A stretch of 64,000 nt of DNA. Source: Candidatus Kryptobacter tengchongensis (GTDB lineage Bacteria; Bacteroidota; Ignavibacteria; Kryptoniales; Kryptoniaceae). The stretch is from NCBI GenBank assembly GCA_001485605.1, contig FAON01000007.1, positions 124,001-188,000 on the forward strand, written 5' to 3'. The translations under genes and the position numbers were made by a program. How positions within the stretch are numbered: position 1 is the stretch's first letter; the number at the start of each line of letters is the position of its first letter. Below are positions 1 through 64,000 of this stretch, piece by piece. The notes beneath the pieces are model-generated. The model was not told the DNA's origin. It ran no database searches and worked only from the letters and a program-made list of their open reading frames with translations.

Positions 1-1
1 G

Positions 2-91
2 GGACTGAAGATTTTAAGAATAAAAAATGAGGAATTAACAAGGCTTGAACTGGTTTTAGAAAAGATAGAAAACTTCGTAAAATCTAACTGA
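2..91 (+). CDS. C-terminal end of a probable DUF559 endonuclease-domain protein (5' partial)
   Basis: An open frame enters from the left edge and stops with TGA at 89-91, leaving 29 residues. The fragment reads G-L-K-I-L-R-I-K-N-E-E-L, then a short amphipathic helix with VLEKIENF. This resembles the end of DUF559 proteins (restriction-endonuclease-like fold, related to Vsr), where a GxxVLRxxNEEV strand is followed by a terminal helix. The call rests on this short piece only. The palindromic repeats immediately downstream are consistent with it, because DUF559 genes are often found beside such repeats (from memory of genomes, not tested here). The catalytic part lies outside the window. Confidence 0.55.
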   Translation, partial: GLKILRIKNEELTRLELVLEKIENFVKSN

Positions 92-92
92 A

Positions 93-350
93 ACTCACCC
101 TCTTTTATCTCCCCTCTCTACGAAGTAGAGAGGGGTCAGGGGGTGAGTAAAATCAAACTCACCCCTTCATCTTCCCCCTCTTTACGAAGTAGAGAGGGGG
201 TCAGGGGGTGAGTAAAGTTAAACTCACCCCTTTCACCTTCCCCCTCTCTACAAATGTAGAGAGGGGGTTAGGGGGTGAGTAAGAACACAGCAAAACTCGC
301 CCTCTTATTCCCCCTCTCTACAAATGTAGAGAGGGGGTTAGGGGGTGAGT
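93..350. repeat. Four tandem nested-palindrome repeats
   Basis: Units lie at about 93-148, 157-213, 222-280 and 295-350. Each has an outer inverted pair (ACTCACCCC at the left, GGGGTGAGT at the right, one or two changes in units 1 and 4) and an inner 11-12 bp pair (CCCCCTCTCTAC / GTAGAGAGGGGG). The inner loop is GAA in units 1-2 and AAAT in units 3-4. Spacers are 8-14 bp and AT-rich. The block fills the gap between the DUF559 remnant and the aldehyde dehydrogenase. It looks like a REP-type mobile or structural element; no open frame in it is credible. Confidence 0.93.
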
Positions 351-376
351 AAACCAAAACAAAATTCCTCAAAACT

Positions 377-2002
377 ATGTCCCTTGAAATTACATACAAA
401 GACTTGCTTTCAATCCAGCAAGCGCGAGAACTCATAGCAAAAGCAAAAGAAGCTTTCCTTGAATACAAAAATTATTCACAAGAACAAGTTGACAAAATAG
501 TTCGTGCAATGTTTGAAGCTGGATACGAAGCCTCAGAACGACTTGCAAAACTTGCTGTTGAAGAAACGGGAATTGGAAAATGGGAGGATAAAAAATTAAA
601 AAATGAATTCGCCACAAAATTTACATACGAATCAATCAAAAATTTAAAAACCGTCGGTGTTATAAATTACGACAAATCAAAGCGAGTTGTTGAAATTGCT
701 GAGCCAATGGGTGTAATATCTGCACTTATTCCAACGACAAATCCAACTTCAACCGCGATGTTTAAAGCTTTAATTTGTGCAAAGACGAGAAACGCGCTTG
801 TCGTAAGCCCACATCCAAGAGCTGTAAAATCCACCTACGAAGCAATCCAAATAATGCAAACAGCAGCTGAAAAAGCTGGGGCACCGAGAAACTTATTCCA
901 ATGTATGACAGAAGTTACAATTGAAGGAACAATGGAGCTCCTAAAACATCGGGATGTATCTTTAATCCTTGCAACCGGTAGCACTCAAATGGTCAAAATG
1001 GTCTATAGCATTGGGAAACCAGCATATGGAGTTGGGTCTGGAAATGTCCCCGCTTTCATTGAAAGGACCGCGAATATAAAAAAAGCAGTTGCAGATATAA
1101 TCTTTGGCAAAACATTTGACTATGGAACACTTTGTTCTGCTGAAAATGCCGTTGTTTGCGATTCACCGATAAGAGAACAGGTGATTTACGAATTCAAAAA
1201 ACGAGGTGCTCACTTTTGCAATCCAGATGAGAAAGAAAAACTTGAGAAAATAATTCTCACCCCCCAAGGCGGAATAAATCCAGAAATTGTCGGAAAACCA
1301 GCAGCCTACATCGCACAAAAAGCAGGTTTTTCCGTCCCCGAACAAACAACCGTGTTAATAGCTGAACTTGAAGGTGTGGGAAAACAATATCCGCTCTCCG
1401 TTGAAAAACTCTCACCAATCCTCGCCTTCTATACAGTTGACGGATGGAGAGAAGGCTGTCATAAATGTATTGAACTACTTGAATTCGGAGGGCTTGGACA
1501 CACAATGGTCATACACTCAAGCGACCCCGACATAATTACGAAATTTGCCCTTGAAAAACCCGCTTTCAGAGTCCTCGTGAATACAGTTGCTGCACTTGGA
1601 GCTGTCGGCTATACAACAGGTCTTGACCCATCAATGACACTTGGACCGGGAACACTTGGACATTCAATTATTTCGGAAAATGTCACTGCAAGACATCTAA
1701 TCCAAATAAAACGATTAGCCTATGAGCTACTCCCTCTGCACGATATTGAAGGCAACAGAATCCAAATCTCCGATGCAAAAAGATTTCATACATCTACCAC
1801 CGAAACAAAAGATATAAAAAGCATACTTGAAGAAATTGAAGAAAGAATACGATTAAAAGCTGGGAACCCACCTGTTTCAACTGGGACGAAATTAGAATCA
1901 ACCACTGATGAAAGAAAAACCAAAATCTATGGCTCTGGTATAACCGAGGAAGAAATTGAAAAAATAATCAGGGACTTTCAATCAAAATATCCCGGCAGGT
2001 GA
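377..2002 (+). CDS. CoA-acylating aldehyde dehydrogenase with C-terminal microcompartment-targeting tail
   Basis: This 541-residue enzyme belongs to the EutE/PduP-like branch of the aldehyde dehydrogenases, which turn an aldehyde, NAD and CoA into acyl-CoA. The nucleophile is Cys253 in the motif YGTLCSAEN, and the NAD-binding part has IPTTNPTSTAMFK at 118-130. The catalytic fold ends near residue 465. A polar linker then leads to an amphipathic helix, ITEEEIEKIIRDF, within residues 522-541. This matches encapsulation peptides of microcompartment enzymes, which in the PVM/GRM-type loci often sit at the C-terminus of this enzyme. Two shell pentamer genes at 18.6-19.1 kb support a microcompartment role. 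No clear ribosome-binding site precedes the ATG. The substrate is not readable from sequence. Confidence 0.9.
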   Translation: MSLEITYKDLLSIQQARELIAKAKEAFLEYKNYSQEQVDKIVRAMFEAGYEASERLAKLAVEETGIGKWEDKKLKNEFATKFTYESIKNLKTVGVINYDKSKRVVEIAEPMGVISALIPTTNPTSTAMFKALICAKTRNALVVSPHPRAVKSTYEAIQIMQTAAEKAGAPRNLFQCMTEVTIEGTMELLKHRDVSLILATGSTQMVKMVYSIGKPAYGVGSGNVPAFIERTANIKKAVADIIFGKTFDYGTLCSAENAVVCDSPIREQVIYEFKKRGAHFCNPDEKEKLEKIILTPQGGINPEIVGKPAAYIAQKAGFSVPEQTTVLIAELEGVGKQYPLSVEKLSPILAFYTVDGWREGCHKCIELLEFGGLGHTMVIHSSDPDIITKFALEKPAFRVLVNTVAALGAVGYTTGLDPSMTLGPGTLGHSIISENVTARHLIQIKRLAYELLPLHDIEGNRIQISDAKRFHTSTTETKDIKSILEEIEERIRLKAGNPPVSTGTKLESTTDERKTKIYGSGITEEEIEKIIRDFQSKYPGR

Positions 2003-2004
2003 AA

Positions 2005-2637
2005 ATGAAATACAACTCACCTGAATTAATCTTTCTTAACGGGAAAAAACTAAATCAAAAATTTTATCTTCAGCCCACGCTCAAAATTGCACGTGAACTC
2101 CTCGGTAAAATCATCGTAAGACGACTTGAAGATAAAATTTTAGCAGGAAAAATTGTTGAAACCGAAGCTTATATAGGTGAAGATGACCCAGCCTGCCACG
2201 CTTACGGTGGTATAACCCCGAGAAACAAAGTAATGTATCTTTCAGGCGGACACGCTTATGTTTATTTCACCTACGGGATGCATTATTGTTTTAATGTTGT
2301 CACTGAGAAAGAAGGTTTTCCAGCAGCTGTTTTAATTCGTGCGGTAGAACCAATTATGGGTATTGAATTGATGAAAAAATTCCGCAATACAAACGACATC
2401 AATAACTTAACAAATGGACCTGCAAAGTTCTGTCAGGCATTTCAAATTGATAAACGCCTCAATGGAGCATCTTTACTTGAAGATGAAATTTTTATAATTG
2501 AACCAACTAATACTGAAACATTTAAAATTGTAAGAACACCAAGAATCGGAATTAAACAGGGTCTTGATAAAAAATGGAGATTTTTTATACTTGGAAATCC
2601 ATTCGTCTCAAAAACAAAGCCAACCCCTAAGCCTTAA
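2005..2637 (+). CDS. mpg: AAG/MPG-family 3-methyladenine DNA glycosylase
   Basis: About 210 residues, the usual size for bacterial members of this family, which flip out and excise alkylated or deaminated purines. The catalytic glutamate lies in VETEAYIGEDDPACHAYGG (residues 51-69) and the typical YVYFTYGMHYCFNVV stretch follows at 85-99. I chose ATG at 2005 because CAGGTG sits just upstream. A GTG at 1999, overlapping the stop of the preceding gene, would add two residues. The gene is probably cotranscribed with the aldehyde dehydrogenase, though the two functions are unrelated. Confidence 0.93.
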   Translation: MKYNSPELIFLNGKKLNQKFYLQPTLKIARELLGKIIVRRLEDKILAGKIVETEAYIGEDDPACHAYGGITPRNKVMYLSGGHAYVYFTYGMHYCFNVVTEKEGFPAAVLIRAVEPIMGIELMKKFRNTNDINNLTNGPAKFCQAFQIDKRLNGASLLEDEIFIIEPTNTETFKIVRTPRIGIKQGLDKKWRFFILGNPFVSKTKPTPKP

Positions 2638-2667
2638 AAATTTAAAAATAAAACCACATTTAAAAGT

Positions 2668-3243
2668 ATGCCTAATAAAGTCTTACTTGAAACAAGATTT
2701 AACAATAAAACAATCCGAATTGTTCATGGCGACATAACAGAAGAAAATGTTGATGCAATCGTAAATGCAGCAAATGAATATCTCAAACACGGTGGTGGCG
2801 TTGCAGGTGCAATTGTTAGGAAAGGTGGATATGTAATACAAGAAGAAAGCGATAAAATTGGCTATGTCCCAACTGGAAGTGCAGCTATCACTGGTGCCGG
2901 GAAATTGCCAGCCAAATTTGTAATCCACGCAGTTGGACCTGTATGGAAAGACGGAAAAAGCGGTGAAGATGAAAAACTTGAAAGCGCTGTTTTTTCAAGT
3001 TTGAAAATAGCCGATGAAAAGAAGTTGAAATCTATCTCCTTTCCTGCAATAAGTGCTGGGATATTTGGCTTCCCAAAAGAAAGATGCGCTAAAATTTTGA
3101 TTGAAACAGCCGTGAAATTTCTTGAACAAAATCCTAACACGACAATTGAAGAAATAAGATTCTGCCTTTTTGACGAACCAACTTTAAACGCGTTTGTAAA
3201 TGAATTCAGCGCCCGATTCCCCGAATCCAAAAAACTTACTTGA
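2668..3243 (+). CDS. Macro-domain protein (O-acetyl-ADP-ribose deacetylase / ADP-ribosyl hydrolase type)
   Basis: A 191-residue protein made almost entirely of one macro domain, which binds ADP-ribose and commonly hydrolyses O-acetyl-ADP-ribose or ADP-ribosyl adducts. Diagnostic stretches are [18 protein letters not shown] (about 32-49) and [13 protein letters not shown] (about 124-136). It lies 30 bp after the DNA glycosylase on the same strand, which hints at base-damage or ADP-ribosylation repair. That is inference from position only. No signal peptide or extra domain is visible. Confidence 0.93.
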
Positions 3244-3265
3244 AAACAAATCTTAAAACAAAACC

Positions 3266-4267
3266 ATGAAAAAAGATTACACAATACTTGTGACAAGACA
3301 GATACCGGAGGCGGGGCTTGAAATCCTTAAGAAAAATTTCAAAAATGTGATTGTAAATACAAAGAACAGAAACCTAACACACAATGAACTAATCAAAAAA
3401 GTCAAAGGTGTTGACGCGATTTTATGTCTTTTGAGCGATAAAATAGATTCAGAGGTGATCTCAAATATGGACAGATGCAAAGTAATATCAAATTACGCAG
3501 TTGGTTTCAATAATATTGATATTGACGAAGCAACAAAACACGGAATTATAGTCACGAATACCCCTGGGGTTTTAACAGATGCAACAGCAGATTTAACTTG
3601 GGCATTGATACTTGCAGTGACGCGGAGAATAGTTGAAGCAGATAAATTTCTGAGAAAAGGGAAATTTAAAGGTTGGGCACCTACGCTTTTGCTTGGGACT
3701 GAACTTGCTGGAAAAACACTTGGAATAATTGGAGCTGGCAGAATTGGAACAGCAGTCGGTTTAAGAGCGAAAGGATTTAAAATGAAAGTTTTATACTTTA
3801 ACACAAACAGAAACGAAACACTTGAAGAGGAAGTTGGTGCCAAAAAAGTTTCGTTTGAAACACTTCTCAAAAATTCAGATATAATCACAATTCATGTTCC
3901 GTTAACTCCAAAAACTAAACATTTAATTGGAGAAAAAGAGATAAAACTAATGAAAAAAACAGCTTACCTAATAAACACATCCCGAGGTGAGGTTATTGAT
4001 GAAAAAGCATTGATACAGGCACTTAAAAGTGGAAGAATTGCTGGAGCTGGACTTGATGTTTTTGAGCAAGAACCTTTTGTTCCAAAAGAATTAATTGAAC
4101 TTGACAATGTTGTTTTAACCCCTCATATAGGAAGCGCAACCGTTGAAGCGAGAACGAAAATGGCGATCATGGCTGCCGAAAGCATAGTCAAAGTTTTATC
4201 AGGAAAAATTCCAGCAAATGTTGTTAACTCAGAAGTTTTAAAAGTTATCAAACTTAAAACCTGCTAA
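3266..4267 (+). CDS. D-isomer-specific 2-hydroxyacid dehydrogenase (glyoxylate/hydroxypyruvate reductase-like)
   Basis: 333 residues. The nucleotide-binding motif GAGRIG is at 156-161, followed by NTNRNE after the second strand, where the arginine would suit NADPH. The catalytic triad is Arg240 (NTSRGEVID), Glu269 (VFEQEP) and His287 (TPHIGSAT). The length fits glyoxylate/hydroxypyruvate reductases; there is no ACT domain as in many phosphoglycerate dehydrogenases. It lies between the macro-domain gene and aconitase and may process 2-hydroxyacids linked to the aldehyde pathway, but its substrate is undetermined. The start ATG has an A-rich leader ending in CC and no clear ribosome-binding site. 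Confidence 0.9.
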   Translation: MKKDYTILVTRQIPEAGLEILKKNFKNVIVNTKNRNLTHNELIKKVKGVDAILCLLSDKIDSEVISNMDRCKVISNYAVGFNNIDIDEATKHGIIVTNTPGVLTDATADLTWALILAVTRRIVEADKFLRKGKFKGWAPTLLLGTELAGKTLGIIGAGRIGTAVGLRAKGFKMKVLYFNTNRNETLEEEVGAKKVSFETLLKNSDIITIHVPLTPKTKHLIGEKEIKLMKKTAYLINTSRGEVIDEKALIQALKSGRIAGAGLDVFEQEPFVPKELIELDNVVLTPHIGSATVEARTKMAIMAAESIVKVLSGKIPANVVNSEVLKVIKLKTC

Positions 4268-4327
4268 TTTGAAATTTTCTTCCTTTTGTTTAACTTAAAG
4301 TAGAAAAACAAAAAAATTAAAATAACC

Positions 4328-7009
4328 ATGCTCAATGCACATCCCTTCAAAGATGCAATTTCAACAATTAGCGTAGGCAGAAAAAAACTTAAAATCTTCA
4401 AACTTGCCTGGCTTGAAGACCAAGGACTCACAAACATATCAAAATTACCCTACTCAATAAGAGTTCTCGTTGAAAATATCCTCCGAAATTGCGATAATTA
4501 CTTAGTAACAGAAGATGATGTAAAATCCATTGCATCATGGCAACCTAAGCCACCGCTGCGTGAGATCCCATACATGCCAGCAAGAGTATTGCTTCAAGAT
4601 TTCACAGGTGTTCCTTGCGTAGTTGACCTCGCATCAATGCGCGATGCTGTCAAACGACTCGGCAAAGACCCCAAAATTATAAACCCACTCAAACCTGTTG
4701 ACCTTGTAATTGATCACTCCGTCCAGGTTGATTATTTCGGAACATCCTATGCATTTGACTGGAATGTTAAGCGTGAATTTGAACTTAACAAAGAAAGATA
4801 TGTTCTTTTGAAGTGGGCTCAAAATTCATTTAAAAATTTCAGAGTGGTCCCTCCTGGAACAGGCATAATCCACCAGGTAAATCTTGAATATCTATCAAAA
4901 GTTGTCCAAGTAGAAAATGGATTTGCTTTTCCTGATACGCTTGTCGGCACCGACTCACATACGACGATGATAAATGGAATCGGAGTTCTCGGCTGGGGAG
5001 TTGGAGGTATTGAAGCAGAAGCTGTTATGCTCGGGCAACCTTACTATATCACAATCCCAGAAGTCATCGGTGTTAAATTAACAGGCGAATTACCCGAAGG
5101 AGCAACCGCAACCGACCTCGTTTTGACAGTTACAAATATCCTTCGCAAAAAAGGAGTAGTTGAAAAATTTGTTGAATTTTTCGGACCAGGCGTTTCAAAA
5201 CTTCCCATCGCAGACCGTGCAACCATCGCAAATATGGCCCCTGAATACGGAGCAACATGCGGATTCTTCCCAATAGATGAAGAGACAATTAATTATCTGA
5301 AGTTAACAGGAAGAGAAAACATCGCTAAAATAGTTGAAACTTACGCAAAAGAACAAGGGCTCTTTAGATATGACGATTCCCCATTCCCCGAGTATACTGA
5401 TATTGTAGAAATTGATTTAAGCCAAATTGAACCAACCCTGGCTGGTCCAAGTCGACCCCAGGATAAAGTTTTACTCCGCGAGATAAAATCCCAATTTGAA
5501 AAGATCTTAAAAGAAAACTACAAAGTTAACGAAGAACCTAAAAAAACAGTTGAAATCCTATATCGCGGTCAAAAAAACGAATTGACTCACGGATCAGTTG
5601 TAATAGCTGCAATTACATCCTGCACTAATACATCAAACCCGACTGTTCTGATTGGCGCTGGAATTCTTGCTAAAAAAGCAGTTGAAAAAGGCTTAACAAC
5701 AAAACCTTATGTCAAGACAAGCTTAGCCCCTGGTTCAAGGGTTGTAACGGAATACCTCCAGCAATCCGGACTTATGCCATATCTTGAAGCCCTTGGGTTT
5801 CATCTTGTCGGATATGGATGCACCACATGCATCGGAAATAGTGGACCTCTTCCAGAACCCGTATCAAAGGCAATTACAGAAAATAACCTCGTTGTATGTG
5901 CTATATTAAGCGGTAACAGAAATTTTGAAGCTCGCGTCCATCCGCTCGTAAAAGCAAATTACCTCGCTTCACCTATACTTGTCGTAGCTTACGCCTTGGC
6001 AGGAAAAATTAACATTGATTTCAATACAGAACCCATTGGCTATGATCCGAACGGAAATCCAGTGTATCTTAAAGACATTTGGCCTACTCAAAACGAGATC
6101 AAAGAAACCATAAATAAAGTTCTTAACTCAAAACTTTTCAAGAAAAAATACGCTGATGTTTTTGAAGGAAACGAATATTGGAAAGAAATTCCAATTACAG
6201 AGGGAGAACTTTTTGATTGGGATCCAAATTCAACTTATATTCAAAACCCGCCATTTTTTGAAAACTTAACACTTGAACCAGAGCCACCAAAAGATATAAC
6301 CAATGCATATTGTCTTGGGGTCTTCGGCGACTCCATTACAACAGACCATATTTCCCCTGCTGGCTCAATTTCAGAAAATAGTCCCGCGGGAAAATATCTA
6401 ATTGAACGAGGCGTTCCAAAATCCGAATTCAATACATTTGGCGCAAGAAGAGGTGCACATGAAGTCATGATACGAGGAACTTTTGGAAATGTAAGACTTA
6501 AAAATTTACTGCTCCCTGGCGTTGAAGGTGGCTGGACAATTCACATCCCCACAGGTGAGAAAATGTCCATTTACGATGCTGCAATGCGTTATAAGCAAGA
6601 AAACCGCCCACTTATAATAATTGCTGGAAAAGAATATGGCACAGGTAGCTCACGCGACTGGGCTGCTAAAGGAACTTATTTACTTGGAGTAAAAGCTGTA
6701 ATTGCAGAAAGCTTTGAAAGAATTCATAGAAGTAACCTCGTCGGAATGGGGGTTCTGCCTCTTCAATTTAAAGAGGGTGAAAACCGAGAAACCCTTGGCT
6801 TAACTGGCTTTGAAGAATATACAATAGAAGGAATCGCTGAAAACCTCTACCCTCAAAAAACTTTGAAGGTAACTGCCAAATCAAATGATGGTTCTATAAA
6901 AACTTTTGAAGTGATCGCCCGCCTTGATACACCAGTTGAGGTTGAATACTATGTAAACGGTGGGATAATGCAAACCGTCCTGCGCAAACTCCTTAAAAAT
7001 TCTAAATAA
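4328..7009 (+). CDS. acnA: Aconitate hydratase, AcnA type
   Basis: This 893-residue TCA-cycle enzyme interconverts citrate and isocitrate. Its length and domain order match the AcnA/IRP1 branch. Cluster-ligand cysteines occur in TSCTNTSNP (about residue 435) and [10 protein letters not shown] (about 500). Substrate-binding stretches include [15 protein letters not shown], and [17 protein letters not shown] lies in the swivelling C-terminal domain. A hairpin follows the stop at 7015-7042. No other TCA-cycle enzyme is adjacent. Confidence 0.97.
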
Positions 7010-7014
7010 ATTAA

Positions 7015-7042
7015 AAAGCGGGGCATTTTAAAGCCCCGCTTT
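7015..7042 (+). terminator. Hairpin after acnA
   Basis: A 10-bp perfect stem, AAAGCGGGGC / GCCCCGCTTT, with an 8-nt loop begins 6 bases after the acnA stop codon. The U-run is short (TTT then AAAA), so termination may be partial. It separates acnA from the promoter of the next gene. Confidence 0.7.
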
Positions 7043-7074
7043 AAAATGATTAATAAATTCTAATCTCACAAAAC

Positions 7075-7103
7075 TTGACAAATTGATTTTAAAAGTGTAT
7101 ATT
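7075..7103 (+). promoter_or_regulatory. Sigma-70-type promoter of the rubrerythrin cluster
   Basis: A perfect -35 TTGACA (7075-7080), a 17-bp spacer, and -10 TATATT (7098-7103, one mismatch). Transcription would start near 7110, giving a leader of about 50 nt before ATG 7159. The AAGGAG ribosome site is at 7145-7150, 8 bases from the start. This is one of the best promoters in the window. Confidence 0.75.
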
Positions 7104-7111
7104 ATAAGTGC

Positions 7112-7132
7112 AAATAGTAATCGTTATTATTT
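7112..7132. promoter_or_regulatory. PerR/Fur-like operator over the transcription start
   Basis: The 19-bp core reads AATAGTAAT-C-GTTATTATT, an imperfect inverted repeat (7 of 9 pairs match) close in sequence and spacing to PerR/Fur boxes (TTATAATnATTATAA type). It lies immediately after the -10, so bound repressor would block initiation. The cluster's last gene encodes a PerR-type protein. Binding is inferred, not shown. Confidence 0.6.
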
Positions 7133-7158
7133 AAAAACAAAAATAAGGAGTTAAAGCC

Positions 7159-7596
7159 ATGGCAAAGTCACTTGCAGGAACAAAAACGCTTGAAAATCTC
7201 AAGCATGGTTTCGCTGGAGAATCTCAAGCAAATCGTCGTTATCTGTATTTTGCCCGCCAAGCTGATATTGAGGGTTATCCGGATATAGCGGGCGTTTTCA
7301 GAGATACCGCCGAGGGTGAAACAGGGCATGCTTTTGGGCATTTTGATTTCTTAAGGCAGTATGGAGCTGGTGACCCTGTCACAGGTGAACCCGTTGGAGA
7401 CACTGTTGCAAATCTTAAATCTGCAATTGCTGGTGAAACTTACGAATATACCGAAATGTATCCTGGATTTGCGAAAACAGCTCGGGAAGAGGGATTTGAC
7501 GATATCGCCGAATGGTTTGAGACCCTTGCTCGTGCTGAAAAATCTCATGCAACAAGATTCCAAAAGGCTCTTGAGAGCTTGACGGGAAGTAAATAA
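7159..7596 (+). CDS. rbr: Rubrerythrin, short form without rubredoxin domain
   Basis: This 145-residue four-helix diiron protein reduces hydrogen peroxide in anaerobes and microaerophiles. Expected ligands are present: Glu21, Glu54 with His57 (EGETGH), Glu93 ([12 protein letters not shown]), and Glu127 with His130 (RAEKSH). The C-terminal rubredoxin iron site of classical rubrerythrin is missing, so electrons must come from another protein, perhaps the iron-sulfur oxidoreductase encoded next. It has the strongest promoter and ribosome site of the cluster, plus its own terminator, which suggests high expression under peroxide control. Confidence 0.96.
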
Positions 7597-7607
7597 TTTT
7601 TAAGCAA

Positions 7608-7635
7608 CGGGGCTTCCCGAGGCCCCGGTTTTTTA
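7608..7635 (+). terminator. Intrinsic terminator after rubrerythrin
   Basis: Stem CGGGGC / GCCCCG (7608-7613 with 7622-7627) with an 8-nt loop, followed by a T-rich run. It lies between the rubrerythrin gene and the next gene of the same cluster, so downstream genes may depend on read-through. Confidence 0.8.
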
Positions 7636-7666
7636 TTTTAAAAAAACAAAAATTAAGGTTAAGCAC

Positions 7667-8944
7667 ATGGTCTTTGATTTAAAAGACCCCAAATTTTGGG
7701 ATGAAGAAGCCCTTTTTAAAGAAATGTATCGCATTTTTGACATTTGCAATGGCTGTCGCCTCTGTTATAACCTTTGTCCATCATTTGAGTTTTTATTTAA
7801 GAAAATTGACGAAACAGACAATTTAAACGATTTAACAAAACAAGATTATTATAAAGTTGTTGAACTTTGTTATGATTGTAAGCTTTGCTTCCCGAAATGT
7901 CCCTATACCCCACCCCATCACTATGAGCTTGATTTTCCAAGGTTGATGTTAAGAGCAAAGGCGGTAAAAGCCAAAAAAGAAGGAATCCCGCTCCGCGATA
8001 AAATCCTGGGTCAAGCTGATTTAATTGGAAAAATTGGAAGTAAATTTGCGAGTTTAATTAATCTTGCAAATCGTTTGAAATTAAGCAGAGTTTTAATGGA
8101 AAAAACAATAGGAATTCACAGAGAAAGAAACTTACCTGAATATCACAGCGAGACATTTGAAAAATGGTTTAAAAGATATTCAAAGCAAAACGGAAAAAAA
8201 GAAGGTAAAGCCGGGAGAGTCGTTTTATTTTATACCTGCACCGTTAATTACAATGAACCAGAACTTGGGAAAGCAATTTTAAAAGTTCTTGAACATAACG
8301 AAGTTGAAGTTGTCATCCCGGAACAAAAATGTTGTGGAATGCCATTTCTTGATGGTGGAGACATTGATTCAGCAGTTAAAAATGCAAAATTTAATGTCAA
8401 ATCCCTTATCAACTATGTAAAGCAAGGCTATGACATTGTAATACCAGCACCTACTTGCGGTTATATGTTTAAACAAGAATATACTATGCTTCTCCCCGAC
8501 GATGAAGATGCGAAATTAATTTCTCAACATACTTATGATATTTCAGAATATCTGATGAAGCTACATAAGGAAGGGAAACTTAAAACCGACTTTAAATATC
8601 CACAGGGTAAAATCATCTATCATCTCCCCTGTCATCTCAAAGCTCAAAATATCGGTTATAAGTCAAGAGATTTGCTTGAATTAATACCAGGGACTGAGGT
8701 TGAAATGATTCAACGTTGTTCAGGGCACGATGGAACATGGAGCATGAAGAAAGAATTTTTTGAAATGTCAATGAAAGTTGGAAAACCAATCTTTGATAAA
8801 ATAAATCAAAATGGTGAATCGGATAAAATTGTTGTTTCCTCAGATTGCACACTTGCTCAATTGCAAATTCAAAAAGGAACTGGCAAAAAAGGGTTACACC
8901 CAATTCAAATACTTTATAACGCATACGGTTTAAACGAAAAATAA
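7667..8944 (+). CDS. CCG-domain iron-sulfur oxidoreductase (GlpC/HdrD-like)
   Basis: A 425-residue cytosolic protein. The N-terminus has two [4Fe-4S] motifs, Cys27-30-33-37 (CNGCRLCYNLCP) and Cys68-71-74-78 (CYDCKLCFPKCP). Two CCG-type cysteine-rich domains follow, one with QKCCGMPF and one with LPCHLKAQ and RCSGHDGTW. In heterodisulfide reductases and GlpC such domains hold an unusual cluster and pass electrons. Relatives of this protein are commonly found next to rubrerythrin and DUF3501, as here, and a role as electron donor to rubrerythrin is a reasonable inference. It is not glycerol-3-phosphate dehydrogenase subunit C in context, since no glpA/B is near. Confidence 0.88.
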   Translation: MVFDLKDPKFWDEEALFKEMYRIFDICNGCRLCYNLCPSFEFLFKKIDETDNLNDLTKQDYYKVVELCYDCKLCFPKCPYTPPHHYELDFPRLMLRAKAVKAKKEGIPLRDKILGQADLIGKIGSKFASLINLANRLKLSRVLMEKTIGIHRERNLPEYHSETFEKWFKRYSKQNGKKEGKAGRVVLFYTCTVNYNEPELGKAILKVLEHNEVEVVIPEQKCCGMPFLDGGDIDSAVKNAKFNVKSLINYVKQGYDIVIPAPTCGYMFKQEYTMLLPDDEDAKLISQHTYDISEYLMKLHKEGKLKTDFKYPQGKIIYHLPCHLKAQNIGYKSRDLLELIPGTEVEMIQRCSGHDGTWSMKKEFFEMSMKVGKPIFDKINQNGESDKIVVSSDCTLAQLQIQKGTGKKGLHPIQILYNAYGLNEK

Positions 8945-8965
8945 AAACAAACAAAAAAGAAAGCC

Positions 8966-9439
8966 ATGAAGCCAAATATTGGAATCTCGGAACAAAACCT
9001 TGAAGGCGTGATAAAAATTTTAAGCACCTTACTTGCTGATGAATATGTCCTTTACACAAAAGCAAGAAATTATCACTGGAATGTAGTCGGAATGCAATTT
9101 AATGATCTGCACAAATTCTTTCAAACCTTATATGAAGAATTGAATGAATATGTTGACGATGTAGCCGAGAGAATTCGCACCCTCGGTGGTAATGCAATCG
9201 GAACATTGAAAGAATTTCTTGAAGCTACGAGATTGAAAGAACATCCAGGCGAATACCCGGATGCTAAAACAATGCTTTCAAATCTCCTTAACGACTACGA
9301 AACCATTATAAGAAATTTAAGAAACGATATAGTAACCGTTAGCGAAAAGTATCAAGATCTTGGGACAGCTGATTTCTTAACGGAACTTATGGAAAAACAT
9401 GAAAAAACTGCCTGGATGTTGAGAGCATTTTTGTCGTGA
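8966..9439 (+). CDS. dps: Dps-family ferritin-like DNA-protection protein
   Basis: 157 residues, the usual Dps length. The protein forms a 12-subunit shell that oxidises Fe(II) with peroxide and stores it. Inter-subunit ferroxidase residues can be placed at His37 (RNYHWNV), His49 (DLHKFF), Asp64/65 and Glu68 (VDDVAER). The N-terminus is short, with few lysines for DNA binding. It lies in the peroxide-defence cluster 21 bp after the CCG protein, and a GC-rich hairpin follows it. Confidence 0.93.
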   Translation: MKPNIGISEQNLEGVIKILSTLLADEYVLYTKARNYHWNVVGMQFNDLHKFFQTLYEELNEYVDDVAERIRTLGGNAIGTLKEFLEATRLKEHPGEYPDAKTMLSNLLNDYETIIRNLRNDIVTVSEKYQDLGTADFLTELMEKHEKTAWMLRAFLS

Positions 9440-9455
9440 AAAATTAAGTCTGCTT

Positions 9456-9474
9456 GAGGGGGCTTTGCCCCCTC
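9456..9474 (+). terminator. Hairpin after dps
   Basis: An 8-bp perfect stem GAGGGGGC / GCCCCCTC with a 3-base loop, 17 bases after the dps stop. No U-run follows, so it may instead stabilise the upstream transcript or slow the polymerase between dps and the DUF3501 gene. Confidence 0.6.
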
Positions 9475-9516
9475 CTTGCTAAAACACAAATACATAAAAA
9501 CAAATAGAAAAGTAAA

Positions 9517-10107
9517 ATGAAGAAAATTGAACTTGCAGAGGTAAAGAATATATACGAATACGAGAAGATAAGGGAGGATTTTAGAAGATACATAATTGAA
9601 CTCAAAAAGCGTCGCAGGGTTGAGGTCGGCGATAGAGTCTCGTTAGTCTTTGAAAACAGGGATACGGTGCTTTTCCAAATTCAGGAAATGATGAGGGCTG
9701 AACGAATGGTAGACGATAATGAAATAAAATTTGAAGTTGATACCTATAACGAACTTATTCCCGATAAAAATGAAATTAGTGCAACTCTTTTTATTGAGGT
9801 TGATGATCCTCAACTTTTGCGCCCTGTGCTTGATAGCTTCATAGGGCTTGACAGAGGTAATTATGTTTACCTGCAAATAGCCGATAAGCATAAAATCTAT
9901 GCTGAATTTGAAGAGGGACACAGCAAAGAAGACAGGATAAGCGCTGTTCATTTTATAAAATTCAAATTCAAACCTGAGCAAATTAACGATCTTAAAAATT
10001 TTGATAATGAAATTAGGCTTGTGATTGATCATCCAAATTACAAAGCTTCAACGCTCATAAATGATGAAACGAGAAAAGAACTCATTAAAGATTTAGAATC
10101 AGATTAA
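9517..10107 (+). CDS. DUF3501 family protein
   Basis: 196 residues with recognisable DUF3501 stretches: KKRRRVEVGDRVSLVFENRD (about 31-50), QIQEMMRAER (about 56-65), YNELIPDKNEISATLFIE and a terminal IDHPNYKAS. No catalytic motif, signal peptide or membrane segment is visible. The family's biochemical role is unknown to me. It recurs beside rubrerythrin and CCG-domain oxidoreductases, and here it sits between dps and perR. That points to a part in peroxide or iron handling. Confidence 0.9.
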   Translation: MKKIELAEVKNIYEYEKIREDFRRYIIELKKRRRVEVGDRVSLVFENRDTVLFQIQEMMRAERMVDDNEIKFEVDTYNELIPDKNEISATLFIEVDDPQLLRPVLDSFIGLDRGNYVYLQIADKHKIYAEFEEGHSKEDRISAVHFIKFKFKPEQINDLKNFDNEIRLVIDHPNYKASTLINDETRKELIKDLESD

Positions 10108-10127
10108 AAATTTACAGGTGCTATCCG

Positions 10128-10526
10128 ATGGCAAGTCGCAGAGGTAGCAAACAAAGGGAAGCGATCCTTAGAATTCTTCAAAGCACAGATATTCATCCAA
10201 CCGCCGACTGGATATATGACCAAGTCCGCAAAGTGATACCGAATATAAGTCTTGGGACTGTATATAGAAATTTAAATCTTTTAAGAGAAGAGGGATTAAT
10301 TCGTGAGGTTACGATACATGGTTCATCAAGTGCAAGATACGATGCAAATCTTGAACCACATCATCACTTTATTTGCTTAAGGTGTAACTCGGTTTACGAT
10401 TTGCCTATTCATGGGGCAAATTTGAATGTTGAATCTTACCTTGGTGGGAAAAATTTTGAGGTTAAATTTGTTAAGTTAGATATTTTCGGGATCTGCGATA
10501 AATGTCGTTCTGAAGGAACAAATTAA
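10128..10526 (+). CDS. perR: PerR-type peroxide-sensing repressor (Fur family)
   Basis: 132 residues with an N-terminal winged helix (SLGTVYRNLNLLREEGLI) and a C-terminal metal-binding dimer domain. A structural Cys4 zinc site is formed by Cys83/Cys86 and Cys123/Cys126. Regulatory metal ligands align with Bacillus PerR His37/Asp85/His91/His93/Asp104 as His23 (HPTAD), Asp72, His78, His80 and Asp91. The aspartate at 72 favours PerR over Fur, which usually has glutamate there. Metal-catalysed histidine oxidation by peroxide would relieve repression. It closes the cluster whose first promoter carries a PerR-like box, suggesting autoregulation. Confidence 0.9.
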   Translation: MASRRGSKQREAILRILQSTDIHPTADWIYDQVRKVIPNISLGTVYRNLNLLREEGLIREVTIHGSSSARYDANLEPHHHFICLRCNSVYDLPIHGANLNVESYLGGKNFEVKFVKLDIFGICDKCRSEGTN

Positions 10527-10533
10527 AAACAAG

Positions 10534-10560
10534 GGCGACCGAAAAATGGTCGCCTTTTTT
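10534..10560 (+). terminator. Intrinsic terminator after perR
   Basis: A 7-bp perfect stem GGCGACC / GGTCGCC (10534-10540 with 10548-10554), 7-nt loop, then TTTTTT. It ends the peroxide-defence cluster. Confidence 0.92.
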
Positions 10561-10594
10561 ATTTTGACCTAAAGCACAAACCTCAAAGGGGGAC

Positions 10595-10623
10595 TTGATA
10601 TTTGTCCTTAAATTACTTAAAAT
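10595..10623 (+). promoter_or_regulatory. Sigma-70-type promoter of the transglutaminase/TPR gene
   Basis: TTGATA (10595-10600), 17-bp spacer, TAAAAT (10618-10623), one mismatch per hexamer. It is placed 38 bp before the ATG at 10661, with a GAGGT ribosome site between. Confidence 0.55.
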
Positions 10624-10660
10624 TATGATGGATCAAAAAATCAAATTGTGAGGTCAAATC

Positions 10661-13216
10661 ATGAAGTATTTTCCATTCATCGGAGTTTTTTTGATTTTAT
10701 TTATCTCATCCACTTTTTCGCAGGATGTTGAAAAAGCTACAAAACGAATGACACAACCAGAAGTTATGGTTGTGATTGATGAAATTGTTGATGGTAATTT
10801 CACAGGGACGAGAACAATTGCTTCAAGCATTGAGAATGAACTTTTAAAAGAGGGTTTTAAGGTTATTGACTATACTGTTTTTGAAATGATAAGAGCAAGG
10901 GAACTTGAACAAGCTGAGGGAAATCCTGAAAAGGCAAAGGAATATGAAAATCGCTTCGGTGCGGAGATAATTATACTTGGATATGCAAACGCCGAATATG
11001 GAGGGGAATCCGAATTTTACGATGTTAAGCAACATAAATATACTGGACAAGTTGATATTAAAATCATTTACACAGATACAGGTGAATTGCTTGGCTCTGT
11101 GACTGCAAGCGATAGAAAATTTGCTCAAGATAAAAAAGGAGCTGTCAATTCTCTCTTTAGATCCCTCGCCAACAAAGTCTCAAAAAATGTCGTATCAAGA
11201 ATTAAAGAAAGATTAAAAGAGGAAGAACAAGTTAAAAAAATTGAGATCGCAGTTTATGGAATTTCACCTGATAGAGCAATTCAAATTGAATCCGAACTTC
11301 AACAATCAATACCATCAATTAAAGCTTTAAAGTATAAATTTTTTGACACAAATGTTCTTGTTTTTGATGCCCTTATCGCAGGTGAAGAACAGTTTAGAAA
11401 GGAACTTGTAAGTTACGGAAAACTTAAAATTGTAAAACTTACTTCAAAACGATTAACTTTATCACCACCAGAAAAAGAAACCGAAGCGAAAACGACGGTT
11501 GGAGAAGCTTTTTTGGATATAACCGACTTCTCAATTCTCCCGATATTCCCATCACAATATAACTTTTACGCATATAATCCAATAGGTCAAATCACAATTG
11601 AAAATTCATCAAAAAGTGAAATTCGCAATGTCAAGGTTTCGGTTTTAATCCCTGATTTTATGAAAATGCCGAGCGAAATTGTTGTTCAAACGATAAAGCC
11701 AAATTCAAAACAACAGATCCCAGTTCCAATAACTCTTGATATTTCTTCCCTTCTCAAATTAAGTGAAAACTTAATTTCGCAAGCCCAGGCAAAAATTACT
11801 TATACAGTTGCTGGTAAAGTTCAGGAGAGAAGTTTATCAAAACCCGTCGCCATTTACAACCGCAATGCGATTTCATGGAGGGTTCCTGAATCAGTTTGCT
11901 CATTTGTGACCCCGAGCGATGAAATTGTCAAGGAGTTCGCAAGACTTGTTCTTGGTTCTGTAAATTTAAAAGATACCGAACTACCGAGAAACATTCTAAA
12001 TGCCATGGTTATTTACAATGCGGTGCGCACATACGGTATAAAATATGTCTCTGACCCGTGGAAAGTTTCGGGTAATGAAATACTTGACAATGTTTATTTT
12101 CCAAGAGAGCTTCTTTACTATAGAACGGGTGATTGCGATGATCATGCAATTTTGCTTGCTTCCTTGCTTGAAAGCGTCGGGATCAGAAGTGCCTTCATTT
12201 TGACATCGGATCACATCTTCATGATGTTTGACACAGGCATACCGCACAAGAACGCTCATCTTGTGAGTTTCAACCCGTATGATTACATAATTTACGACGG
12301 GAATGTATGGATTCCTATTGAGACCACACTTATCACTGAACCATTCGCAACTGCATGGAAAACAGGTGCTGAACAATATTATAAGCTCGGTGGTGTTACA
12401 AAACTTACCTCCGATCCAAAAGCTGGTATATCTTTAAAATCTGGAAATATTTACATCATTGATATACACAAAGGATGGAAAAATTATCCGCCGGTAAATG
12501 TTGAAGCTCTTGCTAAACCCCAGACCAAACCCGATATTACCCTGATTTCCTCAACCACTCAAAATGATATCGCACAGTTTAAAGAAATTTACAAACAAAC
12601 GCTAAATGATATTGTAAAATCCCTTGCATCAAAAGGTGATGAGGTTTCAATGAATAAACTTGCGAGGATTTTTATCCTTTTTGATAAATATGATGATGCA
12701 GAAAAATTTATCTCAAAGTTCTCGGGCTCAATAACTTACAACTCGCTTGGAAATATCTACTTCCTCAAAAACGAGCCTCAAAAAGCGCTTGATTTCTATA
12801 AAAAGAGCACCGATATTGATCCCAATGATGGTGGAGTATATCTTAACATAGGACTTCTATTCTATCTTAACGATGATCCTGAAACCGCAAAGCAATTTTT
12901 TGAGTTAGCTATATCAAAGTTTGAATCACCTCAAAAAGCATATGAAACGCTTGGCATTGAAGATATTTTAAGGGAACTTGGAGAAGTTGCGGGAGAGAAA
13001 AAAGATGTTTCAAAAAAGCAGATTTCAAAAGAAGAATTAAAAAAACTAATTGAAGAAGCATCAAGGACATCTATACAGCAAACGAAAAAAGGAAAAGAAT
13101 ACAAAAAAGAGGAAATCTTTGAGAAGGGACAAAATGTTTTCGTCTTTGGAGGAAGAAGAGGTGCTGACCCAACGCAATTGCAAACGGTTAAATCATTGCT
13201 CTACTGGAAATTTTAA
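10661..13216 (+). CDS. Secreted multidomain protein: CsgG/LPP20-like N-terminus, transglutaminase-like core, TPR repeats
   Basis: 851 residues. A signal peptide (1-20, ending FSQ) exports it. Residues 30-265 look like the assembly-type alpha/beta domains seen in CsgG, LPP20 and FlgT-like proteins. Residues 295-400 form a beta-sandwich-like region. A transglutaminase/papain-like core follows with Cys492 (TGDCDDH) and His518 (SDHIFMMFD). TPR-like repeats fill about 690-790, and the C-terminus is lysine- and glutamate-rich. It would act in the periplasm or at the outer membrane, perhaps as a peptidase or scaffold. The CHASE2 cyclase gene follows 86 bp downstream and may be cotranscribed. I cannot name the family. 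Confidence 0.8.
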   Translation: MKYFPFIGVFLILFISSTFSQDVEKATKRMTQPEVMVVIDEIVDGNFTGTRTIASSIENELLKEGFKVIDYTVFEMIRARELEQAEGNPEKAKEYENRFGAEIIILGYANAEYGGESEFYDVKQHKYTGQVDIKIIYTDTGELLGSVTASDRKFAQDKKGAVNSLFRSLANKVSKNVVSRIKERLKEEEQVKKIEIAVYGISPDRAIQIESELQQSIPSIKALKYKFFDTNVLVFDALIAGEEQFRKELVSYGKLKIVKLTSKRLTLSPPEKETEAKTTVGEAFLDITDFSILPIFPSQYNFYAYNPIGQITIENSSKSEIRNVKVSVLIPDFMKMPSEIVVQTIKPNSKQQIPVPITLDISSLLKLSENLISQAQAKITYTVAGKVQERSLSKPVAIYNRNAISWRVPESVCSFVTPSDEIVKEFARLVLGSVNLKDTELPRNILNAMVIYNAVRTYGIKYVSDPWKVSGNEILDNVYFPRELLYYRTGDCDDHAILLASLLESVGIRSAFILTSDHIFMMFDTGIPHKNAHLVSFNPYDYIIYDGNVWIPIETTLITEPFATAWKTGAEQYYKLGGVTKLTSDPKAGISLKSGNIYIIDIHKGWKNYPPVNVEALAKPQTKPDITLISSTTQNDIAQFKEIYKQTLNDIVKSLASKGDEVSMNKLARIFILFDKYDDAEKFISKFSGSITYNSLGNIYFLKNEPQKALDFYKKSTDIDPNDGGVYLNIGLLFYLNDDPETAKQFFELAISKFESPQKAYETLGIEDILRELGEVAGEKKDVSKKQISKEELKKLIEEASRTSIQQTKKGKEYKKEEIFEKGQNVFVFGGRRGADPTQLQTVKSLLYWKF

Positions 13217-13302
13217 CTGAGTTTTTATTTTGAGTTTTATCATCCTGAAGTTTAAATTTACACTGAAGATATTTTCCTTCAAAATTTTCCAGATGAGAAA
13301 AA

Positions 13303-15468
13303 ATGAAACTTTTTCAAAAGAAAAGAGTTCAGTATGCCCCGTTTGGCGTTCTTTTTGCAAGCTTCTCAATTCTTCTGTCTATTCTTTTTTTCAAGACCAA
13401 TATATTCGGAGACATCTTTAAAGCACTTGAGTATAAATCGCTTGATATGATGTTCAAAGCCAGGGGTTCAATCCTTCCAAATCCAAACTTGATCGTAGTT
13501 AAAATTGATGAGAGAGAACTTATTGACTTTGGATATCCAATCCCGCATAATATCACCGCTCAAGCAATTTATTACATGACCGAAGCAGGGGCTAAAGCCA
13601 TTGGTATAGACCTTTTCATTAACAAACAAATTGATGAAAATTTTAACAAGCTTCTTGTTTATTCTGTTGAGCATTCAAATGTTTTTCTTGCAGTTGGACC
13701 ATATAGACCTTCAGGGATAAGCGATGCTGAGCTTGACCTTTACATTGATAGCCTCGTTCATCACAAAATAAACCACTGGGGCATTCCAATCCAACCTGAG
13801 TTGAGACAGTATTTTCACCGTTCTGTTACATTTGCCGGGAAATCATTTGATGAGCTCGTTGATGCTTCACACGGAATTGGACATGTTGCAATTTTACCTG
13901 ATTTTGACGGAGTCCAACGCCGTATACCATTATTTGTTGAGTATGCTGGTAAAATTTATCCATCGCTTGGAGTTGTGCTTGCGTTTGAACATCTTGGGAT
14001 TGATTATAAAAAGGTCAACATCGTTAAAAAGAGAAATGAGATCATCTTTGATTTTGATGGGTTTAAAATTCCGACAACTTTAAAATCAGAACTTTATATA
14101 AATTATACTGGACCAGATACAATTTTCAGACAGGTTTCACTTTATAAAGTGATTGAAGCTGGGATGAAAGGTGACGCTGAGTTCCTTTCACAATTTAAAA
14201 ACGCAATTGTAATAATAGGTCCGACCGCACGCTCAGTTGGAGATCTCGGACCAAACCCCTTTTCCGAAAAATCTCCAAATGTTTTTATACACGCAAATGT
14301 ATTTAACACAATCGTATCCAAAAACTTTATACGACCTGTTAGCTGGCGTGTTCAGCTCTTTATAATGGTGATCTTAACTTTGATAGTTGGTGTATCAGGT
14401 TTTATAACGAGATTTCATAATAGTTTGCTTTTGACGATTGCGATTTTAATTGGTTATCTTGCCTTTTCGTTTTTATCCTTCACACAACTATTAAGATGGT
14501 TTTATAATGCTGAACCAATACTTAGCATTTTACTTTGCTATATATCTTCAGTAAGTTTTCTAACATTCAAGGAGAATAAGCAGAAGCAACAGATAAGAAG
14601 CATGTTTGAAAAGTATGTTGACGCATCGGTTGTTGATAAATTGATTGAAAATCCAGAGCTTATGGCTTTGGGTGGTGAGGAAAGAGAGCTTACAATTTTG
14701 TTCAGCGATATTCAAGGTTTTACAACAATGAGCGAAAAATTAACTCCACATCAACTTGTCACGCTTTTAAATGAATTACTTGATGAATTATCACTAATAA
14801 TCTTTAAAAACAGAGGGACGATAGATAAATACATTGGGGATGCGATAATGGCTTTCTGGGGAGCTCCAGTGCCAGATGAAAATCACGCTTATAACGCATG
14901 CATCACCGCCCTTGAAATGCAGGAAAAATTAAAAGAACTTCGTGAAAAATGGAAAAAACTCGGACGACCAGAAATAAAAATGAGAATCGGAATTAACACG
15001 GGCAAAGTAATCGTTGGAAATATGGGCTCTAAAGTAAAATTTAATTATACTGTAATCGGAGATGATGTCAATCTTGCGTCACGACTTGAGGGAGCAAATA
15101 AAGAATACGGAACAAATATAATGATAGGCGAATCAACTTATGAAAAAGTTAAAGATAAATTTATAGTCAGAGAGCTTGATCTTATTGTCGTAAAAGGAAA
15201 GACTGAGCCAGTGAGAGTTTATGAATTAATTGCTCCCGCCAACGATACATTGCCTGATGATATGAAAAAATTTATTGAAATCTATCACTCCGCACTTGAA
15301 CTTTATCGTTCAATGGAGTGGGATAAAGCAATTGAAAAGTTTATGCAAGCGCTTGAATTTCATCCAAATGATTATACCTGTAAATTATATATTCAGCGTT
15401 GCCTATATTTCAAGGAAACTCCACCACCACCAGATTGGGCTGGTGTATTTGTGATGCAAACCAAGTAA
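13303..15468 (+). CDS. Membrane adenylate/guanylate cyclase with CHASE2 sensor
   Basis: 721 residues. An N-terminal membrane segment (about 14-32) precedes an extracytoplasmic CHASE2 sensor (about 40-340). Two or three membrane helices (about 348-420) follow, then a class III nucleotide cyclase domain (about 455-630). Metal-binding aspartates are Asp469 (LFSDIQGF) and Asp513 (YIGDAIMAFWG). The transition-state pair Asn590 and Arg594 is present (DDVNLASRLEG), so the domain should be active. The C-terminus has a TPR-like segment. Lys509 is compatible with ATP use. Gene order suggests the preceding secreted protein may belong to the same signalling unit. The ligand is unknown. Confidence 0.92.
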   Translation: MKLFQKKRVQYAPFGVLFASFSILLSILFFKTNIFGDIFKALEYKSLDMMFKARGSILPNPNLIVVKIDERELIDFGYPIPHNITAQAIYYMTEAGAKAIGIDLFINKQIDENFNKLLVYSVEHSNVFLAVGPYRPSGISDAELDLYIDSLVHHKINHWGIPIQPELRQYFHRSVTFAGKSFDELVDASHGIGHVAILPDFDGVQRRIPLFVEYAGKIYPSLGVVLAFEHLGIDYKKVNIVKKRNEIIFDFDGFKIPTTLKSELYINYTGPDTIFRQVSLYKVIEAGMKGDAEFLSQFKNAIVIIGPTARSVGDLGPNPFSEKSPNVFIHANVFNTIVSKNFIRPVSWRVQLFIMVILTLIVGVSGFITRFHNSLLLTIAILIGYLAFSFLSFTQLLRWFYNAEPILSILLCYISSVSFLTFKENKQKQQIRSMFEKYVDASVVDKLIENPELMALGGEERELTILFSDIQGFTTMSEKLTPHQLVTLLNELLDELSLIIFKNRGTIDKYIGDAIMAFWGAPVPDENHAYNACITALEMQEKLKELREKWKKLGRPEIKMRIGINTGKVIVGNMGSKVKFNYTVIGDDVNLASRLEGANKEYGTNIMIGESTYEKVKDKFIVRELDLIVVKGKTEPVRVYELIAPANDTLPDDMKKFIEIYHSALELYRSMEWDKAIEKFMQALEFHPNDYTCKLYIQRCLYFKETPPPPDWAGVFVMQTK

Positions 15469-15482
15469 AATTTACCCCACCT

Positions 15483-16268
15483 ATGGAATTCAACGAAAAA
15501 AGCATATCAACTAATCTTAACACAAAAATTTTTGGAAAGAGAATTTTTTTCTTCAAAAGCATAAAATCAACAATGGATTATGCGAAAAAAATTGCCGAAA
15601 GAGATGAACCCGAAGGAACAGTTATAATTGCAGATTACCAATCGCACGGACGAGGTAGATTTGGAAGGATATGGAAATCAGAGCCAGGGAAAAATATACT
15701 TATGTCAATAATTTTGCGTCCCACAATCCCACTTGAAAAGTTTTCTATACTTCCCTTTTTATTTTCCGTTTCGGTTGCAGAAGCGATTGAAAAAAATACC
15801 AATCTTAAAATCACCACAAAATGGCCAAATGACCTCCTGATAAACAATAGAAAATTTTGCGGGATCTTAATGGAAGCATCAATTACAGCTGACAAAGGTG
15901 ATTTCGTCATCCTTGGCATCGGAATAAATGTCAATCAAAGTGAATTTCCAAAAGAAATTCAAGATTATGCAACTTCGCTTTACCTTTCAACCGGGAAAGT
16001 TTACGATAGAGCTGAACTCACAAAAGATATACTTCGCCAAATTGAAGTAGATTATGAAAAACTTAACAAAGATAGAGACTTTAAATCGGTAATTGAAAGA
16101 TGGAAAAAAAGATGCACAATGCTTGGTCAAAAAATTACGGTGATACAATCTGGAAAAACAATAACTGGGAAAGCAATTGATATTGATGAAACTGGTTTTC
16201 TTCTTCTTGAGGATGAAACTTCAAAAATAATTAAATTATCATCCGGTGATGTTACCGTTGTCAAATGA
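15483..16268 (+). CDS. birA: Biotin--[acetyl-CoA carboxylase] ligase, short BirA without DNA-binding domain
   Basis: 261 residues. It activates biotin to biotinyl-AMP and attaches it to carboxylase carrier domains. Signature motifs are GRGRFGR (56-62) with a following WKSEPGKN, and KWPNDLLINNRKFCGILME (about 113-131). The small C-terminal SH3-like domain is present. There is no N-terminal winged helix, so it is a non-regulatory type. I chose ATG 15483. Extending the frame back to 15399 would overlap the cyclase gene by 70 bases and add 28 residues unlike the family. Confidence 0.94.
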   Translation: MEFNEKSISTNLNTKIFGKRIFFFKSIKSTMDYAKKIAERDEPEGTVIIADYQSHGRGRFGRIWKSEPGKNILMSIILRPTIPLEKFSILPFLFSVSVAEAIEKNTNLKITTKWPNDLLINNRKFCGILMEASITADKGDFVILGIGINVNQSEFPKEIQDYATSLYLSTGKVYDRAELTKDILRQIEVDYEKLNKDRDFKSVIERWKKRCTMLGQKITVIQSGKTITGKAIDIDETGFLLLEDETSKIIKLSSGDVTVVK

Positions 16269-16274
16269 AGCTTC

Positions 16275-17063
16275 TTAAAACGATAAAAATTTTGCCGAAT
16301 TAATTAAATTGCGTGTATATGGATGTTTTGGGCTGGATAAAACCTCAAATGTTTCTCCGCTCTCTATAATTTTACCTCTGTGCATCACATAAACACGATT
16401 TGCTATTTCACTTATTATGCCGAAGTTGTGTGTTATCAAAAGGATTGAGGTTTTATTCTCAATTTGAAAAGATTTTATCAAATCAAGTATTTGAATTTGC
16501 GTTAAAGCATCAACAAGAGATGTTGGTTCATCTGCAATAATGAGTTTTGGTTTTGAAGCGAAAGCCATGGCTATCAATATCCTCTGCTTTAATCCACCTG
16601 AAAGTTGGTGTGGATATAGTTCATAAACTTTTTCAGGCTCACTTATCCCAATCCTTTCAAAAAGTTCAAGAACTTTCACCTTTGCGCTCTTTTTGTCAAC
16701 TCCAAATTGATTTTCAAAAACCTCCCTTACCTGCCTTCCAACAGTTAAAACAGGATTTAAAGAGTTTGTAACATCTTGAAAAATTATCCCTATTTCTTTC
16801 CCCCTGATGTTTTTTAGGTCTTCCTCATCCAGCTTTAAAATGTCAATTTCCCCTCGCCATAAAATCTCACCACTTACAATTCTCCCTGGAGGATCTATCA
16901 GCCTAACGATTGAAAGAGCGGTGACGCTTTTCCCACTACCAGATTCACCAATTAAAGCAACGATTTCACCTTCGTTTATTTCAAACGATATGCCGTCAAC
17001 TGCTTTGATTATTTTATCTTCAAGGAAAAAATAAGTTGCAAGATTTTTAACAGAAAGGATCAA
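16275..17063 (-). CDS. Oligopeptide/dipeptide ABC transporter ATP-binding protein (DppD/OppD-like), orphan
   Basis: 262 residues with Walker A GESGSGKS, signature LSGGLKQR, Walker B IIADEP with TSLVD, and the C-terminal KHPYTRNLI motif of peptide-importer ATPases. The usual DppD/OppD is about 320 residues, so the C-terminal extension is short. No permease, binding protein or partner ATPase is near, so its transporter must be elsewhere if it is functional. Its start overlaps the stop of the NlpC/P60 gene by 4 bp, suggesting translational coupling and perhaps a shared role in recycling cell-wall peptides. Confidence 0.9.
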   Translation of the reverse strand: MILSVKNLATYFFLEDKIIKAVDGISFEINEGEIVALIGESGSGKSVTALSIVRLIDPPGRIVSGEILWRGEIDILKLDEEDLKNIRGKEIGIIFQDVTNSLNPVLTVGRQVREVFENQFGVDKKSAKVKVLELFERIGISEPEKVYELYPHQLSGGLKQRILIAMAFASKPKLIIADEPTSLVDALTQIQILDLIKSFQIENKTSILLITHNFGIISEIANRVYVMHRGKIIESGETFEVLSSPKHPYTRNLINSAKFLSF

Positions 17064-17623
17064 TTTGAACCAACCTCAATTATTCTTTTGGCTCCGTTAA
17101 ATCTTTTTCTGTAATATGTGCTGTAAATTGATGAGACAGTTACACCATCTTTCACACTTGCATGAGCAAATAAGCCGTTGCCAATGTAGATTCCAACATG
17201 TGATGCGACTCTCCCCGTTGTATTAAAAAATAAAAGATCTCCAACCTTCAAAGAATCAAGATTTCTAATCAATTTTCCAATTTTAAACTGTTCAAACGAT
17301 GACCTTGGCAACACAATTCCAAAGACATTTTTAAATACAATCATAACAAATGCGGAGCAATCAATCCCTTTATCGCCGTTTCCTCCCTTTCTGTAAGGAA
17401 TGCCGATGTAATTTAAAACCTCACGAACGATTGCCTCTTGAATCTCAGAATAAGATAAACTTTTAACGTCGTTCAAACTCACTTTAATATCATCTTCAAC
17501 TTCAATCTCTTTTATAATAAAATTTTCCGTGAGTTCTGAATTTTCCACATTTGAATATCTCACTGTTGAAGAGCAAGAAAGGATCAGCAAACAGAAGAAA
17601 ATAATTTTTCTCACTTTCCACAA
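17060..17623 (-). CDS. NlpC/P60-family cell-wall endopeptidase, probable lipoprotein
   Basis: 187 residues. The N-terminus has a signal peptide with a lipobox ending at Cys17 (ILSCSS). The NlpC/P60 domain (about 65-185) has catalytic Cys89 (GIDCSAFV) and His142 (SHVGIYIGNG), with His154 as a candidate third residue. Such enzymes cut peptidoglycan stem peptides, usually between D-Glu and the diamino acid. The gene is divided from rpoD upstream by a terminator and overlaps the peptide-ABC ATPase gene by 4 bp. Confidence 0.93.
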   Translation of the reverse strand: MWKVRKIIFFCLLILSCSSTVRYSNVENSELTENFIIKEIEVEDDIKVSLNDVKSLSYSEIQEAIVREVLNYIGIPYRKGGNGDKGIDCSAFVMIVFKNVFGIVLPRSSFEQFKIGKLIRNLDSLKVGDLLFFNTTGRVASHVGIYIGNGLFAHASVKDGVTVSSIYSTYYRKRFNGAKRIIEVGSN

Positions 17624-17642
17624 CTCAAGTTATTTTTGATAT

Positions 17643-17672
17643 AAAAAATCCCGACCGCCAATGGTCGGGATT
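17643..17672 (-). terminator. Intrinsic terminator of rpoD
   Basis: A 10-bp perfect stem AATCCCGACC / GGTCGGGATT (17647-17656 with 17663-17672) lies just past the rpoD stop at 17679. On the minus strand it runs into a T-rich tract. Confidence 0.92.
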
Positions 17673-17678
17673 AGTGAA

Positions 17679-18536
17679 TTAACCAAGATAAGATCTGAGG
17701 GCTTTGCTTCTGGTGTGATGTCTGAGTTTTCGGATGGCTTTTTCTTTAATTTGCCTTACCCTTTCACGGGTCAATTTGAACTTTTCACCGATTTCCTCAA
17801 GTGTGAGAGGATGATCATATCCAATTCCAAAGTAAAGTTTCACAACTTCTCTTTCACGGGGGTCAAGCGTGTTGAGTGCTTCTTCAATATCTTTCTTCAA
17901 GGACTCATACATAAGTCCATGATCAGGCATTGGGTCATTCTCATTCGGCATTATATCAAGAAGCTTATTATCCTCGCCTTGAACAAATGGAGCATCCATT
18001 GAAATGTGCTTTCCTGAAATCTTCAAGGTATCAGCGACCTCATAAACGCTCATATCAAGTTCTTCTGCAAGTTCATTAGCACTGGGCTCACGCTCAAATT
18101 CTTGTTCAAGCTGACTTAACTTCTTTCCAATTTTATTCAAAGCTCCAACTCTATTCAAAGGTAAGCGAACTATTCTTGATTGCTCAGCAAGTGCCTGCAA
18201 AATTGATTGTCTTATCCACCAGACAGCATAAGATATGAATTTAAAGCCTCTTGTCTCATCAAATCTTTTCGCTGCTTTTATCAAGCCAAGGTTACCTTCA
18301 TTTATGAGATCTCCAAGCGGGAGACCTTGATTTTGATATTGCTTAGCAACGCTCACAACGAAACGAAGATTTGCTTGAATTAATCTTTCAAGCGCTTTCT
18401 CATCACCTTGTTTTGCTCTACGAGCAAGTTCAATTTCCTCTTCTGGCGTGAGAAGTTCATATTTCCCAATTTCCTGAAGGTATTTGTCAATTGAAATGCT
18501 CTCCCGATTTGTAATTGTTTTGGTGATTCTCACCAT
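17679..18536 (-). CDS. rpoD: Primary RNA polymerase sigma factor (RpoD/SigA)
   Basis: 285 residues, the short form typical of Bacteroidota-related bacteria, lacking region 1.1 and the non-conserved insert. Region 1.2 opens with [16 protein letters not shown]. Region 2 has [32 protein letters not shown] and [17 protein letters not shown]. Region 3 follows, then region 4 with the helix-turn-helix [20 protein letters not shown]. The gene starts only 28 bp after a microcompartment pentamer gene and is probably cotranscribed with it. A strong terminator follows. Confidence 0.97.
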
Positions 18537-18564
18537 ACCCTTGATTCATTTTTAAATTTTGTTT

Positions 18565-18834
18565 TTATTGATACAAGTCAATTTTCTCAATTATACCGAC
18601 AATTGAAGCATCAACAGGTGCTTCTTTCACTCCCATAGGTATCACCGCCTCACGGGCGGTTATATACATTACAGTCTCTCCAGGTCCTGCTCCAATCGTA
18701 TCAACAGCCATAATTGGAGATCCAACCTTTTCACCTCTTGAATTTAATGGCTGAATTATCTGCAACTTATACCCTTGCAAATTCCTATCTTTAACAGTTG
18801 CCCATACAGTCCCTATAACCTTTGCTATAAACAC
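18565..18834 (-). CDS. Bacterial microcompartment pentamer shell protein (EutN/CcmL family), copy 1
   Basis: 89 residues of the Pfam EutN_CcmL type (BMC-P). These pentamers cap the vertices of icosahedral microcompartment shells. Seen here are the opening strand KVIGTVWATVKDRNLQGYKL (5-24), the central AVDTIGAGPGETVMY and the terminal VDASIVGIIEKID. The gene lies 21 bp downstream of a second pentamer gene and 28 bp upstream of rpoD. No hexamer (BMC-H) gene is in the window, so the rest of the shell must be encoded elsewhere. Confidence 0.95.
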   Translation of the reverse strand: MFIAKVIGTVWATVKDRNLQGYKLQIIQPLNSRGEKVGSPIMAVDTIGAGPGETVMYITAREAVIPMGVKEAPVDASIVGIIEKIDLYQ

Positions 18835-18855
18835 TTAACCCAAATTATTTAGTTC

Positions 18856-19128
18856 TCAATCCGAAACAACATCAAGCTTATCAACTATTGCCATTATCAC
18901 AGCGTCAACTGGTTTATTCTTTGTAACAGAAGTAAGTCTTGCGGAACTTCCTGTAGCAACAAGGACGATTTCACCAACTCCAGCACCAACACTGTCAACC
19001 GCTATCAGAAAATTCTCCTTGACATTGTAATTAAGGTCAACATGCTTTACAATTTGTAGCTTTAAGCCTGTCAAACTTTCATCTTTTCTCGTTGCCCATA
19101 CAGTTCCTACTACCTTCCCTAATATCAT
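18856..19128 (-). CDS. Bacterial microcompartment pentamer shell protein (EutN/CcmL family), copy 2
   Basis: 90 residues, a diverged paralogue of the neighbouring pentamer. It shares VVGTVWATRKDESLTGLKL near the start, AVDSVGAGVGEIVLV in the middle and VDAVIMAIVDKLD at the end. Catabolic microcompartments of the PVM and related types usually have two or three different pentamers, so two diverged copies fit such a shell. A perfect 7-bp inverted repeat lies 30-48 bp upstream of its ATG. Confidence 0.95.
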   Translation of the reverse strand: MILGKVVGTVWATRKDESLTGLKLQIVKHVDLNYNVKENFLIAVDSVGAGVGEIVLVATGSSARLTSVTKNKPVDAVIMAIVDKLDVVSD

Positions 19129-19157
19129 TCATCCACCTGATCTTTATTGTTCAAAGA

Positions 19158-19176
19158 TAGAATAACTTATATTCTA
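19158..19176. promoter_or_regulatory. Inverted repeat upstream of the BMC pentamer genes
   Basis: TAGAATA, 5-bp spacer, TATTCTA, a perfect 7-bp inverted repeat in the 67-bp gap between the zinc-ribbon gene and the first pentamer gene. A run of eight Ts precedes it on the minus strand, so it is not an intrinsic terminator for that strand. It could be an operator or part of a promoter; TATAAG occurs inside it. Confidence 0.35.
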
Positions 19177-19195
19177 AAAAAAATGTTCCTGTTAT

Positions 19196-19399
19196 TTACA
19201 TCGCATATATTTCTTTCTCGTTGCACTTGCAAATTTTTACTGATTTCCTATTGTAACGCCATACCCCTGTTTCTTCGCTTTTCCTTGAGACGACAAGCTG
19301 TGCCACCTGAATAGGGGCACCACAGCGTGGACAGGTTTCAATAACCTTTTTTGCATCTTTTGCCACCTTATCGGCGAATGAAGCCACCTTTTTTGCCAT
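19196..19399 (-). CDS. Small zinc-ribbon protein of unknown function
   Basis: 67 residues. A lysine-rich N-terminal helix (KKVASFADKVAKDAKKV) is followed by CPRCG (23-27) and, after about 28 residues, CKC, giving a CxxC...CxC zinc-ribbon-like pattern. I do not recognise the family. It lies 24 bp after the GAF/GGDEF-like gene and 67 bp before two microcompartment pentamer genes, all on one strand. It may bind nucleic acid or a protein partner. The compact composition and placement make it a real gene. Confidence 0.75.
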   Translation of the reverse strand: MAKKVASFADKVAKDAKKVIETCPRCGAPIQVAQLVVSRKSEETGVWRYNRKSVKICKCNEKEIYAM

Positions 19400-19423
19400 A
19401 TTTATACCAATGATTTTTTGTTT

Positions 19424-21157
19424 TTAAAAAACTTTTACAACATTTTCACTTGATTGAACTATTTTTAAAAAACTTTTTTTAACTTTTTCAACAAATTCAT
19501 CAGCGTTTTTTTCTCTATCCCACGCTGAAACTCCTGCGGTTATAGTTACACTAAAACTCCTGTCTTTAAACTTTATTTCCTGATTTGATATAACTTTTCT
19601 TAACTTCTCCGCCCATATGTAAGCTTCATTTGGTCCAGACTCAACAAGCGCCACGCCAATGAGATTATCCTCAAGTTTCCCTGCAAGGTCGTATTTGTTC
19701 AAATGTTCCCGTATAATACTTGCAATATAAGGTTGAACGATTTCAGCTGAACTTTCACCATAAGTTGATTTAATATAATCAATGTTATCAACTTTTATCA
19801 AGATAAGTGAAAGTTCTCCACCATGTTTTGTTTTTCTATCAATTTCCTCATCAAGCCGTGAATAAAAGTAATTCTTTTTCATCAAAAATGTCCCCTCATC
19901 ATAAACGAAGTAATTCTCCACAAGTTCATTTAAGCTATCATTCTCAAGCAATATGCCAACAATGTTAGCAAGATTTTCAAGTTTTTTTATATCACTATAG
20001 GATGAGAAGAAGTTATTTTTAGGGTGTTCAAAAACTATAGCACCGTAACATTTTCTACCATACCTTATCGGGACAACAGCTATTGAAGATTCAAGATTGA
20101 TTTTTTCGCTATCAGTGAATCTAAAAACTTTCCCATGCGTTCTCGTTGACGGGATTATTCTTGGAACTCCGCTCGTTATAACCTCACCTGTAAGTGTTCC
20201 TTCAAGTTTAATTTCCGTCCCAGCATCAATATATTTCCCAAGTTTTGAATATCCAAAAGCAACCATCCACTTCCCATCTTCAAATAAAACAACAGCAACA
20301 GCGGAACAATCAAGCGTTTTAATTGCAAAGTTTTGAATCCTCCGAAACAATTCCTCAATTTTAAAATGTTCAAAATCAACTACAACTTCAAGTATTCTCG
20401 CTTTGTAGTAAAGGTCAAATTTACCGTTGTAGTTCTCAATTAGATTTGCAATTAGTTCACAAAAAAGACCAACATTTTTAACATCATCATCGCTAAATGT
20501 TTGTGTTTGACGAGAATCAAGCAGGATAACGCCAACGGTTCTATTCTTATACGAAACTGGATGAACAAGTAAAGATTTGCTCCCAGCTTTGGGACTTTGA
20601 TACTTTATAACATCTTCGCTTGCAGAAGAATTAATATCGCCAATAAGTTTTGGTCTGCCAGTTTTAGCAACCATACTTAAAGCGTCGTCATCCCAGTTAT
20701 ATCTGCGAACGAAATTAAAACCAAGATCAGTTATACCCTCTTCAAAAACCATTTGTTTTTTATCCTCGTTAGCCCAGTAAAAGGCGACGGAATCAGCAAC
20801 GATATTTTTTTTGATGAGCAGAAGAATTTTTTTAAGAAGCTCTTTAAATTCCTCCCTTGGGTTTAATTTCTCAAATGAGGTTGACAAACCTTGTTCTGGT
20901 TTTCTTATTACAAAACCTTCATCAGGTGCTTCAAATTGTTTATCTTCGTAAGACGATATTTTGTTGCCCATTTTTTTCCTTTTGCTCAAAATCATAGTAT
21001 TTACAATCAGACTTAAAGAGATTAACAACGCAAATGCAAAGGCCAATCTTACTATTTTATTATCAATCGCCACTATAAGAAACATGGATATCAACACGAA
21101 TGTAAGCAAAAATATGAACTTTGCGGGATTATTTTCCACCCTGCTCATCTTGCTCAA
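19424..21157 (-). CDS. Membrane GAF-domain protein with degenerate GGDEF domain
   Basis: 577 residues. Two membrane helices lie near the N-terminus (about 12-55). Two GAF-like sensor domains follow (about 100-235 and 255-400), then a GGDEF-like fold (about 410-575). The latter keeps family landmarks such as FYSRLDEEIDR and VTITAGVSAWD. However, the GGDEF signature is replaced by a sequence around AGKLEDNLIGVAL, so diguanylate cyclase activity is unlikely. It may act as a receptor or scaffold. It leads the run that continues with the zinc-ribbon protein, the two BMC pentamers and rpoD. Confidence 0.85.
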   Translation of the reverse strand: MSKMSRVENNPAKFIFLLTFVLISMFLIVAIDNKIVRLAFAFALLISLSLIVNTMILSKRKKMGNKISSYEDKQFEAPDEGFVIRKPEQGLSTSFEKLNPREEFKELLKKILLLIKKNIVADSVAFYWANEDKKQMVFEEGITDLGFNFVRRYNWDDDALSMVAKTGRPKLIGDINSSASEDVIKYQSPKAGSKSLLVHPVSYKNRTVGVILLDSRQTQTFSDDDVKNVGLFCELIANLIENYNGKFDLYYKARILEVVVDFEHFKIEELFRRIQNFAIKTLDCSAVAVVLFEDGKWMVAFGYSKLGKYIDAGTEIKLEGTLTGEVITSGVPRIIPSTRTHGKVFRFTDSEKINLESSIAVVPIRYGRKCYGAIVFEHPKNNFFSSYSDIKKLENLANIVGILLENDSLNELVENYFVYDEGTFLMKKNYFYSRLDEEIDRKTKHGGELSLILIKVDNIDYIKSTYGESSAEIVQPYIASIIREHLNKYDLAGKLEDNLIGVALVESGPNEAYIWAEKLRKVISNQEIKFKDRSFSVTITAGVSAWDREKNADEFVEKVKKSFLKIVQSSENVVKVF

Positions 21158-21239
21158 TCCAAATTAATGAAAACAAACTTTACTAAAAATTAACTCAATT
21201 TATCACAAAAATCAAATCATAACGACATAAAAAACAAAT

Positions 21240-22868
21240 TCATCTTAACCCCGCAAGTTCTTGGAGCAAACGCCAATTTTTCAGTCGGTCTTCTTGAGCT
21301 TGTAAGAGCATCTCATCTGGATTTCCATCTTTATCAAAATGCTTTGCAAACCTTCCCTCTGTTCTTGCAAAGTAAATAAAATCTATAACTTCGCCTGTCT
21401 TCGGATGAACATACCAATCGTCCTTAAGCGCTGGGTTCCCCTGTAAACTCAGCCTTTCTTTTATTGTTTCACCCTTTCTTGGGTCATAAATCAAAAGAGG
21501 AAATGCTCTTGATTCAACAGCAAGCTTAGCTTGCTGCATTGCCATATCGTCACCAACACCGTGCTCAGGTTGACATGTCGTATAAACTATGACAACAGCA
21601 GGACCTTGAAATTCATTAGCTGATAGAATTGAGCGATAGAAATGATTAATGTGCGCGGGCGTTGTCTGAGCAACGAATACATCAGGATGCATCATCACAA
21701 TTTGTGCGAGTTCTTTTCTTCTTTCTGATTTACCTTTGATTTCTTTCCCGTAAGCTGAAAGTTTGGTATCTTGACCCAGATAACTTGATGTTGAAGACTG
21801 ACCGCCCGTATTTGAATAAACTTGCGTGTCAAGCACAAGAACCTTTATATCCATTCCCGAAGCAAGCATTCTTGAAAGAGATTGAAATCCTATATCATAC
21901 ATTGCCCCATCCCCACCTATAACCCACAACCTTTTATGTTGCCATCCCATCTGGTCCCATCTTGCTCTAATTCCAATCGCAACAGCTGGGGCATTTTCAA
22001 AAAGAGAATTTATCCATGGCACCCTAAATGGATTATATGGATATGTTGAGGAATAAACAGTATTACATCCGGTTGCTGCGACAATACCGATATTTTCAGG
22101 TCCGTATACAAAACCTGTTGCTGCAAGCATCATTCTTATCGCTGTTGCTTCACCGCAACCCATACATGAACCAGCCCCACCAACATAAAGCAATGACTTT
22201 CCAGCAAGCATCATGTCTGCAAGAACCTTTTCCTGGATATATTCCTTTGGCGTCTCGGGAAGCTTAGTATAAAACTCAAAAACTTCTCTATACCTTTTCA
22301 AATTTTCCCCTGTCTTTTTAATCATCTGCAAAGCGTTGTGATCCCCACATGCAGAAACACATTCAGCACAACCTTTACATTTAGTTGGATCAACTGCTAT
22401 CATAAATAAACCTGGTTCAATTCCCTTTTTCTTCGGGACCTCGTAATATTTTGTTGTCTTGGCAAACTGTCTGCGAATGTGTTCTCTCTTAACAGGGTCC
22501 TGAATTTTGTTAAGTTCTTCTTCAAGCTTTGATTCAGGCACAACTTTACCAAGAATTGCGGTGTCAGGGCATTCCGTCACGCATTCCATACAGCCAACGC
22601 AATTATCAGGATTAAAAAGTGGAATCTCAGGAGCAATATAACTAAAATCTCTCAAAGCTCCAGTTCCAGCAGGTATGATGCTTCTTGCGGTATAAATATC
22701 AGCAGGCAATTCCTCCTCGGCTATTCCACGGTTATAAGCCCCAACAACTACCTCGTTGAAGTATTCAACATCAATGATATCTTTATAAATATCTTCCAAT
22801 GGTTGTCCGCCATTAGTTGAAATATTTTCAACTTGTTTTTCTCTATCTTCCATTTTTTCTTTCCTCAT
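21240..22868 (-). CDS. 2-oxoacid (pyruvate):ferredoxin oxidoreductase, ferredoxin + TPP-binding (delta-beta) subunit
   Basis: 542 residues. The N-terminal third carries an 8Fe ferredoxin-like domain with CVGCMECVTECPD and CKGCAECVSACGD. The rest is the thiamine-diphosphate (beta) domain with GSCMGCGEATA and the TPP motif GDGAMYDIG ending in NTGGQ. Together with the next gene upstream it makes CoA, CO2 and reduced ferredoxin from pyruvate, or the reverse. The order of domains equals domains V-VI of single-chain PFOR/NifJ. Stop and start of the two genes are 5 bp apart, so they are cotranscribed. Confidence 0.93.
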   Translation of the reverse strand: MRKEKMEDREKQVENISTNGGQPLEDIYKDIIDVEYFNEVVVGAYNRGIAEEELPADIYTARSIIPAGTGALRDFSYIAPEIPLFNPDNCVGCMECVTECPDTAILGKVVPESKLEEELNKIQDPVKREHIRRQFAKTTKYYEVPKKKGIEPGLFMIAVDPTKCKGCAECVSACGDHNALQMIKKTGENLKRYREVFEFYTKLPETPKEYIQEKVLADMMLAGKSLLYVGGAGSCMGCGEATAIRMMLAATGFVYGPENIGIVAATGCNTVYSSTYPYNPFRVPWINSLFENAPAVAIGIRARWDQMGWQHKRLWVIGGDGAMYDIGFQSLSRMLASGMDIKVLVLDTQVYSNTGGQSSTSSYLGQDTKLSAYGKEIKGKSERRKELAQIVMMHPDVFVAQTTPAHINHFYRSILSANEFQGPAVVIVYTTCQPEHGVGDDMAMQQAKLAVESRAFPLLIYDPRKGETIKERLSLQGNPALKDDWYVHPKTGEVIDFIYFARTEGRFAKHFDKDGNPDEMLLQAQEDRLKNWRLLQELAGLR

Positions 22869-22873
22869 TTTGT

Positions 22874-24841
22874 TTAAATTTCAAATTCTGCTTTTACTTC
22901 CGTTACCTCAATTAATTCTCTGGGAACCTCCATAACTTCATAATACCCGCGCTTCACAGCTTCAAGGTTTGCTTGAACGACTTTTTCACCACGCTTACCA
23001 AAATATTTTCGGATTGATTTTTCAACACCTTTAAACAAATCTTCCTCGCTTAGCCCGTATTCTTCTCTAAATGGTGTAACCTTCAAAAAGATCCCAAGCA
23101 AAACAATTCCCTGCATTCGTTGTTCAAGATCTGGGGTTGGCGCAACCTCACGAGCTATTTTAACTGTGTCAAGATAGTAAACTTTTATCTTTTTGTCCTT
23201 TATAATTTTCTTTGCGTAAGATGGAATTTCACTCCATACATCTTTTGGATCTACTTTGTCGCTTTGGATGAAAATCATTCCATTTTCCCTTAGACCAGCG
23301 AGAGGATTACCGAGATTAAAGGCATTAACATCGTTCATAGGGACAAATTCAACATGAGTAAGTTCGCAATGCGTTCTAATTTTTTCTCTTGATGCTGTCA
23401 AATAGTATGTTGTTGGCAATCCTTTTTTCTCAGAGCCATACTTTGGGTACGCTTGAACCTGAAGTTTAAATATATCCTCAAGCAAAGTTGCAATAATTTT
23501 GTTTGTCGTGACCGAGCCATAACCTCCAACGGAATGTCCGCGCATTGAAAAAGCCCCTTTCGGTCTGACATCCGGGTCATACTCTCTTTCAAGAGCAAGT
23601 TCATGTTTTATACCAACAACGAAAAATTCCTTTTCTTTGCCGTCGTTTCTCATCATATTCTTGAAAATTGCAATGAAATCTCCCGGTCTAACGTCTCTGC
23701 TTCCAAGTCCACCAGCACCAGAAAAGATTCTTGGTATCCTATCTATTTTCGGATAACCTCTTGAACCAATGAAAGCATCGGCAAAGGATGCTTTAATAGA
23801 CATAGTTAACGGATTTGATTGAGCAAGCGGATTATCCATCCTCTCAAGCACAGCAAATGCCTTTACATGTTTTAATGCTTCAACTATTTGCTTACCTGGA
23901 AAAGGTGCAAAAACCGTAACAGTTAAAGCTCCAACTTTTAAACCCTCAACTTCTCTTAAATAATCAACTGTAGCCATTGCTGTTTCCATAAAGGACCCCA
24001 TTCCAACGACAACATATTCGGCATCTTCAACCTTGTAGGCATCTATAAAATCATACTTTCTCCCAGTCAATTTGTAATATGTTTCCATTGCTTCTTTTAT
24101 TGCCCCAGGAACTTTATCGTAGTAATATCTTTGTGCGATTTTACCTTTCATATAACTATCTTGATTCTGAACGACGCCTGACATAAGCGGGAAATACGGA
24201 TTCATAAGATTTTTCAATCGCTTGTTCGGGTCATCAATAAATTGTTTCATCAATTCTGGTTCGGGCAAAAGGACATTCTCTATCGTATGTGTTGTAAGAA
24301 AGCCATCTTGAACCATTAAAAATGGCGTCTCTGAATTTTCAGCTGCCCGATGTGCTATTAAAGTTAAATCAGCAACTTCTTGAACATTTCTTGCAAAAAT
24401 TATTCCCCAGCCACAATCTGCAACTCCCATAACATCATCATGTCCTGCATGAACATTTAAAGAATGCGATGTCAAAGCTCTTGCGCCAATGTGAAAAACA
24501 ACTGGCAATCTTTTTCCAGCAATGGTATAAAGAACTTCTTTCATTAAAATTAGACCCTGCCCTGATGTGAAATTCGTTATTCTTCCACCCGCCGATGCAA
24601 ATCCTTCACATACAGAAGCAGAGCTATGTTCTGATTCAGGCTCAAAAAAGAAAAGTTTTTCACCCCAAAGATTTCTTTTTCCATTAGCAACCTCAGCTTG
24701 AAAGCCCTGACCCATTGTGGTTGATGAAGTTATTGGATAAGCGCACGCACCTTGACTTATATGAGTTTCAACCCAAACAACCGCACCTGCTCCGTCAGAT
24801 GTTGTCGGTATCCCTGGAAATGGGAATTTATTTTCTTGCAT
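22874..24841 (-). CDS. 2-oxoacid (pyruvate):ferredoxin oxidoreductase, fused alpha-gamma subunit
   Basis: 655 residues. The alpha part (1-400) begins with the pyrimidine-binding region (ITSSTTMGQGFQAEVANGK) and continues with GKRLPVVFHIGARALTSHSLNVHAGHDD. The gamma part (about 430-640) has RGHSVGGYGSVTTNKI and EFVPMNDVNAFNLGNPLAGL. It equals domains I-III of NifJ-type pyruvate oxidoreductase. Pyruvate is the likely substrate from overall similarity, though other 2-oxoacids cannot be excluded. A 121-bp gap upstream separates it from ispG and may hold its promoter. Confidence 0.93.
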   Translation of the reverse strand: MQENKFPFPGIPTTSDGAGAVVWVETHISQGACAYPITSSTTMGQGFQAEVANGKRNLWGEKLFFFEPESEHSSASVCEGFASAGGRITNFTSGQGLILMKEVLYTIAGKRLPVVFHIGARALTSHSLNVHAGHDDVMGVADCGWGIIFARNVQEVADLTLIAHRAAENSETPFLMVQDGFLTTHTIENVLLPEPELMKQFIDDPNKRLKNLMNPYFPLMSGVVQNQDSYMKGKIAQRYYYDKVPGAIKEAMETYYKLTGRKYDFIDAYKVEDAEYVVVGMGSFMETAMATVDYLREVEGLKVGALTVTVFAPFPGKQIVEALKHVKAFAVLERMDNPLAQSNPLTMSIKASFADAFIGSRGYPKIDRIPRIFSGAGGLGSRDVRPGDFIAIFKNMMRNDGKEKEFFVVGIKHELALEREYDPDVRPKGAFSMRGHSVGGYGSVTTNKIIATLLEDIFKLQVQAYPKYGSEKKGLPTTYYLTASREKIRTHCELTHVEFVPMNDVNAFNLGNPLAGLRENGMIFIQSDKVDPKDVWSEIPSYAKKIIKDKKIKVYYLDTVKIAREVAPTPDLEQRMQGIVLLGIFLKVTPFREEYGLSEEDLFKGVEKSIRKYFGKRGEKVVQANLEAVKRGYYEVMEVPRELIEVTEVKAEFEI

Positions 24842-24962
24842 CTTATCTTGCTCAATTTATTTTTGAATAAAAGTTTGACTAAACAACCGTCATCTGAAAA
24901 CACCGATGTCAGAACTCCTTAAACAGGTTTTAATTTAAACAACATAAAGCGAAATTTCCAAA

Positions 24963-26030
24963 TTATCTGCCATTGGAATTAAATTTTTCAACTTCTTCTA
25001 TCACCGCTTGAACAATTTCTTCTTCTTTCACTCTTCTCACAACTTCGCCATTTCTATACAAAATCCCAACACCTTTGCCACATGCAACGCCAATATCAGC
25101 TTCGCTTGCTTCACCTGGTCCATTAACAACGCATCCAAGAACGGCAACCTTAACTGGTTTTTTAACATTTCTCAATTTATCCTGAAGTTCATTTACAATT
25201 TTAAAAAGGTCAACCTCAAGCCGACCGCATGTTGGACAAGCAATTATTTCAACATTTCTGGAAGCAAGCCCAAGCGAGCGCAAAATTTCCCTTCCAACTT
25301 CAACTTCCTTAACTGGATCATCCGTAAGGGAAACTCTTATCGTATCCCCTATTCCCTCAGCAAGCAGTGTCCCAATCCCAACGGCCGATTTTATAGTTCC
25401 ACTAAAAAACGGTCCAGCTTCAGTCACCCCTAAGTGAAGTGGATAATCAGTTCGGCTTGCGATTAGCCTGTATGCTTCTATCATCAATTGCACATCTGTT
25501 GATTTCACTGATATAACAATGTCAGAAAATCCAAACTCTTCACATATTTCAACATGGCGCATCGCACTTTCAAAAAGTGCTTCAGCAGTTGGATATCCAT
25601 ATTTCTCAAGTAAATCTTTCTCAAGTGAGCCAGAATTAACGCCAATCCTTATTGGAATACCCCTTTCCTTGGCGGATTTTAGAACCTGTTTTATCCTTTC
25701 TTTTGAACCGATATTCCCTGGATTTATCCTTACCTTTGCAACACCTGCTTCAATTGCCTTCAAAGCGAAAATATGATTAAAGTGAATGTCAGCAACGACT
25801 GGGATTGGGGAGGCTTTAACAATTTCAGGAAGCGCTTCAGCTGCTTCCTTGTTTGGAACAGCAACACGAACAATATCACATCCAGCTTCAGCAAGTTGAT
25901 AAATCTGTTTCAGGGTTGCTTTTACATCTTCGGTTTTTGTTTTGGTCATAGATTGAACCGAAATTGGCGCATCCCCACCAATAGGAACGCTACCAACATA
26001 AATTTTTCTGCTCTTTCGTCTATTTATCAT
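24963..26030 (-). CDS. ispG: 4-hydroxy-3-methylbut-2-en-1-yl diphosphate synthase (IspG/GcpE)
   Basis: 355 residues. This [4Fe-4S] enzyme performs the penultimate step of the MEP isoprenoid pathway. Cluster cysteines lie in CPTCGR (about 265) and GCVVNGPGEASEADIGVACG near the C-terminus. The start has the usual RRKSRKIYVGSVPIGGDAPISVQSMT region. The compact form lacks the middle insert found in Chlamydia and plants. It sits 23 bp after the rhomboid gene. Confidence 0.97.
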   Translation of the reverse strand: MINRRKSRKIYVGSVPIGGDAPISVQSMTKTKTEDVKATLKQIYQLAEAGCDIVRVAVPNKEAAEALPEIVKASPIPVVADIHFNHIFALKAIEAGVAKVRINPGNIGSKERIKQVLKSAKERGIPIRIGVNSGSLEKDLLEKYGYPTAEALFESAMRHVEICEEFGFSDIVISVKSTDVQLMIEAYRLIASRTDYPLHLGVTEAGPFFSGTIKSAVGIGTLLAEGIGDTIRVSLTDDPVKEVEVGREILRSLGLASRNVEIIACPTCGRLEVDLFKIVNELQDKLRNVKKPVKVAVLGCVVNGPGEASEADIGVACGKGVGILYRNGEVVRRVKEEEIVQAVIEEVEKFNSNGR

Positions 26031-26053
26031 AAAAAAGTTTTTTACTTTGTTTT

Positions 26054-26899
26054 TCAGCGTAGTTTTTTGCTCGCCTCATAAAGAATCTTTTTCTCACGCT
26101 CCGTCAAACTATCGTAGCCATGCTGACTAATTTTATCAAGGATAGCATCTATCTGTTCCTGTGTTATAATCTCATCATCAACGAGAAGATATTTTTTCCC
26201 TGTTTTCTTCTTAACTCCTGGAAATTTTATCCTAAAAACAAATTGAGACAGATCAAATCCAGCATACATCAGTTTTATATAAATAAAGCCAACGATTGCG
26301 CCACCAAGATGGGCAAAATGTGCAACCCCATCACTTCCAAACACACCCATAATCAAATCAAAGAAAACCAGGATCGCAACAAAAATTCTTGCTGGAATTG
26401 GTATCAAAAAATAGAGAAAGATATATCTATCAGGGAACATCAACGCAAAGGCAATCATAACACCATAAATTGCGCCCGATGCCCCAACCACAGGACCAAT
26501 TTGACCAAAAAGCGGTGCGAAAATTAAATGTGTTATCCCAGCACCAATTCCAGATGTAAAGTAATAAACTAAAAATCTTCTCGTCCCCCAAAGGTTTTCT
26601 ATCTCAGTTCCAAACATCCAAAGCATCAACATGTTGAAAAGAATATGAAAAATTCCCTTCGGATCGTGGATAAACATGTAAGTTATCAACTGCCATATTT
26701 GGAAACCTTCCCCAACTGGATTCAGAGCAAAATATCTATAAACATACAAGTAAAGTGGAACTCCCGAGATTCTGAAGTTCAATCCAAAGAACACAAGCAA
26801 AATATAAACAAGAACATTTACAACAATAAAATACTTTATCGCCGATGGGAAAAATTTAAAGCCACGGAAAAAGCTTGGTCTATAATACCTATAGCTCAT
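26054..26899 (-). CDS. Rhomboid-family intramembrane serine protease
   Basis: 281 residues with about six membrane helices. The catalytic dyad is Ser141 (VGASGAIYG) and His197 (AHFAHLGG), and the WQLITYMFIHDPKGIFHILFNM stretch (69-90) holds the conserved His and Asn of the oxyanion region. A soluble C-terminal tail of about 70 residues carries charged helices. It cleaves membrane proteins within or next to their transmembrane segments. The substrate is unknown. Confidence 0.95.
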   Translation of the reverse strand: MSYRYYRPSFFRGFKFFPSAIKYFIVVNVLVYILLVFFGLNFRISGVPLYLYVYRYFALNPVGEGFQIWQLITYMFIHDPKGIFHILFNMLMLWMFGTEIENLWGTRRFLVYYFTSGIGAGITHLIFAPLFGQIGPVVGASGAIYGVMIAFALMFPDRYIFLYFLIPIPARIFVAILVFFDLIMGVFGSDGVAHFAHLGGAIVGFIYIKLMYAGFDLSQFVFRIKFPGVKKKTGKKYLLVDDEIITQEQIDAILDKISQHGYDSLTEREKKILYEASKKLR

Positions 26900-27000
26900 T
26901 TAATTAAAGATTTGCTTTTATGTTTTCTTAAAATATACGATGCCTTTTGCAAAATTAAAAACAAACACCCGCCGAAAAATTGATTAGCAAATCGCAATGC

Positions 27001-28194
27001 TTATTTATCTTGAATAGCAGATATCCCAGGTAGAATTTTACCTTCAAGAAACTCAAGCGATGCACCGCCACCAGTTGAAACATGTGAAACTTTATCAGAA
27101 AGCCCAGCTTTTGCAACCGCTGAAGCCGAATCTCCACCTCCAACTATTGTCACCGCCCCTTTCTGTGTTATCTCTGCAAGAAACTTTGCTATCTCAAATG
27201 TCCCCTTAGCAAAATTCTCAAATTCAAAAACCCCTAATGGACCATTCCACACAACCATTTTAGCATCTTTTAGAACTTCACAAAACATTTTGATCGTTTC
27301 AGTTCCAATGTCAAGTATCATCCAATCTGGTCTAACTTTATCAACTGAAACAACTTCAAAATTAGCATCATTCGCAAATTTGTCAGCAATGACACAATCA
27401 ACGGGCAAAACGAACTTTACATTTCTTTTTTCTGCTTCATTTAAAATTTCCTTCGCAAAATCAATTTTATCCTCCTCAACGAGTGATTTTCCAACTTCAT
27501 ATCCTTTTGCTTTCAAAAATGTATTCGCCATTCCACCTCCAATTAAAAACGCATCAACTTTTTCCATTAAATTTTTAATCACTTGAATTTTATCTGAAAC
27601 CTTTGCTCCACCAAGAATTGCAACATAAGGCTTCTCTGGGTTTAGAAGCGCCTTTGAGAGATATTCAACCTCTTTTTGCATAAGATATCCAATTGCTGTC
27701 TCTTTGACGAATCTTGCAACGCCTTCAGTTGAAGCATGTGCACGGTGGGCGCTTCCAAAGGCATCGTTTATATAAACATCGGCAATTGAAGCAAGTTCCC
27801 TTGCAAAATTTTCATCATTTTTCTCCTCCTCTGGATGAAATCTAACATTTTCAAGTAAAAGAACCTCTCCCTCTTTCAATTCAGCAACCATCTTTTTAAC
27901 CTCCTCCCCAACACAATCAGGTGCGAACTTCACAGGCATGTTAAGCAATTTTGAAAGATGTTCAGCAACGGGTTTCAAACTATATTTCGGATCAAATCCA
28001 CCCTTCGGTCTTCCAAGATGGCTTATTAAAATTGCTTTACCACCTTCCGAAATAATTTTCTTTATCGTTGGGAGCGATTCCCTTATCCTTGTGTCATCAG
28101 AAACCTTTCCAGACTCAATTGGGACATTAAAATCAACTCTGACGAGAACTCTTTTACCTTTAAGGTGCAAATCATCAATTGTTACCTTTTTCAT
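27001..28194 (-). CDS. pgk: Phosphoglycerate kinase
   Basis: 397 residues, the standard monomeric form. It interconverts 1,3-bisphosphoglycerate and 3-phosphoglycerate with ATP formation. Seen are RVDFNVP near residue 20, [10 protein letters not shown], the hinge and the C-terminal nucleotide site [14 protein letters not shown], with FSTGG-type end [14 protein letters not shown]. Its start overlaps the stop of the small secreted-protein gene by 4 bp, and gapA lies just beyond that, so all three may share a message. Confidence 0.98.
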
Positions 28195-28925
28195 GGTGCT
28201 TCGCCAATTTTATTTTTAAATGTGAATCTACCTGTTTCATAAATTACTTTCGCCGTCCCTAACTTAACAAACAAAACTTTAGGGAAAACTTGAATCTCAT
28301 TTCTCACTGGAAGATAAACTCCCCCATAACCTGCAATATCAAGAAATTGTTTGCTTTGATTTTTTCCGACCCTCTTTGATTGATAAATTATATCATATTC
28401 ACATCTAACGGGGAAATTATTTTCCCTTTCAATCAAAATTATTCCATTCCCCTCTGAACCTATGCTATCATTTTTGACTTTGAAGTCAACCCCGAGCACA
28501 TAGCAATCTTTGCCGTTGTATTTTTCAATTCCCTTGAGTTTGAAATCTATTTTTTTATCGGTTGAATTTTCCGACAGCCGAAGAAATGGAAAAACAAGAT
28601 TTTTAATTTTTAAATTTTCTCCTTCTCTAATTTTCTCAATCCGCTTTGCTATAGCCAAACTTTGCGAATCAACCTTCTCTGGGTTTGAAATAAGCCTTCT
28701 CTCTTTTATTTCTCCCCTATCAAACTTCACATCATATAAAAACTCATAATTTCCCTTCTTCACAGTCATATCATAATTCAGCACAACCTTAAGTTTGAAC
28801 TCGCCAGACAGTGATTCAATTTTTTTATCATTTTCTTCAATTGCCACAACTGCTTTATTAAAAATTTCATTAGCATTTTGAGCAAAAACGAAATTCACAA
28901 ACATGACAAAGATAATAAATAACAT
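28191..28925 (-). CDS. Secreted protein, LolA-like/outer-membrane lipoprotein-sorting-like, function unclear
   Basis: About 244 residues from the ATG at 28925, where a signal peptide ([16 protein letters not shown]) begins. Earlier in-frame starts would read through the gapA terminator. The mature part is a single beta-rich domain with a typical run of paired strands ([32 protein letters not shown]), resembling LolA/LolB-fold lipoprotein-sorting proteins. The match is by fold-like pattern only. It lies between gapA and pgk with a 4-bp overlap to pgk, an unusual place for an envelope protein. Confidence 0.65.
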
Positions 28926-28950
28926 AAAACCCCCTGAATTATTTAAAAAT

Positions 28951-28981
28951 AAACCCTCCCCCAAAACCCATTGAGGGAGGG
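28951..28981 (-). terminator. Intrinsic terminator of gapA
   Basis: Stem CCCTCCC / GGGAGGG (28954-28960 with 28975-28981), followed on the minus strand by a T-rich tail. It lies 16 bp past the gapA stop and 26 bp before the next ATG, so the secreted-protein/pgk transcript depends on read-through or its own promoter. Confidence 0.75.
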
Positions 28982-28996
28982 ATGACTTAACAACTG

Positions 28997-30049
<1,053 letters not shown>

Positions 30050-30182
30050 TCAAATTTAAACAGAGCCCGTTTAAAAAACAACTACATTATGCGAAAAATC
30101 ATTAAACTGAAAAACTCAAAGATAACTTGAACTTGTCACCATAAGTTTATATCTTTTTTAAAAAAATACCAAAACTAAAGCC

Positions 30183-30512
30183 ATGACTGATTACATCGTT
30201 GTTTTAATAACAACTCCAAATGTAATTGAGGCAAGAAAGATTTCAAAAACGCTCGTGGAAGAAAAACTTGCTGCATGTTGTAATGTAATTGAAAAAGTTA
30301 ACTCAATTTATTTCTGGCAAAACAACATTGAAGATGATTTTGAATCACTTATCATAATTAAAACCAGAAAAGATGTTTTCCCCGAACTTGTAAAGCGTGT
30401 AAAAGAATTACACAAATATACAGTTCCTGAAATCATAGCAATTCCAATAATTGAAGGCTCTGACTCGTATTTAAACTGGATTGATGAGACCGTAAAGCAA
30501 ACTGAAAAGTGA
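30183..30512 (+). CDS. cutA: CutA-type divalent-ion tolerance protein
   Basis: 109 residues forming a trimeric ferredoxin-like fold related to PII proteins. Typical stretches are TTPNVIEARKISKTLVEEKLAACCNV and YFWQNNIEDDFESLIIIKT, with YTVPEIIAIPI near the end. CutA is linked to copper tolerance in E. coli, but its molecular role is still unsettled. It is placed immediately before potC, and the two genes overlap or nearly touch at GTGAAAATG, so they form one unit. Confidence 0.95.
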   Translation: MTDYIVVLITTPNVIEARKISKTLVEEKLAACCNVIEKVNSIYFWQNNIEDDFESLIIIKTRKDVFPELVKRVKELHKYTVPEIIAIPIIEGSDSYLNWIDETVKQTEK

Positions 30513-30514
30513 AA

Positions 30515-31288
30515 ATGAAAAAGGCTGGTGATTTAATTTTCAAAATCTATATCTTTAGCGTTTATGCCTTCCTTTATATGCCAATTTTTGTTTTGATCAT
30601 CTTATCATTCAACGCATCACGATGGACAACTATTTGGGAAGGTTTCACACTTCAATGGTATATCAAACTTTTAAATAACAAGATTTTGTTGAATTCATTA
30701 AAAAATAGCCTTATTATCGCACTTATCTCAACACTTGCCTCAACCACGCTTGGAACCATCGGAGCCATAGGATTGAGAAAGGTTGATTTCAAATTTAAGG
30801 AAAGTTTCAAAGTTTTAATCTATCTTCCAATTATAATTCCAGAGATTGTCCTCGCTGGGGCACTGCTTAGTTTTTTCGGGTTTGTTAAAATAACCCTTGG
30901 GTTTACAACAGTTATAATAGCGCACATCGTTTTCAGCATATCTTATGTCATCCTAATAGTTCTCGCAAGGATACAAAACATTGAAAAGGAAATTGAGGAA
31001 TCAGCACTTGATCTTGGAGCGAATGAATTTGAAGTTTTCAGAAGGATTACACTTCCTCTTCTTTTCCCAGCGATAATTTCTTCTGCCCTTATCGTATTTA
31101 CGCTTTCAATTGACGATTATCTTATAACATCTTTTGTCGCAGGTGTTGCATCAACAACGCTCCCTTTGCAAATCTATTCAATGTTAAGAACAAGCGTAAC
31201 CCCGGAGATAAACGCTATCTCAACGCTAATGCTCATAACTACGACAGTGGCAATAATTTTATCACAAAGGTTGATGTTGTCAAAATGA
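30515..31288 (+). CDS. potC: Spermidine/putrescine ABC transporter permease (PotC-like)
   Basis: About 257 residues with six predicted membrane helices and the cytoplasmic EAA loop (EESALDLGANEFEVFRRITLPLL, about 172-194) that docks the ATPase. The periplasm-facing SFNASRW stretch after helix 1 is typical of PotC. A GTG at 30509 overlapping the cutA stop is an alternative start two codons earlier. potD follows with a 4-bp ATGA overlap. potA and potB, normally upstream, are absent from this neighbourhood. Confidence 0.93.
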   Translation: MKKAGDLIFKIYIFSVYAFLYMPIFVLIILSFNASRWTTIWEGFTLQWYIKLLNNKILLNSLKNSLIIALISTLASTTLGTIGAIGLRKVDFKFKESFKVLIYLPIIIPEIVLAGALLSFFGFVKITLGFTTVIIAHIVFSISYVILIVLARIQNIEKEIEESALDLGANEFEVFRRITLPLLFPAIISSALIVFTLSIDDYLITSFVAGVASTTLPLQIYSMLRTSVTPEINAISTLMLITTTVAIILSQRLMLSK

Positions 31289-32316
31289 GAAAAGAAATTT
31301 TATTTTCAATTTTCATTTTAATCACTGGTCTCATTTTTATCTCATGCTCTGGAAACAAAAATAAAGTTAATGTCTATATCTGGTCAGATTATCTACCGCA
31401 AGATGTCATTGAAGAATTTGAAAGGGAAACAGGAGTGAAGGTTAATCTTGATACCTACGATTCCAACGAAGCTTTGCTTGAAAAGTTACAAACAGGGGTT
31501 AGCAGATATGATGTCGTCGTCCCATCAGATTACATGGTTCAAATACTTATTCATCAAAACCTTCTTCGGGAGATTGACAAAAGCAAAATTCCAAATCTAA
31601 AAAATGTAAATTCAAGGTTTTTAAATCTTGAATATGACCCCGAAAACAGATTTTCAATCCCATTCTTCTGGGGAACAACTGGATTAGCATACCGAAAAGA
31701 TAAGCTTGGCAAACTACCCGAAACATGGAAAATTCTTTTTGATGAGAAATATAAAGGGAAAATTTTAATGCTTGACGATATGAGGGAATGTTTTGCTGTA
31801 GCTTTAAAACTTCTCGGGTATTCAATAAATGAAACAGACACATCAATTCTTTTAAAGGCAAAAGAACTTCTAATGGCTCAGAAAAAACTTGTTAAACAAT
31901 ATAACAGTTCTGGTTTTGACCAGGCAATTTTATCGGGAGATGTATGGATTGCGCACGGGTGGAGCGGTCAACTTGTGAAAATTTCGGAATACGATTCAAA
32001 CATTGTTTATGTTCTACCTGAAGAAGGAGGAACTCTCTGGATTGATAACCTTGCAATCCCGAAATCAGCTGAAAATATTGAAAATGCTCATCTTTTCATT
32101 AATTTTCTCCTTAAGCCAGAGATAAGCGCAAGAGTAAGCGAATTTTCTGGTTACGCAACTGTAAATGATTCAGCTAAAAAGTTTATAAACCCCAAATATC
32201 TGACAAAACAAAGATATCCGGACGAAGAAATGCTTAAAAATTTTGAATTGATGAAAGACCTCGGACCCGTTACAAGAATCCTTGATAGATTTTGGACGGA
32301 GATAAAATCACAATGA
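31285..32316 (+). CDS. potD: Spermidine/putrescine-binding lipoprotein (PotD-like)
   Basis: 343 residues. A signal peptide ends in a lipobox-like FISC with Cys21, so the mature protein is probably membrane-anchored. The mature part starts VNVYIWSDYLPQDVIEEFE and continues with YDVVVPSDYMV and WGTTGLAYR, as in the polyamine-binding PotD/PotF family. It would deliver polyamines to the PotC permease encoded just upstream. Ligand preference cannot be read with confidence. Confidence 0.93.
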   Translation: MRKEILFSIFILITGLIFISCSGNKNKVNVYIWSDYLPQDVIEEFERETGVKVNLDTYDSNEALLEKLQTGVSRYDVVVPSDYMVQILIHQNLLREIDKSKIPNLKNVNSRFLNLEYDPENRFSIPFFWGTTGLAYRKDKLGKLPETWKILFDEKYKGKILMLDDMRECFAVALKLLGYSINETDTSILLKAKELLMAQKKLVKQYNSSGFDQAILSGDVWIAHGWSGQLVKISEYDSNIVYVLPEEGGTLWIDNLAIPKSAENIENAHLFINFLLKPEISARVSEFSGYATVNDSAKKFINPKYLTKQRYPDEEMLKNFELMKDLGPVTRILDRFWTEIKSQ

Positions 32317-32403
32317 AACGATTTGACAAAAGTCAATTTTTATGAAATTTCTTATTCTTAAATTTTAATCGCATAATTCAAAAACAAAATCAGGAGAACC
32401 TCA

Positions 32404-32691
32404 ATGGCGTATATCATTGCAGAACCCTGCGTTGGGGTTTGCGACACCGCCTGCGTTCAAGTTTGCCCAGTTAATTGCATCTATGGTCCCGAAGGTTATG
32501 ATGTTACGAATGAAGAACATCTGAAAGAGATGAGAGAGAAAAAGATGCAGCTTTATATTCACCCTCAAGAGTGCATTGATTGCGGTGCTTGTCAGCCAGA
32601 GTGTCCAGTTGAAGCGATATTCCCAGAAGCAGAGGTGCCAGAGAAATGGCAACAATATATTAGAATTAACTACGAGAGATTCGGATTGTAA
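32404..32691 (+). CDS. fdx: 7Fe/8Fe-type ferredoxin
   Basis: 95 residues with two clusters. Cys9, Cys17 and Cys67 match the [3Fe-4S] ligands and Cys21, Cys57, Cys60, Cys63 the [4Fe-4S] ligands of Azotobacter FdI/Thermus-type ferredoxins. Cys13 occupies the position that would convert the first site to a 4Fe cluster, and Cys25 is extra. A long 30-residue insert between the cluster motifs and a C-terminal helix ([15 protein letters not shown]) are typical. It has a good AGGAG ribosome site. It is a plausible electron partner of the 2-oxoacid oxidoreductase at 21-25 kb. Confidence 0.93.
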
Positions 32692-32702
32692 TCTCAAAAA
32701 AG

Positions 32703-32729
32703 CCCGACCTCTTTACGGTCGGGTTTTTT
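32703..32729 (+). terminator. Intrinsic terminator after ferredoxin
   Basis: Stem CCCGACC / GGTCGGG (32703-32709 with 32717-32723), 7-nt loop, then TTTTTT. An A-run precedes the stem, so it could also work on the other strand. Confidence 0.93.
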
Positions 32730-32757
32730 GTTTTTAATTAAATTTTATACCAAGGTT

Positions 32758-33753
32758 ATGAAAACTTATAAAGATGCAGGGGTTGATATTGAAAAAGCTG
32801 AATTACTCATTGAAAAAATAAAGCCAACTATAAGAAAAACATTCAACGAGCGAGTCCTCACAGATATTGGCTTATTCGGGGCTTTTTACGATGCGAAATT
32901 TGACGAATTTAAACATCCAGTTCTTGTCTCAAGCACCGACGGAGTAGGGACAAAGCTTAAAATTGCGTTTCTTACAAATAAGCATGACACAGTAGGACAA
33001 GATCTTGTCAATCACTGTGTAAATGATATTCTTGTCTGCGGTGCAAAACCGCTTTTTTTCCTTGATTACTTTGCTACTGGTAAGTTGCAAATTGATGTTG
33101 CCGAACAAGTCATTTTCGGGCTTGCAAAAGCATGCGAAGAAAATAACTGTGCCTTGGTTGGCGGAGAAACCGCTGAAATGCCAAATTTTTATCAAGACGG
33201 TGAATACGACCTCGCTGGAACAATTATCGGAATTGTTGAAAAAGAAAAAATCATAAAAGGCGACAAAGTCAGAAAAGGAGATATTCTCATAGCACTTCCA
33301 TCCACAGGACTTCATACAAATGGATATTCGCTTGCAAGAGCTGTATTACTCAAACAATTTAGAATAGATGAATTCATTCCCGAATTGAACACAACCCTTG
33401 GCGAAGAACTCCTCAAGATCCATCGCTCATATCTTAAACCAGTTTCACAACTACTTGACAAGTTTGAAATACATGCAATGGCACACATAACAGGCGGTGG
33501 AATTATCGGCAATACAAAAAGAGTTATCCCAGAAAAACTGAAGATAAAAATTGACTGGAAATCATGGGAAAGACCGCCTATTTTTAAACTCATCCAGAAA
33601 CTTGGCAATGTCCCGGAGGAAGATATGAGGCGAACCTTTAACCTCGGGGTTGGGTTAGTTCTAATAGTGGACAAAAACGATGCCGATAAAATTATCAACG
33701 AATTAAAATCAATTAACGAAAATCCATTTACAATTGGGGAAATAACCGAATAA
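32758..33753 (+). CDS. purM: Phosphoribosylformylglycinamidine cyclo-ligase (AIR synthetase)
   Basis: 331 residues from ATG 32758, with AAGG upstream. The frame opens 30 bases earlier inside the terminator region, which I reject. The protein makes aminoimidazole ribotide in purine synthesis. Typical stretches are STDGVGTKLKIAF, VNHCVNDILVCGAKPLFFLDYFATGKL, GGETAEMP and HITGGGIIGNTKRV. No other purine gene is adjacent. It converges on the MFS gene with 2 bp between stops. Confidence 0.96.
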   Translation: MKTYKDAGVDIEKAELLIEKIKPTIRKTFNERVLTDIGLFGAFYDAKFDEFKHPVLVSSTDGVGTKLKIAFLTNKHDTVGQDLVNHCVNDILVCGAKPLFFLDYFATGKLQIDVAEQVIFGLAKACEENNCALVGGETAEMPNFYQDGEYDLAGTIIGIVEKEKIIKGDKVRKGDILIALPSTGLHTNGYSLARAVLLKQFRIDEFIPELNTTLGEELLKIHRSYLKPVSQLLDKFEIHAMAHITGGGIIGNTKRVIPEKLKIKIDWKSWERPPIFKLIQKLGNVPEEDMRRTFNLGVGLVLIVDKNDADKIINELKSINENPFTIGEITE

Positions 33754-33755
33754 AA

Positions 33756-34997
33756 TCACCCACTGAATTTTTCCTCCTTTACCCTTTGCAAAAAGATTAA
33801 ACCTGCGATAAAGAAGAGAGCAACAGATATAACCGCTATCCTTTGACTTCCCGTAACTGATGAAACGAGCCCAAAGACAAGTGGACCAAGTATTGCTGAG
33901 GATTTTCCGAAGAAGGAATAAAATCCGAAAAATTCCGTCTTCTTTTCAGGTGGAATTATCTTTGACATCAAGCTTCTACTTGTTGATTGTGAAGAGCCCA
34001 TGGCTGAGCCAGCAATAAAGCCAATAATGTAAAAGCTTACTTTATCATCGCAAAAATATGCCCCAACAGCAGTTGCAACCCACATTAAAAGAGTTATGCT
34101 TAATGTTTTCTTCTGTCCAATGCTATCTGCAATTATACCAAATATCACAGAACCAAGTATTGCTGTTGATTGAACGGATAGAAAAAATGTTAATATCTCC
34201 ACGAGTGAAAAGTTTAAGGTATGTCTTGCAAAAATTGAAGCAAAGATTATCACTGTGTTTATCCCATCCGCATAAACAAAATAAGAAATAAGAAATCTTC
34301 CAATGTTTTTATATTTTGCTATATTTTGAAATGTTGACTTTACCCGTTCAATCCCGATTTTGAAATATGAAACTTTTTCAACCGATTTAAATTTTTTTTC
34401 TTTTATCACAATGAAAAAAGGAAGCGAAAACAAAAAAAAGAACATAGATGCGACAACGAAACTTAATCTAACATTTATCATATTTTCAGGTGTAAATTCC
34501 CCCTTTAAAAATGGATAAGCGATAAGCAAAGAAATGAACGAGCCAACATAACCCATCGCAAAACCATAACCCGAAACCCTTCCGTAACTTCTTTCACTTG
34601 TTATCTCTGGAAGGAAAGCATCATAAAAAACAAGCCCCCCCTCAAACCCAATGTTTGCAAGCACAAGTAAAATCATGCCCAAAAGCACATCTCCATGCTC
34701 AACGAAAAACATCAATCCAGTTGATAAAACGCAAAGATATGTAAAAATTAAAAGAAAAAATTTCTTATTTGAACTATAATCCGCAATCGCTCCAAGAAAT
34801 GGTGAGATAAAAGCAACTATGAACATTGAGATACTGAAAGCAACTCCCCAGAGGAAATCCCCAACCTCAGAGTTACCGGTCACAATTTCCCTAAAATAAA
34901 CTGAATACGCCGTTGTTAAAATTAAAACAGAAAAAGATGTGTTAGCAAAATCAAACAATGTCCAAATGAAAATTTTAAATCTATTCCCCACATTCAA
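33756..34997 (-). CDS. MFS transporter of the UMF1/Atg22-like family
   Basis: 413 residues with about twelve membrane helices. The N-terminal WTLFDFANTSFSVLILTTAYSVYF and the loop DAFLPEITSERSYGRVSGYGFAMGYVGS are characteristic of the UMF1 (Atg22-like) group of major-facilitator proteins. The second half has GSAMGSSQSTSRSLMSKIIPPEKKTEFFGFYSFFGK. Eukaryotic Atg22 exports amino acids from vacuoles, but the bacterial substrate is unknown. Its start overlaps the nusB stop by 4 bp. Confidence 0.93.
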   Translation of the reverse strand: MNVGNRFKIFIWTLFDFANTSFSVLILTTAYSVYFREIVTGNSEVGDFLWGVAFSISMFIVAFISPFLGAIADYSSNKKFFLLIFTYLCVLSTGLMFFVEHGDVLLGMILLVLANIGFEGGLVFYDAFLPEITSERSYGRVSGYGFAMGYVGSFISLLIAYPFLKGEFTPENMINVRLSFVVASMFFFLFSLPFFIVIKEKKFKSVEKVSYFKIGIERVKSTFQNIAKYKNIGRFLISYFVYADGINTVIIFASIFARHTLNFSLVEILTFFLSVQSTAILGSVIFGIIADSIGQKKTLSITLLMWVATAVGAYFCDDKVSFYIIGFIAGSAMGSSQSTSRSLMSKIIPPEKKTEFFGFYSFFGKSSAILGPLVFGLVSSVTGSQRIAVISVALFFIAGLIFLQRVKEEKFSG

Positions 34998-35509
34998 TTC
35001 CCTTCTTTTCTCAAACTTTTATCAATCAATCCCCTGCCGTGTTTATAAAGTTGTCCAGTCTCTTTAAGTTCATTATAAATCGCATCAAGAACACCGTTCA
35101 CAAATTTCCCACTTCTTTCAGTGCTGAACTTTTTAGCAAGTTCAATCGCTTCATTTATTGTCACCTTCGGTGGAATTTCAGGGAAATACCTCAATTCACA
35201 AGCTCCCATTCGCAGAACAATTTTATCAATCAAAGCAAGCCGATCAACTTCCCAATTTTTTATCTTTTTTGCGATCATCTTGTCAAGTTCCTCAACATGC
35301 TCAATTACACTTAAAAACAACGCTTTACCAAATTCGTAATTTTCCCTGTCCGATTGAAATTCAGAAAAAAGGTCTGAAAGTATAAATTCAGGTGAATTCC
35401 CGGAAAGTTCATAAGCATACAACATTTGTAAAACTCTTTCACGAATTAACCTTCTTTTAAAAGCCACCTCTTCAGGTTTGCTATTTGGTATTTCTGTTCC
35501 TATATGCAA
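34994..35509 (-). CDS. nusB: Transcription antitermination factor NusB
   Basis: 171 residues, all-helical, with RRLIRERVLQMLYAYELSG near the start and the C-terminal APKVTINEAIELAKKFSTERSGKFVNGVLD-like region at about 122-152. It works with NusE (S10) on boxA RNA during rRNA transcription. A basic C-terminal tail of about 15 residues extends past the fold. It has a terminator just upstream and is coupled to the MFS gene by a 4-bp overlap. Confidence 0.95.
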   Translation of the reverse strand: MHIGTEIPNSKPEEVAFKRRLIRERVLQMLYAYELSGNSPEFILSDLFSEFQSDRENYEFGKALFLSVIEHVEELDKMIAKKIKNWEVDRLALIDKIVLRMGACELRYFPEIPPKVTINEAIELAKKFSTERSGKFVNGVLDAIYNELKETGQLYKHGRGLIDKSLRKEGN

Positions 35510-35532
35510 ATCCTTTTTATAATTTTAAAAAA

Positions 35533-35555
35533 CCCGCCCCAAAAAGCGGAGCGGG
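35533..35555 (-). terminator. Intrinsic terminator of the amino-acid dehydrogenase/ABC unit
   Basis: Stem CCCGCCCC / GGAGCGGG (one G-T pair) with a 7-nt loop, followed on the minus strand by TTTTTT. It separates the dehydrogenase gene from nusB. Confidence 0.9.
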
Positions 35556-35562
35556 CATCTTT

Positions 35563-36669
35563 TTATCTGTGATATCTTCTTTCAAGAGATGCTTTCGTTG
35601 TGTCAAGCGAGATTTTCTTAATTTTCAAAGCGCTCATAATCCTTTCCTCAGCTATTCTTGCCGAGGCGACATGCGTTGGGATATTTTCCCTCTTTGATAC
35701 TTCAAAAACTTTCATCAAAGTATCATAAATTCCTTCTGCTTTTTTCATTGCATGCTCCTTATTATAGCCTTCAACCTCTCTTCCGACATTAATTAAACCA
35801 CCAGCATTTATTACATAATCTGGGGCATAAAGAATCCCTTTCTCCATAAGCATTCTATCATGCTTATCTTCATCAAGCAACTGATTATTGGCGCCACCTG
35901 CAATTATTTTAAACTTGAATCGTGGGATTGTATCATCATTTATTATACCGCCAAGAGCGCACGGCGCAAAAATATCTGCATCAATATCGTAGATTTTATC
36001 AGGTTCAACAAACTCAGCTTTATACTCACCAACGCATTGTTTAACTTTCTCGGGTATGATGTCGGTTATATAAATTTTTGCGCCATCTTTTGCAAGATGT
36101 TGACATAAAAATCTTCCAACTTGTCCAGCCCCTTGAATTGCGACTTTTTTACCAGCAAGTGATTCATTTCCGAAAACTTCTTTAACACATGCTTTAATCC
36201 CAACATAAACTCCATAAGCTGTAACTGGGGCTGGGTTTCCGCTCCCGCCAAGTGATTCAGGGATACCTGTGACATATTTTGTTTCAGAATAAATCCATTC
36301 CATAACTTTTTCATCTGTTCCAACATCTTCCGCAGTTATATATCTTCCCCCCAAACTTTGAACAAATCTTCCAAACGCTCTAAAAAGTGCTTCGCTTCTT
36401 TGGGTTTGCGGATCGCCAATTATAACCGCTTTCCCGCCCCCAAGGTTAAGTCCAGCAACCGCTGCTTTATAAGTCATTGCCTTTGAAAGCCTGAGAACAT
36501 CAAAAAGTGCATCTTCCTCTTTTTCATATTTCCACATCCTAACCCCACCAAGCGCAGGTCCAAGAACTGTGTTATGAATTGCTATTATCGCTTTCAATCC
36601 AGTTGAATCATCATAGCAAAACACAACTTGCTCGTGCCCCTGCTTTTGAATAAGTTCAAAGACATTCAT
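35563..36669 (-). CDS. Leucine/valine/phenylalanine dehydrogenase family
   Basis: 368 residues of the short Glu/Leu/Phe/Val dehydrogenase branch. It reversibly deaminates a branched-chain or aromatic amino acid with NAD. Catalytic lysines lie in the KAAVAGLNLGGGKAVIIGDP region (about 67-86), and the NAD motif is QGAGQVGRFL (about 178-187). The size and GPALGGVRMWKY region fit leucine or valine dehydrogenase; substrate choice is not certain. Its ATG overlaps the stop of the ABC ATPase gene by 4 bp. Confidence 0.93.
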   Translation of the reverse strand: MNVFELIQKQGHEQVVFCYDDSTGLKAIIAIHNTVLGPALGGVRMWKYEKEEDALFDVLRLSKAMTYKAAVAGLNLGGGKAVIIGDPQTQRSEALFRAFGRFVQSLGGRYITAEDVGTDEKVMEWIYSETKYVTGIPESLGGSGNPAPVTAYGVYVGIKACVKEVFGNESLAGKKVAIQGAGQVGRFLCQHLAKDGAKIYITDIIPEKVKQCVGEYKAEFVEPDKIYDIDADIFAPCALGGIINDDTIPRFKFKIIAGGANNQLLDEDKHDRMLMEKGILYAPDYVINAGGLINVGREVEGYNKEHAMKKAEGIYDTLMKVFEVSKRENIPTHVASARIAEERIMSALKIKKISLDTTKASLERRYHR

Positions 36670-37493
36670 GTTTCTGCTCCTTTTTGGTTTTTGAATTTAT
36701 CAACAAATTGCCCGATTTTGTCGGGCATAAGGTTAACCCTTGGCTTTCCAGTTATTGGATTCACATCAATAAAAACATCTGTCCCATAAGCATTTTTAAT
36801 GTTTTGCTCAGTTAATACAACATCGGGTTTGCCAACAGCAAAGATTTCTCCCCTTGACAAAAGTATGATCTTATCGCTGTATAAAGAAACAAGATTTAAA
36901 TCGTGAGAGACAGAAATAACTGTTATATTTCTTTCTTTTACAAGTATTTTTAAAAGCGAGAATATCTCAATCTGATGCGAGATATCAAGATGTGCATTTG
37001 GCTCATCAAGCAAGATAACTTTTGGCTGTTGTGCAAGCGCCCGTGCTATCAAAACCATCTGCCTTTCCCCAAGAGATAAAGAAGTCACAGGTTTATCCGC
37101 AAGATCCTTTATATTCGTTAACTCCATTACTTCAAACGCTACTTTAAGATCTTCCTTTTTTTCAAACCCAATTCCCCGAAGATGCGGAGTTCTCCCCATC
37201 AAGACAACTTCCAGCACAGTATACGGAAAAGGAAAGAAATTATCCTGCGGAACAAAGCCAATTATCTTAGCCAACTCGTTCAATGAATATGAATTTATGT
37301 TCCGACTGAAAATCATAACTTCCCCCTTCTTCGGAATGAGAAGACGCATTAAAATTTTAAGAAGTGTCGTTTTCCCCGAACCATTAGGACCGATTAAGCT
37401 TACAAACTCTCCCTCCTCAACTTCAAAACTTATATTTCTAAGAACGATTTCTCGCTCATAGGCAAAACATATGTTGTTAACTTTAACAGCCAT
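36666..37493 (-). CDS. ABC transporter ATP-binding protein of the siderophore/cobalamin type (FepC/BtuD-like), orphan
   Basis: 275 residues from ATG 37493; a TTG at 37502 could add three residues. Walker A is GPNGSGKTT, signature LSLGERQM, Walker B VILLDEP followed by NAHLD. The FVPQDNFFPFPYTVLEVVLMGRTPHL stretch is typical of ATPases paired with BtuC/FecD-like permeases. No permease, binding protein or TonB receptor lies beside it. The pairing with an amino-acid dehydrogenase by a 4-bp overlap is unexpected for a metal-chelate importer. Confidence 0.92.
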   Translation of the reverse strand: MAVKVNNICFAYEREIVLRNISFEVEEGEFVSLIGPNGSGKTTLLKILMRLLIPKKGEVMIFSRNINSYSLNELAKIIGFVPQDNFFPFPYTVLEVVLMGRTPHLRGIGFEKKEDLKVAFEVMELTNIKDLADKPVTSLSLGERQMVLIARALAQQPKVILLDEPNAHLDISHQIEIFSLLKILVKERNITVISVSHDLNLVSLYSDKIILLSRGEIFAVGKPDVVLTEQNIKNAYGTDVFIDVNPITGKPRVNLMPDKIGQFVDKFKNQKGAET

Positions 37494-37586
37494 GATTTTC
37501 AATATTCATTGTAATTTCATCAAAAATTTAACCAAAAAAAGGCAATTTTGCAACCCTGACCAAAGCCCCAGAGAAATCACTCTGAC

Positions 37587-37615
37587 TTGACATTTGTTAA
37601 ATAATTTATTATAAT
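37587..37615 (+). promoter_or_regulatory. Perfect consensus sigma-70 promoter
   Basis: TTGACA (37587-37592), exactly 17 bp, TATAAT (37610-37615). The coiled-coil gene starts at 37647 after a GGAGGT ribosome site (37635-37640). Both hexamers are perfect, the best promoter in the window. Confidence 0.85.
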
Positions 37616-37646
37616 AAGGTAAGAGAAAACATAGCGGAGGTAAAAA

Positions 37647-39014
37647 ATGCCATTAGAGGAATTACGCCCAACTAACAATTATGTCACTTATGACCAGCTA
37701 CAGAGGTTTCTTGCTGACCGACTTGAAGCTCTTGAAAGGGAAATTGAAGCTAAACTTCTTCAACTTAAGGAGTCAAAATTTAACTACCTTGAGGAAAAAC
37801 TCAACTTAAAAACCGAGCTTGAAGCACTTAAAGAACAATTCAGAATTCTAAACTCTGAGTTCATCACGCGAATTACAAATCTTAGCTATAAAGTTCTTGA
37901 AATCAACAACTTCTTCACACAAAAACTCGCAGAAATAAATCAACAATTTACTGAGTTAAATACATCGCTGATCTCAGAGTTTGAAAGATATCGCAAAGAT
38001 TTTTACGAATTTCTATCCAAAAACGATCTTAGAACATTTTTTGAAAATAATGCCGACCTCATCCCATACCTCCTGTCACCAATGATGGGCGAATTAAATG
38101 AATTTAAAAATAAACTCTCTGCAATTGAAACAAACCTTCAATTGGTCCAAAACTTCTACACCAACATCAGCAATGAAATTAACAAACAAATATCTGAAAT
38201 AATCAAATCCACAATTGATAATGTTGATTCAAAAGTTTTGTCCATCATTGAGTCAATGAAGGAATCATTTTTTGAAAAAATAAATTCGCTTGAGATAAAT
38301 GGGAATACTGATATCGTCGGATTGACCGAATTCAAAAATGAAATTTCTCAACTTCTACACTCAATAAACCAAGATATAGTTGAGATCAAAAACATCTATC
38401 AAAATGTTCAATCAAGCGAACCAGCTCTTCCACAAATTGATTTCTCCCAGATACTTTCCGAGATCAAAAATAAAATAGAGGAACTCAAAACATCACAAGA
38501 ATTTAGCAGGGAATTTATAGTTCCTGAGATTCCAGATGTTGAGTTTTTGAAAGTTTTTTCGCAAGAAGTTCAAAATAATCTTAACTTATTGAAGAAGATC
38601 TCCGAAGACATCGCTATTAACACAAGTTCTCTTACGCTCACCTCGCCTGCAAACTTGGATGAAAATTTGAAATCAATTGATGTTCAACTCAAAGAGATAA
38701 AAAATGTTTTTGATGAAGTCGCAACATCCCAGTATGAAGTGCAAAATAACATGGGCAATCTCCTTGAAAAAGTTACCGTTTTAACTGCTGAAATCCTCAA
38801 CATAAGTAAATCGTTCAAAAAAGACATTACTGAAAATCTTGGCATTTTAAAAGCCGAAATCTCCAAGGAATTGAAAACTCAAAAGCAGGATATCATATCG
38901 GCTGTAAATTCAGTAAATGAGTCCATTCAATCACTCAAAGGTTACCCTGCGATAATAATCTTTTGCACATTGCTAATTATAGGGGCGATGATTCTTTTAA
39001 AATTTGTTTTCTAA
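37647..39014 (+). CDS. Coiled-coil protein with C-terminal membrane anchor, unknown function
   Basis: 455 residues. Almost the whole length is predicted helix with heptad-like spacing, rich in E, K, N, I and L. A hydrophobic stretch near the C-terminus (AIIIFCTLLIIGAMILLKFVF, about 435-455, of which only the last 20 form the helix) would anchor the tail in the membrane. No signal peptide and no known catalytic motif are present. The region around residues 126-145 (NDLRTFFENNADLIPYLLSP) may be a globular break. A perfect promoter and strong ribosome site suggest high expression. It could be a structural or cell-shape protein, but nothing in the sequence proves that. Confidence 0.85.
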   Translation: MPLEELRPTNNYVTYDQLQRFLADRLEALEREIEAKLLQLKESKFNYLEEKLNLKTELEALKEQFRILNSEFITRITNLSYKVLEINNFFTQKLAEINQQFTELNTSLISEFERYRKDFYEFLSKNDLRTFFENNADLIPYLLSPMMGELNEFKNKLSAIETNLQLVQNFYTNISNEINKQISEIIKSTIDNVDSKVLSIIESMKESFFEKINSLEINGNTDIVGLTEFKNEISQLLHSINQDIVEIKNIYQNVQSSEPALPQIDFSQILSEIKNKIEELKTSQEFSREFIVPEIPDVEFLKVFSQEVQNNLNLLKKISEDIAINTSSLTLTSPANLDENLKSIDVQLKEIKNVFDEVATSQYEVQNNMGNLLEKVTVLTAEILNISKSFKKDITENLGILKAEISKELKTQKQDIISAVNSVNESIQSLKGYPAIIIFCTLLIIGAMILLKFVF

Positions 39015-39143
39015 AACCAGAAAAACGCCCTTTTCGCTTAATCACTATTTTTAGCAGAGCTTTAATTTATCCATCCGAATTTGCAAGAAATCCATCCTTT
39101 TATTAGATTTTTAAAAAAGAAAACAAATTCTTCACAATAGAAC

Positions 39144-41825
39144 ATGAAAGCAAAAGACATAAGAACATTTTTTGTTAAATTCTTTGAGGAAAGAGGACAT
39201 ACATTCGTTCCAAGCTCACCTGTTATACCCTTTGATGATCCAACATTGCTTTTTACAAACGCTGGAATGAACCAGTTTAAAGATATATTTCTCGGAACTG
39301 GAACGAGACCATATAAAAGAGCGGTGAACTATCAAAAATGCATTCGTGTCAGCGGAAAACATAACGACCTTGAAGAAGTTGGAAAGGATACATATCACCA
39401 TACATTTTTTGAAATGCTTGGAAACTGGTCATTTGGAGATTATTATAAAAAAGAGGCGATTGAATGGGCATGGGAACTTTTGACAAAAGAATGGGGAATC
39501 CCAAAGAACAGACTATATGCCACAGTCTTCAAAGATGATGATGAAGCAGAGGAGATATGGAAAAAAGTTACAGATATATCACACGATAGGATTCTGAGAT
39601 TTGATGAAAAATCAAACTTCTGGGAAATGGGGGACACGGGTCCGTGTGGACCTTGTTCTGAAATTCACATTGACCTTGGTGAAGGTGTGTGCGATAAAAA
39701 TCATAAGTGTGGAGTAAATGTTGACGGTTGCCTTAGGTTTAGAGAATTATGGAACCTTGTTTTCATTCAGTTCAATCGCAACGAAAGAGGCGAACTTGAA
39801 CCGCTTCCAGCAAAGCATGTTGATACAGGGATGGGACTTGAAAGAATAGTTGCGGTCTTGCAGGGTAAAAATTCAAACTACGACACAGACCTCTTCCAAC
39901 CATTGATAGAGGAGATCTCAAAACTTTCAGGCAAAGAATACGTTGGTGATAAATATCAAATTGCAATGCGAGTAATCGCAGACCATGTGAGGATGCTTAC
40001 CTTCGCAATCACAGATGGAGCTGTTCCCTCAAACGAAGGGAGAGGCTATGTCCTTCGCAGAATTTTGAGGCGAGCCTCACGATACGCAAGAAATCTTGAT
40101 ATGCACGAGCCATTTATCTATAAACTTGTTGACAAAGTCGTTGAGATAATGGGTGAGGCATACCCAGAAATTGAACCCAAAAAGGAGTATGTAAAGGATG
40201 TGATCAAATCCGAAGAAGAGAACTTTAATCAAACACTTGATAGAGGAATTGAGATATTTGAAAATGAAATCTCAAAACTTGAAAAGAAAGGCTTTAAAAT
40301 TTTACCCGGTGAGGTTGTTTTTAAGCTTTATGATACATATGGTTTCCCTGTTGACCTCACAAACTTGATGGCACAAGAAAGAGGCTTTTCTGTTGACCTT
40401 AAGGAATTTGAAAGATTAATGGAAGAGCAAAGAGAAAGATCAAGAGAAGCAACGAAGAAAATTTTCACAGAGGGTAAGGTAAGCATTGCTGAAAAAGTTG
40501 AAGCACTGCTCAGAAAAGGCGATGTTATAAAAACAGAGTTCAATCCTGACCTGAAAGAATATGAATTTGAAGTCAATGATGAATCAAATAAAGTTATCCT
40601 TCTCTCAAGCGACGATGAGCACATTGACCAGCTGGTATTCTCTAAAAAGACTATATTTTATCCTGAATCTGGAGGTCAAGTGGGAGACACTGGCAAATTG
40701 ATCTACCCCGGGGGCGAAATTGAAATCATTGATACACAGCGAGTGGATGACCTTATAATTCACTTTATTCCGAAGATCAAAAAAGACAGCAAACTTGCAA
40801 GAGAACTTGAATCCTACATCAAAAGTGGTGGCAAATTCATCGCAAAAATTGATGTTGATAGAAGAAAATCTATAATGAAGAATCATTCCGCTACTCATCT
40901 TTTACATTCAGCGTTAAGAAAAATCCTCGGCACTCATGTTCAGCAAGCAGGCTCACTTGTTGCTCCAGATAGATTGAGGTTTGACTTCACACATCCCAAA
41001 AAACTTGGGAAAGAAGAAATTGAGATCATTGAACACCTTGTAAACGATGTTATATTTGAAGACATTGAACTTATCAAAGAATATAAACCGCTTAAGCAAG
41101 CACTTGAAGAAGGAGCCCTTGCTTTCTTCGGTGATAAATATGGAGATATCGTTAGAACTGTAAAAATTGGAGACTTTAGCTATGAGCTCTGTGGCGGAAC
41201 ACACCTTGACAGGACAATTGAAACCGGATATTTCAAAATCATCTATGAAGGTAGCATTGCAAGCGGAGTAAGGAGAATTGAAGCAATCACCGGGAAAGCA
41301 CTTGAAAAATATCTAAAAGAAAAAGAAGAGGAAATAGAAAGACTTAATGAAAAAATTGAATCAATCGTTGAGGAAAAACAAAATCTTGAGAAAGAACTTT
41401 CAAGATTGAAGCTGAAACTTGCAAGCGATGAAATTGAAAAAACTTTAAAATCATCAGATGTGGTAAGAATAAATGGATTTAAAGTTATCGCTATAAATGT
41501 TTCAAATTGGGAATTGGCTCCAAAAGATATGGACGAGATGAAACAATATGCAGATATTCTAAGAAGTAAAATTGAAAGTGGAGTTGGTTTACTTGTAAAT
41601 GTTTTGGAGAATAGGATCAACTTTGTGTGCGTTGTAACCGATGACCTTGTTAAAGAGAAGAAGTTAGATGCTGGAGAGATAGTTCGCAGAGTTGCGAAAA
41701 TTACAGGTGGTGGAGGCGGTGGAAGACCAAACATCGCAACCGCCGGTGGCAAGGACATTTCAAAACTTGACGAGGCATTGAGAAACTTCGTGAAAATCGT
41801 AAAAGAACTAATCTTGACACAATAA
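39144..41825 (+). CDS. alaS: Alanyl-tRNA synthetase
   Basis: 893 residues with the expected order. The class II catalytic domain comes first (VIPFDDPTLLFTNAGMNQFKD and QKCIRVSGKHNDLEEVG near the start). A tRNA-binding region follows, then the editing domain with HSATHLLHSALR and the CGGTHL zinc motif. The C-terminal C-Ala domain has a coiled coil and GGGGGGRPNIATAGG. The protein charges tRNA-Ala and hydrolyses mischarged Ser/Gly. The ATG lacks an obvious ribosome site. Confidence 0.98.
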   Translation: MKAKDIRTFFVKFFEERGHTFVPSSPVIPFDDPTLLFTNAGMNQFKDIFLGTGTRPYKRAVNYQKCIRVSGKHNDLEEVGKDTYHHTFFEMLGNWSFGDYYKKEAIEWAWELLTKEWGIPKNRLYATVFKDDDEAEEIWKKVTDISHDRILRFDEKSNFWEMGDTGPCGPCSEIHIDLGEGVCDKNHKCGVNVDGCLRFRELWNLVFIQFNRNERGELEPLPAKHVDTGMGLERIVAVLQGKNSNYDTDLFQPLIEEISKLSGKEYVGDKYQIAMRVIADHVRMLTFAITDGAVPSNEGRGYVLRRILRRASRYARNLDMHEPFIYKLVDKVVEIMGEAYPEIEPKKEYVKDVIKSEEENFNQTLDRGIEIFENEISKLEKKGFKILPGEVVFKLYDTYGFPVDLTNLMAQERGFSVDLKEFERLMEEQRERSREATKKIFTEGKVSIAEKVEALLRKGDVIKTEFNPDLKEYEFEVNDESNKVILLSSDDEHIDQLVFSKKTIFYPESGGQVGDTGKLIYPGGEIEIIDTQRVDDLIIHFIPKIKKDSKLARELESYIKSGGKFIAKIDVDRRKSIMKNHSATHLLHSALRKILGTHVQQAGSLVAPDRLRFDFTHPKKLGKEEIEIIEHLVNDVIFEDIELIKEYKPLKQALEEGALAFFGDKYGDIVRTVKIGDFSYELCGGTHLDRTIETGYFKIIYEGSIASGVRRIEAITGKALEKYLKEKEEEIERLNEKIESIVEEKQNLEKELSRLKLKLASDEIEKTLKSSDVVRINGFKVIAINVSNWELAPKDMDEMKQYADILRSKIESGVGLLVNVLENRINFVCVVTDDLVKEKKLDAGEIVRRVAKITGGGGGGRPNIATAGGKDISKLDEALRNFVKIVKELILTQ

Positions 41826-41839
41826 ATTAGAGGCGAGGT

Positions 41840-42643
41840 TTGGAAAATAAAAATTTAAATTCTGGGGGAACCTTGCGCGAGCCATTGGGGAAAGTTTATA
41901 GTTATATACTTGATGAGCTCAATCGCAAAGGTTCCCTCTATTTTATCTTAATTGACCCCGATAAACAAAACCAAAACCTTTCTAAATTTATTCGCATAGC
42001 CACAGATTGCGGAGTTGATGGCTTTTTTGTTGGAAGTAGCTTGCTCCTTTCTGAAAATTTTAATAAATGCGTTAAAATCGTCAAAAAAAATACGAATAAA
42101 CCAGTTATAATCTTCCCCGGAAGTATTTATCAACTTTCAAAATACGCCGATGCTGTTTTGTTTTTGTCTGTTTTAACAAGCACAAACACTGAATATATAG
42201 TTGGACAACAAACATTAGCTTCCCCAATAATTTTCAAATATAAAATTGAAGCAATTTCAACAGCTTATCTTCTGATTGAATCAGGAAAAATGACCTCAGC
42301 TATCTTCGTAAGTCAGAGCAAACCTATTCCACGAGATAAGCCTGACATTGCAATCGCTTATTCACTAACTGCGCAATACTTTGGGATGAAACTTATCTAC
42401 CTTGAAGCCGGAAGCGGTGCGGATAATTCAGTGCCAATTGAGATAATACAAAAAATAAAATCTTTCGTTAAAATTCCTTTAATTGTTGGAGGCGGGATAA
42501 GAGATCCAGAAACAGCTTTGGAAAAAGTTAAAGCAGGTGCAGATATCATCGTCACCGGAAATATACTTGAGAACATATCAGGGAAAAATGCAAAAAGTTT
42601 AATTTCAGAATTTGTGAACGCAATTCACCAAAACAAAAAGTAA
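41840..42643 (+). CDS. Geranylgeranylglyceryl phosphate synthase family protein (PcrB/GGGPS)
   Basis: 267 residues forming a TIM barrel with FILIDPDKQN (about 36-45), ATDCGVDGFFVGSSLL, KPVIIFPGS, YLEAGSGAD and VGGGIRDPETA. These are the phosphate- and diphosphate-binding loops of the GGGPS/PcrB family, which joins a polyprenyl diphosphate to glycerol-1-phosphate, the first step of ether lipids in archaea. Close bacterial versions occur in Bacteroidota. The start is TTG at 41840 with AGAGG upstream, 14 bp after the alaS stop; no ATG fits better. The lipid product in this lineage is uncertain. Confidence 0.92.
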   Translation: MENKNLNSGGTLREPLGKVYSYILDELNRKGSLYFILIDPDKQNQNLSKFIRIATDCGVDGFFVGSSLLLSENFNKCVKIVKKNTNKPVIIFPGSIYQLSKYADAVLFLSVLTSTNTEYIVGQQTLASPIIFKYKIEAISTAYLLIESGKMTSAIFVSQSKPIPRDKPDIAIAYSLTAQYFGMKLIYLEAGSGADNSVPIEIIQKIKSFVKIPLIVGGGIRDPETALEKVKAGADIIVTGNILENISGKNAKSLISEFVNAIHQNKK

Positions 42644-42649
42644 AAGCAA

Positions 42650-43243
42650 ATGGACAAGATAAAATTCATAGAGCAATCACTTCTTGAAAGCGCAGATGTG
42701 AAGAAGAAAATTTTTTCACATTGTACAGAACAAATTTTAAAAACAGTTGAAATAATTTCAAATGCATTCCGAAACGGCAAAAAATTACTCCTTTGCGGGA
42801 ATGGTGGAAGCGCAGCTGATTCACAACATATAGCAACTGAATTCGTCATCAGATTAAATCCGAGAATAAAACGCCCTGGACTTCCAGCAATCGCAATTAC
42901 AACTGATACTTCAAACCTTACCGCAGGTGGAAACGATATAGGATTTGAAAATACATTTGCCAGGACAGTTGAAGCCCTCGGAAATGAAGGTGATGTTTTG
43001 ATAGGAATAAGCACAAGTGGAAATTCTGAAAATGTCATCCGTGCTATGAAAACAGCAAAGGAAAAAGGAATGACGGTGATTGGTTTCCTCGGACGTGATG
43101 GTGGAAAAATGAAAGACCTCTGCGATATAGCGATAATTGTTCCATCAAACAACACACAAAGAATTCAGGAAGGACATATAACAATTGGACACATAATCAG
43201 CGAACTTGTTGAAATTGAGCTTTACGGCGAACCAGAAAACTAA
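42650..43243 (+). CDS. gmhA: Sedoheptulose-7-phosphate isomerase (phosphoheptose isomerase)
   Basis: 197 residues with a SIS fold. [16 protein letters not shown] (about 50-65) and [12 protein letters not shown] (about 123-134) form the sugar-phosphate site; [16 protein letters not shown] holds the catalytic His and Glu. It starts the pathway to ADP- or GDP-heptose for lipopolysaccharide or glycan. It is 6 bp after the GGGPS gene. Its stop overlaps that of the convergent HhH-barrel gene by 4 bp (CTAA). Confidence 0.95.
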
Positions 43244-45102
43244 ATTTTTAACTCAACCTGAATTCCCAAATTATTTCGCACAACTTCCCTATCTATGAAT
43301 AAACTTTCACCATATTTTATCTGAAGCGAAAGCAACTTGCCAAATTTATATTTCACAACCAAATACCATCTCAAACCATTTCCATAAAACGGGATCAACG
43401 AGACAACCCCATCAATATCATCTTCATAAACGTAAATTCTTGACCAGTATGAATCAGTCCTGAAAAATGCAATACGACCATAAATTTTTAAATTGTTCAA
43501 GATCTCACATTTCACCCCCTGATAAATCAATATTCCTTTCTCAACCCCATTCAAATTTCTCCGCACTACCTCAACTCTACTTCTGAAAGAAATTTTTTTA
43601 AATTTATTTTCCGACTCAAATCTTATGTTTCTTCTGCTTTCAACTCCTTCACCCCAAAATGTCCTCCCAAACTCATCAATATTTTTGATACCTTCAACCG
43701 TCACCTTTTGGCGAAACATAAATTTAAAATTAACATTTCTTGAAACAGCAAAACTTATTTCAATCCTGCGATCATCCCCATTTTTCACATCGTTCAAATC
43801 AAACCTCGGAAATTTAAAAATATCCCAATATCCCGAAAATCTCATTTTCCAAATTTTAAACTTAACGCCAGAATAAAATCCCTCTTCGTTCCACGCCTCC
43901 CCATATCTTTCTGAAAAAACATTCCCATTGATTGATATAAAATTTGGGTTTAACTTCCTAAAGTGAAAAACAAAGTTCAAATCGCCAAATCCCATCGTTA
44001 AACCAGCAACATAGCTGAAATGTAAAAGTTTCTTTGAGCCAATCTCACCGAATAGATTTAAATTTCTAAAATACAAATCAAATTCAAATCCACTGTAAAA
44101 ACTTTCCCTTTGAAAAGGTCTTGAAATTGACGGCGAAAAATCACGATTTAACTTCTCATAAAAATTTAAAATCCCAAATGAGAAATTTCTCCAGCTAAAA
44201 CTTACAATTCCACCTATTAAATTTCTTAACAGAGAAACCCTCGCCCCCGTATTTACTCCCGAAAAATCAATATATCTCACCCTATCCAATGAATCAACAG
44301 ATGATGCTAAATTTGTTTTTGAATAAAACAACACCGATTCAAAATTTTTAAATTTTAAATTCACAACTCCACCAAACATCGGTTTAACTTCATCAGTTGA
44401 AATATATCCAGAAGAATAATTTTCAAAACTTCTAACCGCAGGCAAAATTGCGTCAGAACCCTTCCCAAGTGACACAGGTCTCCACATCAAAATTCCCTGC
44501 CCAAACTGTAAAATATAATTCCCCACGATAAATTTTCTCAAAATTCCCGAACCTCTATATTCAACGAAAAGGTTTGTCAAATCATTTATCTTCCTTTCAC
44601 CATAATCTTTTTCAATTATATACCCACCTGAAAAATTTGAAATCGCAAAGCGACAGAGCTGGTATGTTTTGAAATTTTCATCAAAATTTTCCCCGTAGTT
44701 TTTGATATTATTTTTATTCAATACCCTTGTGCGAAGTTGAAAACTTAACTTTGGTTTCTGAATGTATCCATTTCTATAGAGAAATAATTTCACACCTTCA
44801 TCAACCTCCGGGATATCAAAAACTTGTTCTCTTGCTTTAAATCCCCCGATTTTTTCGCGATACTCAATTATCTTATTTGCAACCTCTCTGCTTATAAATG
44901 GAAGTTCAGTGAGATCGTCTATATCTGCTTTGTTAAGTTCTATCCTTATAAACTCAAATTGTTCGGTTATCTCATCAATTTGTGCGTCAACTTCAAGATT
45001 CTCAAGTATTTCCTCCTCAAGGTTTTTCAGCGTATCAACTTCTACATCCTGCGACTTCGCAAAGGCAACGATAATCAGAAAAATTAACACAAGTTTTTTC
45101 AT
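43240..45102 (-). CDS. Outer-membrane beta-barrel with N-terminal helix-hairpin-helix (ComEA-like) domain
   Basis: 620 residues from ATG 45102. A signal peptide ([14 protein letters not shown]) leads. The region 55-110 holds ComEA-like helix-hairpin-helix repeats ([31 protein letters not shown]). The remaining about 500 residues alternate in the manner of a large beta-barrel (many aromatic-ended strands such as [29 protein letters not shown]), ending in VELKI. ComEA binds incoming DNA during competence, so a barrel with the same domain may handle DNA at the outer membrane; this is inference. It is translationally coupled (ATGA) to the PorV-like gene. Confidence 0.8.
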
Positions 45103-45899
45103 TTTTTCCAACCCAATTTTGCGGTCAATGTTACCTGATGTGTTAAACCGAGCAATTGGTGGTTATTAACCCCGTAATCAAATTGAAATTTTGTAAATTT
45201 TATCCCAGCCCCACCAGAATATTGCGCAGGATAATTTGAAAACCCAAATCTTAAAGCGAAAAGATTTGCGAATTCATACTCAACCCCATATTTTAAACTT
45301 TCTTTAAAGCCAGTTTCTTTATAAATGCTTGTTGAAACCATTAAATTATCATAAGGCAACAAAGCAACCCCGAGTTCAATCTCCTTTGATAGTTTCTCTT
45401 TCGCTCTTCCAATTTTCCCAGCAATTAAATTTTTTAGAACGAAACCAAATTTAAAAAACTTAACAGATTTTGATATGAATCCAAGGTCAGCGCTGAACGC
45501 CCCAGCATTTCCATATCCCTTGATTGAGGCAAAATTATAGTTTAAGTTTAACCCAAGATTGAAAAGCTCAAAATCTCGGGCAACCGAAAATTTAACAACA
45601 CCTTCTTTGTAAAGTTCAAAACCAAAAATTTCAGCTCCAACACCGACCTTAACAGGTAAAGATGTTTCGCAAAATACAAAACCCTTCTTGGAAAGCTCTT
45701 TCAATCCAAATTGAGCGGGAATATATGAAAAAGAAATCTCCCTGATCTTCAAATCAGCCAATCCAGCAGGATTATAAAAAATTGCCCACACATCATTTGG
45801 GATAACATAACTTTTTAAGGCAAAAGCTCTTGCACCGAGATTTTCTTGTGGAAAAATCTTGGAAATAATCAGACAAAGAAAAATTAAAATTTTTAACAT
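45099..45899 (-). CDS. PorV/PorQ-like outer-membrane barrel protein, short
   Basis: 266 residues from ATG 45899, with a signal peptide (LKILIFLCLIISKIFPQ). The opening LGARAFALKSYVIPNDVWAIFYNPAGLADL is characteristic of PorV/PorQ-type barrels related to FadL, and the C-terminus ends in TAKLGWKK. The neighbouring HhH-barrel gene overlaps it by 4 bp, so the two proteins are likely made together. PorV in the type IX secretion system passes cargo to the sortase. Whether this copy does so is unknown. Confidence 0.8.
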   Translation of the reverse strand: MLKILIFLCLIISKIFPQENLGARAFALKSYVIPNDVWAIFYNPAGLADLKIREISFSYIPAQFGLKELSKKGFVFCETSLPVKVGVGAEIFGFELYKEGVVKFSVARDFELFNLGLNLNYNFASIKGYGNAGAFSADLGFISKSVKFFKFGFVLKNLIAGKIGRAKEKLSKEIELGVALLPYDNLMVSTSIYKETGFKESLKYGVEYEFANLFALRFGFSNYPAQYSGGAGIKFTKFQFDYGVNNHQLLGLTHQVTLTAKLGWKK

Positions 45900-45931
45900 A
45901 CAGAAACCCAAATTTTTTGCAATTAGTTTTT

Positions 45932-46687
45932 TTATAATAAACTTTGAAATTCCCTGATGAAGAAATAAATTGCGAAAACAACGAGGAAAACTCCATAAGC
46001 GAATTCAAGCCGTTCACTTTTCAATTTTATAGCGATCTTTGCTGAAAGGCTCGCAAACGGAATTGCAGTAAACGCAAGGATTAAAAAAAGTTTCAAATCA
46101 ATATGCCCGAGCATAAAGTGAGTTACAGCCCCTGGGACAGCGAAAAATGATATCACGAAAAAAGAAGTCCCAAAAGCATTCTTTATGTCCATTTTTAAAA
46201 TTTTAACATACATCGGAACAAGCATAACTCCCCCACCATTTGCGAGAAATCCGGAAACCAAACCTATCAAAGGGCTTAAGGAAATTAACTTTAACCTCAA
46301 ATTTTTATCATTCTTTCCACCCCTACCAAATAAATTTTCCCTTTTCAAAAAACTTAATCCAACAAATAAAACAAAAACAGCAGTTGCAAGCATGAGAAAT
46401 TCACCACTGACAAACTTCGTTAAATAAGCCCCGATGATAACAAAAGGCAACCCTGAAAGAATTGTCAACTTTGCAACATCAAAATTTATTAAATTCTTCC
46501 TGTAATAAATCACAGATGCTGAAAGCGAAGATGGTATCACGGTCAATAATGGAGTTGCAAGCGCAAAAATTGGGTTAACGCCAGCAAATGATTTCAAAAT
46601 CGGGGTTGCAACGCTACTGCCACCAAGCCCAAAAAATCCAGATAAAACACCAATTAAGATTCCAGATAAAACTTCCTTCAATAGCAT
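45932..46687 (-). CDS. TauE/SafE-family sulfite/anion permease
   Basis: 251 residues with about eight membrane helices and the family start ILIGVLSGFFGLGGSSVATPIL, with GLVSGFLANGGGVMLVPMYV in the second half. The two glycine-rich repeats are the hallmark of TauE/SafE. Members export sulfite, sulfoacetate or other organic anions, and the substrate here cannot be told. No sulfur-metabolism gene adjoins it. Confidence 0.93.
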   Translation of the reverse strand: MLLKEVLSGILIGVLSGFFGLGGSSVATPILKSFAGVNPIFALATPLLTVIPSSLSASVIYYRKNLINFDVAKLTILSGLPFVIIGAYLTKFVSGEFLMLATAVFVLFVGLSFLKRENLFGRGGKNDKNLRLKLISLSPLIGLVSGFLANGGGVMLVPMYVKILKMDIKNAFGTSFFVISFFAVPGAVTHFMLGHIDLKLFLILAFTAIPFASLSAKIAIKLKSERLEFAYGVFLVVFAIYFFIREFQSLL

Positions 46688-46689
46688 TT

Positions 46690-47577
46690 TTAAATCCTCT
46701 TTGAGAAGAAAAATCCGAACACAGCAAATTTAGGTGTTAATCTTATGGCAGGTGCAGGGAGATGAATATAATTCAAATTTTTCTTTATCAAATTCCAAAG
46801 CCATCCATCCCCTGGCAATTTTTCAAGGTTATAATCAAGGGCTATGTAAAATTCCCTTTTGCCTCCGCCAAGCCCATCAAGTTCCCTTACACCATAACCA
46901 ACAGCGATGTTAAGAAAATCAGGGTAAACCTTTTCAATTTTTTCAGGCAAAAAATTATTTACAGATATTGAAAGCCACATAACTTGACCTTCATGGTCAT
47001 CAATGAAAATTTTCTTTTTGCCAGTTTTAAGTTGCGTTGTTGGAATATAACTCCATTTAAAATTAAAATTCCTCAAAAATGGGACATAATATTGAGCAAC
47101 TGGATACCATGAACCAAGAATATTTGCACTCGCATCACCTGGGCTAAATCCCCAATCAGTTGCAAAACCATCTTCAAACTCAACATAAAGTCCAAATAAA
47201 GAACCAAGTATCCCACCATATATCATCGCTTTCTTTTTATCCACACCAGCCCATTGAAGCGACCTGGAAAACAAACTTGAGATCAATGTTGCGCCGTAGA
47301 AATGCCCAATTTTATCAATGTTAAGCGCATAGTCCCAATCATTTACAATATGAAAAGATCTTCTCTGACCGCTCCACCATGCATGCTGTTGATAAACATG
47401 GATAACAGCCATTGTTCCTGCTGTTCCAACCCCAACAAACGCAAGTTTTGTATAATTAATTTTCCCCTGTGCAACTTGCGAATTTGAATCCAAAACGGCA
47501 GAAAAATTTGAAAACGAGAACATAACACCACAAGAAAAAATTATAAGCAGGGAAATTTTAAAAATTTTCCACTGCAA
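46690..47577 (-). CDS. DUF2279 (YfiM-like) membrane-associated protein
   Basis: 295 residues. An N-terminal signal or anchor (LLIIFSCGVMFSFSNFSAV) is followed by the conserved DUF2279 core, DKIGHFYGATLISSLFSRSLQWAG (about 88-111), GSLFGLYVEFEDGFATDWGFSPGDASANILG (about 127-157). The last 100 residues are strand-rich and may form a small barrel. The function of the family is not known. It is read with the TauE gene and the GH57 gene on one strand. Confidence 0.85.
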   Translation of the reverse strand: MQWKIFKISLLIIFSCGVMFSFSNFSAVLDSNSQVAQGKINYTKLAFVGVGTAGTMAVIHVYQQHAWWSGQRRSFHIVNDWDYALNIDKIGHFYGATLISSLFSRSLQWAGVDKKKAMIYGGILGSLFGLYVEFEDGFATDWGFSPGDASANILGSWYPVAQYYVPFLRNFNFKWSYIPTTQLKTGKKKIFIDDHEGQVMWLSISVNNFLPEKIEKVYPDFLNIAVGYGVRELDGLGGGKREFYIALDYNLEKLPGDGWLWNLIKKNLNYIHLPAPAIRLTPKFAVFGFFFSKRI

Positions 47578-47592
47578 AACTTCACCAGATTT

Positions 47593-49728
47593 TTACTTTT
47601 TTAATAATCTGAAAGATTTATGAATCTGAACATTCCATTCCTTGCTCAACTTGATGTTCCAGTTAAGTAGCATAACAGAACCCTGATAGACTCTCTCAAA
47701 ACCAGCTTCAGAAAGCGAAATTGATTCAAGCGGAAATCTCCACACATTAGCGAACTTGCTCAGATAAAAATTCATATCAAGCCCAAGCCACTCATCCACT
47801 ATCCCAAACGAAACAACATCATCAACTATCCCCATGCTCTTTAATCTTTTATCTTCAAGCTCGTATCCAATAAAATAAAAGTATCTATCACTTGAATCTG
47901 GCGCAAGAAAATTATACGCAAATTCAACCCCAAACCACAGGTCAAGCATTTCGTCTTCAAGATTTTCAAGTTTATACTCTATAAAAAGGTCACTTGAATT
48001 TTTATTGATTGTGATCTTCTTTTCAACCCGAATCTTTTTCCTCTGGTTATCAATCCAAACATTTCCATCCCTTGAGAGTATAACCTCAAGTAAGTTTCTT
48101 TTGAAATTAACATTAACCACATAAGGTTGATCAACAAAATCGCCCTGTTCTGGATATTTACACTGGTAAAAATTTTCAAGGGTTGTCCCTTCGCCAAGGA
48201 AATGGTCAATCAAGCTACCCCTTTTATACCAATCGTAGTGCAAGAATTTTTCCAACCCTTCTTCTTTTGCAAGTAACATATCATGTATGCTTGCGACGCC
48301 TTGATTATTAGGATTATTCTTTTCATTTGCAAGGCGAAGCAATTTTTCATGATAACCCTCTTTTCTTCTCGTCATCACATCAGCTATATTAAATTCAACA
48401 GGCTTAAAATCAAACTCAAAAATTTGCCCCCCGTAATTTGGATCTATGTAAATATTGAAATTCGGCGATTCAATTATCAATTCTTCTTTTCCATCTTTAT
48501 CAAAATCCGTAAGTTCATAGCGAATCAACTTTTTTCCTTCAACTTTGTCAAGTTCATTCTCAGCACTGATCAAATTCCTATACGCAGTTGATCTTAGATT
48601 TGTAAGATATAATCCTCCAAAAATTCCATGCCAATATGGGTCATTACATTGGGCAGACCATATTTTATTAAGGGCAATGTTGACATCTTTGCCCTTTGAT
48701 TGAAGTTTTCTTGCTCTATCGGAAACTCTTAACATTTTTTTATGAAGGTTATTCGCCTCGGGATACTTTACAAGGAAATTTCTCCAGAATCCACCTCTGA
48801 AAAATCTTGAATATTGTTCATACATTCCCTCTTCTTTCAAATGCTCTTCAAGTTTCTCATAATCAAGATAAGCATCAGCGGGCAAGGCCCAGTGCATCAT
48901 TTCAGCATACGAAGCATTCGGCAGATAAATTCTTCCAGTTGGTTTTATCTTCTCAATAACTTCTGAAAAATGAAGTATGTTAATCCAATCGCTATTTTCC
49001 TCAAGCGCAGTGAAAAACTCCTCAAGCCATCCATCTTCATAGACATGCTTGTATGTATTTGGCCATACACCAAATTTTTCCCCATCATCAGCGTAAACAA
49101 CAACTCTATCCCCATTTTCAGTTGCAATTTCCCTTAAGTAATCAATCGTTTTTTCAACAGGTTGAAATGGGATTGTGTATCTCAACATTTTGCTTATGGG
49201 AAAGATATTGACGGTGTAGCCTTGTTCTTCCGTAATGTAGTATCCCAGAAGTTGTTCCCCAGTTAAGCCAGCATACCGAAAATGTGTATCATCAATTATA
49301 ACATATTTAACCCCAGCCATTGCGATGAACTTAACAATATGCTGTTCCCATACCCTTTCAGCAAGCCACATCCCAACAGGTTTTCTTCCGAAATTTTCAA
49401 CAATAAAATCGCTCAATTTCTTTATCTGATCAAGTTTGTCTTGGTCTGGAATTATGGCAAGGATTGGTTCATAAAATCCACCCGTTATCAGTTCAATTTG
49501 TCCATTATCCACGAGGACTTTCAAATCATTTAAAAACTCGGGATGATTTTTCAAAATCCAATCAAACAAAACACCTGTATAATGCTGTGCAAGTTTAATT
49601 TTAGGATGCTTTGCAAGGATTTCAATGAACGGCTTATAAGCAACCTTATATGCGTGCTCAAAAACAAAATCAAAATTACCAACAGGTTGGTGATTGTGGA
49701 TTCCAAGAACAAGATTGATTTTTTTCAC
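47593..49728 (-). CDS. GH57 glycoside hydrolase, 4-alpha-glucanotransferase/alpha-amylase type
   Basis: 711 residues. The GH57 catalytic (beta/alpha)7 barrel shows region 1 HNHQPVG (11-17), region 2 GGFYEP, region 3 WLAERVWE with nucleophile Glu124, and region 4 YADDGEKFG with acid/base Asp214 or Asp215. A C-terminal DUF1925/DUF1926-like beta-domain follows (about 400-710). This layout matches Thermococcus litoralis 4-alpha-glucanotransferase. It would act in the cytoplasm on glycogen or maltodextrin, as no signal peptide is present. No other glycogen gene is adjacent. Confidence 0.92.
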   Translation of the reverse strand: MKKINLVLGIHNHQPVGNFDFVFEHAYKVAYKPFIEILAKHPKIKLAQHYTGVLFDWILKNHPEFLNDLKVLVDNGQIELITGGFYEPILAIIPDQDKLDQIKKLSDFIVENFGRKPVGMWLAERVWEQHIVKFIAMAGVKYVIIDDTHFRYAGLTGEQLLGYYITEEQGYTVNIFPISKMLRYTIPFQPVEKTIDYLREIATENGDRVVVYADDGEKFGVWPNTYKHVYEDGWLEEFFTALEENSDWINILHFSEVIEKIKPTGRIYLPNASYAEMMHWALPADAYLDYEKLEEHLKEEGMYEQYSRFFRGGFWRNFLVKYPEANNLHKKMLRVSDRARKLQSKGKDVNIALNKIWSAQCNDPYWHGIFGGLYLTNLRSTAYRNLISAENELDKVEGKKLIRYELTDFDKDGKEELIIESPNFNIYIDPNYGGQIFEFDFKPVEFNIADVMTRRKEGYHEKLLRLANEKNNPNNQGVASIHDMLLAKEEGLEKFLHYDWYKRGSLIDHFLGEGTTLENFYQCKYPEQGDFVDQPYVVNVNFKRNLLEVILSRDGNVWIDNQRKKIRVEKKITINKNSSDLFIEYKLENLEDEMLDLWFGVEFAYNFLAPDSSDRYFYFIGYELEDKRLKSMGIVDDVVSFGIVDEWLGLDMNFYLSKFANVWRFPLESISLSEAGFERVYQGSVMLLNWNIKLSKEWNVQIHKSFRLLKK

Positions 49729-49754
49729 TTTAAAATGTTAATCTTTTGTTTTCA

Positions 49755-51275
49755 TTACTTTTCAGGTCTCATGTGTGGGAAAAGGATTACATCACGAATT
49801 GTCCTTTGATTTGTTAAAATCATCACAAGTCGGTCAATTCCAATTCCAAGCCCTGCAGTTGGTGGCATACCATATTCAAGCGCTCTGATAAAATCTTCAT
49901 CTATAGTCATCGCTTCTTCATCACCTTGAGCCCGAAGCCTTGCTTGCTCTTCAAACCTCATTCGCTGATCTATTGGGTCATTCAACTCACTAAAAGCGTT
50001 GCACACCTCCATCCCGCAGATTATAACCTCAAACCTTTCAACAAGTCTTGGGTTATTTCTATGCCTCTTGGCAAGCGGGGACATCTCCACGGGATAATCA
50101 ATTACAAAAGTTGGCTGAATTAAATTTGGCTGAACAAGCTCCGAGAAAATTTCATCAATTATTTTCCCAATCCCAATTTTTGACGAGACATCAACATTAA
50201 GCCTTTTAGCAATTACACGAAGTTCCTCTTCAGATTTTCCCTCAAGATTTTCGCCCGTGTATTGTTTGAGAAGTTCAAACATCGGAATTCTCTTCCAAGG
50301 TGGGGTCAGATCAATTTCATTATCACCAAACTTTATCTTAGCTGTTCCATTGACACGCAAATTCACATTATAAATTAAATTTTCCGTAAACTCCATCATC
50401 CAATTGTAATCTTTATAAGCCACATAAAGTTCAAGCATTGTAAACTCAGGATTATGCATCCTGTCCATCCCCTCATTCCTAAAATCTTTTCCGATCTCAT
50501 AAACGCCATCAAATCCCCCAACTATCAATCTTTTTAAATAAAGTTCATCCGCAATTCTCAAATAAAGATCCATATCAAGCGCATTATGATGGGTTACAAA
50601 AGGTCTTGCGGTTGCACCACCATAAACGGGCTGTAGAATTGGGGTTTCAACTTCAATGAAACCATAAGAATCAAGAATCTCACGAATTGTGCTTATTATC
50701 TTTGCTCGCTTTATGAAAACCTGTCTTACATCTGGATTTACTATCAAATCAACATATCTTTGCCTATATCTCATTTCCTTATCTGTAAATGGGTCGTAAA
50801 CAATTCTGTTACCTTGTTCATCAATCTTCTCTTTAACCACGGGCAAAGGTCGTATCGCCTTCGCAAGAATTTGATAATCTTCAACTTTTACAGTTACCTC
50901 CCCAGTTCTCGTCCTGAATACCTCACCTCTAACACCAATTATATCACCTATATCAAGCAATTTCAAAATATCGTATTTATCACCGAGGATATCTTTTTTG
51001 AAATAAATTTGAATTTTCCCTTTTGAATCCTGAATATGTGAAAATGTAGCTTTCCCCATTCTTCTGATTGACATAATTCTTCCAGCTATGGAAACATTCA
51101 TCGGTGGGTCTTCATCTCTAAAATTTTTCAAGATTTCCTCAGAGTAAGAATTCACGGGAAATTCATAGGGATATGGGTTAATTCCAAGCTTCTTAAGTTC
51201 CTCCATCTCTTCAATGCGTCTTTTCATCAACTGATTAAATTCTTCCCAGTATTGAAGCTTAAGATCGTTCTCCAA
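49755..51275 (-). CDS. lysS: Lysyl-tRNA synthetase, class II
   Basis: 506 residues. The N-terminal OB-fold anticodon domain (about 55-150) is followed by the class II core. Motif 1 is near [13 protein letters not shown], motif 2 is [20 protein letters not shown], and motif 3 is [11 protein letters not shown]. It charges tRNA-Lys. It is divergent from the small membrane-protein gene, with 95 bp between them. Confidence 0.98.
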
Positions 51276-51370
51276 GTTTCAATGCTTCTTTGTTTTTTAT
51301 TGTTTTTAATTTAATTAAATTTGAGAAAAAAATGAAAACGCTTCCATCATTAAAACAAAGTGAGGTAAAA

Positions 51371-51580
51371 ATGAAAATTTCAAGCAAAACTTTCAATTTG
51401 ATAACCTACATAAGTTTGGCGATTTTAATTTTGCTTCTTATCGGAATGCTGACCAAAACTATTCCACCTGAATATTATATCCATGCTCTTGTAGTTGCAT
51501 TTGCAATTTTCTTCCTTCGTTTGATCCTTCGCATCTTGATGATTAAACAATCAAAATCAGAAACGCAAGATGAGAGATAA
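51371..51580 (+). CDS. Small two-helix membrane protein
   Basis: 69 residues from ATG 51371, which has a GAGGT ribosome site; ATGs at 51332 and earlier have none. Two hydrophobic helices (about 10-28 and 38-58) are joined by a short loop IPPEYYIHA, with a charged C-terminal tail. I do not recognise a family. It overlaps the aldolase start by 11 bp, so the two are translated in sequence. Confidence 0.7.
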   Translation: MKISSKTFNLITYISLAILILLLIGMLTKTIPPEYYIHALVVAFAIFFLRLILRILMIKQSKSETQDER

Positions 51581-52244
51581 AAAATTTCTCCTTGAAAAGG
51601 AAAAATTAATTTCTGAAATTGTAGAAATTGCACATCTAATTTACGAAAAGGGGTTCATCTCAGCGATGGACGGTAATATATCAGCACGACTTGGAAATGG
51701 AAATATACTTTGCACTCCAACTGCGGTAAATAAAGGCGATTTGAAAAGATCACAAATAGTTGAAATTGATCCCGATGGAAATTTGACATATGGGATTTAC
51801 AAGCCATCAACAGAGATAAAGTTGCATCTTTTCATTTACAGTCAAAGAGAAGATATAAATGCGATAGTGCATGCGCATCCACCTTTTGCGACTGCGTTTG
51901 CAACTGCTGGGCTTTCTCTTGAGGGATTTGTTCTTCCAGAGGTGATAGTAAATCTTGGCAAAATTCCGCTTGCGAAATATGCAACTCCTTCAACCGATGA
52001 AGTTGCTTTGTCAGTTCAACCTTTTGTGAAAAATTGCGATGCTTTTCTTCTTCAAAATCACGGGGCTGTTACACTTGGGAAAAATTTAAAAGATGCTTAT
52101 TTCAAGATGGAAAAACTTGAGCACTACGCTACGATAGTCTTACTTGCAAGGGTTCTTGGTGGTGAGAAAACTTTAACGCTTGATGATGTAAAGAAATTAT
52201 CTGAGATAAGTTTGAAAAGTTATGGAAAACAAATCAAAATTTAA
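51570..52244 (+). CDS. Class II aldolase/adducin-family sugar-phosphate aldolase (fuculose-1-phosphate aldolase-like)
   Basis: 224 residues. Zinc ligands are His101 and His103 (VHAHPP) and His164 (LQNHGAVTLG), with catalytic Glu82 (PSTEIKLH), matching FucA residues His92, His94, His155 and Glu73. It would split a ketose-1-phosphate into DHAP and lactaldehyde or another aldehyde. PVM-type microcompartments pair such an aldolase with a CoA-acylating aldehyde dehydrogenase and pentamers, all present in this window though scattered. The C-terminus here ends at the fold and shows no targeting tail. The substrate is not certain. Confidence 0.88.
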   Translation: MRDKKFLLEKEKLISEIVEIAHLIYEKGFISAMDGNISARLGNGNILCTPTAVNKGDLKRSQIVEIDPDGNLTYGIYKPSTEIKLHLFIYSQREDINAIVHAHPPFATAFATAGLSLEGFVLPEVIVNLGKIPLAKYATPSTDEVALSVQPFVKNCDAFLLQNHGAVTLGKNLKDAYFKMEKLEHYATIVLLARVLGGEKTLTLDDVKKLSEISLKSYGKQIKI

Positions 52245-52249
52245 TCTCT

Positions 52250-53278
52250 ATGGAGAAAATTAAAGTTGCTGTATTGCTCGGTGGCACATCCCCTGAAAGA
52301 GATGTTTCAATAGTTTCAGGGAAGTATGTAACTCAGGGATTGAGAGAAGCTGGTTACATCGTTAAACCTATTGACCCAGCTCTCGGAATAAATCAACCAG
52401 AAAATGAAGATGAACTTTTTATAAGCGCAATAAGAGAAACCCCACCAACTGAGGAAGAGCTCGCAAGATATTCAAACAAAAATGTAATAGAGTGCATAAA
52501 TTCACATTTACTTGATGATATTGATGTTGTGTTCATAATTTTGCATGGTAAATGGGGAGAAGACGGAACGGTTCAAGCACTCCTTGAACTTCGTGGGAAA
52601 AAATATACTGGCTCGGGTGTTCTCGCAAGCGCAATTGGTATAGACAAAAATATATCAAAAATAGTTTTTAAACATAACGGAGTTCAAACTCCAGACTGGT
52701 TTACAATAAAAAAGAACAAAATTGACCTGAACGAAATTCGCAGAAAAATAGAAAAATCATTTTCTTATCCCTGTGTTGTTAAGCCAAACGATCAGGGCTC
52801 AACCGTCGGATTAAGCGTTGTCCATTGTCCTGAGGAAATTGAGCCAGCTCTTGAACTTGCTTTTAAGTATTCCGATATAGCTCTCGTTGAGGATTTTATA
52901 GAAGGTAAAGAGTTAACAGTTGGAATACTTGGAAATATGGCTTTGCCAGTCATTGAAATAATACCCAAGGGAGGGATCTACGACTATTATCACAAATATA
53001 CAAAGGGAGCAACCGAATACATTGTTCCAGCAGAAATCCCTGAGGAATGGACAAAAAAACTTCAAGAACAAGCATTAATTGCATTTGAATCAGTTGGTTG
53101 CAAAGGATTTGCAAGGGTTGATTTCAGGGTAACCGATAAAGGCGAAACCTTCTGCCTTGAAATCAACACACTACCGGGGATGACCGGGACAAGTTTAGTT
53201 CCAAAAGCAGCGAAAGCCGCTGGGATTGAATTTCCTGAATTAGTTGATAGAATTGTGAAGTTAGCCCTTTTAGAGTGA
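52250..53278 (+). CDS. ddl: D-alanine--D-alanine ligase
   Basis: 342 residues of the ATP-grasp family. LLGGTSPERDVSIVSG (about 9-24) is the N-terminal substrate site, LHGKWGEDGTVQALLE (about 98-113) is the hallmark loop, and CLEINTLPGMTGTSLVPKAA binds the second D-alanine and metal. It makes the D-Ala-D-Ala of peptidoglycan. It lies 5 bp after the aldolase gene and converges on the TIGR03545 gene with 1 bp between stops. Confidence 0.96.
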   Translation: MEKIKVAVLLGGTSPERDVSIVSGKYVTQGLREAGYIVKPIDPALGINQPENEDELFISAIRETPPTEEELARYSNKNVIECINSHLLDDIDVVFIILHGKWGEDGTVQALLELRGKKYTGSGVLASAIGIDKNISKIVFKHNGVQTPDWFTIKKNKIDLNEIRRKIEKSFSYPCVVKPNDQGSTVGLSVVHCPEEIEPALELAFKYSDIALVEDFIEGKELTVGILGNMALPVIEIIPKGGIYDYYHKYTKGATEYIVPAEIPEEWTKKLQEQALIAFESVGCKGFARVDFRVTDKGETFCLEINTLPGMTGTSLVPKAAKAAGIEFPELVDRIVKLALLE

Positions 53279-53279
53279 A

Positions 53280-55136
53280 TTATTTTCTTAGTATGTTCTC
53301 AAGAATTTTCGTCCCACGCTTTTTTATTTCTTGATCAAGTTCCTTTAACTTTTGCTCCCTCAGATTTTCAACTAAAGTCACGATATTTTTATATTCATCC
53401 GCTTTATTTGTTAACTCCTTTATCTTCTCATCAATTTTCAACTCAAATTCCCTTCTTATCTCCTCAAGTTTAGCTCGTGCCATTGATTCTGCTTCGTTTT
53501 TCAATTGCTCAATTTCCTTCCCAACCGCCTCCCTAAAACCACTACTTAACTGTTTGTCCAGACTTGAATTTAAACTCATACTTAATTGACCATTGACAAT
53601 GCCTAAAGAAACATCCGCATCAAAACTTTTCACAGCACTAAAAGTATTTTTAACTAAACTTGAAAACTTTTGCTCATATATGTTTGCTGGATTAAAAGCT
53701 GGAAATACGAAATGTGGATTATAAAGGACAAACTTAAATTCAGAGGCTAATTCCTTGCCCTGTCTTGAAAGTCTTACCACAACATCACCTACAGAGTTTT
53801 CAACCTTAACCGGTAGATATTTAACCGAATGCTCAAAATTGAAATCTGCGATCGGTAAATTTACAAGTTCAAAATCCAAAGTTTGCTTTGAAACTTCACC
53901 CAAGAAATAAAGTTCAGCTTTAAGCCTCAAACTTGCTTTGTCAGGTCTATCTCCAATAAGCATAACACGAATTGGCTCTCCAACAATTTTAGGTTGATTG
54001 CTTACATTGGTGATTTCCCCTTTAATTTTAAAGCCTGCATTTGTCTCGCCAGATAAAACACATTTTTTTAACCAAAACCCAGGCAACGCTCTCTCCTTTA
54101 CGAAATGAATATCCTGACCTTTCAACCTCGGAGGTCTTTTTTCTTTCTCAGGTTTCAAGGCTTGCATCTTTTCAATATATCCTTCAACAGCATTTGAATA
54201 CCTTTCATATGTCAAGTAATACGAGAAAAGTTTAGGACCGATGAGGTATTTAACAAAATTAAGATTTTTTATGTCTGGAAGTTTTGCGTAATCTTTTACT
54301 TTTTGAATATCACTTTTTATTTGCTCTTGAATTTCAAGTTTGATCGCATTTACCTCATTTGGCAACTGTTTAATCTCATTAACCTTTGCTTCATATTTAG
54401 ATTTTATTTCATTTATTTGTTTTATGCTTCCATTCACAAGATCATAAGTTGCTTTAAGGTCGCTTACTGTCTTTATAGATGATGGGTTTATACTTCTAAA
54501 ATTCGCCTCTATCTCCTTGAGTTTATTTATATCAGTTTGTAGATTTTCAAAGTCAGATTTATACTTTTGAATTTTACCTTCAATTAAATTCTTAACTGAA
54601 TCTATCTTCGCAGGGGTGTTGAATTGAATTTTATCTATTATATCCTTTGGCTTAAGATCTTTGACTTCGGAAACCAATTCAAAAGCGGGGGCTTTTTTTA
54701 GCTCATCCAACAGAGCCGTAAATTGTTTTTCAAAAAAACTTGGTTCTTTTTTTGTTACTTTCTTAATTCTATCGGGCAGGCGTCCATCTGTTTTTCTATC
54801 GGTGAAAGTTTTGATGTTTAAAATTTGCATATTTTCTATAACTATCTTCCGCTTTAACAAAGCTGGGAGAGAAAGTTTAAATTCAACGGGACCTGTCTCA
54901 ATCATGTTCTTCATCGTATGCTCGGGATGCGTTATTTGAATTCTTCTCCACTTTATCATTAGATTCAACAAGGAAACATCAAGGTCATCAATTTCAACTT
55001 TTGCACCTACAATACTTGACCCTGCTTTTTCAAGTTGACTTTCAAGCCATCTATCTGTAAGTAAGATGTTAAGCAAGACGACAATAATTATAACCACTCC
55101 AATAAATATAACCCCAGATTTTCTTATGTATTTCAT
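53280..55136 (-). CDS. TIGR03545-family membrane-anchored protein (AsmA-like, coiled-coil)
   Basis: 618 residues with one N-terminal membrane helix (about 8-28). An AsmA/DUF748-like segment (about 30-110, e.g. VEIDDLDVSLLNLMIKWRRI) precedes a long coiled-coil region (about 125-330). A beta-rich part follows, and a second coiled coil runs to the C-terminus. This matches the TIGR03545 family, which is typically next to TIGR03546, as here with a 4-bp overlap. Topology suggests most of the chain is periplasmic. Molecular role unknown; lipid transport or envelope assembly are guesses. Confidence 0.85.
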   Translation of the reverse strand: MKYIRKSGVIFIGVVIIIVVLLNILLTDRWLESQLEKAGSSIVGAKVEIDDLDVSLLNLMIKWRRIQITHPEHTMKNMIETGPVEFKLSLPALLKRKIVIENMQILNIKTFTDRKTDGRLPDRIKKVTKKEPSFFEKQFTALLDELKKAPAFELVSEVKDLKPKDIIDKIQFNTPAKIDSVKNLIEGKIQKYKSDFENLQTDINKLKEIEANFRSINPSSIKTVSDLKATYDLVNGSIKQINEIKSKYEAKVNEIKQLPNEVNAIKLEIQEQIKSDIQKVKDYAKLPDIKNLNFVKYLIGPKLFSYYLTYERYSNAVEGYIEKMQALKPEKEKRPPRLKGQDIHFVKERALPGFWLKKCVLSGETNAGFKIKGEITNVSNQPKIVGEPIRVMLIGDRPDKASLRLKAELYFLGEVSKQTLDFELVNLPIADFNFEHSVKYLPVKVENSVGDVVVRLSRQGKELASEFKFVLYNPHFVFPAFNPANIYEQKFSSLVKNTFSAVKSFDADVSLGIVNGQLSMSLNSSLDKQLSSGFREAVGKEIEQLKNEAESMARAKLEEIRREFELKIDEKIKELTNKADEYKNIVTLVENLREQKLKELDQEIKKRGTKILENILRK

Positions 55137-55663
55137 ACTACCTCACTCCAAAATTTAATTTTTTGATAGAGCTGATAGATTTTTGAAGCCTTTATAGCTT
55201 TAATCAACCCCAATTTTTGAATATGGGGATCAACTTTTTCACGGTAATTTTTAACTAACCATTTACTTCCAAAATAAACGGGAAAAAATAACAAGAAAGA
55301 TATAACCGTGCTTCCCATTACAACGGTATTGTAAAATCTCGTAAAAGGAATCACAGGAGACTGGTAAAGCGATGTCCATAAACTTCGCAATGATTCAACA
55401 TCTACGAGAATCCAGTAACCGAAAGAATGGAAAAACGGATCAAATATATATGCGACTGCTCCAAAAACAGCTATTCCAAGGAAAACAGCGCCAAAGTTCA
55501 CATTAACAACTATAACGATTATCCAGATCAAGATGCTATGCAAAGTATTCCATGGTATAAGCCCAAGACACATTCCAAACGCAAAACCAGCAGCAACTTG
55601 TCCTGGGGTTCCCTGTGAGCGTAAAATTTTCACAATTTTTGCTATCAACTGTAAAATTGGCAT
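55133..55663 (-). CDS. TIGR03546/DUF2062-family membrane protein
   Basis: 176 residues with about three to four membrane helices. The opening GTPGQVAAGFAFGMCLGLIPWN and the following helices match the DUF2062-type family TIGR03546. It is the usual upstream partner of TIGR03545, with start and stop overlapping by 4 bp. Stoichiometric expression and a joint envelope complex are likely. Function not established. Confidence 0.88.
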   Translation of the reverse strand: MPILQLIAKIVKILRSQGTPGQVAAGFAFGMCLGLIPWNTLHSILIWIIVIVVNVNFGAVFLGIAVFGAVAYIFDPFFHSFGYWILVDVESLRSLWTSLYQSPVIPFTRFYNTVVMGSTVISFLLFFPVYFGSKWLVKNYREKVDPHIQKLGLIKAIKASKIYQLYQKIKFWSEVV

Positions 55664-55689
55664 AATTTCACAGCGAATTTAATTTTGTT

Positions 55690-57084
55690 TTAAATATGTA
55701 TCGCTTCTTTTAACGAATCAGCCGAAGCTTCCATCAATGTTTCAGATAAAGTTGGGTGTGCATGAATTGTTTTAGCTATTTCAAAAGCCGTGCTTTCAAG
55801 AGTTTTAGCAACCCCAAATTCAGCGATTAATTCCGTTGCCTCAGGACCTACGATATGTGCACCAAGCAATTCACCATATTTTGCATCAAAAATGACCTTA
55901 ACCATCCCTTCCGTCTCACCAAGCGCAAGTGCTTTCCCATTTGCTCTGAAAGGAAAACGCCCAACCTTGATCTCATAACCAAGTTCAATGGCTTTTTCCT
56001 CGGTCAATCCAATGCTTGCAACTTGCGGAATACAATATGTGCAGTTTGGAATTCCATAATAATCAATTGGCAAAGTTTCAACCCCAGCTATATTCTCAAC
56101 ACATCTAATTCCCTCAGCGGACGCTACATGTGCAAGCAGTGGTGGTCCAATAACATCACCAATTGCATATATACCATCAACATTTGTCTTGTAAGTTTTT
56201 TTATCAACTTTGATAAAAGAATTTTCAACTTCAACGCCGACATTTTCAAGCCCAAGATCATCAGAATTTCCACGAACTCCAATTGCAACAAGAGCAAGAT
56301 CTGCTTTTAAAGTTTTCTCACCGCTTTCATTTTGAATTTTCACCTGCGCTTGACCATCAACCGCTTTTGCCTCAACAACTTTCGTCCCAGTTAAAATATC
56401 AATACCCGACTTTTGAAATGATTTAGCAAGTATATCTGTTATTTCCCTATCTTCATTTGGCAGAATTGAAGACATCATCTCCAACAATGTTATCTTCGTT
56501 CCAAAAGAATTGTAGAAATAGGCAAATTCAACGCCAATTGCCCCAGCCCCGATGATTATCATTGATCTTGGTGGTTCCTCAAGAAGCATTGCCTCTTTAC
56601 TTGTGATGATAACTTTACCATCTATATTAATTCCATGTAATTCTCTTGGCCTTGCACCCGTTGCAATGATTATATTACTTGCTTGAATTTCTATTTCATC
56701 TTTTTCATTTTTTACACCTACAAGACCAGGTTTTAAGACAAAACCGTGACCGGAAATTTTCGTTACATTGTTTTTTCTGAGCAAAAATTCAACTCCTTTT
56801 GTTAATCTTTCCGCAACCTGTCTGCTTCTTTGAATTATCTTTTTGAAATCAAAGCCCAAGTTTTCAACTTTTAGCCCAAACTCACTTGCCCTTTTTACAA
56901 GATTGAAAAGTTCAGCCGATTTTAGCAAAGCCTTCGTTGGAATACATCCCCAGTTAAGGCAGATCCCCCCAACACGATCTTTTTCAATTAAAGCAGTTTT
57001 AAAACCAAGTTGAGATGCTCTTATGGCAGCAACATAACCTCCTGGACCACCGCCAATTATTGCTATATCAAATTTTTCAGGCAT
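55690..57084 (-). CDS. lpdA: Dihydrolipoyl dehydrogenase (E3)
   Basis: 464 residues. FAD is bound by IGGGPGGYVAA near the N-terminus, the redox disulfide is Cys42-Cys47 (GGICLNWGCIPTKALL), NAD is bound by IGAGAIGVEFAYF, and the C-terminal catalytic HAHPTLSE is present. It reoxidises lipoyl groups of 2-oxoacid dehydrogenases and glycine cleavage H protein. No E1/E2 genes are next to it. Confidence 0.96.
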   Translation of the reverse strand: MPEKFDIAIIGGGPGGYVAAIRASQLGFKTALIEKDRVGGICLNWGCIPTKALLKSAELFNLVKRASEFGLKVENLGFDFKKIIQRSRQVAERLTKGVEFLLRKNNVTKISGHGFVLKPGLVGVKNEKDEIEIQASNIIIATGARPRELHGINIDGKVIITSKEAMLLEEPPRSMIIIGAGAIGVEFAYFYNSFGTKITLLEMMSSILPNEDREITDILAKSFQKSGIDILTGTKVVEAKAVDGQAQVKIQNESGEKTLKADLALVAIGVRGNSDDLGLENVGVEVENSFIKVDKKTYKTNVDGIYAIGDVIGPPLLAHVASAEGIRCVENIAGVETLPIDYYGIPNCTYCIPQVASIGLTEEKAIELGYEIKVGRFPFRANGKALALGETEGMVKVIFDAKYGELLGAHIVGPEATELIAEFGVAKTLESTAFEIAKTIHAHPTLSETLMEASADSLKEAIHI

Positions 57085-57180
57085 ATTAGAGAAAAGTTTG
57101 TTTTAAAATTTACAAAAATTTAAAAACGAGGAATGAGAAATAAAAATCTTGTAGGGGGGATATGGGGAGAGTTAAACGAA

Positions 57181-57203
57181 AAAGGGCGGGCTAAAACCCG
57201 CCC
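57181..57203 (-). terminator. Intrinsic terminator after PorV
   Basis: Stem GGGCGGG / CCCGCCC (57184-57190 with 57197-57203), 6-nt loop, and a T-run on the minus strand. It lies 11 bp past the PorV stop. Confidence 0.92.
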
Positions 57204-57213
57204 CCTGCATTGT

Positions 57214-58230
57214 CTAAAATCCAACTTTCAAATTGAACACATGATTTGCACTAAAATATGTCACCGGGACATAAGCATAATCAAACGACACCTTTAATCC
57301 AATCAAACTTTCCGTATTAACCCCAGCGCCAAGTGTATAATGATGCCAAATTGAAGTTAATTCACCTGACTTGCTATAATTATAGCCCGCTCTGAGGAAG
57401 AAAATATTTTTAAATGAATACTCAAATCCGAACTTATAAGCATCTATAGCGTAAAAGTTATTTGCTTGATATAATCCAGTGAGAGATAAATTGTTAACTT
57501 CACCTATCGTATAATTGTATCCAAGTCCAATTTCAAATGAAGTTGGCATTGGGAATGAAGCCGCTTCAACTTTATAAAATGTGACTCCTCTTTCCGAGCC
57601 TGGAACCACTGCCCTAACCCACAATCCCGAACCACCATATTTCATCGTTGGTCCTATATTCTTAACAACAACACCAAGTGAAAGTCCAGAAATATTCAAC
57701 ATATTTCGGTATTGAATTCCAGCATCAAACGCAAAACCAGTTGCGCTAACCCTTCCAAAACTTTCATTTACAAGGTTGAAATTTACACCAACAGAAACAC
57801 GATCGGATAATCTTTTTGAGTAAGTCAAACTCGCAACAAAAAAGTTCGGGCTTATAACCTCACCTGTTCCGTCAGGTTGAAATTCAGTCGTAATAGGAAT
57901 ATCTCCAAAATCAAATGTTCTTAACGATAGACCAACCGAACCAAACCCAAATTTTCCGACCAAAGCAAGATAATTAATTCCGATATCTGCAATATAACGT
58001 CGGTGAGAAAACATCGCCTGACCATTTCCGACGATCCAATCAACCCCACCCGGATTCCAAGTTATTGCTTCAACACCTTCTGCAAGGACTCCAGATGCAC
58101 CAGCCATAGCTGTATATCTTGCTCCAACTGGAATAGTAAGCTCAGGCGCAGCGGATGTTCCAGCTTTTGATTGCGCAAATAACCACTGCCCCGAAATTAG
58201 CAAAACAATTATTAAATAAATCTTTCTCAT
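57214..58230 (-). CDS. PorV/PorQ-family outer-membrane barrel
   Basis: 338 residues with signal peptide (LIIVLLISGQWLFAQ). GARYTAMAGASGVLAEGVEAITWNPGGVDW (about 37-66) is the diagnostic opening, and the last residues FNLKVGF are typical of barrel proteins folded by BamA. In type IX secretion, PorV binds cargo at the cell surface for the sortase. Here it is the last of three same-strand genes with a TonB receptor and a large secreted protein that has a C-terminal sorting-like domain, which suggests a shared function. Confidence 0.9.
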   Translation of the reverse strand: MRKIYLIIVLLISGQWLFAQSKAGTSAAPELTIPVGARYTAMAGASGVLAEGVEAITWNPGGVDWIVGNGQAMFSHRRYIADIGINYLALVGKFGFGSVGLSLRTFDFGDIPITTEFQPDGTGEVISPNFFVASLTYSKRLSDRVSVGVNFNLVNESFGRVSATGFAFDAGIQYRNMLNISGLSLGVVVKNIGPTMKYGGSGLWVRAVVPGSERGVTFYKVEAASFPMPTSFEIGLGYNYTIGEVNNLSLTGLYQANNFYAIDAYKFGFEYSFKNIFFLRAGYNYSKSGELTSIWHHYTLGAGVNTESLIGLKVSFDYAYVPVTYFSANHVFNLKVGF

Positions 58231-58261
58231 GGTTCAAACTCCGTTTTTTTATTTTTAAATA

Positions 58262-58285
58262 ACCGCCCCTAACGAAAGGGGCGGT
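58262..58285 (-). terminator. Hairpin between secreted protein and PorV
   Basis: A 9-bp perfect stem ACCGCCCCT / AGGGGCGGT with a 6-nt loop starts 8 bp past the stop of the 1095-residue gene. The tract after it on the minus strand is A-rich rather than U-rich, so it may attenuate or stabilise the upstream message rather than end it. Confidence 0.6.
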
Positions 58286-58293
58286 GTTAAATT

Positions 58294-61200
58294 TTAATAA
58301 GTTGGAATTATCTCCTCTTCTTGAACGATCATGAGCTTTAAAATTTTCGTCTTTCCAATATCCGGCATGTCAATATGGACAATGTAAATACCACTTGCAA
58401 CAGGAAGATTGTGCTCATTTCTTAAATTCCACCTCGCAAATTGCGAATCATCATCTTTATAAATCGTCTTCACAAGAACACCAGCAAGGTTGAATATCCT
58501 TATCGTTGCTTTCTTCGGCAAATGGTTGAAAGTTATATACTTTAACAACCTATCGGTTTCCATTAAATTAAATCCATAATATGGGTTCGGAAAAGCGTTA
58601 ATTTTTTCAACATCTTGACGGGCAAGTTGAACATCACCAACTGTTGGAGCTTGTGTGACAAATACAAATGTATCAGCAGGCGTATTTACACGATTTGGAT
58701 AAAGTTTTAAAGTTACATCTGCACGGTAAGGCTCTTGAGTTCCCCTTTGATATAACCACAAAGCCCACAAAACTGGATAAGCGCTATGATTAGAACCGTT
58801 GGTCATAAATCCTCTTCCTTGTGTTGGATCCCATGCTTTTCCAGTAGGATCATAATCACTATCTAAAATCCATATATATTCATATGGCGTAATTGCATCA
58901 TTCGCATCTGAGATATCCCATTGTCTATTTGCATTTCTATCACGAACGACGACATTTAACTGCCGAGGTGAGTTCGGATTTTCAATATCAAAAACCTGGA
59001 AAGGAACATCAAAGAACCCTTCATATGCACCATTATTCCATGTTTGATACATAAATGCTTTTTGCGATTTTGCTGGATCAACTGTATAAGGTTCTCCAAG
59101 GTCATATTTCCCATTATTATTTGCATCTGTATATCCAGTTTTTGCAGAAAATCTAATTTCAACTGATTTAAAATCACCTGGTGCCAAGCTACTTCCAGTG
59201 AAGTTTGGACCCAAAAATACAGCACCAAATAACAGCTCACCACCATTTGCTGGATTTCCTGTGAACCATCTATTTGCAGATGGCTCTGCAACCCATTCTT
59301 TCCCAGCAAGAGGTGGACCCATTACTTTTACAAAAATACCATCAACTACCGGATAAGCTTCACCCCCAGATTGATTTGTCCCGGTTGCTTTTACCTTATT
59401 TTCATTAACATCAACGATATACCAATTCCCTTCATTATCAAATCTTACTTGATAAGTATGTCCTGTTGTGATAGATGGATCAACAAGTATGGCGACCACT
59501 TCGCCATCACTTTTACCCTTATGTATAACTTCTAAGGTATCGCCCACCACTCCAAAGTATCTTGACCCAGGCGGTGGAGATTGCGGGGTGGCTTTAAGGA
59601 CAATCGGGGTGCTTTCAAGGGCTCTAAATGGAGACAATGGATCTGGGTTGTATGCATAGGCAGTCACAGCATAGTAATAAGTTTGACCATTTACAAGCGG
59701 TCGCTGACGGATATAATCTGTGGTCAAAGCAAGAAAATGTCTTATCCCGCTATTGCTACCGGTTTGAACTGGGACTGATAAAAGAACTCCCGTTTTCGGG
59801 TCTATAGTTCTATCAAGTATGACAGTGACATCATTGATGACATCATATGTTGCTATCTTAACAGCCTCATTTAAACCTGCTGTTGCCGAAGGTAATTGAT
59901 AAACGTTGTATCCCTCAAAAATAAATCCAGCTGATTTAAAGTTCTCAATTGCATTAACACTTGCCTGATCCCATCCCCAGTTTAACACAATTTGACGATC
60001 TAATTCAGCAACCTTAACATTTGGCGCTGGAGGTGGAGATGGCAAGACAAATAAATTATCATAGGCAAATTGAGCATAGGTATCATAATACTTTAGAACC
60101 AAAACACTTGAAAGATTATCAGCACCCATTGCTCCTATTAAGGCAACAACTATTTCAGCTGTATCTCCAAGGCTTAATCTAAATGGACCTGTCACATTAA
60201 CAATTCTTCTATCACCTGGTGGAATTACCCTTCCATCAATCCAACCTGTCCCCGTCACAGGATCACCTGCTACAGCATATTTTGTTGGATAAGCGTTTGG
60301 ATCCTGCGCTGTAAAAGCTGACCAAAATGGGACAAAAGATGGATATTCAGGTCTTGGCAAACCTCCTCTCATTAAATTAAACCATTGATTAGCATTTGTA
60401 GGGTCACTTATACCGGTTCCAGCAGCAAAGAAAACAAATGTTGTAAGTGGATTTTCATTCCAATATTTATAACCTTTCCTCCACTCCAAGCCAATAACAG
60501 CAGAATCATTTGGATTCCCAGTATAATATGCCGGACCTTGAAGGAAATCAAAACCAACAGCTGGGGCAGGATAACCTATCGCTTGATATTCTGCATCAAC
60601 TGTATTTGCATTATACACATAACCAAGACCAAGCACAGAATCACATCCAGCTAAATCGTCGGAATATTCCCCAAGGTCAGGGTCTGACCACTTAACAACA
60701 TAAACACTATCAATAGTTGAATTTGGATCTGCTGTTGCGGTTCCCTTGTAAATTATCCTGAATTGCTGGAAAATAATATTGTTCAACGGATTTGAAACAG
60801 CATAACACCATTCTGTAACTTGAATTTCAAGTCCTATGGGAACTGAGCTAAACACGCTTTGACCTAAACTTGCGTCTAAATCATTACCAACAGTCCAAAC
60901 CGTCTGAGTAGCACCGGGGATACCGGGGACATGGTTGGGATTATTAGGATCAAATCCAGGTCCGTATTTTACTTTATATGCATCTGGTCCGGTGGTTGTA
61001 TACCATGGCGCACCTTTATCAGCAGGCCAATCTTTCCAATCATTTTCATACTGTTGACGAAGTGCATCTTCATCAGCTGGCGTTACATCTTTAAGTGGTT
61101 TCATAAAATATTCCGCAGCGTCAGCTTTTAAATCAGCAGTTTGATAATCAGGGCGAACTCGCCATACTCTTTTGACATCCGGAAGATTATAATCTTCAGC

Positions 61201-61581
61201 TTGCCCCTTCGTTACTATCCTCCCCGGTCTTATACTTGTCCTGTAAAAAATTCCTTGCGCCCTTAAAACTGGAGAAACCCCATCATTAACAAGACCACCT
61301 ATCATCAAACCTTCTCTATAAATCATCCCAACACCACTACCTCTGGGGAATGTCCCATTATAAGAGTTTCTAATTAGCGGTGGCCAACCTAATCCTCCAG
61401 GAGAACTTATAACCGATATCCAACTTGTTATGTTATTCGCGTCAATGACTGTTTGTGTAACTCCAGCTGCACCTGATTTAAAGAAAAATTCTTCACCTCT
61501 TTTCTTTAAAGGATCTTCTCTACCTACCACCAACCCAATGAAAGTTAGTATAAATATTGAAAGGATTAAAATTCTCCTCAT
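58294..61581 (-). CDS. Large secreted protein with FN3-like, calcium-loop and C-terminal sorting-type domains
   Basis: 1095 residues. A signal peptide (1-20) leads. The middle holds an FN3-like domain around 525-560 (VKVAELDRQIVLNWGW). Two dockerin/thrombospondin-like loops are visible, DANNNGKYDLGE and DRNANRQWDISDAND. The last 90 residues (FPNPYYGFN, ATIRIFNLAGVLVKTI, LPVASGIYIVHID, KTKILKLMIV) match the FlgD-Ig/type IX C-terminal sorting domain, here with an acidic tail EEEIIPTY instead of the usual short basic end. It lies 27 bp after the TonB receptor gene. No enzyme motif was recognised. Confidence 0.85.
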   Translation of the reverse strand: MRRILILSIFILTFIGLVVGREDPLKKRGEEFFFKSGAAGVTQTVIDANNITSWISVISSPGGLGWPPLIRNSYNGTFPRGSGVGMIYREGLMIGGLVNDGVSPVLRAQGIFYRTSIRPGRIVTKGQAEDYNLPDVKRVWRVRPDYQTADLKADAAEYFMKPLKDVTPADEDALRQQYENDWKDWPADKGAPWYTTTGPDAYKVKYGPGFDPNNPNHVPGIPGATQTVWTVGNDLDASLGQSVFSSVPIGLEIQVTEWCYAVSNPLNNIIFQQFRIIYKGTATADPNSTIDSVYVVKWSDPDLGEYSDDLAGCDSVLGLGYVYNANTVDAEYQAIGYPAPAVGFDFLQGPAYYTGNPNDSAVIGLEWRKGYKYWNENPLTTFVFFAAGTGISDPTNANQWFNLMRGGLPRPEYPSFVPFWSAFTAQDPNAYPTKYAVAGDPVTGTGWIDGRVIPPGDRRIVNVTGPFRLSLGDTAEIVVALIGAMGADNLSSVLVLKYYDTYAQFAYDNLFVLPSPPPAPNVKVAELDRQIVLNWGWDQASVNAIENFKSAGFIFEGYNVYQLPSATAGLNEAVKIATYDVINDVTVILDRTIDPKTGVLLSVPVQTGSNSGIRHFLALTTDYIRQRPLVNGQTYYYAVTAYAYNPDPLSPFRALESTPIVLKATPQSPPPGSRYFGVVGDTLEVIHKGKSDGEVVAILVDPSITTGHTYQVRFDNEGNWYIVDVNENKVKATGTNQSGGEAYPVVDGIFVKVMGPPLAGKEWVAEPSANRWFTGNPANGGELLFGAVFLGPNFTGSSLAPGDFKSVEIRFSAKTGYTDANNNGKYDLGEPYTVDPAKSQKAFMYQTWNNGAYEGFFDVPFQVFDIENPNSPRQLNVVVRDRNANRQWDISDANDAITPYEYIWILDSDYDPTGKAWDPTQGRGFMTNGSNHSAYPVLWALWLYQRGTQEPYRADVTLKLYPNRVNTPADTFVFVTQAPTVGDVQLARQDVEKINAFPNPYYGFNLMETDRLLKYITFNHLPKKATIRIFNLAGVLVKTIYKDDDSQFARWNLRNEHNLPVASGIYIVHIDMPDIGKTKILKLMIVQEEEIIPTY

Positions 61582-61608
61582 GGTTTTAAACCTCCAGATT
61601 TTATTTTT

Positions 61609-64000
61609 TTAAAATTCAATCTTCAATCCAGCTCTTAACTGTCTTGGTGGACCAAATAGATCCTGCAAAATTCCATTGAATCTCCATTGATGTTGACGAT
61701 TTTCAAGGTTGATCGCTCTATACAGTTGAATATATGTTTCGCCAAATTGTTGAACGAAACTTCCACTAAGATCTGGGTTTGTTAAGAAACCATCATCATA
61801 CGCATTTCCAGTTCTGTAATAAACATTTATCACATTCTTTGTGTTAAACAAATTCTGGACATAGACATAGAAATTGATATTAGCTGGACCAATTGAGATA
61901 GTTTTATCAACTCTCAAATCAACATTCCATACCCATGGCGTTCTTGACGCATTTATAGGTTCAAGCGGGTTTCTGTTCCTTGGATCTCCATCATTTAGGA
62001 TTCCGCCATCATCAGCGTCTTGCTGTGCTATACCACCTGTGGCAAGTGTATACGGATGCCCACTGTTAAATGTTATAAGTAAGTTAACACCAAACCTTTC
62101 AAGCAGCGGACCACCTTCACCTTTACCAAAGCGATAATCAATGTTTATGCTTCCCCTATGTGTCTGATTATAAGTTAACGGAACAGTTAATGTAGGTGTA
62201 ATTTGAGTAATCCCAACCGCTGCCCACGCACCGTTTGCAAAAGAATTTGTTCCGCGCGCATCTTGCAATGTATAACTTACTTGCGCCTGAACTCTGTAGA
62301 CACGACGAATCCTTAATGTAAATTCAAGCCCATAAACATTTTCAAAATCCCCATTTGCATAAACAGCATATTTTGTCCCAGCAAATGTTCCAGAAGTAAT
62401 AGGCACAGTTGAAACCTGAAGCTGATTCCTAACATCTTTATAGAATCCAGTTATATCAAAAGCTGCGAAATCAGTAAACTGTTGTGAAAAACCAATCTCA
62501 TACTGAGTTGTTTTAACTGGATCAGGGTCAAAAGCAAGGGGATCAGGTATCAATTCAATTGATGGAAGATATACGCTCCCGGGATAATATGATAACCCAG
62601 CATAAAGCGAAGTCAGAGCCGGTGCCTGAACGAAAACACCATACTGGAGATGGAATACAGTTCTATCCGTAACAGGGAACGAAAATCCTAACCTCGGCTG
62701 AAGGTAAGCTCTGGGTTTACCTTTCTCAAGCCCAAGCAACTTTCTGTTAAACAAGTCAACCTCTGGAGCCGATGGGTTCTTAAATTTCCAAGCATCAAAA
62801 TACATATAATCATAACGAAGCCCGGCGTTTATAATTAAATCGCTGAATTCAATCCTATCTTGAATATAAGCAGAGAAAAAGTATGGATGCCTTGGTCCAT
62901 CTTCACCTGAATCAACCTTCCTTCCAAATCTATCAAAACCATAGTTATTAACATAGCTTCCAAGCAACCTATAAAGATAATTTTCATTCCTTGCGGAATC
63001 TGGCAAAGAATGGAATGCTCTAAACAAACCACCTGTCCCAAGTCCATAGTGGCGTACTGTCCATCTTTGATAACTTGTTCCAATTTTGAACTCGTGGTTT
63101 TTAACCTGCGATGTCAAAGCGATACTTCCGCCATAATAACCCTGCTGAAACTTGCTATATCCAGCAAACAAAGTTCCAGGTCTATAAAACGCAAATCCAT
63201 AAAAATCATATGGAGGTGGACCAACATACCTGCTGACATATTTGAAACGCTCACCATATGCACGCACAACCTGTAAACTATCATCATAAGCAAGGACATT
63301 ATCACCAAAGGCTGGTTCATAGGATTTATTTCGGTAATCAAGGAAACTCACAGATGCCTCTAAAAATGTCTTTGAAGATATGAAATAGCTCGCCTTAATA
63401 TCAAAGAAAAATTCGGTATTATCCGTTACTGGCAATCTCTCAAGATTGAAAATATTTCTCAACGAGTTATTTGCCCTCTCCCTTGACCAAGTGTACGCAC
63501 CCGCAACTCTTATTTGAAGCGGTTTGAAATCAAAAGTCAAAGTTCCATTCCCGGTGTATCTATTTACCATTCTACCTGGTATATTTGCATCATTCCAAGC
63601 TACAAGAGCCGAATCACCCTTTGTCCCACCTCTTCGTCCATTGTCTTTCATATATCCAAAATTATAACCCTTGAAGAAATGTGGTATATAATCCCTTACA
63701 AAGTTATTTTCTCCAGCCAGGAAAAACTTAACTCTTTCAGTTAGAAGTGGACCACCCAAAGTTAAAACAACATCTGAATAACCGTAAGAATATGTCCCAA
63801 GGAATTTCTTACCAGGATAATTTCCAAAATTATCTGTTTCAAATTGAGCCGATGCGGAAAACCTTGGTTTACCTGTTTTGAAAACTTGCTGAACGATTCC
63901 AGCGTTTGCATTACCAAATTCAGCATTGTAACCACCTGCTTGAACCGAGATTTCCTCAAGAGCCTCCGGGATTGTCGTCACCAAGCCACCGCCCAACGCT
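61609..64000 (-). CDS. TonB-dependent outer-membrane receptor (5' partial)
   Basis: The frame continues past the right edge; 796 residues are visible. The visible start (LGGGLVTTIPEALEEISVQAGGYNAEFGNANAGIV) is the plug domain end with its conserved AEFGNA motif. The rest is a 22-strand-type beta-barrel ending LRAGLKIEF with a terminal Phe. The missing N-terminus would hold a carboxypeptidase-like domain, the TonB box and the first part of the plug. It leads the trio with the secreted protein and PorV. The imported substrate is unknown. Confidence 0.93.
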   Translation of the reverse strand, partial: ALGGGLVTTIPEALEEISVQAGGYNAEFGNANAGIVQQVFKTGKPRFSASAQFETDNFGNYPGKKFLGTYSYGYSDVVLTLGGPLLTERVKFFLAGENNFVRDYIPHFFKGYNFGYMKDNGRRGGTKGDSALVAWNDANIPGRMVNRYTGNGTLTFDFKPLQIRVAGAYTWSRERANNSLRNIFNLERLPVTDNTEFFFDIKASYFISSKTFLEASVSFLDYRNKSYEPAFGDNVLAYDDSLQVVRAYGERFKYVSRYVGPPPYDFYGFAFYRPGTLFAGYSKFQQGYYGGSIALTSQVKNHEFKIGTSYQRWTVRHYGLGTGGLFRAFHSLPDSARNENYLYRLLGSYVNNYGFDRFGRKVDSGEDGPRHPYFFSAYIQDRIEFSDLIINAGLRYDYMYFDAWKFKNPSAPEVDLFNRKLLGLEKGKPRAYLQPRLGFSFPVTDRTVFHLQYGVFVQAPALTSLYAGLSYYPGSVYLPSIELIPDPLAFDPDPVKTTQYEIGFSQQFTDFAAFDITGFYKDVRNQLQVSTVPITSGTFAGTKYAVYANGDFENVYGLEFTLRIRRVYRVQAQVSYTLQDARGTNSFANGAWAAVGITQITPTLTVPLTYNQTHRGSINIDYRFGKGEGGPLLERFGVNLLITFNSGHPYTLATGGIAQQDADDGGILNDGDPRNRNPLEPINASRTPWVWNVDLRVDKTISIGPANINFYVYVQNLFNTKNVINVYYRTGNAYDDGFLTNPDLSGSFVQQFGETYIQLYRAINLENRQHQWRFNGILQDLFGPPRQLRAGLKIEF

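Follow-up and report, generated by a model that had tools for sequence, protein, structure and literature searches.

Cargo of the type 9 secretion system (T9SS) that carries a type B C-terminal sorting domain (CTD) requires a cognate PorP/SprF barrel, the product of the adjacent gene, and remains with it, the barrel acting as both shuttle and anchor (PMC12618676, PMC9143113). All type A cargo of F. johnsoniae uses a single PorV (PMC12618676). The CTD of PorZ is retained uncleaved on PorQ, and that of PorU on PorV, and a review has advanced the hypothesis that cognate PorV-like barrels shield CTDs from cleavage (PMC10202324).

The three-gene locus (trio) analysed here, encoding a TonB-dependent receptor, a large secreted protein (SEC) and a PorV-family barrel, shares features with several described systems. 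As in SusC/SusD (RagA/RagB), a TonB receptor with an N-terminal CarbopepD_reg_2 domain is followed by the gene of its surface partner, there are many copies per genome, and regulators, glycosidases and transporters occur at sister loci. However, the receptor falls below the SusC/RagA cut-off (71 vs 368 bits), the partner is not SusD in sequence or modelled fold, is not a lipoprotein and bears a T9SS sorting domain, and the PorV-family barrel is an additional component. In common with the type B CTD/PorP-SprF pairs (SprB/SprF, PG1035/PorP), a secreted T9SS protein precedes its own 14-stranded barrel, but here the barrel belongs to the PorV family, the CTD is of type A or resembles that of PorZ, and the operon is headed by a TonB receptor. 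The combination of a PorZ-like CTD and a PorV/PorQ-family barrel recalls PorZ/PorQ of the T9SS attachment complex. That pair, however, is a component of the machine and has no TonB receptor, whereas the trio is multi-copy and PorQ is present separately in the source genome.

The same gene order appears in the figure-legend gene list of an alginate locus of Rhodothermus marinus, namely tonB, hypA (a T9SS type A protein) and hypB (PorV/PorQ family), accompanied by three alginate lyases (PMC9530828). The hypA gene (2,181 nt, shorter than the SEC gene studied here) is likened to the latter by its description only, and the passages found in that paper do not treat the three genes as an uptake system. 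A literature search mostly confined to openly available journal papers found no paper describing the trio as a system. Since the component families are known and the order is visible in at least one published locus, the trio is regarded as a variant rather than as a new kind of system.

The trio operon and its products

The window analysed is a stretch of 64,000 nucleotides (G000:C7:124001-188000), whose edge falls within a minus-strand operon. The source genome is that of a Kryptonia relative; among named genomes, the closest are Candidatus Kryptonium, Thermokryptus, Chrysopegis and a further Kryptonia bin, whose secreted proteins share 73-86% identity with the window SEC. An earlier note on this DNA had described three adjacent same-strand genes for a TonB receptor, a secreted protein and a PorV-family barrel, and the open reading frames on the minus strand, together with their profile matches, agree with this description (Table 1). 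The receptor gene is transcribed first and is followed after 27 bp by the gene of the 1095-aa secreted protein and after a further 63 bp by that of the barrel.

Table 1. Positions of the trio genes and associated elements in the window
Feature	Position	Strand	Size or basis
TonB-dependent receptor	61609..64000, continuing 614 bases past the window edge	-	complete 1001 aa
Secreted protein (SEC), signal peptide, no lipobox	58294..61581	-	1095 aa; ORF and profile searches
SEC C-terminal sorting domain, type A / PorZ-like	58321..58593 (residues about 997-1087)	-	TIGR04183, PorZ C-terminus, trio-CTD profile
GC-rich hairpin, SEC stop to PorV start	58262..58285	-	9-pair stem
PorV/PorQ-family 14-stranded outer-membrane barrel, trio paralogue	57214..58230	-	338 aa; NF033709
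Terminator-like hairpin directly 3' of the PorV gene	57181..57206	-	11-pair stem, strongest of the region; consensus match only

The complete receptor corresponds to L039:10609-13614 and extends to the equivalent of window position 64614. Upstream of it, just beyond the window, lies a gene for a DUF4397 lipoprotein of 222 aa (L039:13629-14297), which is probably a further, first gene of the operon; it is preceded by the region's best candidate promoter (TTGACA-17-TATATT, a consensus match only). A homologue of this lipoprotein precedes the receptor in the orthologues L052, L054 and L055, in L071 from another family and, weakly, in L074. No RNA families were found in the region at the gathering score.

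The GC-rich hairpin between the SEC and PorV genes was present in all nine loci folded (the window, L041, L052, L053, L054, L055, L060, L061 and L071), with stem sequences that vary between loci; the gaps of several other trios are too short for a hairpin. This element may set the ratio of PorV to cargo. Elsewhere in the window, a weak PorV-family profile match (32 bits) was seen in a 301-aa open frame at positions 45117-45599.

The complete receptor matches CarbopepD_reg_2 (78.9 bits) and CarboxypepD_reg, both over their cut-offs, and the Plug domain PF07715 with 28.8 bits against a cut-off of 23.9, which identifies it as a TonB-dependent receptor in the general sense. Its score with the SusC/RagA model TIGR04056 is far too low for membership (71.3 bits, cut-off 368.25), the alignment being limited to residues 27-148. 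Among ten aligned trio receptors the plug was matched in nine and the barrel family in eight, and in every complete trio seen the receptor comes first in the operon and retains its plug. The genome contains four TonB_C genes.

The sorting-type C-terminus reported for the secreted protein was confirmed, as SEC just passes the type A sorting profile TIGR04183 (23.8 bits, cut-off 23) and so qualifies, marginally, as a protein with a T9SS type A CTD. The better match is to the PorZ C-terminus (39.9 bits), and among ten SEC proteins TIGR04183 was matched at E 0.01 by three and the PorZ profile by eight. A profile built from ten trio CTDs, which favours its own members, gave 60-152 bits for trio CTDs and at most 41 bits for other CTDs in the same loci. 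The window-type CTD is about 8 residues (EEEIIPTY) longer than the usual end (window 58294-58320), as is that of the paralogue L041.

Besides the CTD, no Pfam domain was detected in the window SEC or in a Pfam scan of ten SEC proteins, and comparison with PDB sequences revealed no known domain; judged by its sequence, SEC is a protein family of its own. The characterisation of this partner as a giant FN3-type protein did not hold, since Pfam found no FN3 domain in the window SEC and the only hints of one are an FN3-like YYYAV stretch at residues ~520-660 and a weak structural similarity to FN3 arrays in Foldseek. The AlphaFold model of SEC, of modest confidence (pLDDT 70.8), is beta-rich, with a well-modelled CTD and acidic loops, and no recognisable binding domain was seen in it. 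With very low TM-scores throughout, its listed Foldseek matches comprise generic beta-sandwiches, FN3 arrays and PorZ. SusD was matched neither in the Pfam scan of ten SEC proteins nor among the 50 Foldseek matches listed for this modest-confidence model; no lipobox is present in the window SEC, and a lipobox-like motif occurs in two of 75 SEC proteins. A distant SusD is ruled out as the identity of SEC by sequence and lipobox and, less firmly, by the model.

At one locus of the source genome (L043, G000:C8), two secreted proteins, L043:3496-6999 and L043:9741-13343, are encoded on either side of one receptor. Their N-terminal ~350-400 residues differ and the remainder is identical, the DNA being identical over at least the last 1500 bases. 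The pair may have arisen by recent duplication or gene conversion, or may be an assembly repeat; it would provide a variable N-terminal part served by a single receptor and a single PorV.

The window barrel matches Pfam PorV (29.6 bits, cut-off 27) and the NCBIfam PorV/PorQ family NF033709 (172.8 bits, cut-off 90) and is modelled with 14 strands, consistent with its assignment to the PorV/PorQ family. Its best Foldseek matches are the solved PorV structures 8gl6_F and 6h3i_F, with FadL and TodX ranking after them, and it is closest to F. johnsoniae PorV in sequence as in fold (E 2.9e-35 vs 1.2e-05 for TodX). It is not a core PorV by the model NF033710 (80.3 bits, cut-off 250), and a true core PorV (260.9 bits, over the cut-off) adjoins PorU at C4. 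Core PorU, PorV, PorQ and SprA each score over cut-off in the genome, which has one SprA, at C10, and 63 type A-type CTD matches. On the PorV tree, the core PorVs group together with 100/100 support, and the trio PorVs fall outside this clade. The tree did not resolve a single clade of all trio PorVs, and several trio types group orthologues of more than one family, such as the window type L039 with L052 and L071. The profile scores, the separate PorV beside PorU and the tree rule out that the trio PorV is the core T9SS PorV, and place the trio PorVs as paralogues distinct from the single core one. At L050:1784-7640 (G000:C14), a second PorU-like protein, of 1608 aa, and after it a PorV-like one are encoded; both score below the PorU, PorU2 and PorV2 cut-offs.

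Recurrence, co-divergence and gene neighbourhood

A search for repeats of the trio, as suggested in the earlier note, refuted the possibility that it is found only once. The source genome harbours eight complete trios, at C7, C16 (two), C14, C8 (two), C13 and C12, and one variant at C10, and the trio also recurs in relatives and across the phylum. Of the 16 PorV-family genes counted in the genome, nine have a TonB plug 2-9 kb upstream on the same strand. Random placement predicts 0.4, with a maximum of 4 in 2000 draws, and so rules out chance linkage of receptor and PorV. Such linkages are present in five of six other genomes checked, at 1 to 8 per genome (G001 7, G008 8, G020 4, G026 5, G025 1, G028 0).

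The secreted protein family, searched for with a profile of the protein minus its CTD, was found in 145 of 296 phylum genomes and 98 of 140 genera. A six-frame search of 20 loci, with 19 family groups new to the sampling, recovered the order receptor, secreted protein, PorV on one strand in all 20; as these loci were chosen from good matches to a profile of trio proteins, this shows the breadth of the arrangement and not its share of all copies. In the C10 variant (L047), PorV follows immediately after the receptor, and the gene of the secreted CTD protein is separate and upstream. Because no secreted gene lies between receptor and PorV in this variant (C10, with counterparts L056, L064 and L072 in three other genomes), strict three-gene adjacency is not required. 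A protein of 359-382 aa is encoded next after PorV in L047, L056, L064 and L072, and L047, L056 and L064 share the separate, upstream location of the secreted CTD protein.

The three trio genes co-diverge. When pairwise distances are compared between receptor, secreted body, CTD and PorV, the correlation across 32 trios is r 0.81-0.89 (Mantel test, uncorrected for kinship), and across the eight trios of the source genome r 0.63-0.86, a level reached in no more than 12 of 5000 permutations. The latter comparison is free of species history, because all of its trios come from one genome.

No catabolic or sugar-use neighbours were found among the ORFs neighbouring the window copy, which is therefore not classed as a polysaccharide utilisation locus; this designation does apply to C8, C12 and C14 of the source genome and to many of the sampled loci. 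The C14 sister locus includes a LacI regulator and a CBM20 protein, the C8 loci LacI with a sugar ABC transporter and, as a separate set, GH3, a BadF-type kinase and an SSF symporter, the C12 locus GH38 and IclR, and the C16 locus an M14 carboxypeptidase. Sugar-binding ABC proteins, MalK, GH2, GH3, glucoamylase, LacI, CBM4_9, CBM9 and CBM20/48 were encountered at loci of other families. The neighbours to be scanned were selected by hand, so that this survey is not an enrichment test.

SusD-rich genomes make up 7 of the 111 with a strong SEC match and 80 of the 185 others (Fisher p 7e-13, uncorrected for kinship), the SusD numbers being scored per genome as minimum values. Simple absence of SusD from SEC genomes is ruled out, since at least one SusD is present in 59 of the 111. 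The source genome has two SusD matches only, in tandem at L085 (G000:C4:99001-118000) with TonB receptors of another kind, and therefore both uptake plans coexist in one cell.

A proposed SusCD-like importer and alternative readings

The reading considered most probable, held with moderate confidence, is that the trio is a SusCD-like importer whose surface receptor protein, exported by the T9SS and held by a PorV-type barrel of its own, would take over the part of the SusD lipoprotein; the complex, its anchoring and its substrate are putative. The three genes would be co-expressed, here with the DUF4397 lipoprotein gene in front, and the 1095-aa protein would pass through Sec and next through the shared SprA/Sov channel. 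Its PorZ-like CTD would be taken by the neighbouring PorV-type barrel, rather than being collected by the core PorV or cut by PorU, and, left uncleaved on this barrel, would serve as a membrane anchor, like PorZ on PorQ and type B proteins on SprF/PorP. The anchored protein may then lie beside or over the TonB receptor, where it would capture a substrate or cover the channel, and the ligand would be imported by the receptor with TonB energy.

The anchoring step is reasonable because of the published precedents, namely type B cargo with PorP/SprF, PorZ on PorQ, PorU on PorV and the hypothesis of CTD protection, and the resemblance of the trio CTDs to that of PorZ likewise suggests anchoring. 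Capture and import fit the catabolic neighbours at many sister loci and, as far as its gene list describes it, the R. marinus locus (PMC9530828); for the window copy, uptake and a substrate are presumed. The earlier note had envisaged a self-contained capture, secretion and import machine. Recurrence and the catabolic neighbours at many sister loci favour such a machine, but it is not self-contained, because export requires the shared T9SS channel (SprA at C10, PorU and core PorV at C4) and import requires TonB. The PorV shuttle said to be supplied in the locus is indeed a PorV/PorQ-family barrel, but calling it a mere shuttle probably understates its role; a dedicated anchor fits, since the genome has a core PorV besides, and the trio paralogue has diverged together with the gene next to it.

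Dedicated secretion without a joint complex is an unlikely alternative, though the best of those considered. The PorV paralogue would only carry its neighbour out of SprA, PorU would cut it, and SEC would then either be released or be attached to LPS and would act by itself, as an enzyme or a binding protein, with the TonB receptor importing products independently. This would agree with the role of PorV as a shuttle in known T9SS, where all F. johnsoniae type A cargo travels on one PorV (PMC12618676), and with the presence of PorU and PorQ in the source genome, and the SEC CTD does pass, if barely, the type A profile. However, a core PorV is already there for generic cargo, with its 63 type A-type CTD matches, so that a private shuttle per copy would be unneeded for mere release; moreover, receptor, cargo and PorV co-diverge, and the SEC CTD is nearer to that of PorZ, which is retained.

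Surface display or adhesion is distinctly improbable. Under this reading, PorV would hold an FN3-like SEC that serves as an adhesin or as part of a surface layer, the receptor would be a sensor or co-opted, and import would not be the main function. Such a role could apply to the window-type copy in particular, which has a DUF4397 lipoprotein instead of catabolic neighbours, and the large, beta-rich SEC with its acidic loops would be compatible with it. Against this, every complete trio seen begins with a receptor that has kept its plug, the sister loci are plainly catabolic, and the listed genes of the R. marinus alginate locus stand in the same order. Hardly credible is a FadL-like importer of hydrophobic or aromatic compounds beside the TonB receptor, with no T9SS part and SEC as a shared binding protein: PorV and FadL have a common fold, and FadL and TodX come behind PorV in the Foldseek ranking, but the barrel is closest to PorV in sequence and fold (E 2.9e-35 vs 1.2e-05 for TodX), comes after T9SS cargo genes in fixed order, and has sugar genes as neighbours at sister loci.

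Returning to the SusCD-like importer, it is suggested more tentatively that trios may constitute a separate importer class found throughout the phylum, in which an uncleaved T9SS-exported protein on a dedicated PorV barrel replaces SusD, and which prevails in SusCD-poor lineages. If this is true, SusCD-type TonB import and type 9 secretion, two hallmarks of Bacteroidota, would be joined as one import unit in many deep lineages, and about half of the sampled phylum genomes, those holding the secreted family, would be concerned. Many proteins annotated as hypothetical, T9SS-sorted or PorV/PorQ family would acquire a function, and the 15-20 PorV-like genes of some genomes a reason. The principle of cognate cargo and barrel would no longer be confined to type B but would take in sorting domains that are type A or PorZ-like, and the trio would represent a route by which SusD-poor bacteria may take up polysaccharides.
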